From contig DVHF01000067.1 of assembly GCA_018712265.1 (NCBI GenBank), positions 1 through 32,221 of the forward strand: 32,221 nt of DNA. Reading direction: 5' to 3'. The DNA is from Candidatus Gallacutalibacter pullicola (lineage in GTDB: Bacteria; Bacillota; Clostridia; Oscillospirales; Acutalibacteraceae). The notes beneath the pieces are model-generated. The model did no database searches. It had not been told where the DNA came from and saw nothing but the letters and a program-made list of their open reading frames with translations. Position 1 is the first letter of the stretch; each line of letters begins with the position of its first letter. This document shows, piece after piece, positions 1 through 32,221 of this stretch. The translations under genes were made by a program, and so were the position numbers.

Positions 1-17
1 TCTTCATTGTGTAACAT
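1..17 (-). CDS. 5' end of a gene running off the left edge
   Basis: Only the first codons are inside the window. On the minus strand an ATG at 17-15 is preceded by AGAGGTGAAAGTT, a good ribosome binding site at normal spacing, and continues M-L-H-N-E before the edge. The product cannot be named. A TTGACA-like hexamer lies upstream on the same strand near 50-55, without a convincing -10 at standard spacing. Confidence 0.3.
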
Positions 18-120
18 AACTTTCACCTCTACCTTAATCATAGGGCCTTTGTCAAGTTTGTGCGTCATTTATCTGGGGTGCTATAGTACAGACTATAATG
101 AAAAACGGACATGGCAATGA

Positions 121-294
121 AGAGGGAAAGCACCTGAAAGATGGACCACGTACACTGCGCTTTTGAGAGCCGGCGAATCGGGGATAAAAGTGAATTTTAA
201 GAACCTCTTGGATTTGTCAAACAGCTTCTCAAAGAATAAAAAGGAGGTGTTGGAGAAGAAAGATAAATCAGAGCGGTTTCTAAAAAGTAAATAA
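121..294 (+). other. Short open frame, possible gene remnant in the leader region
   Basis: This 57-codon frame is open from a TGA at 118 to TAA at 292. Its lysine-rich end (KNKKEVLEKKDKSERFLKSK) looks more protein-like than random. It has no convincing start: a GTG at 190 is preceded by GGGGAT, and a perfect AAGGAGGTG at 240-248 lies inside the frame with no well-spaced start after it. An adjacent frame from the ATG near 98 also reads plausibly for about 22 codons. It could be the frameshifted tail of a lost gene. I do not recognise the family. The rest of 18-432 shows nothing else I can name. Confidence 0.15.
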
Positions 295-398
295 TTAAGA
301 GAGTTTTATCCCTTTCCCTGTCCTTCCTTGCTTGTACTAACAGCGTAAAACGACTAATGAAATCCATGTAAAACAGCAGTACGAAAATAGTCTCCTGA

Positions 399-422
399 AT
401 GAACGATATATAATATTCATTT
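399..422 (+). promoter_or_regulatory. Inverted repeat centred on a -10 element, promoter of the ABC importer operon
   Basis: AATGAA (399-404) and TTCATT (417-422) are perfect 6-bp inverted arms flanking TATAAT (410-415). No good -35 hexamer sits 16-18 nt upstream (AATAGT at best), which fits a regulated promoter. Transcription would begin near 423, too close to use the upstream GTG at 433 and leaving about 70 nt of leader before the ATG at 496. Confidence 0.4.
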
Positions 423-495
423 TACAAGAAAGGTGGCCGCACAACTTCGCAATTCTACAATTATTAGTGATGATGCGGTCAGAATGGTGATAAAA

Positions 496-1875
496 ATGAA
501 GAAGGTATTCAGCCTTTTGCTGGCCTCGTTAATGGTTGTTTCCGCTCTTGGCGGATGCAGCAGTTCCAACAGTTCTTCCGCTTCCGGCAATTCTGCATCG
601 GAAACCTCTACGGCGGGAGAAAGCACGGCGCAGTCCGCAAGTACAGCCGAAAATTCAGCGGATGCCGGAGAAGTACAGATCGACTTCTGGCATTCCTTCA
701 GCTCGGGAACCAATTTGGATTGTATCGAGAAAATTATCTCCGATTTTAACGCGGCCCACGAAGGGGAGTACGAAGTGGTTGGAACCTATCAGGGCGGGTA
801 TGCCGATATCCTTTCCAAGCTCACCGTAGGCTTTGCGGCAGGCGAATGCCCGGCTGTTTCGTTCTGTGACTCGGTCGATACACCGCAGCTGATTATGAAC
901 GATATGCTCGTTGACCTGAGTACATATGCGGAAGAAAACGATCCTTCTTTCGATTTTGGACAATATATTCCCGGCCTGATGAATTACGGCACCGGTCCTG
1001 ACGGCGACTACTACGCATTGCCGTGCGGCCGTTCTACACCGCTGATGTATCTCAACCTTGATATCGTGGAGGATGCCACCGGTTCCAAAACGATTCCGGA
1101 TACACGCGATCAGCTCGTCTCCCTGCTGGAATCTGTCCGCGACAACACGGAGGCCACGCCTTTCATGGCTGATATGGTGTGCTGGTATTTTGGCAATTTC
1201 CTGACCAGCTCCGGAGGACATTTCCTCAGCGCCGACGGCAATACCTCTTATCTTGCTGTTGACAACGCCGCTCTCAACGCTTTCACCTTCTGGAACGATT
1301 TGAAAGAACAGGGTCTGTACAAGGCTGCTACGGTCGACGGCCTGAATGCGACGGATCAATTCATCAACGGCGATGTGGCTGTGATTTACCAGTCCACAGG
1401 CAGCATGACTCAGATTTACGACAATGCCCAGTTCGATATTGGAGTTGGTTTCCTGGTGGCCGATGAGTGCTACTCTGTTGCAACCGGCGGCAATAATCTC
1501 ATCATTATGAATACGGCGAGCGACGAAGAAATCGCTGGCGGATGGGAATTCATCAAGTATGCCACAAGCCTCGAAGTCAACGCCTATATCAACGAGGAAA
1601 CCGGATATATGCTTAACAATGTCAATTCCGGCTCCCTGGAGTCTGTCCAGAAGCTGTGGGAAGAAAAGCCGCAGTACAAGGTGGCTTATGACCAGCTTCA
1701 GTATGTGGACGACCAGTATGTCTCCCCGTACTTTGCTTCCCTGAACCAGGAAATCGTTGCCCTGCTCACCCAGATGCTTCAGGACGGCAGCCTCACTCCG
1801 GAACAGGCCACAGAACAGCTTCTGCTTATCTGTGACGAGCTCCTGCCCGGCGGCAACGCAGAAACCTATCCGTAA
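496..1875 (+). CDS. ABC importer substrate-binding lipoprotein, UgpB-like
   Basis: Extracellular solute-binding lipoprotein of a family-1 (MalE/UgpB-type) importer. Starting at ATG 496 gives a textbook lipoprotein signal: MKK, a hydrophobic stretch, then LGGC with Cys21 as the lipidated residue, followed by a Ser/Ala/Glu-rich linker to about residue 60. The frame is open back to GTG 433, but that would put 21 residues ahead of the signal peptide. GGTGAT four bases before 496 can pair with 16S rRNA. The mature part shows UgpB-like features: a DFWHSFSSG start, a YQGGYADIL segment, ALPCGRSTPLMYLN, FINGDVAVIYQSTGS and a GGNNLIIM hinge region. It heads an operon with its ATPase and permeases. Ligand inferred only: glycerol-3-phosphate, glycerophosphodiester or a related compound; a sugar is not excluded. 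Confidence 0.85.
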   Translation: MKKVFSLLLASLMVVSALGGCSSSNSSSASGNSASETSTAGESTAQSASTAENSADAGEVQIDFWHSFSSGTNLDCIEKIISDFNAAHEGEYEVVGTYQGGYADILSKLTVGFAAGECPAVSFCDSVDTPQLIMNDMLVDLSTYAEENDPSFDFGQYIPGLMNYGTGPDGDYYALPCGRSTPLMYLNLDIVEDATGSKTIPDTRDQLVSLLESVRDNTEATPFMADMVCWYFGNFLTSSGGHFLSADGNTSYLAVDNAALNAFTFWNDLKEQGLYKAATVDGLNATDQFINGDVAVIYQSTGSMTQIYDNAQFDIGVGFLVADECYSVATGGNNLIIMNTASDEEIAGGWEFIKYATSLEVNAYINEETGYMLNNVNSGSLESVQKLWEEKPQYKVAYDQLQYVDDQYVSPYFASLNQEIVALLTQMLQDGSLTPEQATEQLLLICDELLPGGNAETYP

Positions 1876-1962
1876 CGCAGGGGATTATCAGCCCAATCAT
1901 TTCCGATATGTTTTTTGAGAAAGGCGCTGCCGCAGGCTTATCCTGCTGCACAAATGCAAAAT

Positions 1963-1997
1963 GGCAGTCAAAAGAATTTCTTTTGACTGCCTGTCAT
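1963..1997 (+). terminator. Strong hairpin after the binding-protein gene
   Basis: GGCAGTCAAAAGAA (1963-1976) and TTCTTTTGACTGCC (1978-1991) form a perfect 14-bp palindrome, in practice about 12 bp with a 5-nt loop, followed by TGTCATTTTTTAA. It lies 88 bp past the stop of the binding protein and ahead of the ATPase gene. A partial terminator or mRNA-stabilising hairpin here would give an excess of binding protein over transporter subunits, a common arrangement. Confidence 0.8.
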
Positions 1998-2070
1998 TTT
2001 TTAAGGTCGGGAACGGAAAGCGCCTTTCTGTGATTTACACTCCAGAATGGGAACGGAGAGAAAGAAGAAG

Positions 2071-3117
2071 ATGGCAAAAATAGAATTAAGGAACGTATCG
2101 AAGCGCTTCGGTAATACAACTGTTGTGGAAAACTTAAATCTTACGATTGAAGATGGCGAGTTTGCGGTTCTGATCGGTGCGTCCGGATGCGGGAAAACGA
2201 CACTTTTGAGAATGATTGCCGGCATTGGTCCGCAGAGTTCCGGACAGGTGCTGATGGACGGCCAGGATATTTCCGATTTGCCGCCGGGAAAACGCGATCT
2301 GGCGATGGTTTTCCAGAACTACGCAATTTATCCGACGATGTCTGTGCGCGGAAATATCGAGTATGGCCTGAAGAATAAAAAGGTTCCGGCCGCGGAGCGA
2401 AACAGGCTGATTGAGGAAATCAGCGGGATTCTGGGGATCACGGAATATCTCGACCGCAGGCCCTCTCAGCTGTCCGGCGGCCAGCGCCAGCGCGTTGCCC
2501 TGGCGCGCGCGATGGTCAAAAAGCCAAAGGTGTTTTTGATGGATGAGCCGCTCTCGAATCTGGACGCAAAGCTGCGCAGCCATATGCGCGTCGAACTCAT
2601 TGAGCTGCACAAGAAGCTCAAAACCACGTTTGTGTATGTTACGCACGATCAGGTGGAGGCCATGTCTATGGCCGACAGGATCATCTTGATGGACAAGGGC
2701 ACCATTCAGCAGGAGGACTGCCCGGCTGAGATTTACAACAATCCCTGCAACCGCTTTACCGCACAGTTTATCGGTTCGCCTCAGATGAATATTCTGGAGA
2801 TTCCGGGTTCGGAGTTCTCCTTTGGCTTCCGTCCGGAAAAAATTGTGCTGTCTGAAACAGAGCTCCCCGATAAATTCCTGCAAACGAAGGGCTCCATCAT
2901 TACCAAGGAGATGCTGGGCAGCGAGACGCTGTATCAGCTTGGCTTTGACGGGATCTCCATCATGGCGAAGAGCCTGACGGATCGGTTTGACGACAATGTC
3001 TATTTCTCGTTAAACCGGGAGGATATCCTGATTTTTGACAAGGACGGCAAGCGTGTTTACAGCAGCGACAGCCGTTTTGACAGCGTACTGGAAAAGGTAG
3101 GAGGGATGAAAAAATGA
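2071..3117 (+). CDS. ABC importer ATPase, UgpC/MsmK type
   Basis: Cytoplasmic nucleotide-binding subunit powering the importer encoded around it. Walker A GASGCGKTT is at residues 36-44, a Q-loop in MVFQNYAIYP at about 79-88, signature LSGGQRQR at 134-141, Walker B VFLMDEP at 154-160 and the switch His in YVTHDQ at about 193. The roughly 110-residue C-terminal extension is the TOBE/OB domain typical of MalK/UgpC; at 348 residues the protein is slightly shorter than the usual 360-370. The start at 2071 has GGAGAG about 10 nt upstream; an in-frame ATG at 2047 lacks a site. The stop overlaps the next start as ATGA, implying translational coupling to the permease. Confidence 0.93.
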   Translation: MAKIELRNVSKRFGNTTVVENLNLTIEDGEFAVLIGASGCGKTTLLRMIAGIGPQSSGQVLMDGQDISDLPPGKRDLAMVFQNYAIYPTMSVRGNIEYGLKNKKVPAAERNRLIEEISGILGITEYLDRRPSQLSGGQRQRVALARAMVKKPKVFLMDEPLSNLDAKLRSHMRVELIELHKKLKTTFVYVTHDQVEAMSMADRIILMDKGTIQQEDCPAEIYNNPCNRFTAQFIGSPQMNILEIPGSEFSFGFRPEKIVLSETELPDKFLQTKGSIITKEMLGSETLYQLGFDGISIMAKSLTDRFDDNVYFSLNREDILIFDKDGKRVYSSDSRFDSVLEKVGGMKK

Positions 3118-3998
3118 AGTCCGACAGACTCCGTGAAAAATGTATCCCTTATCTTTTCGTGATTCCGGCCATGCTGTTCCTCGTTGTCTTTACGCTGTAC
3201 CCGCTCATTTACATGATTTACCTGTCCTTTACGGACTGGACGCTCGTATCCAAAACGAAAAACTTTGTCGGGTTTGACAATTTTGAATATATCTGGCAGC
3301 GTGCGGACTTCCTCAACGCATTGGGAAATACCTTTTTTTACACCTTCTGGACCGTTCTGACACTGATGATCGCTTCGATCCTTTTTGCCGTGTGGCTGCA
3401 TAAGGATACGCGTCTGAACAGCTTCACGCGCACGGCGATGTTTACGCCCCATGTCATCGCGCTGCTCTCTGTTTCCATGGTCTGGTCCTGGCTGATGAAC
3501 GAGGATACCGGCCTTTTAAATATGCTTCTTCAGTCCGTGGGGCTGCCCACCTCCCGCTGGCTGAATTCCAGTGATACGGCTATGGGCTCCATTGTCCTCG
3601 TCTCGTGGTGGCAGTCGGTGGGGTATTACACGCTGATCATTTTCGCTGCGCTTCAGGGGATCCCCTCAGAAATTTATGAAGCGGCCGATCTCGACAGCGC
3701 CGACCCGATAAATCGCTTTTTCAGGATCACCCTCCCGATGATTTCACCGCAGGTGTTTTTGTGCCTGATCACCATGACGATCGGCTCGTTCAAGGTTTTT
3801 GAGACGATCAAGGTCATGACAGCCGGCGGTCCGGGAAAATCCACACAGGTACTGGTCTACTATATCTACATTACTGCGTTTTCCATGCAGTTTAAAATCG
3901 GCATTGCCAGCGCCGCCGGTACGGTTCTGCTGATTATTGTCGGCCTGCTGACTATCCTGTACTTTGCGTTCCTTTCCAAAAAGGTTTTCTACCAATGA
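3114..3998 (+). CDS. ABC importer permease, MalF/UgpA type
   Basis: Integral membrane subunit of the carbohydrate-type ABC importer, 294 residues with about six membrane helices. The first helix (YLFVIPAMLFLVVFTLYPLI) is characteristic of the UgpA/MsmF group. The EAA loop that contacts the ATPase reads EIYEAADLDSADPINRFFRITLPM around residues 185-208, with the conserved EAA-x3-G region in its usual UgpA form. TAGGPGKSTQVLVYYIY near residues 240-256 is also typical. The ATG overlaps the ATPase stop by 4 nt, and its ribosome binding site (GGAGGG) lies in the end of the ATPase gene. Confidence 0.92.
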   Translation: MKSDRLREKCIPYLFVIPAMLFLVVFTLYPLIYMIYLSFTDWTLVSKTKNFVGFDNFEYIWQRADFLNALGNTFFYTFWTVLTLMIASILFAVWLHKDTRLNSFTRTAMFTPHVIALLSVSMVWSWLMNEDTGLLNMLLQSVGLPTSRWLNSSDTAMGSIVLVSWWQSVGYYTLIIFAALQGIPSEIYEAADLDSADPINRFFRITLPMISPQVFLCLITMTIGSFKVFETIKVMTAGGPGKSTQVLVYYIYITAFSMQFKIGIASAAGTVLLIIVGLLTILYFAFLSKKVFYQ

Positions 3999-4045
3999 AC
4001 CGCGCAGTGCATTTAAAAAGATTGATCCAGAAAGGAAACAGCAAT

Positions 4046-4912
4046 ATGCAAAATCAAGTTGGAGCTGCTGCGGTAAGCCCGCAGCAAAAAGCCATACAGA
4101 AAATTCTATGGTTCATCGGTATGCTGGCAAAGCTGGCTGTTATCGTCGTGTTTTTATTTCCGTTCCTGTGGATGCTTTCCACATCTCTCAAAACCTATAA
4201 TGAGGCCATTGCATACCCGCCCACACTGTTCATGGAGCAGCCTCAGTGGGAAAATTTCGCAGCAGTTTGGAACAGCGGCAATTATCCGCTGTACTTTCGC
4301 AATTCCATCGTTGTCACCCTTGCGATCCTTGTGATACAGCTGATTGTTTCCGTCCCCTGCGCTTACGCGCTGGCGCGGTATAAATTCCGTGGGGCGGGGC
4401 TGTGCTTTGCCGTTGTCCTGATTGCGTTCATGGTTCCCGGACAGCTGACGTTCGTCTCCATCTATATCATGTTTGCCGACCTTGGCATCCTCAACACCTT
4501 ATGGCCGCAGATCCTGCCCTTTGGTGCAAACGCGTTCGGAATCTTTATGCTCCGTCAGGCGTTCAAGCAGATCCCGGAGGAGATTGTGGAATCCGCGCGG
4601 CTCGACAGCGGATCCGAGCTGTCCATCATGTTCCGCATCCTGCTGCCTATGGCGAAGTCGTCCCTCGTCGCTGTGACGCTCTTCAGCTTTATTTCCCACT
4701 GGAATGACTATTTCTGGCCGTTCGTCATGACGAACGTCGATGAAATCCGCCCGCTGACTGTTGCAATCGCCCAGCTGCGCGACTCCGAAAACGGCAGCAA
4801 GTGGCAGATCGTTATGGCAGGCAACGTGATCCTTGTGATGCCGATCCTTGTGGTGTATATGTTCCTTCACAAGCGCATCATCAACGGTTTTGTATACGCC
4901 GGTATCAAATAA
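4046..4912 (+). CDS. ABC importer permease, MalG/UgpE type
   Basis: Second membrane subunit, 288 residues and about six helices, pairing with the MalF-type permease. The first helix ends in FPFLWMLSTSLKT, the usual MalG-family entry motif, and the EAA loop reads EEIVESARLDSGSELSIMFRILLPM. I place the start at 4046 because AAAGGA lies 8-12 nt upstream. An in-frame ATG at 3995 overlaps the previous stop (ATGA) but would add 17 polar residues with a weaker site; either may be used. The 76 bp to the next gene contain no terminator, so the phosphodiesterase is probably in the same transcript. Confidence 0.9.
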   Translation: MQNQVGAAAVSPQQKAIQKILWFIGMLAKLAVIVVFLFPFLWMLSTSLKTYNEAIAYPPTLFMEQPQWENFAAVWNSGNYPLYFRNSIVVTLAILVIQLIVSVPCAYALARYKFRGAGLCFAVVLIAFMVPGQLTFVSIYIMFADLGILNTLWPQILPFGANAFGIFMLRQAFKQIPEEIVESARLDSGSELSIMFRILLPMAKSSLVAVTLFSFISHWNDYFWPFVMTNVDEIRPLTVAIAQLRDSENGSKWQIVMAGNVILVMPILVVYMFLHKRIINGFVYAGIK

Positions 4913-4988
4913 GTAAAATTTCTTTCTCTGCCAATCCGTTCAGGCGGCGCATTTTAGCGAATGTTTTCATTCAGGAGGAATCAGCAAT

Positions 4989-6284
4989 ATGGCAAAGTAT
5001 ACGGTTGTAATTTCAGAGGACGCACTTCTATATGACGACTGGGAGATACTCAGGCAGCTTCCGGCGTTTTCTTCCATTTGGGACAGGGCGGCTATGGTCA
5101 AGCGGATGCGTTCCGTCTATCCCACCATTACCTATCCCTGCCACACCACCATGCGCACCGGATGTTTTCCGGACCGGCACGGCGTGATTAACAACGAGCA
5201 GACAATTCTCGGCGAGGTTTCGTCGCTGTGGGAACACTTTAACCACATTGTAAAGGTTCCTGATATTTTTGATCTTGCCAAGTCGATGGGGATGACGACA
5301 GCGGCCGTATTCTGGCCGGTGACGGGAAAGCATCCGCACATTGATTACCTCGTTGATGAGTACTGGCCGCAGCGTCCCGGAGAGGATGAAGCCGAGTGCC
5401 ATAAAGACGCAGGCTCCAGCGAGGAGGTTATGGAGATTATCCGGAATAATATCCATTTCTCCCGCGGCCATCAGAGACAGCATCCGTGGAACGACGAGTT
5501 TGTCAATGCCTGCGCCTGCGATATCATCCGCAGATTTAAGCCCAACCTGCTGATGATCCACCCCGGAAATGTCGACGGCTACCGCCATGAGGCCGGCGTC
5601 AGATCCATGAAGGCGATCCACGGGCTGCACGAGTGCGATCTGTGGCTGAGCGATATTTTGCAGGCGCTTGACGAGGCCGGTATCCGTCAGGAAACGAATA
5701 TTTTTGTCGTGAGCGATCACGGCCAGATGGATGTGCAGGGCAGCATCCATCCCAATGTGCTTTTGCACCGCGCCGGTCTGATCACGCTTGACCAGCAGGG
5801 CAATATCTCCGATTATGCGGCAATCGTCAAGTCTACCGGCGCCTCCTGCCAGGTTTATTTAAAAGATCCTTCCGACAAAGAGATATGGCAGAAAACCTAT
5901 CGCGTGCTTCAGGAAGCCTGCAAGGAAGGCATTTATGGAATAGAACGCGTCTTTACGACGGAAGAAATCGAAGAACAGGAGCATCTTTCCGGCGGCTTTT
6001 CCTTTGTTCTGGAAAGCAACGGCGTGTACTCCTTCGGCAACGATTGGAGGGAGCCGATCCTGCGCACATTCGACACGACCGATTATAAGCTCGGACACGC
6101 CACCCACGGATATCTGCCGGATAAAGGTCCCCAGCCGACCTTCCTCGCATTCGGGCCGGATATTCAGCCCGGTGTCGTAATAGAGCGCGGATCCATCGCC
6201 GATATTGCGCCGACGGTTGCGCACTCTTTCGGCGGAAAAATGGCTGATGTGGACGGCAGGGTGATTTCCGAAATCTTTCGGTGA
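4989..6284 (+). CDS. Cytosolic phosphodiesterase of the alkaline phosphatase superfamily (NPP-like)
   Basis: A 431-residue enzyme with the nucleotide pyrophosphatase/phosphodiesterase fold, expected to cleave a phosphodiester or phosphonate with two metal ions. The nucleophile region PTITYPCHTTMRTGCFPDRH at about 45-64 matches the NPP pattern with Thr48 as probable nucleophile. Metal-ligand motifs are NVDGYRH (Asp196, His200), SDHGQM (Asp243, His244) and the late HATHGYLP (His373). The first ligand segment is unusual: ISEDAL at 8-13 instead of the common DGxR. There is no signal peptide, so it works inside the cell on imported substrate. GGAGG nine nt before the ATG is a strong site. Its place behind a UgpB-type importer suggests it does the job done by glycerophosphodiesterase UgpQ elsewhere; this is inference. 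Confidence 0.82.
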   Translation: MAKYTVVISEDALLYDDWEILRQLPAFSSIWDRAAMVKRMRSVYPTITYPCHTTMRTGCFPDRHGVINNEQTILGEVSSLWEHFNHIVKVPDIFDLAKSMGMTTAAVFWPVTGKHPHIDYLVDEYWPQRPGEDEAECHKDAGSSEEVMEIIRNNIHFSRGHQRQHPWNDEFVNACACDIIRRFKPNLLMIHPGNVDGYRHEAGVRSMKAIHGLHECDLWLSDILQALDEAGIRQETNIFVVSDHGQMDVQGSIHPNVLLHRAGLITLDQQGNISDYAAIVKSTGASCQVYLKDPSDKEIWQKTYRVLQEACKEGIYGIERVFTTEEIEEQEHLSGGFSFVLESNGVYSFGNDWREPILRTFDTTDYKLGHATHGYLPDKGPQPTFLAFGPDIQPGVVIERGSIADIAPTVAHSFGGKMADVDGRVISEIFR

Positions 6285-6301
6285 CGGAAGATCGTTCCCC
6301 T

Positions 6302-8791
6302 TTATAAATACCTCCCCGTGATGCTTTCGGGATTTCCTGCGATTTGGGCGGGCGTACCGGCCGCGACAATCCTGCCGCCCTCCTCGCCGCCGCCCGGACC
6401 CATATCGAGGATGTAGTCTGCGCTGCGGATTACGTCGAGATCGTGCTCGATCACGATGACGGTCGCGCCCTGATCCAGCAGGGTGCGGAACACGCCGAGC
6501 AGCGTCTGCACGTCGAGCGGGTGCAGGCCGATTGTCGGCTCGTCAAAGACAAAGACGGAATCCGACTGCCCCCGGCCCATCTCGCTGGCAAGCTTCAGCC
6601 TCTGCGCCTCGCCGCCGGAAAGGCTCGGCGTTGCTTCGCCCAAGGTCAGGTAGCCCAGCCCCAGATCCCGCAGAACCTCAAGCCGCTGCCGCACAAGCTT
6701 CATTCCGGCACAGGCTTCCAGCGCGGTATTCACATCCATCGCCATCAGCTCCGGCAGGGAATAGGCCCGTCCCGTTTTTTCCTGATGACGCACCAGTCCC
6801 GCGTCCTTTGCGTAGCGCGATCCGCGACATTCCGGGCATGGGATCTCCACGTCCGGCAGGAACTGGACGTCCAGGCTGATGACGCCCGTGCCGTCGCATA
6901 CAGGGCAGCGCAGCTTTCCGGTATTGTAGGAGAAATCCCCGGCTTTCAGGCCCATGCGCTTGGCGTCCGGCGTGCGCGCGTAGATTTTGCGCAGCTCGTC
7001 GTGGACGTTCGCGTAGGTCGCCACAGTGGAGCGGACGTTGATGCCGATCGGCGTAGCATCGATCAGCCTGACGCGCCCGATGCCCTCCGCTTCTATGGAA
7101 CGGACATGGTCCGGCAGCTTCGTCCCGGCGATGGACGATTCAAGCGCCGGGATCAGGCTTTCCAGAATCAGCGTCGTTTTTCCCGAACCGGAAACGCCGG
7201 TCACAACGGTCAGCCTGCCCTTGGGGATCTCCGCTTCGAGCGGCTTCACGGTGTGGATAGACGAGGTGGAGAGGTGGATCCTCCCGTTCCGGAACAGCGT
7301 GCCTGCGTCGGTTTGGCGAAAGCTCCTGTCTTTTCCGGCGAGAAAGGGGCCGATCAGGGACTGCTCGCTGTCTGCGAGCGCGGCGGGGGAGCCCTGGGCG
7401 ATCACATGGCCGCCGTCCGCGCCGGCCCGCGGGCCCATTTCTATGATCCAGTCGGCCTCCGACAGGATCTGCGCGTCGTGATCCACCAGCAGCACGGAGT
7501 TGCCGTCCGCGACGAGATCGTGCATCACCGCCGTCAGACCGCGCAGGTTGGCCGGGTGCAGCCCGATGGACGGCTCGTCGAGCACATACAGCACGCCGGT
7601 GGTCCGGTTGCGCACGGCGCGGGCGAGCTGCATCCGCTGGCGTTCCCCGGTGGACAGGGTGGAGGCGGCGCGATCCAGCGTGAGGTACCCGAGCCCCAGC
7701 TCCATCAGACGGCGGGCGGGCGTCCGGAACGACGCGCAGATGCTTTCCGCCATGGGGCGCATCTCCTCCGGCAGCGAGGACGGTACGCCGTCCACCCACC
7801 GCAGCAGGGCCGACAGCGTCATTTTACAGGCCTCGTCCAGCCCGATCCCGCGCAGCCTTGGCGCTCTCGCCGCTTCGGAAAGGCGCGTGCCGCCGCAGTC
7901 GGGGCAGACGTCCTCCCGGAGGAACTTTTCCACCCGCTTCATGCCCTTTTCGTCCTTGACCTTTGCCAGCGCGTTTTCCACCGTGTACACCGCGTTAAAA
8001 TACGTAAAGTCCAGCTCCCCGGCCTGGTTGGAGTTTTTTGGGTGGTAGAAGATGTGCTTTTTGACGGCAGGGCCGTTGTAGACGATGTCCTTTTCCTGGT
8101 CGGTCAAATCGCGGAACGGGACGTCGGTGCGGACGCCCATCGCGCGGCAGACCTCCGTCATCAGCGACCACATCAGCGTGTTCCACGGAGCCACCGCGCC
8201 CCCGTTGATGGTGAGGGAGTCGTCGGGGACGAGGGAATCGCGGTCCACGGTGCGCACGATGCCGGTCCCGCCGCAGGTGCGGCACGCGCCCTGGCTGTTA
8301 AAGGCGAGTTCCTCGGCGCCCGGGGCGAAAAAGTGCGCGCCGCACTCCGGGCAGACGATCTCCTGCTCCGCCGCGACCGCCAGAGTGGGAGGAACCATGT
8401 GCCCGTTCGGACAGCGGTGGCTCGCCAGACGGGAAAACATCAGCCGGAGGCTGTTGAGCAGCTCCGTGCCGGTGCCGAACGTGCTGCGTATCCCGGGGAC
8501 GCCGGGCCGCTGGTGCAGGGCCAGCGCCGCCGGGACATACAGCACCTCGTCCACCTCCGCCCTGGCCGCCTGCGTCATGCGGCGGCGGGTATAGGTGGAG
8601 AGCGCCTCCAGATAACGCCGGGATCCCTCGGCATACAGGACGCCGAGCGCAAGCGACGATTTCCCGGATCCGGATACGCCTGCAATCCCGACAATCTGGT
8701 TCAGCGGGACATCCACATCGATATTTTTCAGGTTATGCACCCTTGCGCCCCGGATTTTGATCGCTTTGGGGGCTTCTGCCTGCTCTTTCAT
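6302..8791 (-). CDS. UvrA paralogue lacking the UvrB-binding domain (UvrA2/DrrC-like)
   Basis: Double-ABC ATPase of the UvrA family, 829 residues against about 940 for housekeeping UvrA. Walker A sites are GVSGSGKS at 38-45 and GVSGSGKTT at 532-540; signatures LSTGERQR at 379-386 and LSGGEAQR at 724-731; Walker B/D-loops VLDEPSIGLHP near 403 and VFDEPTIGLHP near 747. Cys pairs occur at 147/150, 170/173 and 629/632, 652/655. After LMFSRLASHRCPNGH (about 117-131) the chain passes almost directly to the Zn module, so the roughly 115-residue UvrB-interaction domain is absent. Such paralogues are linked to damage tolerance or intercalating-drug resistance rather than normal excision. Start at 8791 chosen for AGAAAGGGA just upstream. 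It converges with the phosphodiesterase gene, 17 bp apart. Confidence 0.9.
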   Translation of the reverse strand: MKEQAEAPKAIKIRGARVHNLKNIDVDVPLNQIVGIAGVSGSGKSSLALGVLYAEGSRRYLEALSTYTRRRMTQAARAEVDEVLYVPAALALHQRPGVPGIRSTFGTGTELLNSLRLMFSRLASHRCPNGHMVPPTLAVAAEQEIVCPECGAHFFAPGAEELAFNSQGACRTCGGTGIVRTVDRDSLVPDDSLTINGGAVAPWNTLMWSLMTEVCRAMGVRTDVPFRDLTDQEKDIVYNGPAVKKHIFYHPKNSNQAGELDFTYFNAVYTVENALAKVKDEKGMKRVEKFLREDVCPDCGGTRLSEAARAPRLRGIGLDEACKMTLSALLRWVDGVPSSLPEEMRPMAESICASFRTPARRLMELGLGYLTLDRAASTLSTGERQRMQLARAVRNRTTGVLYVLDEPSIGLHPANLRGLTAVMHDLVADGNSVLLVDHDAQILSEADWIIEMGPRAGADGGHVIAQGSPAALADSEQSLIGPFLAGKDRSFRQTDAGTLFRNGRIHLSTSSIHTVKPLEAEIPKGRLTVVTGVSGSGKTTLILESLIPALESSIAGTKLPDHVRSIEAEGIGRVRLIDATPIGINVRSTVATYANVHDELRKIYARTPDAKRMGLKAGDFSYNTGKLRCPVCDGTGVISLDVQFLPDVEIPCPECRGSRYAKDAGLVRHQEKTGRAYSLPELMAMDVNTALEACAGMKLVRQRLEVLRDLGLGYLTLGEATPSLSGGEAQRLKLASEMGRGQSDSVFVFDEPTIGLHPLDVQTLLGVFRTLLDQGATVIVIEHDLDVIRSADYILDMGPGGGEEGGRIVAAGTPAQIAGNPESITGRYL

Positions 8792-8859
8792 AAAACATTC
8801 CCTTTCTGACTGCCGCCGCGCGCCCTGTGCGCCGCGGATCATTGTGTGTCTGCATACGG

Positions 8860-8895
8860 AAAAGGACCGCACCGGAACAGCGATGCGATCCTTTT
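8860..8895 (-). terminator. Terminator hairpin after the GH120 gene
   Basis: AAAAGGACCGCA (8860-8871) and TGCGATCCTTTT (8884-8895) pair along 12 bp; on the minus-strand RNA the one mismatch becomes a G-U wobble, and the hairpin ends in UCCUUUUCC. It lies between the xylosidase stop and the UvrA-like start, so it probably ends the xylosidase transcript. Confidence 0.55.
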
Positions 8896-8950
8896 GGACT
8901 GGTAAGCTTCCCTTATCTCCTTTCGCAGGGGGTAGGGGATTTTTCTATGG

Positions 8951-10945
8951 TTAGAACAGGGATTCGGAGATCTCAGCGCCGTTTTCAAACGGGCCGGGGG
9001 TCGGGTTGATCGCCCTGTGCTCGCCGAAATAGTCCTCGCCCAGGAACAGCTCGGAGCCGTCCGGATTCTCAAAACGCTGCTCCGGCTCGAACGCCTCGCC
9101 CAGCACCTCCGAGGAGATGAAAGGCGTCCTCAGCTTCGGGAGGTACTCGTACAGGTTCGTATGCAGGCGGTATGCGCCGTCCTTTTCCTCAAGCTCGACG
9201 AAGATCTCGTGCTCGGTGTCCACAGCGAAATTCTGCTCCGTGCCGCAGGGCTGCGCGCCGTTGAAGAAGATATTGCCGCCCGTGTAGACAGGCATCTTAT
9301 TGTAATACTTCTCGCGGTTTTCCTTGCCGCGGACGTCGCCCTCCACGAAGAACTGCGCGAAATATTCGTCAGCTGTGGGATACCCGTCGTACGGCTTTGT
9401 GCCCGCCAGGCTGTTCAGGCTGATTTTCTTCTCCGCCTGACAGTCCGTATAAATTTTCGGGATCTCGCGGTTCACGAAAATATTATTGTAGAACCGTGCG
9501 TCGCCGTGCTGGAACGTCATGAAGCCGACGACCTCCGTGCGGTGCGGCACATGATAGGGGGTGTAGCGGGGATTGACGCCGCCGCCGTTGTTGGTGCCTG
9601 CGCCGACCATCGTGAACGGCCCGCAGATCAGGTTGTGGACGTACGCCACGCCCTGCGCGCAGATGCGGCTGGCGTAGGGGGAGAGCATGATATTGTTGTC
9701 CACCAGGGTGGGGCCGTGGCTGACCTCGATGAACAGATCCTCCGTGATGGCCATATTCTTGTTGACGCGGGAGGACAGCGGCGGGATATTGTCGTGCAGC
9801 AGGTTCTGGGAGACTCTGGTGCCCTGGGCCTGCCAGTCGAGCCAGATGCCGCGGGTGCAGTGATGGATGTGGTTGCGGCGGATGATCGTATCGATCGCCG
9901 CGTGCATTTTAATCCCCGCGATTTCCGCGCCGGAAAGCTGCTGCTTCGTGTTGATGTGGTGGATGTGGTTGTCCTCGATGATGGAGAACACGCCGCCCAG
10001 ATGACCGACGATGCCGGTCTGCTCGCAGTCGTGGATGTGGCAGCGGCGCACGATGTGGGAGCCGATGGTCTCCCTGTTCCAGCCGTCGATCTGCGCCTGG
10101 CAGATGGCGTCGCGCTCCGTCTGGGTTCCCTGCTTGAGGTGTTCCCTCGTCCAGCGGTTCTCGTTATAGGGCTGGAGATATTTCCCGAGACTGACGCCGC
10201 AGCACTTGGAATCGGAGATCTCGCAGTCCTCGATGATCCAGCCCTTGGACCAGTGCGGGCCTACGGCGCCCTCCTGATAGGCGGTCGGCGGCGCCCACTG
10301 CGTCGCGGCCTGACGGATCACGAAGCCGGAGACGGTGATGTAGTTCACGCCGGTCTTTTCCGGATAGAAGCAGTTGCGGCGCACGTTGATCTCCACGTTT
10401 TCCACATTCGGATCCGCGCCCTGGAAATTCGCGTACAATACCGTCTCGCCGCCGTCCTGCTCCGTGTACCAGCGCAGGTCAGCGCCCTCCGGATACCACG
10501 AATTTTCAAACGGCTTTCCCTCCAGAACCTCCTCAAGCTTGTCCGTCTCGTACATGGACTTCCCGTTGAGATAGATTTCACCGGTATGCAGGGTGGCCTC
10601 GCTGTAATACCAGTCGCCGCAAAGCTCCGTCGTATAGGGATTGTAGGCGCCGAAAACGCCGTTGGGGATGCGGGCGATCCACACGTTCCCCTGATACGGC
10701 TCCCAGGTTTTCACCTGCTCCGCGCCGGTGATCACAGCCTCGCCGGGCTTTTCCGAGCGGTAGGTGATCCGGGCGTCCTCCTCGCCGGCGCAGATGGGGT
10801 TGACCCATTCGCGGTAAAGCCCCGGCGCGACGATCACTTCATCGCCGGGACGCGCAGCCGCAGCCGCCTGCTGGATGCGCTGATACGGGCGCTCCCTGGA
10901 ACCGTCCCCGTTTCTCGGTCCCTTTGCGGACACATAATACTTCAT
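8951..10945 (-). CDS. GH120 family beta-xylosidase (right-handed beta-helix)
   Basis: Glycoside hydrolase of 664 residues resembling GH120 beta-xylosidase XylC of Thermoanaerobacterium along its length: the opening YYVSAKG...GDGSRERPYQRI, GLYREWVNP, FQGADPN, INVRRNCFYP, WSKGWIIED, IVGHLGGVFS and IAGIKMHAAID. In that family an Asp in the WLDWEAQGTRV motif is the nucleophile and a Glu in VEVSHGP the acid/base; here they are Asp370 and Glu407. The stretch between them is about 14 residues longer than in XylC as I remember it. No signal peptide, so it likely trims imported xylo-oligosaccharides. Start 10945 has AAGGAGGAG at ideal spacing; ATG 10972 does not. It is monocistronic, with its own promoter and terminator. 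Confidence 0.88.
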   Translation of the reverse strand: MKYYVSAKGPRNGDGSRERPYQRIQQAAAAARPGDEVIVAPGLYREWVNPICAGEEDARITYRSEKPGEAVITGAEQVKTWEPYQGNVWIARIPNGVFGAYNPYTTELCGDWYYSEATLHTGEIYLNGKSMYETDKLEEVLEGKPFENSWYPEGADLRWYTEQDGGETVLYANFQGADPNVENVEINVRRNCFYPEKTGVNYITVSGFVIRQAATQWAPPTAYQEGAVGPHWSKGWIIEDCEISDSKCCGVSLGKYLQPYNENRWTREHLKQGTQTERDAICQAQIDGWNRETIGSHIVRRCHIHDCEQTGIVGHLGGVFSIIEDNHIHHINTKQQLSGAEIAGIKMHAAIDTIIRRNHIHHCTRGIWLDWQAQGTRVSQNLLHDNIPPLSSRVNKNMAITEDLFIEVSHGPTLVDNNIMLSPYASRICAQGVAYVHNLICGPFTMVGAGTNNGGGVNPRYTPYHVPHRTEVVGFMTFQHGDARFYNNIFVNREIPKIYTDCQAEKKISLNSLAGTKPYDGYPTADEYFAQFFVEGDVRGKENREKYYNKMPVYTGGNIFFNGAQPCGTEQNFAVDTEHEIFVELEEKDGAYRLHTNLYEYLPKLRTPFISSEVLGEAFEPEQRFENPDGSELFLGEDYFGEHRAINPTPGPFENGAEISESLF

Positions 10946-11006
10946 GTGAAACTCCTCCTTGTAAACCCGCATTTTCCAGTAATAGCGGGATTTTCAATAC
11001 TCCATA

Positions 11007-11035
11007 ACTATATCAAAAAATGCCCGGCACGTCAA
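11007..11035 (-). promoter_or_regulatory. Promoter of the GH120 gene
   Basis: Reading the minus strand, TTGACG (11035-11030) and TATAGT (11012-11007) are separated by exactly 17 nt. Transcription would start near 11000, and a small hairpin (CCCGC/GCGGG) lies in the leader before the AAGGAGGAG site. I see no obvious catabolite-response element. Confidence 0.6.
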
Positions 11036-11052
11036 GGCACGCCATCGTACGG

Positions 11053-11952
11053 TCAGAGCGGCGCGATGCAGGAATCCGCTTCCCTGCGCTGTGCGCGCAG
11101 CAGCTCCTGTGCCTCCCGGACAGGTACGGCTTTAAACAGGACGCGGCTCCCCGGACGGAGCTGCGCCGCCGCAGGAAGATCGGCTGTGATCACATGGGCA
11201 ATTTTGGCGTAGCCGCCCACTGTCTGGAAGTCCGCCATCATCAGAATCGGCAGCCCGGCCGAGGTGATTTGGATATCCCCGGGCAGTACGCCCTCCGAGA
11301 TGATGTTGCCGTCGCGTCCCGGGCCGAATTCCACAGCCGGACCCTCGAACCGGATCCCCATGCGGTCGCTCCGTGTGCTGTATGTGTACAGGCTGCGGCA
11401 GAAGGTATCCAGTCCCGCACGGGAAAAATGACCGGCATGGACCCCGGGAGTCACCCGGATCACTGCCTGGTTTCCGGGAAATACAGCCGGATTGTGCAGG
11501 AGACGCAGGGGCCGGTACGGCTGGGACGGTCCTGCGGCAAGGCGATCCCCTGTGCGCACAGGCGAGGATCGCAGCGGGATACCGAGCAGCCCGCCGGAGA
11601 CGGCCAGATAGGCGCGGAACCCACTGCGGAGCATCCCTCCCGTGAGGATGTCGCCGGCTTTGGCCAGCACCGTTTGGCCCATAGGGACGGGGATCTCCTG
11701 TCCGTCACGCTGCAGGACGGCGCCGCAGTCCCCGCCGGTCAGGGCAAAGGCGCGCTGCTCCAGAAAGCGGATCGTGGGCATCGAGAGACAGATTTCCAGC
11801 GCGGCAGCGCCGCCGCTGTTGCCCGCCAGACGGTTCGCCAGCAGACAGCTTAGCGGATCCATAGGTCCTCCCTGCGGCACGCCGGATCGCTCCCTGCCGT
11901 GCCGCGCGGCGCAGACGGGGAGCGTCAGCAGTCCCTTGTTCAGGATCTCCAT
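11053..11952 (-). CDS. pxpC: 5-oxoprolinase subunit PxpC (KipA/AHS2 family)
   Basis: Carboxyltransferase-like subunit of the ATP-dependent PxpABC 5-oxoprolinase, which opens 5-oxoproline to glutamate. The 299-residue length is slightly short but complete. The N-terminal RHGRERSGVPQGGPMDPLSCLLANRLAGN segment is the diagnostic PxpC/AHS2 motif, and the C-terminal GGYAKIAHVITADLP with RPGSRVLF is also characteristic. The start at 11952 has AAGGAGGGGA upstream and lies inside the end of pxpB (13-nt overlap), so the two are translationally coupled. PxpA, the subunit usually required with it, is only a remnant here, so the pair may be non-functional, supplied in trans, or used for another role such as the KipI/KipA regulatory one. 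Confidence 0.88.
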   Translation of the reverse strand: MEILNKGLLTLPVCAARHGRERSGVPQGGPMDPLSCLLANRLAGNSGGAAALEICLSMPTIRFLEQRAFALTGGDCGAVLQRDGQEIPVPMGQTVLAKAGDILTGGMLRSGFRAYLAVSGGLLGIPLRSSPVRTGDRLAAGPSQPYRPLRLLHNPAVFPGNQAVIRVTPGVHAGHFSRAGLDTFCRSLYTYSTRSDRMGIRFEGPAVEFGPGRDGNIISEGVLPGDIQITSAGLPILMMADFQTVGGYAKIAHVITADLPAAAQLRPGSRVLFKAVPVREAQELLRAQRREADSCIAPL

Positions 11953-12638
11953 GACTTCCCCTCCTTTTCGTGAAGAATCTCGTCGTATGCTTCCCGGCTC
12001 ACCGCTGTAAAGCGCAGTCGATCCCCGGGGCGCAAAAGCGCGCCGCGCTCCTCGTCATAAAGGCGCAGCGGCGTGCGGCCGATGATTTGCCAGCCGCCGG
12101 GAGAGTCCTCAGGATAGATCCCGGTCTGGCCGCCCGCGATCCCCACGCTGCCGCCCACGATGCAGCCGCGCGGCGTTTTGCGGCGCGGCGCTGCGATCCG
12201 GGGATCCATGCCGCCCAGATAGGGGAACCCCGGACGGAAACCCAGCATATAGACACGGTATGCGGCTTCTGTGTGCAGGCGCATCACCTCGTTCTCGGAG
12301 AGCCCGGCATGGCTGGCGACAAAGCCGAGATCCGGGCCGAACTCCCCGCCGTAGCACACAGGGATCTCCACAGTCCGCACGGATTCGGCGGAGCTTTGGC
12401 TGAACGGCAGGGCGCGGATTTTGCCCTCGGCCTCCCAAAAGCCGAGGGCAAGCGGATCATATTCCACAAGAAGCGTGTGGTAGGAGGGGATACATCCCAC
12501 GATTCCGGGAATGTGCGCGGCGTCTATGGCGGCGCACATATCCAGGACGCGGCAGCTGATCTCCTCCGAGATTTCTTCGGGGAACACGATGGAGAGCGCC
12601 CGATCCCCCGCCGGGATAATATCCGGCTGGCGGTTCAT
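11940..12638 (-). CDS. pxpB: 5-oxoprolinase subunit PxpB (KipI/AHS1 family)
   Basis: A 232-residue allophanate-hydrolase-subunit-1 family protein, the usual partner of PxpC. Diagnostic segments are [20 protein letters not shown] (about 43-62), [28 protein letters not shown] (about 131-158), [28 protein letters not shown] and the closing [14 protein letters not shown]. The start at 12638 follows GGGAGGGACACGCC and overlaps the TGA of the pxpA remnant as ATGA, so the ancestral pxpA-pxpB-pxpC coupling is still visible. No fresh promoter is apparent immediately upstream except the extended -10 elements in the adjoining repeat array. Confidence 0.88.
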
Positions 12639-12943
12639 GGCGTGTCCCTCCCCTCAAAGGGGCGCAGGGCGATCCCGGCCTCAAGGACGGCGGCGCGCAG
12701 CCGTGCGGCTTTACGTACCGTACGCGCGTCCCCTCGGCGCGGCATATACCGTCCAGCGCACCGATCTGGTAGAGGATCATGTCCTCTGCTTCCTGCGGGG
12801 AAATCGACATATTTCGGCGACCAAAGCCCAGCCGATCCGGATAGCCCGGATGTGCTCCGATAACCACACCGTTCCCGGCGGCAAGATGCACGGCGCGGCG
12901 TATCACAGAGGGATCGCCTCCATGCCAGCCGCAGGCCCGGACC
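12635..12943 (-). pseudogene. pxpA: Eroded pxpA (5-oxoprolinase subunit A, LamB/YcsF family)
   Basis: Two pieces of PxpA remain of a protein normally about 250 residues long. The first runs from [10 protein letters not shown] through [21 protein letters not shown] and [16 protein letters not shown] to YVKPHG, corresponding roughly to residues 45-125 of the family. Right after KPHG the second piece starts in another frame: [18 protein letters not shown] followed by RDTP and TGA, which is the normal C-terminus. An internal deletion of very roughly 120 codons with a frame change is therefore inferred. The N-terminus, including the expected DLNCDLGES motif, is missing; the homology stops where the intergenic repeat begins at 12944. 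The open frame continuing from 13008 to 12457 is not a real protein. Confidence 0.85.
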
Positions 12944-13215
12944 CAGATCGCGCCCGCTCCCTCCGGTCGCCCAGCCAGGTGGTCGATTGGGCTATAATTC
13001 CCGCGCACCTGCGGTGAGCAGATCGCGCCCGCTCCCTCCGGTCGCCCGGCTGGGTGCGCGATTGGGCTATAATGCCCGCGTTGCAGTCTTCCTGCGGATA
13101 TTATACCACACCTGCGGTGGGCAGATCGCGAAAGCGTCGTACCTCCGCTTGGTCTGGCGGTATAATTAAGCTGATACGCCCGCGTTTATAGTACTCTGCC
13201 GATATTATACCACAT
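12944..13215. repeat. Tandem array of a roughly 100-bp intergenic repeat (three units)
   Basis: Units begin at CAGATCGCG near 12944, 13019 and 13122. The first two carry CCCGCTCCCTCCGGTCGCCC and GATTGGGCTATAAT; the third carries GCGTCGTACCTCCGC (13134-13148). Units two and three contain the core GATATTATACCACA, and units meet at CACCTGCGGTG. The first unit has lost most of its right half. Internal palindromes are GGGC-TATAAT-GCCC and CACC-TGC-GGTG. On the minus strand the core reads TGTGGTATAATAT, an extended -10. An inverted 15-mer, GCGACCGGAGGGAGC, recurs at 13266-13280. A related array is at 21859-22053. The 13009-13421 gap holds only this, an operator-like repeat and a promoter. Confidence 0.85.
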
Positions 13216-13296
13216 CCCCGACCAGCCCGCCACCGCGACAGAGTATTTTTTCTATCGGAAATTCAGCGACCGGAGGGAGCGATCCGCGGTTTACGT

Positions 13297-13329
13297 CCAG
13301 ACTTAGTCTGGTGCAGGCTTAGTCTGGTG
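13297..13329 (+). promoter_or_regulatory. Operator-like repeats upstream of the amidase operon promoter
   Basis: CCAGACTTAGTCTGG (13297-13311) is a perfect 6-bp inverted repeat. CTTAGTCTGGTG occurs at 13302-13313 and again at 13318-13329, a 16-nt direct repeat that ends exactly where the -35 hexamer begins. This placement fits a regulator bound upstream of or next to RNA polymerase. The regulator is unknown. Confidence 0.5.
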
Positions 13330-13359
13330 TTGACGATTATTACTATTATGTGGTATGAT
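13330..13359 (+). promoter_or_regulatory. Promoter of the amidase-DUF2848-peptidase operon
   Basis: TTGACG (13330-13335) and TATGAT (13354-13359) are 18 nt apart. The spacer contains TATTACTATTAT, a 12-mer also present over the GntR gene promoter at about 24583-24594. A start near 13366 leaves a leader of about 55 nt before the TTG at 13422. Confidence 0.6.
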
Positions 13360-13421
13360 AAAGAAAATATTTTAGGACATTGATGCGATATAGCGTTAAA
13401 GAGAAGGGGAGGAATTCACAC

Positions 13422-14213
13422 TTGAGGCTTGCATTGCTGCAAATGGACGTGCGGCCGGATGATGCCGGGGCGAACCGCCGCACAGCGGAGCGGCTGATCT
13501 CTCAGGCTGCCGGAGACGGTGCGGATGTGATTCAGCTTCCTGAAACGTGGAATCTCGGTTTTTTCCCAAAGGAGGGGCTGCGGGAACTTGCGGAGCCTGA
13601 AACGGGCGAGAGCCGCGCGCTGCTGGCGGAATTGGCGCAGAAGTATCACGTCAATATTGCGGGGGGATCCCTGATCACCCGGCGGAATGATCGGATTTGC
13701 AATACGTTTGTCTGTTATGACAGGGATGGCCGTCTGATCGCGGAGTATGATAAAATCCATGGCTTTTCTCCGTCCGGGGAGCACAAATATTTTTCCGCCG
13801 GGGATCATCTGTGTACCTTTTCCATAGATGGTGTAAAGGCGGGGGCTGTTATCTGCTACGATCTGCGGTTTCCGGAACTGGTGCGTACTCTGGCGCTGGA
13901 GGAAATCCAGCTGCTGTTTGTCTGCGCCCAGTGGCCGCACCCGCGGTTGGAGCACTGGCAGATCCTCAACCGGGCCAGGGCGATCGAGAACCAGATGTAC
14001 GTTTCCGCTGTGAACGCCTGCGGACAGTATGGAGATCTCTCTTTCTGCGGCCATTCCATGCTTGTGGGGCCGTTTGGGGAGATTCTGGCACAGGCCGGGG
14101 ACGGTGAGGAGATTGTCTGCGGCGAGGCGGATTTCCAGAAAATCAGGGAGATCCGGGAGAGCATCAATGTGTTCCGGGACAGAAGGCCGGAACTCTATTT
14201 TGGAGGGTTGTAA
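13422..14213 (+). CDS. Nitrilase-superfamily amidohydrolase (omega-amidase/Nit-like)
   Basis: Carbon-nitrogen hydrolase of 263 residues, the normal size for the branch that includes YafV/omega-amidase and Nit proteins. The catalytic triad is visible: Glu41 in QLPETWN, Lys111 in EYDKIH and Cys145 in VICYDLRFPE. Likely reaction: hydrolysis of a small amide to acid and ammonia; the substrate cannot be read from sequence. I choose the TTG at 13422 because GGGGAGG lies 9 nt upstream and homology begins at LRLALLQMD. ATG 13383 and TTG 13380 are in frame but would add a basic, non-conserved leader. First gene of a five-gene operon; the stop is 1 nt from the next start. Confidence 0.87.
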   Translation: MRLALLQMDVRPDDAGANRRTAERLISQAAGDGADVIQLPETWNLGFFPKEGLRELAEPETGESRALLAELAQKYHVNIAGGSLITRRNDRICNTFVCYDRDGRLIAEYDKIHGFSPSGEHKYFSAGDHLCTFSIDGVKAGAVICYDLRFPELVRTLALEEIQLLFVCAQWPHPRLEHWQILNRARAIENQMYVSAVNACGQYGDLSFCGHSMLVGPFGEILAQAGDGEEIVCGEADFQKIREIRESINVFRDRRPELYFGGL

Positions 14214-14214
14214 T

Positions 14215-14910
14215 ATGGAAAATATCATACGCCTGACGGTGCATCATAAGGATGGAAGCACCGCAGCCGTCGGATTTGTGTGCGAGTCTGTCTATAATGC
14301 AGGGTATGCCGGTAAGGATCAGGAACTGGTGCGCGGTCATATTGAAGAATTGGCGCGTCTGGGAGTCCCGGCTCCCTCTGAGACACCGACGCTGTACCCG
14401 CTCTCGAATTATGTGCTCACCTCGTCCGGGGAGATCCAGGTGCAGCACGGCGAGACGTCCGGTGAGGCGGAATTTGTCCTGCTGATGCAGGACGGCCGCG
14501 TCTACGTTACAGCGGCGAGCGACCACACCGACAGAAAGCTGGAAAATTTCAGCGTGCCGATTTCCAAGCAGGCGTGCCCGAATGTGATCGCGCCCGACGT
14601 CTGGCTGTATGACGATGTGAAGGATCATTGGGACAGCCTCATGCTGCGCTGCTGGGTTGTGAAAGACGGGACGCGCGCATTGTATCAGGAGGCGCCGCTG
14701 TCTGCGCTGCTCTCGCCGGAGGAGTGGAGCTCCATCTGGGATCGCGTGGGCATGAAGACGCAGAACTGCGCGTTCCTGTCGGGAACCATCAATACGCTGG
14801 GCGGTCTCGTATTTGGGGAGGAATATGAGCTTTCTCTCACGGATCCTGTCCTGAACAGGGAGATCCGGCACAGCTACAAGGTAGAGGTTCTGCCGGAAGG
14901 AATTGAATGA
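14215..14910 (+). CDS. DUF2848 family protein
   Basis: A 231-residue protein recognisable as DUF2848 from features such as FVCESVYNAGYAGKDQ near residues 22-37, the EELARLGVPAPSETPTLYPL stretch at about 46-65, GEAEFVLL and VTAASDHTDRKLE. Biochemical function is not established; the family has been compared with the fumarylacetoacetate-hydrolase fold, so an acid-cleaving or isomerising enzyme is conceivable. Acidic and His residues around SDHTDRKLE and EFVL would suit a metal site. Start at 14215 follows GGAGGGTTGTAAT, one base after the amidase stop, so the two are probably coupled and may act on the same compound. Soluble, no signal peptide. Confidence 0.78.
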   Translation: MENIIRLTVHHKDGSTAAVGFVCESVYNAGYAGKDQELVRGHIEELARLGVPAPSETPTLYPLSNYVLTSSGEIQVQHGETSGEAEFVLLMQDGRVYVTAASDHTDRKLENFSVPISKQACPNVIAPDVWLYDDVKDHWDSLMLRCWVVKDGTRALYQEAPLSALLSPEEWSSIWDRVGMKTQNCAFLSGTINTLGGLVFGEEYELSLTDPVLNREIRHSYKVEVLPEGIE

Positions 14911-14967
14911 TTTCCGGTTTTATACCGTGTATCATAAATTTTTGAAGTGTTGAAAAAGGAGGACATT

Positions 14968-16086
14968 ATGGAAGATCCAAGAGTGCGCAAGCTGGCAAAG
15001 TACATGATTCATGAAGCTGTGCAGCTGCAAAAAGGGGAGAAGATCCTCATTGAGGTTCACGGCCAGGCCAAAGAGATGGCCAGGGCTCTGATCGAAGAAT
15101 CGTATGCGGCGGGCGGCAATCCGTATTTCCACCAGTTCGATTATGATCTGGAGGGGGTCGTGATGCGCGGGGCGAGTCCGGAGCATATGGCCGGCATCGC
15201 CAAGTATGAGCTTGACCGGATGCGCGATATGGACGCTTATGTGGATATCCGCGTGTTCGATAATATCTACAAATGGAAGAGCATCCCGGAGGAGCAGGCC
15301 GAGATTTACCGCAAGTATTACTGGGGACCGCTGCACCTGAGCGAGCGGTGCCAGAATACGAAATGGGTCGTCACACATTTCCCGAACAGCGGCGCGGCGC
15401 AGCTGTTCAATATGAGCACATGGGATTATGAGGATTTCTATTTCCGTGCGGCGCTCGTCGATTATACGAAGATGGGGAAGGCCATGGCGCCCCTGCGCGA
15501 TATGCTGCTGAAAACCGATAAGGTGCATATTACAGGCCCCGGGACGGATCTGACGTTCTCCATCAAGGGAATCGGCTGCACCTCGTCCTACGGCCAGAAG
15601 AATATCCCGGACGGCGAGGTTACCTCCTGCCCGGTGCGCGAATCCATCAACGGCGTGCTGACCTATAATGTGCCGTCGCCCTATGACGGCCTGATGTTTG
15701 AAAATATCAAGCTCACGTTCCGCGACGGCAAAATCGTGGAGGCGGAATGTCCGCACTACACCGACCGTCTCAACAAGATCCTCGATGTGGACGAGGGCGC
15801 GCGCTATATCGGCGAATTCTCGTTCGGCGTCAACCCCGAGCTCACCGTCCCGGTGGGGGACATCCTGTTCGACGAGAAAATGGCCGGCAGCTTCCACTTC
15901 ACCCCCGGCAACTGCTACGAGACCTCCGATAACGGCAACCATTCCGCACTGCACTGGGATCTCATCTGCCAGCAGCTTCCGGAATACGGCGGCGGCGAGA
16001 TCTCGCTCGACGGCAGGCTCATCCGCAAGGACGGCCGCTTCGTCGTGCCGGAGCTGGAATGCCTGAACCCGGAAAATCTCAAGTAA
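14968..16086 (+). CDS. M29 family aminopeptidase
   Basis: Cytoplasmic metallo-aminopeptidase, 372 residues, at the usual 370-410 length of the AmpS/AmpT/PepS family. Typical motifs in order: KLAKYMIHEAVQLQKGEKILIEV at the N-terminus, TGPGTDLTFSI near residue 190, NIPDGEVTSCPV (metal-ligand Glu near 216), GEFSFGVNPE (second Glu near 286) and HFTPGNCYETSDNG followed by HSALHWDL (His and Asp ligands). It would release N-terminal residues from short peptides using two metal ions. AAAGGAGGACATT directly precedes ATG 14968. With the amidase and cyclophilin it suggests peptide or amide breakdown, though specificity is not readable. Confidence 0.9.
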   Translation: MEDPRVRKLAKYMIHEAVQLQKGEKILIEVHGQAKEMARALIEESYAAGGNPYFHQFDYDLEGVVMRGASPEHMAGIAKYELDRMRDMDAYVDIRVFDNIYKWKSIPEEQAEIYRKYYWGPLHLSERCQNTKWVVTHFPNSGAAQLFNMSTWDYEDFYFRAALVDYTKMGKAMAPLRDMLLKTDKVHITGPGTDLTFSIKGIGCTSSYGQKNIPDGEVTSCPVRESINGVLTYNVPSPYDGLMFENIKLTFRDGKIVEAECPHYTDRLNKILDVDEGARYIGEFSFGVNPELTVPVGDILFDEKMAGSFHFTPGNCYETSDNGNHSALHWDLICQQLPEYGGGEISLDGRLIRKDGRFVVPELECLNPENLK

Positions 16087-16098
16087 GGAGGGATCACA

Positions 16099-16662
16099 AT
16101 GAAAAATCCTGTTGCGACAATTACGCTTGACGATGGCCGGAAGATGGTTCTGGAGCTTTATCCGGACATCGCGCCAAACACTGTCAATAATTTTATCGAG
16201 CTTGCCAACAGCGGTCAGTACGACGGACGCACCATCCACCGCATTGTGAAGGAATTTGTGATCCAGGGCGGATCCTTCTCCGGCGACTGCCATCAGAAAA
16301 GCACGTTTTCCATCAAGGGCGAGTTCTCCGAGAACGGCTTCGAGAACCCGCTCAAGCACGAGACGGGCGTTATTTCCATGGCGCGCGGCAATCCGTTCGA
16401 CAGCGCCTCCACGCAGTGGTTCATCATGCACCGGCCCGCGGCGCGGCTCGATGGAAAATACGCCGCGTTCGGTAAGATGATTGAGGGCTGGGATGTGCTC
16501 GAGGAGCTGGGCTACCGCCCCACGGACGAGACGCCGGGCAAGGATAACCCGCCGCTCACGCCCATCATTACCGAGACAGTGCGCGTGGAGCTCAACGACT
16601 GGAACTATACAGAGCCGGAGCGCATTGTCCCGGCCATCTCCCCGTTCCCGGACGAAGAATAA
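16099..16662 (+). CDS. Cyclophilin-type peptidyl-prolyl isomerase
   Basis: A 187-residue single-domain cyclophilin, cytoplasmic (no signal peptide). Family motifs: TVNNFIELANSGQYDGRTIHRIVKEFVIQGG, where the Arg before IV and the FVIQGG segment line the active site, then GVISMARGNPFDSASTQWFIM and YAAFGKMIEGWDVLEEL. The insertion CHQKSTFSIKGEFSENGFENPLKHE is common to Clostridia cyclophilins. It folds or refolds Xaa-Pro bonds; no special role in this operon can be shown. Strong site AAGGAGGGATCACA. Lies 12 bp after the aminopeptidase and 39 bp before the transporter. Confidence 0.93.
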   Translation: MKNPVATITLDDGRKMVLELYPDIAPNTVNNFIELANSGQYDGRTIHRIVKEFVIQGGSFSGDCHQKSTFSIKGEFSENGFENPLKHETGVISMARGNPFDSASTQWFIMHRPAARLDGKYAAFGKMIEGWDVLEELGYRPTDETPGKDNPPLTPIITETVRVELNDWNYTEPERIVPAISPFPDEE

Positions 16663-16701
16663 AAACGGCGCCCACGGTGTCCAGAAAGAGAGACGATACT
16701 T

Positions 16702-17889
16702 ATGACATTGGCTCCTATTGCGGCATTTACCATCCTTGCGGTGGTGTTTGCTTTCTCACAGATCGTCGCGCAGAAGACAAAAGCTATTTTGTCGGCGGCG
16801 TTCGTCATCGCCCTGACGATGATTATCCTGTTCAATACAGGAATTCTGCCCAAGGATATCTACGATGTTTCCACAATCCTGCCGATCGGCGGTGTGCTCA
16901 TCACGATCCTGATCACCGGCATGGGCGGATCACTTGACTTTGCCGAACTCAAGCGCCAGTGGAAAACGGTTGTGATAGCCGCGATTGGCGTATCGATCGC
17001 CACGGCGCTGCTTGTTGTGATCGGGTAGTTCATCATTGGCCGTGACTATGTGATGGCCGGCGCGCCCGGCTTTGCCGGCGGCACGACCGCGACGCTCATC
17101 ATGACGGAGGCGCTTACCGAAAAAGGGCTGCCCCAGCTGGCCACCTTTGCCACGCTGGTGCTGGTGTTCCAGAATTTCATTGGTATTCCGATTGCTTCCG
17201 TCCTGCTCAAGAAGGCCGCGAAATTTTTTGTGAAGGATACGGCTGCCTTTGAGGCATACAAGGCGTCTGAGGTTCAGGCAAGCGCTTCGCAGAAGAAGCG
17301 TCTCATCCGGATCCCCAAAAGCATCAACGATATTTCCTCCGTTTCCCTCGCCAAGCTGGCGCTTGTCGGCGTACTGAGCTATTATGTTGGCAACTGGCTG
17401 GGCGGTCTGACGCAGGGGATGCTCAACTATATTGTAATTGCTCTGATCCTGGGCACCGTATTCACGGAGCTTGGTTTTCTGGAGAAAAACGAGATGGAAA
17501 AATCCCAGTCCAGCGGCCTGATCATGATGATCACGCTGATGATGATTTTTGCAAATCTCGCTACCACTTCTATCCCGGATATTCTGGGGATGATTCCCTA
17601 TCTGGTGATCCTCCTGCTGATTGGTGCGGCGGGCGCATGCGTATCCGGCCTGCTGCTGGGCAAGGTGTTTAAGGTGAATGTGCCGCTTGCCATCTGCATG
17701 ATTCTCACCTGTATGTTCGGGTTCCCGACGACGCTGCTCATGTCCAATGAGGTCGCGGCGGCTGTGGGCGAAACCGACGAGCAGAAAGAGGTTCTCGGCG
17801 CGTACCTGCGTCCCATCATGGTGACGGCGGGTCTCATTACCGGCATCATTTCCATAATTCTTGCCGGTGTACTGGCGGTTATCCTGTAA
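16702..17889 (+). pseudogene. Multi-helix membrane transporter interrupted by an in-frame TAG
   Basis: One reading frame of 396 codons encodes about ten hydrophobic helices, but codon 109 (17026-17028) is TAG. The upstream part ends ATALLVVIG and the downstream part continues at once with FIIGRDYVMAGAPGFAGGTTATLIM, so no sequence is lost and a CAG-to-TAG change is the simplest cause. The two halves, each about five helices with a charged loop (FEAYKASEVQASASQKKR) between, suggest a pseudosymmetric secondary transporter; the Gly-rich GAPGFAGGTTATL resembles substrate loops of GltS/BART-type carriers. I cannot name the family or substrate. A restart at GTG 17050 or ATG 17053 lacks a ribosome binding site. 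Last gene of the amidase operon, likely its importer. Confidence 0.75.
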
Positions 17890-17908
17890 ATTTTTAAAGT
17901 AAAAAGCA

Positions 17909-17940
17909 GCGGCGGCCGATCCAAAGGGATCGGCCGCCGC
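17909..17940. terminator. Bidirectional terminator hairpin between converging operons
   Basis: GCGGCGGCCGATCC (17909-17922) and GGATCGGCCGCCGC (17927-17940) form a perfect 14-bp stem with a 4-nt loop. On the minus strand it is followed by a T-rich tract (TTTTTACTTTAAAAA), on the plus strand only by TTGGCTT. It lies 20 bp after the transporter stop and about 120 bp past the DUF1667 gene, so it probably serves the minus-strand operon best. Confidence 0.75.
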
Positions 17941-17977
17941 TTGGCTTGCTGAAAGCTTTTTGACGTCTTGGGAGTTC

Positions 17978-18049
17978 CGCTCGCTGCGGCGAGCGTCCAA
18001 CAGGGCTCCACCCTTTTGGATTACCCGCAAGCCTTTTGTAAAAGGCTTG
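17978..18049. repeat. Intergenic hairpin repeats
   Basis: CGCTCGC/GCGAGCG (17978-17995, 4-nt loop) is followed by CAAGCCTTTT-GT-AAAAGGCTTG (18028-18049). The second hairpin adjoins GAGCGAAAACTTTA. The same layout, TAAAGTTTTCG next to a CCTTTT/AAAAGG stem, recurs twice near 27216-27370 in the opposite orientation, marking a dispersed family in this genome. No U-run follows, so these are not ordinary terminators. Confidence 0.65.
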
Positions 18050-18059
18050 AGCGAAAACT

Positions 18060-18416
18060 TTATGGTTTCGAGGGGATCGTTTTGGTCGCGATAAAATCAA
18101 CGCCCAGTCCCAGAATATTGGGAACGACGACATCCCCGGTTTTCACAGGAGCATGAGCTGTGACCGTGTCCAGCAGGGCCATAGCGCGGAAAATATCCTG
18201 TTTGGGAATATCGGCGCTCGTCTTGACCGGGAGACGGCACTGCGCCGCGCCCTCCAGCCGCACCGTCGAGGTAATGACGCGCGTGGGGTTCGTCAGCTCC
18301 TTATGTCCATACTCCGCGCCGCGCGGACAGCCGTTCCCCGTCACGGAAAAGCCGTTTTCCTCGTCTACTTTCAGATGGCATCCCTTGGGGCACACAATAC
18401 AAATCAGCTCTTTCAT
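18060..18416 (-). CDS. DUF1667 protein, small Cys-rich partner of the G3P oxidoreductase cluster
   Basis: A 118-residue protein with a Cys-rich head, CIVCPKGC (Cys6, Cys9, Cys13) and NGCPRG (Cys30), able to bind a metal or iron-sulfur cluster, followed by the conserved NPTRVITSTVRLEG and VPVKTS-like (LPVKTSADIPK) core of DUF1667. In many anaerobes this gene follows the FAD/NAD oxidoreductase and the GlpO/GlpA-like dehydrogenase, as it does here, and the three are thought to form an electron-transfer complex. Its ATG overlaps the preceding stop by 4 nt. Function is inferred from neighbourhood. Confidence 0.88.
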   Translation of the reverse strand: MKELICIVCPKGCHLKVDEENGFSVTGNGCPRGAEYGHKELTNPTRVITSTVRLEGAAQCRLPVKTSADIPKQDIFRAMALLDTVTAHAPVKTGDVVVPNILGLGVDFIATKTIPSKP

Positions 18417-19684
18417 GGTTGCACCTTCTTTTCCGCTTCCACCACGGAGACCGTAATGGTATGATCCTGAATTTTGGAGAACAGCGCCTTGGGAAATACG
18501 ATCTTTTCCATTTCGCCGGGGGCCATATGCTCGCGCCGGAACGAGGCAAGCACCTCGCCGCCGGAGGTGATCCGGATCTCCCTGTCGCGGTACACATTAT
18601 TGGTGCGGAAGAAAATCTCCACAAATTTGCCGACGTGATCCGGCCGCACATGCTGCGGGACAGTATAATTGACAGCTTCTCCGTTTTCAATCCGGAAGGA
18701 TTCCCCGGAGCCTGCGTCCGGATTTTTGGCGAATTCCGCCGCGCCGCGTCCGGCGCGCTGGCTCTCCGCCGTCACGAAATCGACGAGATCATGCACATGT
18801 ACTACGTTGCCGCTGGCGAATACGCCAGACAGGGAGGTCTCCATGTTTTCCCAGACGATCGGGCCGTTTGTGCGGCGGTCTATCTCGATCCCCGCCTGTC
18901 GCGAGAGCTCGTTTTCCGGAATCAGGCCGACGGAAAGCAGGATGGTGTCGCAGTCGAACACGATTTCCGTCCCGGGGATGGGGCGGCGGTTCTCGTCCAC
19001 GCGCGAGACGACGGCCTGCTCCACCCGCTTATCGCCGCGGATCTCCGTGATGGTGTGCGACAGGTACAGCGGGATGTCGTAGTCGTTCAGGCACTGAACA
19101 ATATTGCGGTTGAGGCCGTTGGAATAGGGCATCAGCTCCACACAGCCGAGCACCTTTGCGCCCTCGAGCGTCATGCGGCGCGCCATGATCAGCCCGATGT
19201 CTCCGGAGCCGAGAATCAGCACGCGCTTGCCGACGAGGTATCCCTCGATGTTCATATAAAGCTGCGCCGCCCCCGCGGTAAAGACGCCCGCAGGACGCGT
19301 GCCGGGGATGGCGATAGCGCCGCGCGTGCGCTCCCGGCAGCCCATGGTGAGCACGATGGCTTTCGCCTGAAGCTGGAGATAGCCGCGCTTTTTGCTCATC
19401 GCGTGCACCGTGCGGTCCGGGGAAATGTCCAGCACCATCGCGCCGTCCATCACCTCGATATCGGTGTGGGAGAGCTCCTCGATAAAGCGTCCGGCATATT
19501 CCGGGCCGGTCAGCTCCTCCTTAAAATAGTGCAGGCCGAAGCCGTTGTGGATACACTGGTTCAAAATCCCGCCCAGCTCATTGTTGCGCTCCAGAATCAA
19601 TACCTTTTCCGCGCCGTTTTTCCGCGCCTCAAGCGCAGCGGCAAGACCCGCCGGGCCTCCGCCGACCACAATTACGTCATACAT
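18413..19684 (-). CDS. FAD/NAD(P)-dependent oxidoreductase of the GlpO-DUF1667 cluster
   Basis: A 423-residue pyridine-nucleotide-disulfide-oxidoreductase-fold flavoprotein. The N-terminal VIVVGGGPAGLAAALEA binds FAD, LGGILNQCIHNGFGLHYF near residues 42-59 is typical of this subgroup, and VLILGSGDIGLIMARRM around residue 150 is the NAD(P)H site. GVFASGNVVHVHDLVDFVTAES near 300 is the second FAD contact. It likely passes electrons between the G3P-oxidising subunit and NAD(P) or another acceptor. The start at 19684 overlaps the upstream TGA by one base (TGATG); the frame remains open to 19870 but that part is the out-of-frame end of the neighbouring gene. Confidence 0.9.
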   Translation of the reverse strand: MYDVIVVGGGPAGLAAALEARKNGAEKVLILERNNELGGILNQCIHNGFGLHYFKEELTGPEYAGRFIEELSHTDIEVMDGAMVLDISPDRTVHAMSKKRGYLQLQAKAIVLTMGCRERTRGAIAIPGTRPAGVFTAGAAQLYMNIEGYLVGKRVLILGSGDIGLIMARRMTLEGAKVLGCVELMPYSNGLNRNIVQCLNDYDIPLYLSHTITEIRGDKRVEQAVVSRVDENRRPIPGTEIVFDCDTILLSVGLIPENELSRQAGIEIDRRTNGPIVWENMETSLSGVFASGNVVHVHDLVDFVTAESQRAGRGAAEFAKNPDAGSGESFRIENGEAVNYTVPQHVRPDHVGKFVEIFFRTNNVYRDREIRITSGGEVLASFRREHMAPGEMEKIVFPKALFSKIQDHTITVSVVEAEKKVQP

Positions 19685-21120
19685 CACAGCCGTCCCCCTT
19701 CTTTTGTCCTGCCGAGGATAATATTCATCCCGTCGCGGTCCTGCGGGATCTGATCCATAGGCAGGCCGAGCTCGCGCGCGACAATCTCCTGCACCCTCGG
19801 TCCGCAGAAGCCGCCCTGACAGCGGCCCATGCCGGAGCCGCACCGCCGCTTCACGCCGTCGATGGAGCACGGCGGGATCGGCCTGTGCAGCGCGGCGACG
19901 ATCTCGCCCTCAGTGATCGTCTCGCAGCGGCACACAATCTGCCCGTACGCCGGATTCTGCGCAATCAGCGCCGCGCGCTCCTCGTGGCTGAGCTCCTTGA
20001 ACCGGACGACGCGCCGCGTATCCTCAAAGCTTTCCTTTTCCTCAAGCGCAAGGCCCGCCTCCCCGAGCATCCTGACGAGGTCCTTTGCGATGGCCGGCGC
20101 GGAGGTGAGGCCCGGGGACTTGATCCCCGCCACATCGAAAAATCCGGGGACGTCCGATTCGCCGATCAGGAAATCGTCGATCTCTGAAATGGCGCGCAGT
20201 CCGGCGAAGTTCCGGATGGAATCGCGGAAGCTGATGCAGGGGACGGAACGCAGCGCCGTCTGCCGGACGAAATCCAGACCCGCGGCCGTGTTCGCGAGAT
20301 CCCCGGGCACGGTGTCGTGCGCGTTGGGGCCGACGATCAGGTTCCCGTGAACCGTCGGCGAAACGAGGACGCCCTTGCCGTCCTTGTTCGGACACTGGAA
20401 AATCACATGGCTGACAATGCCGCCCTGGCTTTTATCCATCAGATAATATTCGCCCTTGTTCGGCGTGATGTGGAAAAACGGTTTCGCGATCATATTGTGC
20501 ACCCGATCGCTCGCTACGCCCGCCGCATTGATGACGAACCGCGCCGTTACCGTTTTGCCGCCCGCCTGGATGGCAAACGCGCCGTCCTGCTTCTCGATCG
20601 CCGTGACCTCAGAGCGGAGCATCACCTCCGCGCCGTTTTTCACAGCAGTTTCGGCCATTGCGATTGCCAGCTCCCACGGGCTGACGATCCCGGCGCTGGG
20701 GGCATACAGGGCGGCGATCGCCTTTTCGCTCACATTCGGCTCCATTTCGTGGAGCTCGCTGGAATTCAGGATCTTCATCCCCGGCACGCCGTTTTCCATC
20801 CCGCGCTCGTACAGCTTTTCGATTGTGCGGCAGTCCTCCTCCGAAAAGGCCAGCACCAGCGATCCCACCGGCTTGAACGGCACGTCCAGCTTTTCGCACA
20901 GCTCGTGGATCAGCCTGTTGCCCTCCACGTTATAGCGCGCCATGAGGCTGCCCGGCTCCGGATCGTACCCTGCGTGGACGATCGCGCTGTTGGCTTTCGT
21001 CGTGCCGACGGAAACGTCGTTTTCCTTTTCCAGCAGCACAGCGGACACCCGGTACCGCGACAGCTCGTAGAGCAGGGAGCATCCACAGATTCCCCCGCCG
21101 ATAATTGCTACATCATACAT
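19684..21120 (-). CDS. Glycerol-3-phosphate dehydrogenase-like flavoprotein with BFD-type iron-sulfur domain
   Basis: A 478-residue DAO-fold protein of the GlpO/GlpA-like clostridial group. FAD site AIIGGGICGCSLLYELSRY at about 5-23; diagnostic GTTKANSAIVHAGYDPEPGSLMARYNVEGN; the C-terminal domain holds four Cys in CRCETITEGEIV and CGSGMGRCQGGFC, the BFD-like [2Fe-2S] site found in GlpA. Expected to oxidise glycerol-3-phosphate to dihydroxyacetone phosphate, but homologues also act on other hydroxyacids, so the substrate is inferred. Start 21120 has GGAGGG about 11 nt upstream; ATG 21138 is the alternative. First gene of a three-gene coupled operon; may consume G3P produced by the importer/phosphodiesterase system at the left of the window. 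Confidence 0.88.
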   Translation of the reverse strand: MYDVAIIGGGICGCSLLYELSRYRVSAVLLEKENDVSVGTTKANSAIVHAGYDPEPGSLMARYNVEGNRLIHELCEKLDVPFKPVGSLVLAFSEEDCRTIEKLYERGMENGVPGMKILNSSELHEMEPNVSEKAIAALYAPSAGIVSPWELAIAMAETAVKNGAEVMLRSEVTAIEKQDGAFAIQAGGKTVTARFVINAAGVASDRVHNMIAKPFFHITPNKGEYYLMDKSQGGIVSHVIFQCPNKDGKGVLVSPTVHGNLIVGPNAHDTVPGDLANTAAGLDFVRQTALRSVPCISFRDSIRNFAGLRAISEIDDFLIGESDVPGFFDVAGIKSPGLTSAPAIAKDLVRMLGEAGLALEEKESFEDTRRVVRFKELSHEERAALIAQNPAYGQIVCRCETITEGEIVAALHRPIPPCSIDGVKRRCGSGMGRCQGGFCGPRVQEIVARELGLPMDQIPQDRDGMNIILGRTKEGGRL

Positions 21121-21143
21121 TCCAAAATAACCCTCCATTCCAA

Positions 21144-21204
21144 ACAAAAAAGAGTTAAGCAAACAAAGCTCTGCCGTTCCGCAAAGCTTTTTCTGCTTAA
21201 CTCT
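21144..21204 (-). terminator. Terminator after the macro-domain gene
   Basis: AGAGTTAAGCA (21151-21161) and TGCTTAACTCT (21194-21204) are perfect 11-bp arms with an inner AAAGCT/AGCTTT pairing. On the minus strand the stem ends in a T-run (21150-21144). It separates the macro-domain gene from the G3P oxidoreductase operon, which must then have its own start just inside or below it. Confidence 0.8.
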
Positions 21205-21279
21205 CAATTCTCCAAAGCAATTTTTATTTACTTGTTACAGCTGAATACAGGCTGAACCTGTTTCTCAGCACGGAACCCG

Positions 21280-21741
21280 TTATAATTCCCAAATTTCCAC
21301 GGTGATGTCCGGGCCGGAAAATACATCACTGATGATGCCGAAAACAGTTTCCCAATCCCCGCCGCCATAGCCGCACCCGATTTTATAGGGGAGCGCCGCC
21401 GCGTGAATCCCCTTTTCCGCCGCCCATGCGCGGACAGATTCCAGGGAACTGCGGAGGGCATCGTATTCTGTTGACTGTTTTATCAGAGATGTTTTATATT
21501 GCCCGAAACAGTTTGCGATGTATCTGCCTTCACAGCCATCCGCGGGCAGGATCTGGGCAAAGCCCATCAATTCCCGGCCCCTGTGCGCCCTGCAAAGCGA
21601 CCTGTATTCCTCATATACACCCGGATACAAACGCTTTACCTGTTTGGCGATGCCGGCGCCCATGGAACCCATACAGTTCACCTGATGGCAGAGCACGGGA
21701 GCACTGCTCGAGAATAGATTGCCCTTTTTCTGTACCACCAT
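21280..21741 (-). CDS. Macro-domain protein (ADP-ribose binding or hydrolysis, TARG1/ALC1-like)
   Basis: A stand-alone macro domain of 153 residues. The ADP-ribose loop 1 region reads GNLFSSSAPVLCHQVNCMGSMGAGIAKQVKRLYPGVYEEY (about 7-46), with the QVNCMGSMGAGIA segment typical of the TARG1/ALC1-like branch that removes ADP-ribose or binds its derivatives. KIGCGYGGGDWETV near 120-133 forms the second phosphate loop. Start 21741 is preceded by GGAGACGGGAACT; the frame is open to 21801 without a better start. No DarT-like ADP-ribosyltransferase is next to it, so a DarTG toxin-antitoxin role is not supported here. It is transcribed away from the repeat array at 21859-22053. Confidence 0.88.
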   Translation of the reverse strand: MVVQKKGNLFSSSAPVLCHQVNCMGSMGAGIAKQVKRLYPGVYEEYRSLCRAHRGRELMGFAQILPADGCEGRYIANCFGQYKTSLIKQSTEYDALRSSLESVRAWAAEKGIHAAALPYKIGCGYGGGDWETVFGIISDVFSGPDITVEIWEL

Positions 21742-21858
21742 AGTTCCCGTCTCCACGTTTACAGCTGTCTGCAATCGTATCCCCGACCAGCTTTCCACCA
21801 CGACTGCGTATTTGAAGTTACCAGCATTTCAGCGGAGATCACGATGCGCGGCGCGAAT

Positions 21859-22053
21859 TACGTGCACGCTCCCTCCGGTCGCCCGGCTAGATGCTCGGTT
21901 GAGCTTAGACATCCGCATTTATAATACTGTGTAGACATTATACCACACCTGCGGTGAGCAGAACGCGCAGGCGTCGTACCTCCGCTTGGCCGGGCGGTTA
22001 ATTGGGCTGAAACGCCCGCGTTTATGGTGCTCTGCGGATATTATACCATTTCT
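21859..22053. repeat. Second array of the roughly 100-bp intergenic repeat (two units)
   Basis: Unit one carries GCTCCCTCCGGTCGCCCGGCT and ends ACATTATACCACACCTGCGGTGAG near 21958. Unit two starts CAGAACGCG, carries GCGTCGTACCTCCGC (21971-21985) and CGCCCGCGTTTATGGTG, and ends GGATATTATACCAT. These match the array at 12944-13215 in order and orientation. Both arrays lie directly upstream of a minus-strand gene and place GGTATAAT on that strand. The 21742-22158 gap contains this array and otherwise nothing I can identify. Confidence 0.85.
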
Positions 22054-22158
22054 CCGCTTTAATTGCAAGCACAAGAGCACGCGGGAGAAAAGTTTTGCCG
22101 GGGTTTTCATTTTCCGACGGAAAATTCTCCGGCCGCGTTCCGCACAGCACGGTATGCT

Positions 22159-22938
22159 TCAGCCGAGCGCAACGTCCAGGATCATCATCAGCACGAAGCC
22201 GGCGGCAAAGCCGATCGTTCCGATATTGCTGTGCTCGCCCTCGGATGCCTCGGGGATCAGCTCCTCCACCACGACATAGATCATCGCGCCCGCCGCAAAC
22301 GATAGCAGGTACGGCAGCAGCGGCGTGAACAGCTCAGAGAGCAGGATCGTCAGGAGCGCCGCGATCGGCTCCACAATCCCGGAAAGCGATCCGTAGAGGA
22401 ATGCCCTGCCGCGTCCCAATCCGCCCTCACTTTTGAGCGGGAGGGAGACGATTGCACCTTCGGGGAAATTCTGGATCGCGATCCCGATCGAGAGGGCAAG
22501 CGCGCCGGTCATCGTAATTTCCGCCTGCTGAGAGAGCATCCCCGCCAGCACGACGCCCAGCGCAATCCCCTCCGGAATATTGTGGATCGTCACCGCCAGC
22601 ACGAGCATCGTCGTTTTTCTGAGCTGACAGCACGGTCCCTCCGCCTTTTCCGCACCCAGATGCAGGTGGGGGATCATTTGATCCATCAGAAGCAGGAACA
22701 CGATTCCCAGCAGGAACCCCACCGCTGCCGGGACAAACGCAAATTTTCCAAGCCCCTCCGAGGCGTCCATCGACGGGATCAGAAGCGACCAAACGGACGC
22801 CGCCACCATCACGCCGGAAGCAAATCCCAGCATCAGCTTCTGCACCCATGCCCGCAGCTGATTTTTCAGAAAGAACACGCCTGCCGCACCGAGCGTTGTT
22901 CCCAGAAACGGAAGCATCAGCCCCACCAATAGTTCCAT
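22159..22938 (-). CDS. ZIP family divalent metal transporter
   Basis: Integral membrane protein of 259 residues with about eight helices, resembling ZupT/GufA-type ZIP carriers that move zinc, iron or manganese into the cytoplasm. The metal-path motifs are HNIPEGIALGVVLAG (helix 4) and NFPEGAIVSLPL (helix 5), plus VVEELIPEASEGEHSN near the C-terminus. The loop between helices 3 and 4 carries HLHLGAEKAEG, a possible metal-sensing His pair. ATG 22938 has AAGGAGG 8 nt upstream; a TTG six bases earlier is possible. It has its own promoter and is monocistronic as far as can be seen. Confidence 0.9.
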   Translation of the reverse strand: MELLVGLMLPFLGTTLGAAGVFFLKNQLRAWVQKLMLGFASGVMVAASVWSLLIPSMDASEGLGKFAFVPAAVGFLLGIVFLLLMDQMIPHLHLGAEKAEGPCCQLRKTTMLVLAVTIHNIPEGIALGVVLAGMLSQQAEITMTGALALSIGIAIQNFPEGAIVSLPLKSEGGLGRGRAFLYGSLSGIVEPIAALLTILLSELFTPLLPYLLSFAAGAMIYVVVEELIPEASEGEHSNIGTIGFAAGFVLMMILDVALG

Positions 22939-22994
22939 ACCCAATCCTCCTTTTCCAATCCGGCTGCCGCCGGTTCCACATAGTTCTATCTGTT

Positions 22995-23023
22995 AGTCTA
23001 CTTTACCTCACTACGAAAGTCAA
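22995..23023 (-). promoter_or_regulatory. Promoter of the ZIP transporter gene
   Basis: Reading the minus strand, TTGACT (23023-23018) and TAGACT (23000-22995) are 17 nt apart, giving a start about 50 nt before the ATG. No convincing metal-regulator site is seen in the overlapping TTAGTCTA. Confidence 0.5.
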
Positions 23024-23134
23024 GTATGGAGCGCACCATGGAATACATTAACTCATATAGCAGGAAAAGACTGTATGCGGAACGGGCTTCTAGATCAAAA
23101 TTCAAAACTTTTTGTTGAATATCAAATAAAAATA

Positions 23135-23170
23135 ACCCGCTGTTCATCTCTGGGAGAGTGGACAGCGGGT
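23135..23170 (-). terminator. Terminator below the cupin gene and the MITE-like element
   Basis: ACCCGCTGT (23135-23143) and ACAGCGGGT (23162-23170) pair; on the minus strand the stem is followed by TATTTTTATTTG. It was probably the original terminator of the GntR-cupin transcript, now separated from the cupin stop by the 163-bp element. A similar stem (ACCGCTGT/ACAGCGGT) forms the terminator at 27555-27592. Confidence 0.7.
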
Positions 23171-23190
23171 GTTTTCCACTTGAAAAGCTC

Positions 23191-23353
23191 AGAGTGTCTC
23201 AGAAAAGTCCTCAATATTGTTAAATTCTGCTGAAAAATGCCGTCCGCGTCGTTGCTCATCCTTGCAATACAAAAGTATTGCAGCGGATTCACGCCTTGCA
23301 TCCATCGCTTTTCAGCGAATTTTCCAGCACTTTTGACTTTTCTGATACACTCT
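23191..23353. mobile_element. MITE-like element with 19-bp terminal inverted repeats
   Basis: AGAGTGTCTCAGAAAAGTC (23191-23209) and GACTTTTCTGATACACTCT (23335-23353) are inverted with one mismatch, bounding a 163-bp AT-richer segment that encodes no transposase. A perfect internal hairpin, TGCAATAC-AAAA-GTATTGCA, lies at 23263-23282. I could not see a clear target-site duplication. Its right end supplies the last two bases of the cupin stop triplet on the complementary strand. The 22939-23351 gap therefore holds the ZIP promoter, a terminator and this element. Confidence 0.7.
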
Positions 23354-23684
23354 ATTTCAGGAAATCCTCCCGCATGGGGGTGAAGATGTCCAGCAGGGTT
23401 CCGGCCTTTTTGCAGACGCATCCGTGCGGGACGCCCGACGGCATATAGACCGTATCGCCGGGACGTACGATGTCCTTTTGATCGCCGACGGTAAATTCAA
23501 ATTCACCCTCCAGCACGTAGGTGGTCTGGGTATGCGGATGGGTATGGACGCTTCCGCACGCGCCCTCCTCAAAATGAACCTCCACCTGCATCATTGCTTC
23601 GCCATAGGACAAAATCCGGCGGCTTGTTCCGCCTCCCAGATCCTGAAGCGGGATGTCTTTTCCATGTACAAAAATTTTTTCCAT
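23352..23684 (-). CDS. Small cupin-domain protein
   Basis: A single beta-barrel cupin of 110 residues. Motif 1 is GSVHTHPHTQTTYVLEGEFEF (three His and a Glu typical of metal binding) at about 46-66; motif 2 is PGDTVYMPSGVPHGCVC at about 76-92. Such proteins bind or isomerise small carbohydrates or act as dioxygenase-like enzymes; no substrate can be assigned. Start 23684 follows AAGAGGATTGTT. The TAG stop coincides with the end of the MITE-like element, so the C-terminus may have been altered by insertion, although the length is normal for the family. It lies 120 bp after the GntR regulator and may be co-transcribed with it. Confidence 0.85.
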   Translation of the reverse strand: MEKIFVHGKDIPLQDLGGGTSRRILSYGEAMMQVEVHFEEGACGSVHTHPHTQTTYVLEGEFEFTVGDQKDIVRPGDTVYMPSGVPHGCVCKKAGTLLDIFTPMREDFLK

Positions 23685-23804
23685 AACAATCCTCTTTCCA
23701 AATAACTTGACTTTTGACGGCGGCCGGAAATGCAGCGGGGCTGTGAAGATTCCTCCGCAATACAGGGAAATGCTCGCACACCGGCGCACCGCTGGGGAGT
23801 CCAA

Positions 23805-24548
23805 TCAAAACTTTTTGCGCAGGAGGGTGAAATCAAAAAAGCTGGTGTAGTAGGAGAGGGAGTAGAGGACGGGGCGGTTCAGCTTGCAAAACGAGACCTC
23901 CTCAAGCAGAAGCAGAGCGGCTCCCTCGCCCGGGGTGAGCATCGACCGGATAAAGCTGTCGCCGTTTGTGGCGGAAACATGCGTGATGCTGTTTGTCACA
24001 TTCAGTCCACAGTATTTGCTGAGCAGATCAAAAATCGGCTGATACCAGTCGAGCGCCATGTAGTCGATTCCATCAAAGATACTCTGCGGTATGTAATCCA
24101 CCGAATAGATCACGGGCTTCCTGTTCGCAAGTACGCGCTTCCGGCAGGCGATCAGCCGTCCGCCCGGAGGAATGCCGAGCCGATCGGCGGCCGTTTCCGA
24201 CGCGCTTTCCTCGCGCAGTACGATGCTGTCAACCACCGGGCGGCTCCCCATGCTCCAAATCATGTCGGAGTATTCCAGTTTCAAATCCAGACGGTTGTCC
24301 AGCGCCACGATACGGCGGTTCACCACAGTCCCCACGCCGCGCACACGCTCGATGAAGCCCGCGTTTTCCAGATCGGAGAGCGCGTCCCGGATCACGGTGC
24401 GGCTCACCCCGTACTGGCCGGCAAGCTCCATTTCCGCCGGGAGCTTCTCCGCGTCTGCGTAAATCCCCGTTTTTAACTCGCGCATCAGGGCGGACGCAAC
24501 CTGCGTGGACATCAAATCCCCGTTTAAACCGATTCCCCGCTTTTCCAT
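23805..24548 (-). CDS. GntR family transcriptional regulator, HutC subfamily
   Basis: DNA-binding regulator of about 247 residues. The winged helix lies near residues 10-75 with KLPAEMELAGQYGVSRTVIRDALSDLENAGFI, and GVGTVV forms the wing; the rest is a UTRA-type effector domain with LGIPPGGRLIACRKRVLANRKPVIYSVDYIPQ. It probably senses a small metabolite. The start is uncertain: ATG 24548 (preceded at some distance by AGGAAGG), GTG 24563, or an ATG twelve codons downstream preceded by GGGGAT, where family homology begins. Possible targets are itself with the cupin, and perhaps the amidase operon. Confidence 0.88.
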   Translation of the reverse strand: MEKRGIGLNGDLMSTQVASALMRELKTGIYADAEKLPAEMELAGQYGVSRTVIRDALSDLENAGFIERVRGVGTVVNRRIVALDNRLDLKLEYSDMIWSMGSRPVVDSIVLREESASETAADRLGIPPGGRLIACRKRVLANRKPVIYSVDYIPQSIFDGIDYMALDWYQPIFDLLSKYCGLNVTNSITHVSATNGDSFIRSMLTPGEGAALLLLEEVSFCKLNRPVLYSLSYYTSFFDFTLLRKKF

Positions 24549-24580
24549 GATAATAGCGATCACCTTCCTGCCGGGAAATT

Positions 24581-24634
24581 AGTATTACTATTATATAATA
24601 TGACGCAATTTTTGTCCAGAAAAATTATTTTCTG
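24581..24634 (-). promoter_or_regulatory. GntR gene promoter with two palindromes
   Basis: On the minus strand TGGACA (24618-24613) and TATAAT (24595-24590) are 17 nt apart. AGTATTACT (24581-24589) is a palindrome just past the -10, and CAGAAAA-ATTA-TTTTCTG (24617-24634) is a perfect inverted repeat overlapping the -35 edge. Both are placed as autoregulatory operators would be. The 24549-24819 gap otherwise holds the divergent feo promoter. Confidence 0.55.
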
Positions 24635-24716
24635 TCCGTTTACGGCAATGACTGGGAATTCCTGCAAGACTTTGATCCGCACTGCTGGAAAATCACAATC
24701 TATTCTGCCGTTACGC

Positions 24717-24770
24717 TTGACTAACCTTAGGCAACACCGCTACAATTTAGTTATGGCTAACGGAAGTTAG
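24717..24770 (+). promoter_or_regulatory. feo operon promoter with DtxR-like half-site cluster
   Basis: TTGACT (24717-24722) and TACAAT (24741-24746) are 18 nt apart. Three CTAA/TTAG inverted pairs overlap or follow: CTAACCTTAG (24721-24730), TTAG...CTAA (24747-24760) and CTAAC-GGAA-GTTAG (24757-24770). The stretch TTAGTTATGGCTAACGGAA matches about two thirds of the DtxR/IdeR consensus TTAGGTTAGCCTAACCTAA. This fits iron-dependent repression, inferred from sequence only. Confidence 0.6.
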
Positions 24771-24819
24771 ACACGGCTGACATATTGCATTTCATCACAC
24801 TTCTAAAGAGGGGTATGGC

Positions 24820-25050
24820 ATGACTTTAAATGAACTGGAAATTGGACAGAAAGGGAAAATTTTAGCGGTCAACGGCGAGGGCGCGCTCCGGCGGCGTCTG
24901 CTGGATATGGGCCTGACGCCGCGCACCGAGGTTATGATCCGGAAAATTGCCCCGATGGGCGATCCGATAGAGATCCATCTGCGCGGCTATGAATTGACGC
25001 TGCGCATCCACGACGCGAAAAAGATCGAAGTGGAGGTGCTGGACGCATGA
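24820..25050 (+). CDS. feoA: FeoA ferrous iron transport accessory protein
   Basis: A 76-residue SH3-like protein with the FeoA pattern: LNELEIGQKGKILAVNGEGALRRRLLDMGLTPRTEVMIRKIAPMGDPIEIHLRGYELTLR in shortened form, where GxxxRRRLLDMGLTPG-type and PIEIxLRGYELxLR segments are diagnostic. It works with FeoB at the cytoplasmic membrane face to support Fe(II) uptake. GAGGGGTATGGC precedes the ATG, and the TGA overlaps the feoB start as ATGA. Confidence 0.95.
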   Translation: MTLNELEIGQKGKILAVNGEGALRRRLLDMGLTPRTEVMIRKIAPMGDPIEIHLRGYELTLRIHDAKKIEVEVLDA

Positions 25051-27050
25051 TCTTCGCATTGGCGGGCAATCAGAACTGCGGCAAAACAACGCTGTTCAAC
25101 CAGCTTACCGGTTCCAACCAGCATGTGGGGAATTTTCCCGGCGTGACGGTGGAGCGCAAGGAGGGGGAAATCCGCGGCCACAGCGGCGCCACGGTGGTCG
25201 ATCTGCCGGGGATCTACTCGCTTTCCCCATATACCAACGAGGAAATTGTCACACGCGATTTCCTTCTGAACGGCCATCCGGACGGCATCATCAATATCGT
25301 GGACGCCACAAATATCGAGCGCAACCTTTATCTGAGCATCCAGCTGATCGGTCTGGATCTGCCGATGGTGCTTGCGCTCAATATGATGGACGAGGTGCGC
25401 GCCAACGGCAGCACCATCGACGTGAAGAAGCTTTCCGAGGAGCTTGGCCTCCCGGTAGTTCCCATTTCCGCGAGCAAAAACGAGGGCGTCGCGGAGCTGA
25501 TCGACACGGCGATCTCGACGGCGGAGAACAAGCAGCGTCCGCGCCGTCAGGATTTCTGCACGGGCGCGGTGCACCGCGCGATCCATTCCATCACCCACCT
25601 GATCGAGGATCACGCGGAGCGGATCCATGTGCCGCCGAAATTCGCGGCAATCAAGCTGGTGGAGGGCGATCCGCCGATGCTGGAGGCGTTGAAGCTCTCC
25701 GATAACGAAAAAGACATGATTGAGCACAGCGTCACGGAGATGGAGCGCGAGCTCGATACCGACCGCGAAGCCGCCCTGGCGGATATGCGCTACACGTTTA
25801 TCGAGCGCCTGTGCGCCGACGCGGTAGTCAAGCGCGGGGAATCAAAGGGGTATGTGCGCAGCGTCCGGATCGACAGCGTGCTGACGCATAAATATTTCGC
25901 CATCCCGATCTTCCTCGGCATCATGATGCTTGTGTTCTGGCTCACCTTTGGGGTGATCGGCAGCGCGCTGAGCGATCTGCTGTCGCTTGGGATCGACTGG
26001 CTCACCGGGGTCGTGGACAATGCGCTGGCGGTGTACGGCCTCAATCCGGTTGTCCATTCGCTGGTGATTGACGGCGTTTTTGCCGGCGTGGGGAGCGTGC
26101 TGTCGTTCCTGCCGACGATTGTGGTGCTGTTCTTCTTCCTCTCCATCCTGGAGGACAGCGGGTACATGGCGCGCGTGGCGTTTGTCATGGACAAGCTGCT
26201 GCGCAAAATCGGCCTGTCCGGGCGGAGCTTCGTCCCGATGCTGATAGGGTTCGGATGTTCCGTGCCGGCGATCATGGCGACCCGGACGCTTTCCAGTGAG
26301 CGCGACCGCAAAATGACAATCCTGCTGACGCCGTTCATGAGCTGCAGCGCCAAGCTGCCGATTTACGGCGTGTTTTCGATGGCGTTTTTCCCGGAGAACA
26401 GCGCCCTGGTGATGATTGTGCTGTACATATTGGGGATCGTTGTGGGGATCCTGACAGGGCTTGTGCTCAAAAGCACAGCATTCCGCGGGAATCCGGTGCC
26501 GTTCGTGATGGAGCTGCCGAACTACCGGCTGCCGAGCGCGCAGAGCGTTGTCCTGCTGATGTGGGATAAGGCAAAGGATTTCCTCACGCGCGCGTTTACG
26601 ATTATTTTCGTCGCGACGATCATTATCTGGTTCCTGCAAAGCTTTGATTTCCGGCTGAATGTTGTGGAGGACAGCTCCGCCAGTATGCTCGCCGGGATTG
26701 GAAGATTTATCGCGCCTATTTTCGCGCCGCTCGGCTTTTCTGACTGGCGCACTTCCACGGCCCTGATCACAGGCTTCACGGCGAAGGAAGCGGTCGTCAG
26801 TACGCTGGCGGTTCTTGCGGGTACTTCGACAGCGGGACTTGCGCTCGCACTGAACTCGCTCTTTACCCCGCTGACGGCCTGTTCGTTTCTGACGTTTACG
26901 CTGCTGTACACGCCGTGCGTGGCGGCGATTTCCGCAGTGCGCCGCGAAATGGGGAGCGGGCGGAGCGCCGTGGGCGTTGCGCTGATGCAGACCTCGATCG
27001 CGTGGGTGGCGGCGTTCCTTGTGTACCATATTGGGCTTTTGTTTGTGTGA
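25047..27050 (+). CDS. feoB: FeoB ferrous iron transporter
   Basis: Membrane Fe(II) transporter of 667 residues with an N-terminal G domain: G1 GNQNCGKTT at 7-15, switch I GVTVERKEG, G3 DLPGIYSLSPYT near 50-61, G4 NMMD and G5 ISAS. A helical spacer follows, then about eight membrane helices with two Gate motifs, including GCSVPAIMATRTLSSERDRKMTILLTPFMSCSAKLPIY and a C-terminal FTLLYTPCVAAISAVRREMG, each with the conserved Cys. Slightly short but complete. Coupled to feoA by a 4-nt overlap. Confidence 0.97.
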   Translation: MIFALAGNQNCGKTTLFNQLTGSNQHVGNFPGVTVERKEGEIRGHSGATVVDLPGIYSLSPYTNEEIVTRDFLLNGHPDGIINIVDATNIERNLYLSIQLIGLDLPMVLALNMMDEVRANGSTIDVKKLSEELGLPVVPISASKNEGVAELIDTAISTAENKQRPRRQDFCTGAVHRAIHSITHLIEDHAERIHVPPKFAAIKLVEGDPPMLEALKLSDNEKDMIEHSVTEMERELDTDREAALADMRYTFIERLCADAVVKRGESKGYVRSVRIDSVLTHKYFAIPIFLGIMMLVFWLTFGVIGSALSDLLSLGIDWLTGVVDNALAVYGLNPVVHSLVIDGVFAGVGSVLSFLPTIVVLFFFLSILEDSGYMARVAFVMDKLLRKIGLSGRSFVPMLIGFGCSVPAIMATRTLSSERDRKMTILLTPFMSCSAKLPIYGVFSMAFFPENSALVMIVLYILGIVVGILTGLVLKSTAFRGNPVPFVMELPNYRLPSAQSVVLLMWDKAKDFLTRAFTIIFVATIIIWFLQSFDFRLNVVEDSSASMLAGIGRFIAPIFAPLGFSDWRTSTALITGFTAKEAVVSTLAVLAGTSTAGLALALNSLFTPLTACSFLTFTLLYTPCVAAISAVRREMGSGRSAVGVALMQTSIAWVAAFLVYHIGLLFV

Positions 27051-27058
27051 GGGAGAAT

Positions 27059-27217
27059 ATGGGAATTTTAGACTGGGCTGTCCTCGCGGCGATAGCTGTG
27101 CTGGCGGTATTGGCGATAAGGAGTATCCGGCGGCACAAGGGTGGGTGCGCCAGGTGTTCGGGGGAGTGTCAAGACTGCCAAGGGTGCGATCGGAGCGGCG
27201 GGTCAGTAAAAAGATAA
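27059..27217 (+). CDS. FeoB-associated Cys-rich membrane protein
   Basis: A 52-residue protein starting 8 bp after feoB with GGGAGAAT as its ribosome binding site. One N-terminal membrane helix (WAVLAAIAVLAVLAIRSI) is followed by RRHKGGCARCSGECQDCQGC, five Cys in a short cytoplasmic tail. This is the layout of the FeoB-associated Cys-rich family, which sits after feoB in many Firmicutes and is thought to assist Fe(II) handling, perhaps in place of FeoC. The function is inferred from position and pattern. Confidence 0.85.
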   Translation: MGILDWAVLAAIAVLAVLAIRSIRRHKGGCARCSGECQDCQGCDRSGGSVKR

Positions 27218-27424
27218 AGTTTTCGCCAGCCTTTTTCAAAAGGGCAGGCTAAGCCTGCACGTAAAACGCGTCGCGCGTCGTACCTCCGCGGAAACGCTAA
27301 TAGGAGCGTGCACTCTGTCGCGATGGGAAGCAAAAGGTAAAGTTTTCGTCCACCTTTTACAAAAGGTGGTAGGGGGTGCAGGGGGGCAACGCCACCCTGC
27401 GGTGAAAGGAACGCGAAGCGTTCC
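27218..27424. repeat. Hairpin-rich intergenic repeats
   Basis: Two copies of the AAGTTTTCG-plus-CCTTTT/AAAAGG family lie here: one starting at about 27217, and CCACCTTTT-AC-AAAAGGTGG at 27350-27369. Between and after them are GCAGGCT/AAGCCTGC (27244-27258), GCGTCGTACCTCCGC (27275-27289, the 15-mer of the large repeat family) and GGAACGC/GCGTTCC (27408-27424). No gene is apparent. The 27218-27746 stretch is entirely such repeats and terminators. Confidence 0.75.
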
Positions 27425-27448
27425 CCCAGAGAGGTGAGCAAACAGAGA

Positions 27449-27477
27449 AGTCGTTCCATCCAGTGGATGAAACGACT
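27449..27477. repeat. Long near-perfect inverted repeat
   Basis: AGTCGTTCCATCCA (27449-27462) and TGGATGAAACGACT (27464-27477) pair with one mismatch around a single base. It sits in a 62-codon open frame (27406-27594) whose residues around EDYEVWWTLPIEKEYVKG look protein-like, but there is no start site and I do not recognise it. Confidence 0.5.
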
Positions 27478-27554
27478 GAACGTCTTTGCGATCCCCTGTC
27501 GGAGGACTATGAAGTCTGGTGGACTTTGCCAATTGAAAAAGAATATGTAAAGGG

Positions 27555-27592
27555 AAACCGCTGTTCAGGCTTACGCATGGACAGCGGTTTTT
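27555..27592 (+). terminator. Terminator downstream of the feo operon
   Basis: AAACCGCTGT (27555-27564) and ACAGCGGTTT (27581-27590) form a 10-bp stem followed by TT, for a run of five T. It is the first clear plus-strand terminator after feoB, about 340 bp beyond the Cys-rich gene. Confidence 0.7.
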
Positions 27593-27688
27593 GATACAGA
27601 AAGAAAAACCGGATCGCTCTCCTTATATCGTACAGGACGGCCCTCCTCCACATCCGGAACCGCACCGCCCGAGTGATCGCAGAAGCAG

Positions 27689-27718
27689 AAAAAAAGGAAC
27701 TCCATCCGCCGGATGGAG
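27689..27718 (-). terminator. uxuA terminator
   Basis: CTCCATCC (27700-27707) and GGATGGAG (27711-27718) form a stem; on the minus strand it is followed by a few bases and a run of seven T (27695-27689). It lies 30 bp past the uxuA stop. Confidence 0.8.
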
Positions 27719-27746
27719 CTCCCTTCCTGTTTGCTTACTGTGGTGT

Positions 27747-28793
27747 TTATTTATCGAGCTTGCACAGGGTTTCCCAGATGCCGTTGATATACGACGCACC
27801 CAGTGCACGGTCATACAGGCCGTAGCCCGGACGACCTGTCTCGCCCCAGATCATTCTGCCGTGATCCGGGCGGAGATACCCGTCGAAGCCGTTCTTATGC
27901 AGGACGCGCAGGATCTCGACCATATCAAGCGAACCGCAGGCCGAGAAATGAGCCGCTTCCTCAAAGCTGCCATCGTCCAGGATCTTGACGTTGCGCAGGT
28001 GCATGAAATGGATTCTGCCCATCGCGGAATACTTGTCAACGATATGGACCATATCATTGAGCTTGCTGCATCCCAGCGAACCGGTGCACAGCGTCAGGCC
28101 GTTGTACGGGCTGTCCACAAGCTTGAGGAAACGATCGAGGTTTTCCTCGCATGTAATGACACGCGGCAGACCAAAGATGTTCCATGGCGGATCGTCCGGA
28201 TGGATCGCCATTTTGACGTCGCACTGCTCGGCAACCGGAATGATGTTCTCCAGGAAATACTTCATATTTGCCCAGAGATCTTCCTCTGTCAGCTTGCCGT
28301 ATGCGTCGAACAGATCGCGGAGATCCTCCTTTTTGTAGCTGGCATCCCAGCCCGGGAGAGAGAGCTCGCCCGTGAGAGGATCCATCTTCTCCACCTGATC
28401 CTTGTAGTAAACGAGGGCAGTGGAGCCGTCCGGAAGAACGTGATCCAGCTGGGTGCGGGTCCAGTCGAACACCGGCATGAAGTTGTAGCAGATGCACTTG
28501 ATCCCGGCCTCAGCCAGACGGCGGATATTCTCCTTGTAGCTTTCAATATACTTGTCGCGGGTGGGGCGGCCGAGCTTGATGTCCTCGTGTACCGGGACAC
28601 TCTCGATTACGTCAAATACAAGGCCCTTGTCCTCCACCATTTTCTTCAGTTCAGCGATGCTCTCGCGGGACCATACCTCGCCCACCGGGACATCGTAAAC
28701 CGCGGTGACAATGCTGCGCATATTCGGAATCTGGCGGATATAATCCAGTGTTACCGGATCGTCCTTGCCATACCAGCGAAAGGATAATTTCAT
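27747..28793 (-). CDS. uxuA: Mannonate dehydratase UxuA
   Basis: Converts D-mannonate to 2-keto-3-deoxygluconate in hexuronate breakdown, cytoplasmic. At 348 residues it has the usual Firmicutes length. Family segments are visible throughout: MKLSFRWYG at the start, VFDVIESVPVHEDIKLG near 59-75, YNFMPVFDWTRTQLD, KMAIHPDDPPWNIFGLPR, NGLTLCTGSLG, HFMHLRNVK and YLRPDHGRMIWGE, which supply the His, Cys and Asp metal ligands. GGAGGAATGTAA precedes ATG 28793. It is divergent from an AraC regulator and could process glucuronate released from glucuronoxylan, matching the GH120 xylosidase. Confidence 0.96.
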   Translation of the reverse strand: MKLSFRWYGKDDPVTLDYIRQIPNMRSIVTAVYDVPVGEVWSRESIAELKKMVEDKGLVFDVIESVPVHEDIKLGRPTRDKYIESYKENIRRLAEAGIKCICYNFMPVFDWTRTQLDHVLPDGSTALVYYKDQVEKMDPLTGELSLPGWDASYKKEDLRDLFDAYGKLTEEDLWANMKYFLENIIPVAEQCDVKMAIHPDDPPWNIFGLPRVITCEENLDRFLKLVDSPYNGLTLCTGSLGCSKLNDMVHIVDKYSAMGRIHFMHLRNVKILDDGSFEEAAHFSACGSLDMVEILRVLHKNGFDGYLRPDHGRMIWGETGRPGYGLYDRALGASYINGIWETLCKLDK

Positions 28794-28857
28794 TTACATT
28801 CCTCCAATTCTAACAGCCTTCAGGCGCAGCCGCAAAACAGGGCGCACCTTTTTATTC

Positions 28858-28863
28858 AGTATA
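28858..28863 (-). promoter_or_regulatory. Probable uxuA -10 element
   Basis: TATACT on the minus strand lies about 65 nt before uxuA. No recognisable -35 is found 16-18 nt upstream (CGGC-rich sequence instead), which fits activation by the divergent AraC protein. Weak on its own. Confidence 0.35.
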
Positions 28864-28972
28864 CAACTTTTCCCAAAACAGCCGCTTGTTATTCTTGCTG
28901 AAATTATGGCAAAAATTGCTTTCTTTTTTCGGGTGCGTTTCAAAAAGTAGATAGTATTTGCAGGATCCTGCC

Positions 28973-29001
28973 TTGAATTTTCCAGAGAAATGCTATATTA
29001 T
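28973..29001 (+). promoter_or_regulatory. Promoter of the AraC regulator gene
   Basis: TTGAAT (28973-28978) and TATTAT (28996-29001) are 17 nt apart. The start would fall near 29008, which rules out the upstream TTG at 28958 and supports translation from ATG 29039. Confidence 0.55.
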
Positions 29002-29038
29002 GAAAGAAAAAATTCGCTTTGCCGGAGGAAAAGAAAAA

Positions 29039-29911
29039 ATGCCGCCGAAAAAACAGAAGCAATTTTCGACAAGACAGCTGATGGACGCCCCTGATTTTGA
29101 GGTTTTCCATTATATGGATGCGCATCCGGTGGACGTCGACTACCACAGCCATGATTTTTATGAGATTTATTTTTTTCTTTCCGGGCGCGTTTCCTATGTG
29201 ATCGAGGGAAAGACGTACCATCTGCGGCCGGGGGATATGCTCCTGACGAATAACCGCGAGCTGCACAAGCCCCTGATCGCGGACGGCAGGATCTACGAAA
29301 GATTTGTGGTGTGGATCAGCCCGTCGTTTTTGCACAGTCTCGGCGACGAGACGACCGATCTGTCGCGCTGCTTCGATGCTTCCTCCCGCCGCCACTATAA
29401 CCTGCTCCGCCTGACGGGGGAGTCGCTCCAGACGATCCGCAAGCTGCTCGACCGTTTGGAGGCTGCCGCCGAGCGCGGCGGTTTTGGAAGCGGGGTACTG
29501 CGCCGCGCGTATCTGATGGAGCTTCTGGTGGCGGTCAATCTGGCCTATTTTGGCTCTGTCAGCTCGGAGGAGACGGACATCGTTTACAATCCCAAGGTGA
29601 GTGAAATTCTGCGGTACATCAACAACAATCTGTGCGGGGACCTCTCTCTTGATGCGCTCTCTCAAAGATTTTATGTCAGCAAATACCATTTGAGCCGACA
29701 GTTCAAGCAGTATGTGGGATTGACGATCCATCAGTATATTATGAAAAAACGGTTGATTGCCGCCAAGCTCCTGCTGCTCGAGGGGGCCACCATCAGCGAA
29801 GCGTATATTGGAAGCGGCTTCGGCGATTACTCGAATTTCCTGAAAGGATTCAAGCAGGAATTCGGCCTTTCGCCGCGGAAATTTTTGGAGCTGGAACGGG
29901 ACGATCTATAA
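29039..29911 (+). CDS. AraC family transcriptional regulator
   Basis: A 290-residue regulator. The N-terminal cupin sensor carries VDYHSHDFYEIYFFLSGRVSYVIEGKTYHLRPGDMLL (about 26-62), and the C-terminal pair of helix-turn-helix motifs covers the last 100 residues: LSLDALSQRFYVSKYHLSRQFKQYVG and ISEAYIGSGFGDYSNFLKGFKQEFGLSPRKF. GGAGGAAAAGAAAAA precedes ATG 29039. It faces uxuA across 245 bp, so control of uronate use is the natural guess; the effector is unknown. It converges with the DUF4130 gene, 9 bp apart. Confidence 0.9.
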   Translation: MPPKKQKQFSTRQLMDAPDFEVFHYMDAHPVDVDYHSHDFYEIYFFLSGRVSYVIEGKTYHLRPGDMLLTNNRELHKPLIADGRIYERFVVWISPSFLHSLGDETTDLSRCFDASSRRHYNLLRLTGESLQTIRKLLDRLEAAAERGGFGSGVLRRAYLMELLVAVNLAYFGSVSSEETDIVYNPKVSEILRYINNNLCGDLSLDALSQRFYVSKYHLSRQFKQYVGLTIHQYIMKKRLIAAKLLLLEGATISEAYIGSGFGDYSNFLKGFKQEFGLSPRKFLELERDDL

Positions 29912-29920
29912 GAAACTCCA

Positions 29921-30733
29921 TTACACACGCTTCGCCAAAGCGGACGTTTTTTCCGCGGGGAGGGAGCGCGCGGGGGCGTCTGTATCCCGCTGGAATTCCG
30001 TCATATTGCCCCAGTACCGCTTGGGCATATGCGTCATGCGGCATTTGGGGTTGTACCGCCCCTCAATGGAGACGGTATCGTAAAACAGCCGCCACAGATC
30101 GCGATACTTCCGCTCCTCGCCGTCCGGCTCCGGCAGGCTGAGCGATTCCAGCGGCAGGATGGCGCACTCCGGCGGACAGTGTACCAGCGCCATTTTATGT
30201 GTCTTGTCGTAAATCAGGAAAGCCTCCCCGGGAAAGCGGTCGGAAAAATGGCGTGTCAGCAGCGGCAGCACATAATTTTTCGGTTCGATCACAGCGGTGA
30301 GCGCCTGCCCGGTGTCGGTGAACCGCAGGAATCCGCACAGCAGATGCGCCTCCCCGGTCAGGCTTTTGACGGCCTTTTGCAGCGTGTGGAGAGAATCGAG
30401 CGCCAGCATTTCCATCACGCTCCGTCCGTACGCAAAGCCGTCCTCCAAAAAGCGGAGGATGTGCAGCTCGCGTTCCGGGAGGCAGGTCAGGAAAGAGAGG
30501 CGAACCAGCTCGGCAGCTTCTCTGGAGATGCGTTCGGGGATCGATTTTTTGACGCGGGCGGCGCGTTTTGGATCCGTTTCTACCGCGCGGACGGGAAACA
30601 GCGTCTCCTGCGCGCGTTCCCACGGATCGATTGCGGCTGGGAATTCTTTGTGCCGGAAACATTCATAGACGCAGCACAAAAAGCCGTGAAAGCTGCCATC
30701 ATAGCGGTAGGCTACATTTGCCCTGTTAAGCAT
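29921..30733 (-). CDS. DUF4130 / TIGR03915-type putative DNA-repair protein
   Basis: A 270-residue protein of the DUF4130 family, always seen as partner of a radical SAM protein in Firmicutes and some other bacteria and suspected to act in DNA repair or modification. Diagnostic start: YRYDGSFHGFLCCVYECFRHKEFP; later FLEDGFAYGRSVMEMLALDSLHTLQKAVKSLTGEAHLLCGFLRF and the C-terminal WRLFYDTVSIEGRYNPKCRMTHMPKRYW. It resembles the uracil-DNA glycosylase-like group in being linked to base chemistry, but no catalytic residues are established. Start 30733 follows GGAGGATGTTCTGTC and overlaps the radical SAM gene by 22 nt, showing tight coupling. Confidence 0.88.
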   Translation of the reverse strand: MLNRANVAYRYDGSFHGFLCCVYECFRHKEFPAAIDPWERAQETLFPVRAVETDPKRAARVKKSIPERISREAAELVRLSFLTCLPERELHILRFLEDGFAYGRSVMEMLALDSLHTLQKAVKSLTGEAHLLCGFLRFTDTGQALTAVIEPKNYVLPLLTRHFSDRFPGEAFLIYDKTHKMALVHCPPECAILPLESLSLPEPDGEERKYRDLWRLFYDTVSIEGRYNPKCRMTHMPKRYWGNMTEFQRDTDAPARSLPAEKTSALAKRV

Positions 30734-32037
30734 GACAGAACATCCTCCTTCCCTGGAGCGGTGTATTTGATATGTTTCGGAGCCGCAGGGGAGAACAGCG
30801 AAAGCTGCTCCGGCTGCGGCAGTTCTTTCTGCATGGTATCGGAGACGAGCGCGCGCAGTGCGGAATCCGGCGTAATGCGCAGCCCGTCCGCGAGCTTCCC
30901 GGAGCAGGTGATAAAGTACTGCGCCCGCTTGAGCACGACGCCGAGCTTTTTCAGCGCGCCGTAATCCAGACGGCCCTGACGCCGCGCCGTGACAATCCGA
31001 CGCGCGCTCTTGACCCCAATCCCCGGCACGCGCAGCAGCGTTTCGTAGGGCGCGCGGTTGACCTCCACGGGGAACAGTTCCGGATGGCTGAGCGCCCAGC
31101 CGCATTTGGGATCCACCAGCGGGTGGAAGCTGGGATGTTTTTCGTCGAGAAGCTCGTCGGAGGTGAAGCCGTAGTACCGCAGGAGCCAGTCCGCCTGATA
31201 GAGCCTGTGCTCGCGCAGCAGGGGCGGCTTCGTGGTGAGAGCCGGAAGCAGAGGACTTTCCGCGACCGGCAGATAGGCCGAATAAAAGACGCGCTTGAGC
31301 CGGTACTTTTGATAGAGACGCTCGGAGAGGCGCAGGATCTGCAAATCTGTTTCCGGGGTAGCGCCGATAATCATTTGGGTGCTCTGTCCGGCGGGCGCAA
31401 ATTTTGGAGCGTGGCGGTATTTCACAAGCTCGGTGCTGTTTTCCTCAATCCGCCCGCTGATCAGCTGCATCGGCCGAAGGATGGATTCCTTCTTTTTGTC
31501 CGGCGCGAGCAGGGAAAGGCTCTGCTGGGACGGCAGCTCGATATTGACGCTCAGCCGGTCCGCGAGCGATCCGATCCGGGAGATCAGCAGGCTGTCCGCC
31601 CCGGGGATCGCTTTGGCGTGGATGTATCCGTGAAAGCGGTATTCCTCCCGCAGGATCCGGAGCGTCTCGATCATGCGCTCGCAGGTATAGTCGGGGCTTT
31701 GGATGACACCGGAGCTGAGAAACAGCCCCTCGATGTAATTGCGCCGGTAAAACTGGATCGTGAGATCGGCCAGTTCGCGCGGGGAAAACGTCGCGCGGGG
31801 CGTGTCGTTGGAGCGGCGGTTCACGCAGTATTTGCAGTCATATACGCACGCATTTGACATCAGCACCTTCAGCAGGGAAATACATCTCCCATCCGCGGAA
31901 AAGCTGTGGCAGATCCCGCAGGCGGCGGCGCTGCCCATGCCGTCCTGTGATTTTCCCCTGTCCACGCCGCTCGATGTGCAGGCGGCATCGTACTTGGCTG
32001 CGTCTGTCAGAATGCGGAGTTTTTCAAAAGCATCCAT
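30712..32037 (-). CDS. Radical SAM putative DNA modification/repair protein (TIGR03916 type)
   Basis: A 441-residue radical SAM enzyme. The cluster-binding CxxxCxxC is CVYDCKYC (Cys64, Cys68, Cys71), with extra Cys in AACGICHSF and a Cys52 upstream. After the SAM barrel comes a helix-hairpin-helix DNA-binding motif, LLRVPGIGVKSARRIVTARRQG near residues 345-366, and a C-terminal tail with QLSLFSPAAPK. The pairing with the DUF4130 gene is conserved in many genomes. Expected to do radical chemistry on DNA or a nucleotide, inferred. AAGGAGCGGATC precedes ATG 32037. It is driven by a consensus promoter covered with LexA-like boxes. Confidence 0.9.
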   Translation of the reverse strand: MDAFEKLRILTDAAKYDAACTSSGVDRGKSQDGMGSAAACGICHSFSADGRCISLLKVLMSNACVYDCKYCVNRRSNDTPRATFSPRELADLTIQFYRRNYIEGLFLSSGVIQSPDYTCERMIETLRILREEYRFHGYIHAKAIPGADSLLISRIGSLADRLSVNIELPSQQSLSLLAPDKKKESILRPMQLISGRIEENSTELVKYRHAPKFAPAGQSTQMIIGATPETDLQILRLSERLYQKYRLKRVFYSAYLPVAESPLLPALTTKPPLLREHRLYQADWLLRYYGFTSDELLDEKHPSFHPLVDPKCGWALSHPELFPVEVNRAPYETLLRVPGIGVKSARRIVTARRQGRLDYGALKKLGVVLKRAQYFITCSGKLADGLRITPDSALRALVSDTMQKELPQPEQLSLFSPAAPKHIKYTAPGKEDVLSCLTGQM

Positions 32038-32059
32038 AGTAAGATCCGCTCCTTATTTC

Positions 32060-32142
32060 CGAACGTTTATTCAGATCGTTTGTTCGCATAAATTATAAAA
32101 CAGAACATGCGTTTTGTCAAGAAACTTTCGAAAATTTGTTCT
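32060..32142 (-). promoter_or_regulatory. Consensus promoter overlapped by four LexA-like boxes
   Basis: On the minus strand TTGACA (32120-32115) and TATAAT (32097-32092) are exactly 17 nt apart. Four sites resemble the Gram-positive SOS box CGAACATATGTTCG: CGAACGTTTATTCA (32060-32073), AGATCGTTTGTTCG (32073-32086), AGAACATGCGTTTT (32102-32115, in the spacer) and CGAAAATTTGTTCT (32129-32142). By eye they match 10, 10, 9 and 11 of 14 positions. The rest of the window to 32221 shows nothing more. Confidence 0.7.
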
Positions 32143-32221
32143 GAAAATTTTATAGAGAGAGAAAGAACGGCTAAAAAAATAGAATATGATTTCCTGTTCG
32201 GGCGGACATGGAATCGGAAAA

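Follow-up and report, generated by a model that had tools for sequence, protein, structure and literature searches.

The window, which is the whole stretch of 32,221 nucleotides analysed, carries a five-gene operon that we read, with moderate confidence, as serving the import and subsequent cleavage of a small organic phosphodiester. The importer belongs to a sister clade of UgpB, and its ligand probably has no glycerol-3-phosphate head. The solute-binding lipoprotein (SBP) would catch the ligand by its phosphate with a UgpB-type Tyr/Ser/Ser/Tyr clamp, two permeases and an ATPase would carry it inward, and a cytosolic NPP, a predicted two-metal, Thr-nucleophile phosphodiesterase, would split it to give an alcohol and a phosphomonoester, which may then enter central metabolism; we infer that the pathway runs in this direction, from transport to cleavage. 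If this is true, gut Clostridia have a pathway specialised in feeding on sugars or polyols linked through phosphate, and the literature searches found no such route built like this one.

Layout and genomic setting of the operon

Five ORFs were verified at their predicted places on the + strand, and the features detected are as follows:

496..1875, + strand: solute-binding lipoprotein (SBP) of an ABC importer, UgpB-sister clade, with clamp residues Y102, S180, S300 and Y371 kept
1963..1991, + strand: hairpin with a 13-bp stem in the gap that separates the ATPase gene from that of the SBP, with T-rich sequence after it
2071..3117, + strand: ABC ATPase, UgpC/MalK-like (Pfam/NCBIfam)
3114..3998, + strand: ABC permease, UgpA-like (Pfam/NCBIfam)
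4046..4912, + strand: ABC permease, UgpE-like (Pfam/NCBIfam)
4989..6284, + strand: cytosolic NPP-type phosphodiesterase of the S-x-D-A-[LM] subfamily (PF01663, catalytic residues present)

The importer is of the CUT1 ABC type, with a lipoprotein SBP of SBP_bac_1/8, two BPD_transp_1 permeases and an ATPase, and the UgpC-, UgpA- and UgpE-like NCBIfam matches of the ATPase and permeases were all under the cut-off. The start of the UgpE-like permease was placed at 4046 by the ribosome-binding-like AAAGGAAA upstream of it, and is more likely than the alternative ATG at 3995. The hairpin is possibly a partial terminator, with the number of hairpin plus T-rich sites in the region not exceeding that in shuffles, and a promoter scan revealed nothing above chance.

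The same five genes were found in identical order in three other genomes (L005, L008 and L011), one of the same genus and two more MAGs, where the NPPs share 89, 82 and 74% identity with the window enzyme, and the arrangement is therefore not a chance one. The importer-plus-enzyme operon of the original prediction is real; its gene order holds for these three loci and gives way in many others to genes that are reordered yet still together. A homologous cluster is also present in Hungatella effluvii DSM 24995 (L086). The window operon is without catabolic genes, and its upstream side ends at the contig end. A HAD phosphatase was considered as a further, upstream member and rejected; it lies upstream in L005, but its relative in the window's genome (78% identity) is inside another contig. 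Elsewhere in this genome there are two GDPDs, as well as relatives of Zn-dehydrogenases with identities of up to 36%, which are uninformative, and a single query run without a positive control recovered no GpsA-like partner at E 1e-5.

Phosphodiesterase and solute-binding protein

The enzyme matched PF01663 (Phosphodiest) with an E value of 1.3e-41 and 143.8 bits against a cut-off of 23, the only other domain match being a weak Sulfatase one, and the GDPD/UgpQ domain PF03009 was absent. Its first core beta-strand lies at residues 4–9 (mean pLDDT 96.5), so that the protein begins directly with the fold and a signal peptide would not fit in front of it, in agreement with the predicted alkaline-phosphatase-superfamily phosphodiesterase lacking one. 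Alignment to Xac NPP revealed D11, T48, N69, D196, H200, D243, H244 and H373, which we take to be the ligands of the two metals, the Thr nucleophile and the Asn of NPP; the catalytic residues are kept in 84–85 of the 87 rows of the enzyme family alignment, and Y49, the aromatic residue following the nucleophile, is kept as well as N69. The first metal motif, ISEDAL, had been taken as a sign of an unusual substrate, an argument that is weak and was rejected because the metal Asp D11 is retained. The sole change is from the Gly of DG to Ala, and the Asp is found in 85/87 rows, followed by Ala in 83 and Ser in two (the two other rows are gaps); S-x-D-A is a signature of the whole subfamily, with the remaining catalytic residues intact.

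The nearest folds of the enzyme were ENPP7, ENPP5, Xac NPP, ENPP4 and ENPP6, with Z between 37 and 39.5. PhnA (phosphonoacetate hydrolase) and other families are missing from the VIA list, so absence there does not exclude them; the solved PhnA matched the enzyme at E 0.06 with the single sequence and 1.3e-9 with the profile, far below the NPP matches.

The SBP has the lipobox LGGC in its N-terminus and matches SBP_bac_8/SBP_bac_1 (Pfam), while its sole NCBIfam match is UgpB, at 101 bits, far under the NF008211 equivalog cut-off of 411. In the excerpted text of PMC12718374, UgpB contacts phosphate through Tyr64, Ser143, Ser266 and Tyr342 and glycerol through Arg393, Glu88 and Gly303, with Trp188/Trp191 as a clamp (PDB 9lff numbering). 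The alignment revealed equivalents of all four phosphate contacts in the window SBP, namely the Tyr, Ser, Ser and Tyr listed above. This clamp is complete in 25 of the 29 NPP-linked SBPs, the four misses being three truncated genes and one unrelated SBP (L040), and in 0/13 other SBP_bac_1 proteins of the window's genome; the alignment of 23 NPP-linked SBPs has only 11 invariant columns, the four clamp positions included. The clamp also occurs in half (14/28) of the sampled SBPs without an adjacent NPP or GDPD, and it therefore marks a wider UgpB-like group and is no proof of a phosphodiester.

On the glycerol side, Glu88, Gly303 and Trp191 are kept or conservatively replaced (D125, G332 and W230), Trp188 is replaced by Met227, and Asn417 stands where UgpB has the glycerol-contacting Arg (Arg393 in 9lff, R397 in E. 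coli). This position is R in 1/29 NPP-linked SBPs vs 8/10 GDPD-linked SBPs, suggesting that the ligand probably differs from glycerol-3-phosphate. If the import-and-cleave reading is true, a pocket rule would separate such importers from UgpB, namely clamp kept, glycerol Arg lost and an Arg before the pocket Ser, which would be useful in genome annotation, where such importers are likely called glycerol-3-phosphate transporters by similarity.

The structural matches are headed by glycerophosphocholine- and dinucleotide-binding proteins, by narrow margins. With Foldseek, the first rows for the SBP model were a dinucleotide (UpG) phosphodiester-binding protein and then E. coli UgpB, and VIA-align ranked the glycerophosphocholine complex of M. 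tuberculosis UgpB first (Z 45.9, with 381 residues aligned at rmsd 2.1); the phosphodiester binders reached Z 44–46 vs 44.0 for the sugar binder GacH, a gap within or near the tie limit. A pocket matching those of sugar-binding homologues, which was to refute the original prediction, was not seen. The predicted resemblance to UgpB stands for the clamp, and fails for the family score, the lost Arg and Trp188 and the clade described below.

Two other explanations concern the ligand. A true Ugp system would import glycerophosphodiesters such as glycerophosphocholine, with the NPP in UgpQ's place yielding glycerol-3-phosphate or, in an ENPP6-like way, phosphocholine and glycerol. We consider this unlikely, though it agrees with the top VIA row and with ENPP6, a glycerophosphocholine phosphodiesterase, among the close folds of the enzyme. 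The retained clamp, pocket Gly and W230 are likewise consistent with it, as is D125, since a published glycerophosphocholine-binding protein has Asp at the Glu88 position; however, the same protein retains the glycerol-contacting Arg as Arg385 (both in the excerpts of PMC12718374), and the loss of this Arg and of Trp188 in the window SBP, with the separate clade, argues against a true Ugp system.

The second explanation, which appears very unlikely, is an importer of dinucleotides or nucleotide derivatives, where short RNA/DNA dinucleotides would be imported and cut by the NPP into nucleoside and nucleotide. NPPs are classically nucleotide enzymes, N69 and the aromatic Y49 are kept, and Foldseek places the SBP model closest to a protein with bound uridylyl-3'-5'-phosphoguanosine; however, the structural margin over UgpB-type matches is small, and the annotated neighbours of the enzyme in relatives are polyol/pentulose genes, with no nucleoside-catabolism genes among the annotated NPP neighbour clusters.

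Clade of the importer and neighbourhood of the enzyme

The SBP tree, a quick tree with a long E. coli branch and without L023, L044 and L083, revealed a UgpB-side clade of 14 rows (SH-aLRT 99) and a separate window-side set of 31 rows (98), with the NPP-linked SBPs in their own clade apart from the UgpB/GDPD-linked ones. Members of the window-type importer clade came from Clostridia of the gut and rumen and from some Spirochaetota. The Fisher counts omit these three loci and L040 (truncated or unrelated SBPs), and since the differences in Arg and in clade largely reflect a single evolutionary split, Fisher values overstate their independence. An NPP that simply takes over UgpQ's own glycerophosphodiester is not supported, given the separate clade and the lost Arg; what stands of that prediction is a phosphate-ligand importer with a cytosolic phosphodiesterase.

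In addition, 43 loci were drawn by SBP alone out of 394 order and 391 class genomes, in a search limited to about four scored candidates in each genome. NPP adjoins four of these SBPs and GDPD 11, with both beside none, so the two enzymes behave as alternatives beside Ugp-like SBPs, as had been proposed. Strict mutual exclusion is true of this sample and was rejected as a general rule, because L029 and L069 hold NPP, ABC genes and GDPD. NPP adjoins 4/6 SBPs of the window's clade vs 0/37 outside it (hypergeometric 15/123410, about 1e-4), and the remaining two in-clade SBPs adjoin a GDPD in L161 and a PHP-domain metallohydrolase in L123, so that all six are flanked by a phosphoesterase-type gene, from three unrelated folds.

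Among 82 NPP loci of relatives, ABC genes occur within six genes of the NPP in 33 and no homologous ABC genes in 49, while 37 have neither ABC nor catabolic genes nearby; some contigs are short, with at least four genes on both sides in 51 loci, 24 of these with ABC genes. The enzyme is thus partly conserved away from a UgpB-type importer, which fits an ordinary sugar importer with a general housekeeping phosphodiesterase adjacent by accident, CUT1 importers being common. This is improbable, as the SBP retains the phosphate clamp, NPP is confined to in-clade SBPs in the SBP-first sample, and the genes keep their order in three loci and their company in many others.

The neighbour genes, called by amino-acid composition and annotated via one to three representatives per cluster, include FGGY kinases (17 loci; nearest xylulokinase/ribulokinase), Zn-dehydrogenases (12; nearest galactitol-1-phosphate dehydrogenase), DeoR regulators (11), PfkB kinases (7; nearest tagatose-6-phosphate kinase or 1-phosphofructokinase) and class II aldolases (6; nearest tagatose/fructose-bisphosphate aldolase). 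These polyol/pentulose genes of relatives suggest a sugar or polyol phosphodiester as the most likely ligand class. GpsA-like genes (seven loci) and G1P-dehydrogenase-like genes (six loci) were also located beside the NPP and would be compatible with a glycerol moiety; they count in favour of a true Ugp system, as does a GlpA/GlpB/DUF1667-like G3P dehydrogenase operon at 18060–21207 of the window. Returning to the import-and-cleave reading, a wider version is tentative and rather doubtful: a new Ugp-like importer clade dedicated to non-G3P sugar/polyol phosphodiesters, in which the enzyme slot may be filled by at least three unrelated enzymes (NPP, GDPD and PHP) and the products may enter pentulose/hexulose pathways.

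Comparison with known systems

Like E. coli UgpBAEC-UgpQ (L104), the window operon groups the gene of a cytosolic phosphodiesterase with those of a CUT1-type importer that has a UgpB-type clamp. Unlike it, the enzyme is an NPP and not a GDPD, and the SBP is of a different clade, scores well below the UgpB equivalog level and has no counterpart of R397 or of one clamp Trp. Structurally, the SBP model comes closest to M. tuberculosis UgpB (6r1b, glycerophosphocholine) and to the Thermus dinucleotide-binding protein (7c0f series), at about 20–22% identity and with different glycerol-side contacts in the window SBP; to our knowledge, neither has an NPP partner. According to the titles of its PDB entries, the Thermus protein had its ligand co-purified from E. 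coli. In our alignment it has Thr in place of the second clamp Ser, while the excerpts of PMC12718374 give the two proteins two Tyr and two Ser phosphate contacts in common.

With the NPP/ENPP family (Xac NPP 2gsn, ENPP1-7; PF01663), the window enzyme shares the fold, two-metal site, Thr nucleophile and Asn, and differs in being cytosolic, in DA in place of DG and in an identity of about 16–21% over the fold. In its family the residue preceding the metal His is an invariant Arg (D-x-x-R-H), in contrast to the Gly of Xac NPP and ENPP1. The agrocinopine system (AccA-ABC importer, AccF and AccG) works alike, in that a sugar phosphodiester is imported and cleaved by an intracellular phosphodiesterase, as outlined in the excerpted PMC4526662, a likeness by analogy and not by homology comparison. 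XanT-XanP likewise takes up a sugar phosphodiester, xanthosan, and hydrolyses it as a nutrient; unlike the window operon, it is described in PMC12807533 as a predicted outer-membrane transporter with a 2H phosphoesterase.

Layout of the operon and its genomic setting

The importer and NPP-type phosphodiesterase genes that the original prediction had placed at 496–6284 were confirmed as five genes on the forward strand, and the features considered here are as follows:

496–6284, forward strand: five-gene operon for a solute-binding lipoprotein (SBP), the ATPase and both permeases of an ABC importer, and an NPP-type phosphodiesterase
6302–8872, reverse strand: UvrA-like protein (856 aa, matching a UvrA DNA-binding domain), convergent to the operon
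18060–21207, reverse strand: GlpA-like (DAO and Fer2_BFD), GlpB-like Pyr_redox_2 and DUF1667 genes
21280–21801, reverse strand: macrodomain protein similar to the antitoxin component DarG (NF048014, E 6e-19, below the cut-off)

A 13 bp hairpin separates the SBP and ATPase genes. Since the window starts at contig base 1 and spans the entire 32,221-base contig (G000:C17), the visible sequence upstream of the SBP gene is limited to the window. The GlpA-like gene matched the type 2 glycerol-3-phosphate oxidase family at E 2e-95, below the cut-off, and together with its two neighbours, at a distance of 12 kb from the importer, is likely to form an operon for a glycerol-3-phosphate dehydrogenase.

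The phosphodiesterase and its neighbours

The operon enzyme matched PF01663 with 143.8 bits, and its predicted structure, of high confidence (mean pLDDT 96.5), has the NPP fold, with ENPP7, ENPP5, Xac NPP, ENPP4 and ENPP6 as the nearest solved structures (Z 37–39.5, about 350–363 residues aligned, 16–21% identity). The residues D11, T48, N69, D196, H200, D243, H244 and H373 are kept in 84–85 of the 87 aligned rows, the remainder being gaps. The first metal motif, which had been regarded as unusual, is real; however, S-x-D-A-[LM] is common to the whole subfamily and the metal ligand is retained, so it is a clade feature. The second motif is D-x-x-R-H, and its Arg is aligned with a Gly in Xac NPP and ENPP1. 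The enzyme is the sole relative of its kind in its genome, and its distribution is patchy, with matches at E 1e-20 or better in 4 of 300 same-family genomes, its own counted.

Relatives of the enzyme were compared at 82 loci, namely the best 80 of 154 from the genome collection, minus two duplicates, plus the window and three regions. On this best-80-of-154 basis, ABC genes homologous to those of the window lie within six genes of the NPP gene at 33 loci, catabolic clusters (FGGY kinase, Zn-dehydrogenase, PfkB kinase, class II aldolase, G1P-dehydrogenase-like or GpsA-like genes) at 27, 15 of which also have ABC genes, and neither at 37. Four loci whose enzymes are about 53–74% identical to that of the window (L009, L010, L013 and L023) combine ABC and NPP genes with an aldolase, an FGGY kinase and a galactitol-1-phosphate-dehydrogenase-like gene, and three of them also with a PfkB-type kinase. 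L053 and L059 also hold ribulokinase-, ribulose-phosphate-epimerase- and G1P-dehydrogenase-like genes, as annotated on cluster representatives, and HAD phosphatases follow in several other NPP loci. These catabolic neighbours suggest that the imported molecule may contain a sugar or polyol, possibly with a glycerol phosphate half.

In the same-genus operon L005, the ATPase gene (4359–5413) is split into two overlapping ORFs (4359–4826 and 4823–5413), which is either a sequencing error or a broken gene; the NPP gene is likewise divided into two ORFs in L008 and L037.

The binding protein and its relatives

According to excerpts of PMC12718374 (2025), UgpB (9lff numbering) contacts phosphate through Tyr64, Ser143, Ser266 and Tyr342 and the glycerol hydroxyls through Gly303, Arg393 and Glu88, with Trp188 and Trp191 as clamp tryptophans; the same excerpts state that relatives binding glycerophosphocholine or dinucleotides conserve the two Tyr and two Ser, which glucose-binding relatives do not. 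The window SBP keeps all four phosphate contacts (Y102, S180, S300 and Y371) as well as Gly303 (G332), while D125 takes the position of Glu88 in the phmmer alignment, N417 that of Arg393, and M227 and W230 those of the two tryptophans. The four phosphate residues were found in none of the 13 other SBP_bac_1 proteins of the genome, distant rows for which the alignment is less sure. For the predicted SBP structure (mean pLDDT 88.1), Foldseek placed a dinucleotide-binding protein and UgpB nearest, and VIA-align ranked the glycerophosphocholine complex of M. tuberculosis UgpB first (Z 45.9), sugar binders scoring only about 2 Z units below.

The full clamp is present in 25 of 29 NPP-linked SBPs; of the four that lack it, three come from truncated genes and the fourth is an unrelated SBP. 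So that loci were not picked via the enzyme, 394 order and 391 class genomes were also searched with the window SBP, and the 43 further hits that reached E 1e-18 or better were all taken with their flanks, a few contigs being short. NPP genes adjoin four of these, genes for the UgpQ-type enzyme (GDPD) 11, neither 28 and both none; the clamp is complete in 4/4, 10/11 and 14/28, respectively.

A quick maximum-likelihood tree was built from 70 SBPs. The set of the window comprises 31, of which 29 are NPP-linked (SH-aLRT 98), and that of E. coli UgpB 14, of which 11 are GDPD-linked, E. coli counted (SH-aLRT 99); by the tests made here, the window SBP is not a UgpB member. Among full-clamp SBPs, an Arg before the pocket Ser occurs in 23 of 29 NPP-linked (19/25 plus 4/4) versus 1 of 10 GDPD-linked, and the glycerol-contacting Arg in 1 of 29 versus 8 of 10, differences that mostly follow one tree split, so their Fisher values are not independent evidence. 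Six of the 43 sampled SBPs belong to the set of the window: four with NPP, one with GDPD (L161) and one (L123) with a PHP-domain CehA/McbA-type metallohydrolase gene (6054–7013, reverse strand) 45 bases downstream. NPP was beside none of the 37 sampled SBPs outside that set.

Relatives of the PHP-domain metallohydrolase also occur at the Ugp-like SBP loci L127, L180 and L173. A further Ugp-like group (L165, L171, L172, L183, L124, L126, L175, L176 and L179) combines the full phosphate clamp with an N-K-S motif in the pocket, and neither NPP nor GDPD lies beside the SBP at these nine loci.

Proposed function and known systems

Phosphodiester import followed by intracellular cleavage is the best explanation for the operon, and we propose it with moderate confidence. 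Unrelated phosphoesterases alternate in the slot beside the SBP, and to this extent the idea of an NPP standing in for UgpQ holds; however, the substrate of the window operon probably differs from that of the UgpQ system. No paper on this enzyme–importer pair was found among open-licence PubMed Central papers. Bacterial uptake and hydrolysis of sugar phosphodiesters has been shown experimentally for agrocinopine and xanthosan, as far as excerpts of PMC4526662 and PMC12807533, respectively, describe it. The window operon is proposed to work like UgpBAEC-UgpQ and, by analogy, like the use of these two compounds.

Follow-up and report, generated by a model that had tools for sequence, protein, structure and literature searches.

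Mosaic repeat arrays that appear to rest on the −10 boxes of host promoters in Candidatus Gallacutalibacter pullicola

Two repeat arrays and a solo end module in the window

The window considered here, the whole analysed stretch of 32,221 nucleotides, is contig 17 of a 2.74-Mb assembly and contains two arrays of ~103-bp units together with one solo end module (Table 1). Array 1 is made up of one partial A, one full A and one full B unit, and array 2 of an A unit with a B unit behind it, the period of the A and B units being 103-104 bp. A first-pass annotation had placed such units at 12944-13215 and 21859-22053, and both positions hold. Array 1 nevertheless runs on rightward to ~13315 through a terminal module, recovered at 13237-13309 by genome search, and the 15-mer at 27275-27289, taken at first for a stray copy, is indeed present but belongs to the solo terminal module, which is flanked by convergent genes. 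Within the window three copies of this 15-mer (GCGTCGTACCTCCGC) are found against 0.13 expected, and three of GATATTATACCACACCTGC against 0.01 expected.

Table 1. Coordinates of the repeat modules and associated features in the window.
Feature	Coordinates	Strand	Remarks
pxpA (LamB/YcsF) remnant, truncated at both ends	12640..12940, within 12457-12945	-	PF03746, E=4e-35
Partial A unit, gene-proximal end of array 1	12944..13018	-	Abuts the 5'-truncated pxpA remnant
Full A unit, array 1	13019..13108	-	Minus-strand core GCGACCGGAGGGAGC; -10 TGGTATAATATCCGCAGG at 13091-13108
Full B unit, array 1	13109..13212	-	Minus-strand core GCGGAGGTACGACGC; -10 TGGTATAATATCGGCAGA at 13195-13212
Terminal module, array 1	13213..13315	+	E (CCACCGCGACAGAGTATTTTTTC), inverted A core GCGACCGGAGGGAGC, CCAGACTTAGTCTGG hairpin (CTTAG)
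Macro-domain gene, downstream of array 2	21280..21741	-	PF01661, E=1.8e-13
A unit, array 2	21859..21945	-	-10 reads GACATTATACCA on the + strand, 21934-21945
B unit, array 2	21946..22048	-	First -10 TGGTATAATATCCGCAGA at 22031-22048
Probable native promoter under array 2	22040..22068	-	TTGCAA (22068-22063), 17-bp spacer, TATAAT (22045-22040)
Solo terminal module	about 27244..27323	-	Hairpin CAGGCTAAGCCTG, inverted B, E piece (GACAGAGT)

All copies of the −10 listed for the units lie on the minus strand, which is also the direction of the downstream genes. Read in that direction, a unit starts with TGGTATAATATCCGCAGA and ~60 variable bases that include ACGCGGGC, and continues through core A (GCGACCGGAGGGAGC) or core B (GCGGAGGTACGACGC), GCGCGATCTGC and the hairpin CACCGCAGGTG to the next TGGTATAAT.

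The gene-proximal edge of array 1 coincides with the 5' truncation of pxpA, with a possible overlap of CCTGCGGC. The remnant, lacking its 5' and 3' parts, covers positions 32-110 of the 239 in the PF03746 profile, and the fact that it begins at position 32 exactly at the array edge confirms the coincidence of unit boundary and truncation already proposed. Next to it lies a gene whose pxpB-type domain (PF02682) is complete. Another repeat module, GGACCGCCGCCGGGCCGAAGGCCCGGACCCA / CAGCGCACCGGCGCGCTGGACCG, is seen at array edges in the upstream flanks of four other contigs (C116, C102, C41 and C28) and at 12940-12960 in the window, and the pxpA junction may carry a truncated form of it.

The two arrays differ at their upstream ends. 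Array 1 contains E and no native promoter is visible at its first −10. Array 2 lacks E, and the elements TTGCAA and TATAAT, separated by 17 bp at its edge and directed at the macro-domain gene downstream, fit the model developed below.

Copy number, architecture and orientation across the genome

Statistics were based on 600 kb of stretches and on whole-genome pattern counts. The junction −10 motif occurs 168 times in the 2.74-Mb genome, compared with twice for a reversed-pattern control, so that the family, rightly recognised from its units in the window, is not confined to it. An end-module query gave 85 genome matches, and a 215-base query 89 BLAST pieces in the 40 scored regions. In a 216-kb sample, composed of 20 contigs picked regardless of matches, 17 elements were counted, including 7 arrays with −10 units, from which a genome total of roughly 215 elements and 90 arrays may be extrapolated.

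Arrays combine A, B, H, K and E modules as mosaics, 1 to 4 A/B units lying between H/K and E-A'-K modules. The length of 50 full units was 103-104 bp, with few exceptions. The E module lies upstream of the first −10 in 41 of the 54 arrays with −10 units in the source genome. Together with an inverted core and the CTTAG hairpin it constitutes a second module, which is present upstream of most arrays here or stands solo near gene ends. A matching of flavours between array (A/B) and end module (A'/B') was considered and rejected, since B-only arrays carry A'. The solo end modules without a −10 (n=24) are distributed over convergent (9), tandem (13) and divergent (2) spaces. Further solo terminal modules (E, inverted core and CTTAG hairpin), sometimes in tandem and all without a −10, are found at C25:21868-22105, C88:24372-24700 and C65:4453-4691; these modules favour 3' ends and convergent spaces, which the arrays do not.

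The orientation of the arrays relative to genes, the latter called in the 600 kb with a simple home-made hexamer-based ORF caller, is strongly biased. Among 52 arrays that contain −10 units and have a gene downstream, the TGGTATAAT is aimed at that gene in 47 and opposed in 5 (binomial p=1.3e-9), and in spaces between tandem genes, where either direction would be possible, co-directed arrays outnumber opposed ones by 23 to 2. These figures bear out the gene-directed orientation claimed on first inspection, and a placement random with respect to gene direction is not what is observed. Gene starts lie ~60 bp (median) from the array.

The first −10 of an array and the promoter of the host

In the E-less arrays of the source genome (G000), in a sister species (G001) and in another genus (G214), similarity between loci sets in with T(G/A)TGGTATAAT, and what precedes it is different at each locus. 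Eleven loci of another genus have the same TGGTATAAT edge and unrelated upstream flanks. The gene-distal edge of E-less arrays is a promoter −10 box (TGNTATAAT, usually TGGTATAAT) with the old −35 region kept upstream. The unit body comes after this edge −10, tandem units are joined by another TGGTATAAT, and the gene-proximal edge ranges from ~6 nt past the native −10 to a position beside the ribosome-binding site.

If the first −10 is that of the host promoter, then a −35 element is expected 16-18 bp upstream of it, and such a signal was found. A −35-like TTG occurs at this distance in 13 of 37 array starts without E, against 2.4 expected (P<=5e-5), and the match to TTGACA before the first −10 peaks at a spacing of 17. 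Internal −10 copies are preceded by CACCGCAGGTG or the K hairpin, and lack a −35-like sequence. For most arrays in the source genome the native −10 is unseen because E lies upstream of the first −10.

Empty sites were sought by comparing the downstream genes of arrays, or searching for them, in genomes of the same genus, with test flanks cut by hand. In each of 10 occupied/empty pairs the native promoter aligns with the 40 nt that precede the first −10, which was left out of the comparison; the alignment has P<=0.008 in nine pairs and P=0.04 in that of FTHFS. Likewise, the native −10 aligns with the first −10 of the array in all 10 pairs examined, for example at galK, a corA-like gene and nrdR. 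The clearest pairs are those of galK (C112), the corA-like gene (C157) and C139. At the corA-like gene, where the empty site reads TTGAAA-16-TGCTATAAT|AACAAGGCAGGATTTATT, homology restarts 6 nt past the native −10, compared with 34 nt at C139, 72 nt at C2 and 136 nt at nfeD. The distal edge therefore keeps to the −10, and the proximal one varies. The nrdR promoter carries independent arrays in two genera (G000 and G214). An exception is glgB (C138), where a decayed native −10 is found at the far side of the array.

We consider it probable, at about 0.7, that a mobile family of non-coding mosaic repeats comes to rest on host sigma-A promoters and that the arrays are its copies. The old promoter would then continue to drive its gene and the array would become the new, repetitive 5' leader of that gene, to which the repeated −10 boxes might add possible start points. 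Orientation would be locked to the gene because the edge is tied to a directional −10 box, and the new −10 at the end of each unit may permit the addition of the next. The reason for this seat would lie either in targeted insertion, or recombination through the −10, or else in selection. It is conceivable, but a distinctly tentative proposal, that the insertion machinery recognises the sigma-A −10 box of the host, perhaps when it is single-stranded in the bubble of an open promoter, inserts just downstream of it in the same direction and regenerates the −10.

The first-pass annotation had suggested a portable promoter, according to which the element brings its own extended −10 and inserts irrespective of promoters, selection then retaining the copies that drive a gene. 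The presence of TGGTATAAT at every unit junction and the orientation bias agree with this, as does the equal bias of E-containing arrays (35 co-directed and 4 opposed), which lack a visible native −10. The −10s of arrays carry TGG, furthermore, while unoccupied promoters in the genome mostly read TG(C/A/T)TATAAT, so that the element may overwrite the native −10 with a TGG −10 of its own, or TGG promoters may be preferred targets. Against these points, the empty orthologous sites already possess a promoter of their own whose −10 aligns with the first −10 of the array, and the upstream flanks retain the −35-like signal at the right spacing. The part of the suggestion that stands is that arrays are aimed at genes; at the position of the first −10 of the E-less arrays the empty sites have a −10 already, and we regard a portable promoter as unlikely.

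Less likely still is a structured 5'-leader RNA, with the unit retained since its transcript, through stem-loops with GGAGG-containing cores, regulates the gene. The A and B cores are common to several genera, the hairpins CACC-GCA-GGTG and CAAGGC-TTA-GCCTTG keep their pairing although letters change, and G-U is better tolerated than A-C in the GGGC...GCCC helix, all of which would be expected of such an RNA. Folding of the whole unit, however, is barely better than that of shuffled sequences (mean z -0.8, and -0.6 for the complement, so not clearly strand-specific), and a strong RNA fold was rejected on this ground. No Rfam family scores above its gathering threshold, the best match below it reaching 20 bits (E=0.14); no shared theme is obvious among the downstream genes, and sister species differ in which arrays they possess.

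Mobility, relatives and known repeat systems

An array is present in at least one of two sister species at 11 orthologous loci, 10 of which are occupied in one species only, and the family therefore moves, or arises and is lost, quickly. Presence and absence at orthologous sites, the general sign of mobility looked for in a MITE, is accordingly observed. Terminal inverted repeats are unsupported, the ends giving a local score of 14.0 against 11.8 +/- 2.6 when shuffled in the source genome (G000), with similar results in two other genomes. A second −10 copy follows the last unit at L157, L164 and several loci of G214, and is absent at C157 and several others; with the copy present in some cases and missing in others, target duplication is unproven. 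The least probable explanation that we weighed, a classical MITE that ends in inverted repeats and duplicates a 9-bp target, TGGTATAAT, can point to the single units of the sister species bordered by TGGTATAAT on both sides (L157 and L164), but end-to-end inverted similarity is no higher than for shuffled ends, and the 3' copy is missing in many places, among them the best-resolved site, that of the corA-like gene.

No linked transposase or other mobilising enzyme was found. The single Y1_Tnp match (C40:44823-45098, L083) looks like an IS200-type tnpA cut by a contig end, and a RAYT/REP system was rejected, this lone Y1 transposase reading as an ordinary IS200 tnpA with no units around it. Passive IS200/IS605-type elements insert 3' of a short fixed target with no duplication, have subterminal hairpins and depend on TnpA in trans; the corA-like site and hairpin H agree with this, and the ends show no visible match to the tnpA locus. 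Also rejected was a larger autonomous element in which unit ends enclose a gene, as only chance-like end pairings were found around other genes. Other genera of the family contain related units, with named examples in Oscillospiraceae MAGs and Candidatus Caccousia; the pattern is absent from viral contigs, and a viral origin was discarded.

Repeats of unrelated sequence in other genera (G178, L265-L269; G170, L235) have TGGTATAATGTGCGCAGA or TGGTATAATGTCCGCAAA at their start too, which would suit a −10 edge common to several families. In E14__bin126 (L056 and L062) a different repeat, composed of long tandem modules, has the same border motif, ATTATACCACAT, and AAGCC/GGCTT hairpins.

Small interspersed repeats are usually thought to gather where they do least harm, as between convergent genes. 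The arrays described here present the opposite pattern. Many genes carry them, in a fixed direction, on the regulatory base pairs that are most sensitive, and seem not to be inactivated by them. Were the −10 box really the target, this would be a new safe-site strategy, comparable in its logic to that of phages which rebuild the tRNA end that they enter: by inserting at a −10 box the element would enter regulatory DNA without killing the gene and could stack in tandem. Dozens of genes of one bacterium would then have had their 5' leaders altered by a single sequence family, and a link would be proposed between promoter opening and repeat insertion.

In their architecture the arrays recall the BOX elements (boxA-boxBn-boxC) found in Streptococcus pneumoniae, repeats that are likewise small, non-coding, mosaic and interspersed (PMC3049150), in that end modules surround a variable number of tandem middle modules; the likeness is one of architecture only. 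BOX elements are over-represented between convergent genes (PMC3049150), whereas the present arrays lie upstream of genes, in one direction and on the −10, and we found no report of BOX elements on −10 boxes. Correia repeat enclosed elements (CREE) of Neisseria, short repeats that are mobile and frequently lie 5' of genes, are able to provide promoter sequence (PMC2649163) and resemble the arrays in their consequence for genes. They possess inverted repeats and use TA as target site (PMC2649163), while here inverted ends are unsupported and the array edge falls on a promoter −10 that already existed (TGNTATAAT) rather than on a TA site with inverted ends. BIME/REP mosaics share the intergenic location, the arrays of short modules and the small hairpins (PMC2817692), but the units here are arranged head-to-tail, not alternating, and no REP-associated (Y1) transposase is linked to them. 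BrickBuilt of Porphyromonas gingivalis, a mobile non-coding element, contains a tandem repeat and is reported to have a sigma-70-like promoter (PMC4596501, PMC10969869); it is defined as a MITE, and we found no mention of a seat on host −10 boxes in its description.

The open-licence PMC literature yielded no account of such repeats in Oscillospiraceae, nor of repeats landing on −10 boxes. We do not assign the family to MITEs, CREE or REP/RAYT because the features that define these failed to appear or were not clearly seen. It is best read as a small interspersed repeat of the BOX/Correia kind whose seat, the sigma-A −10 box, is unusual, and it is this seat that would set it apart from other small interspersed repeats.
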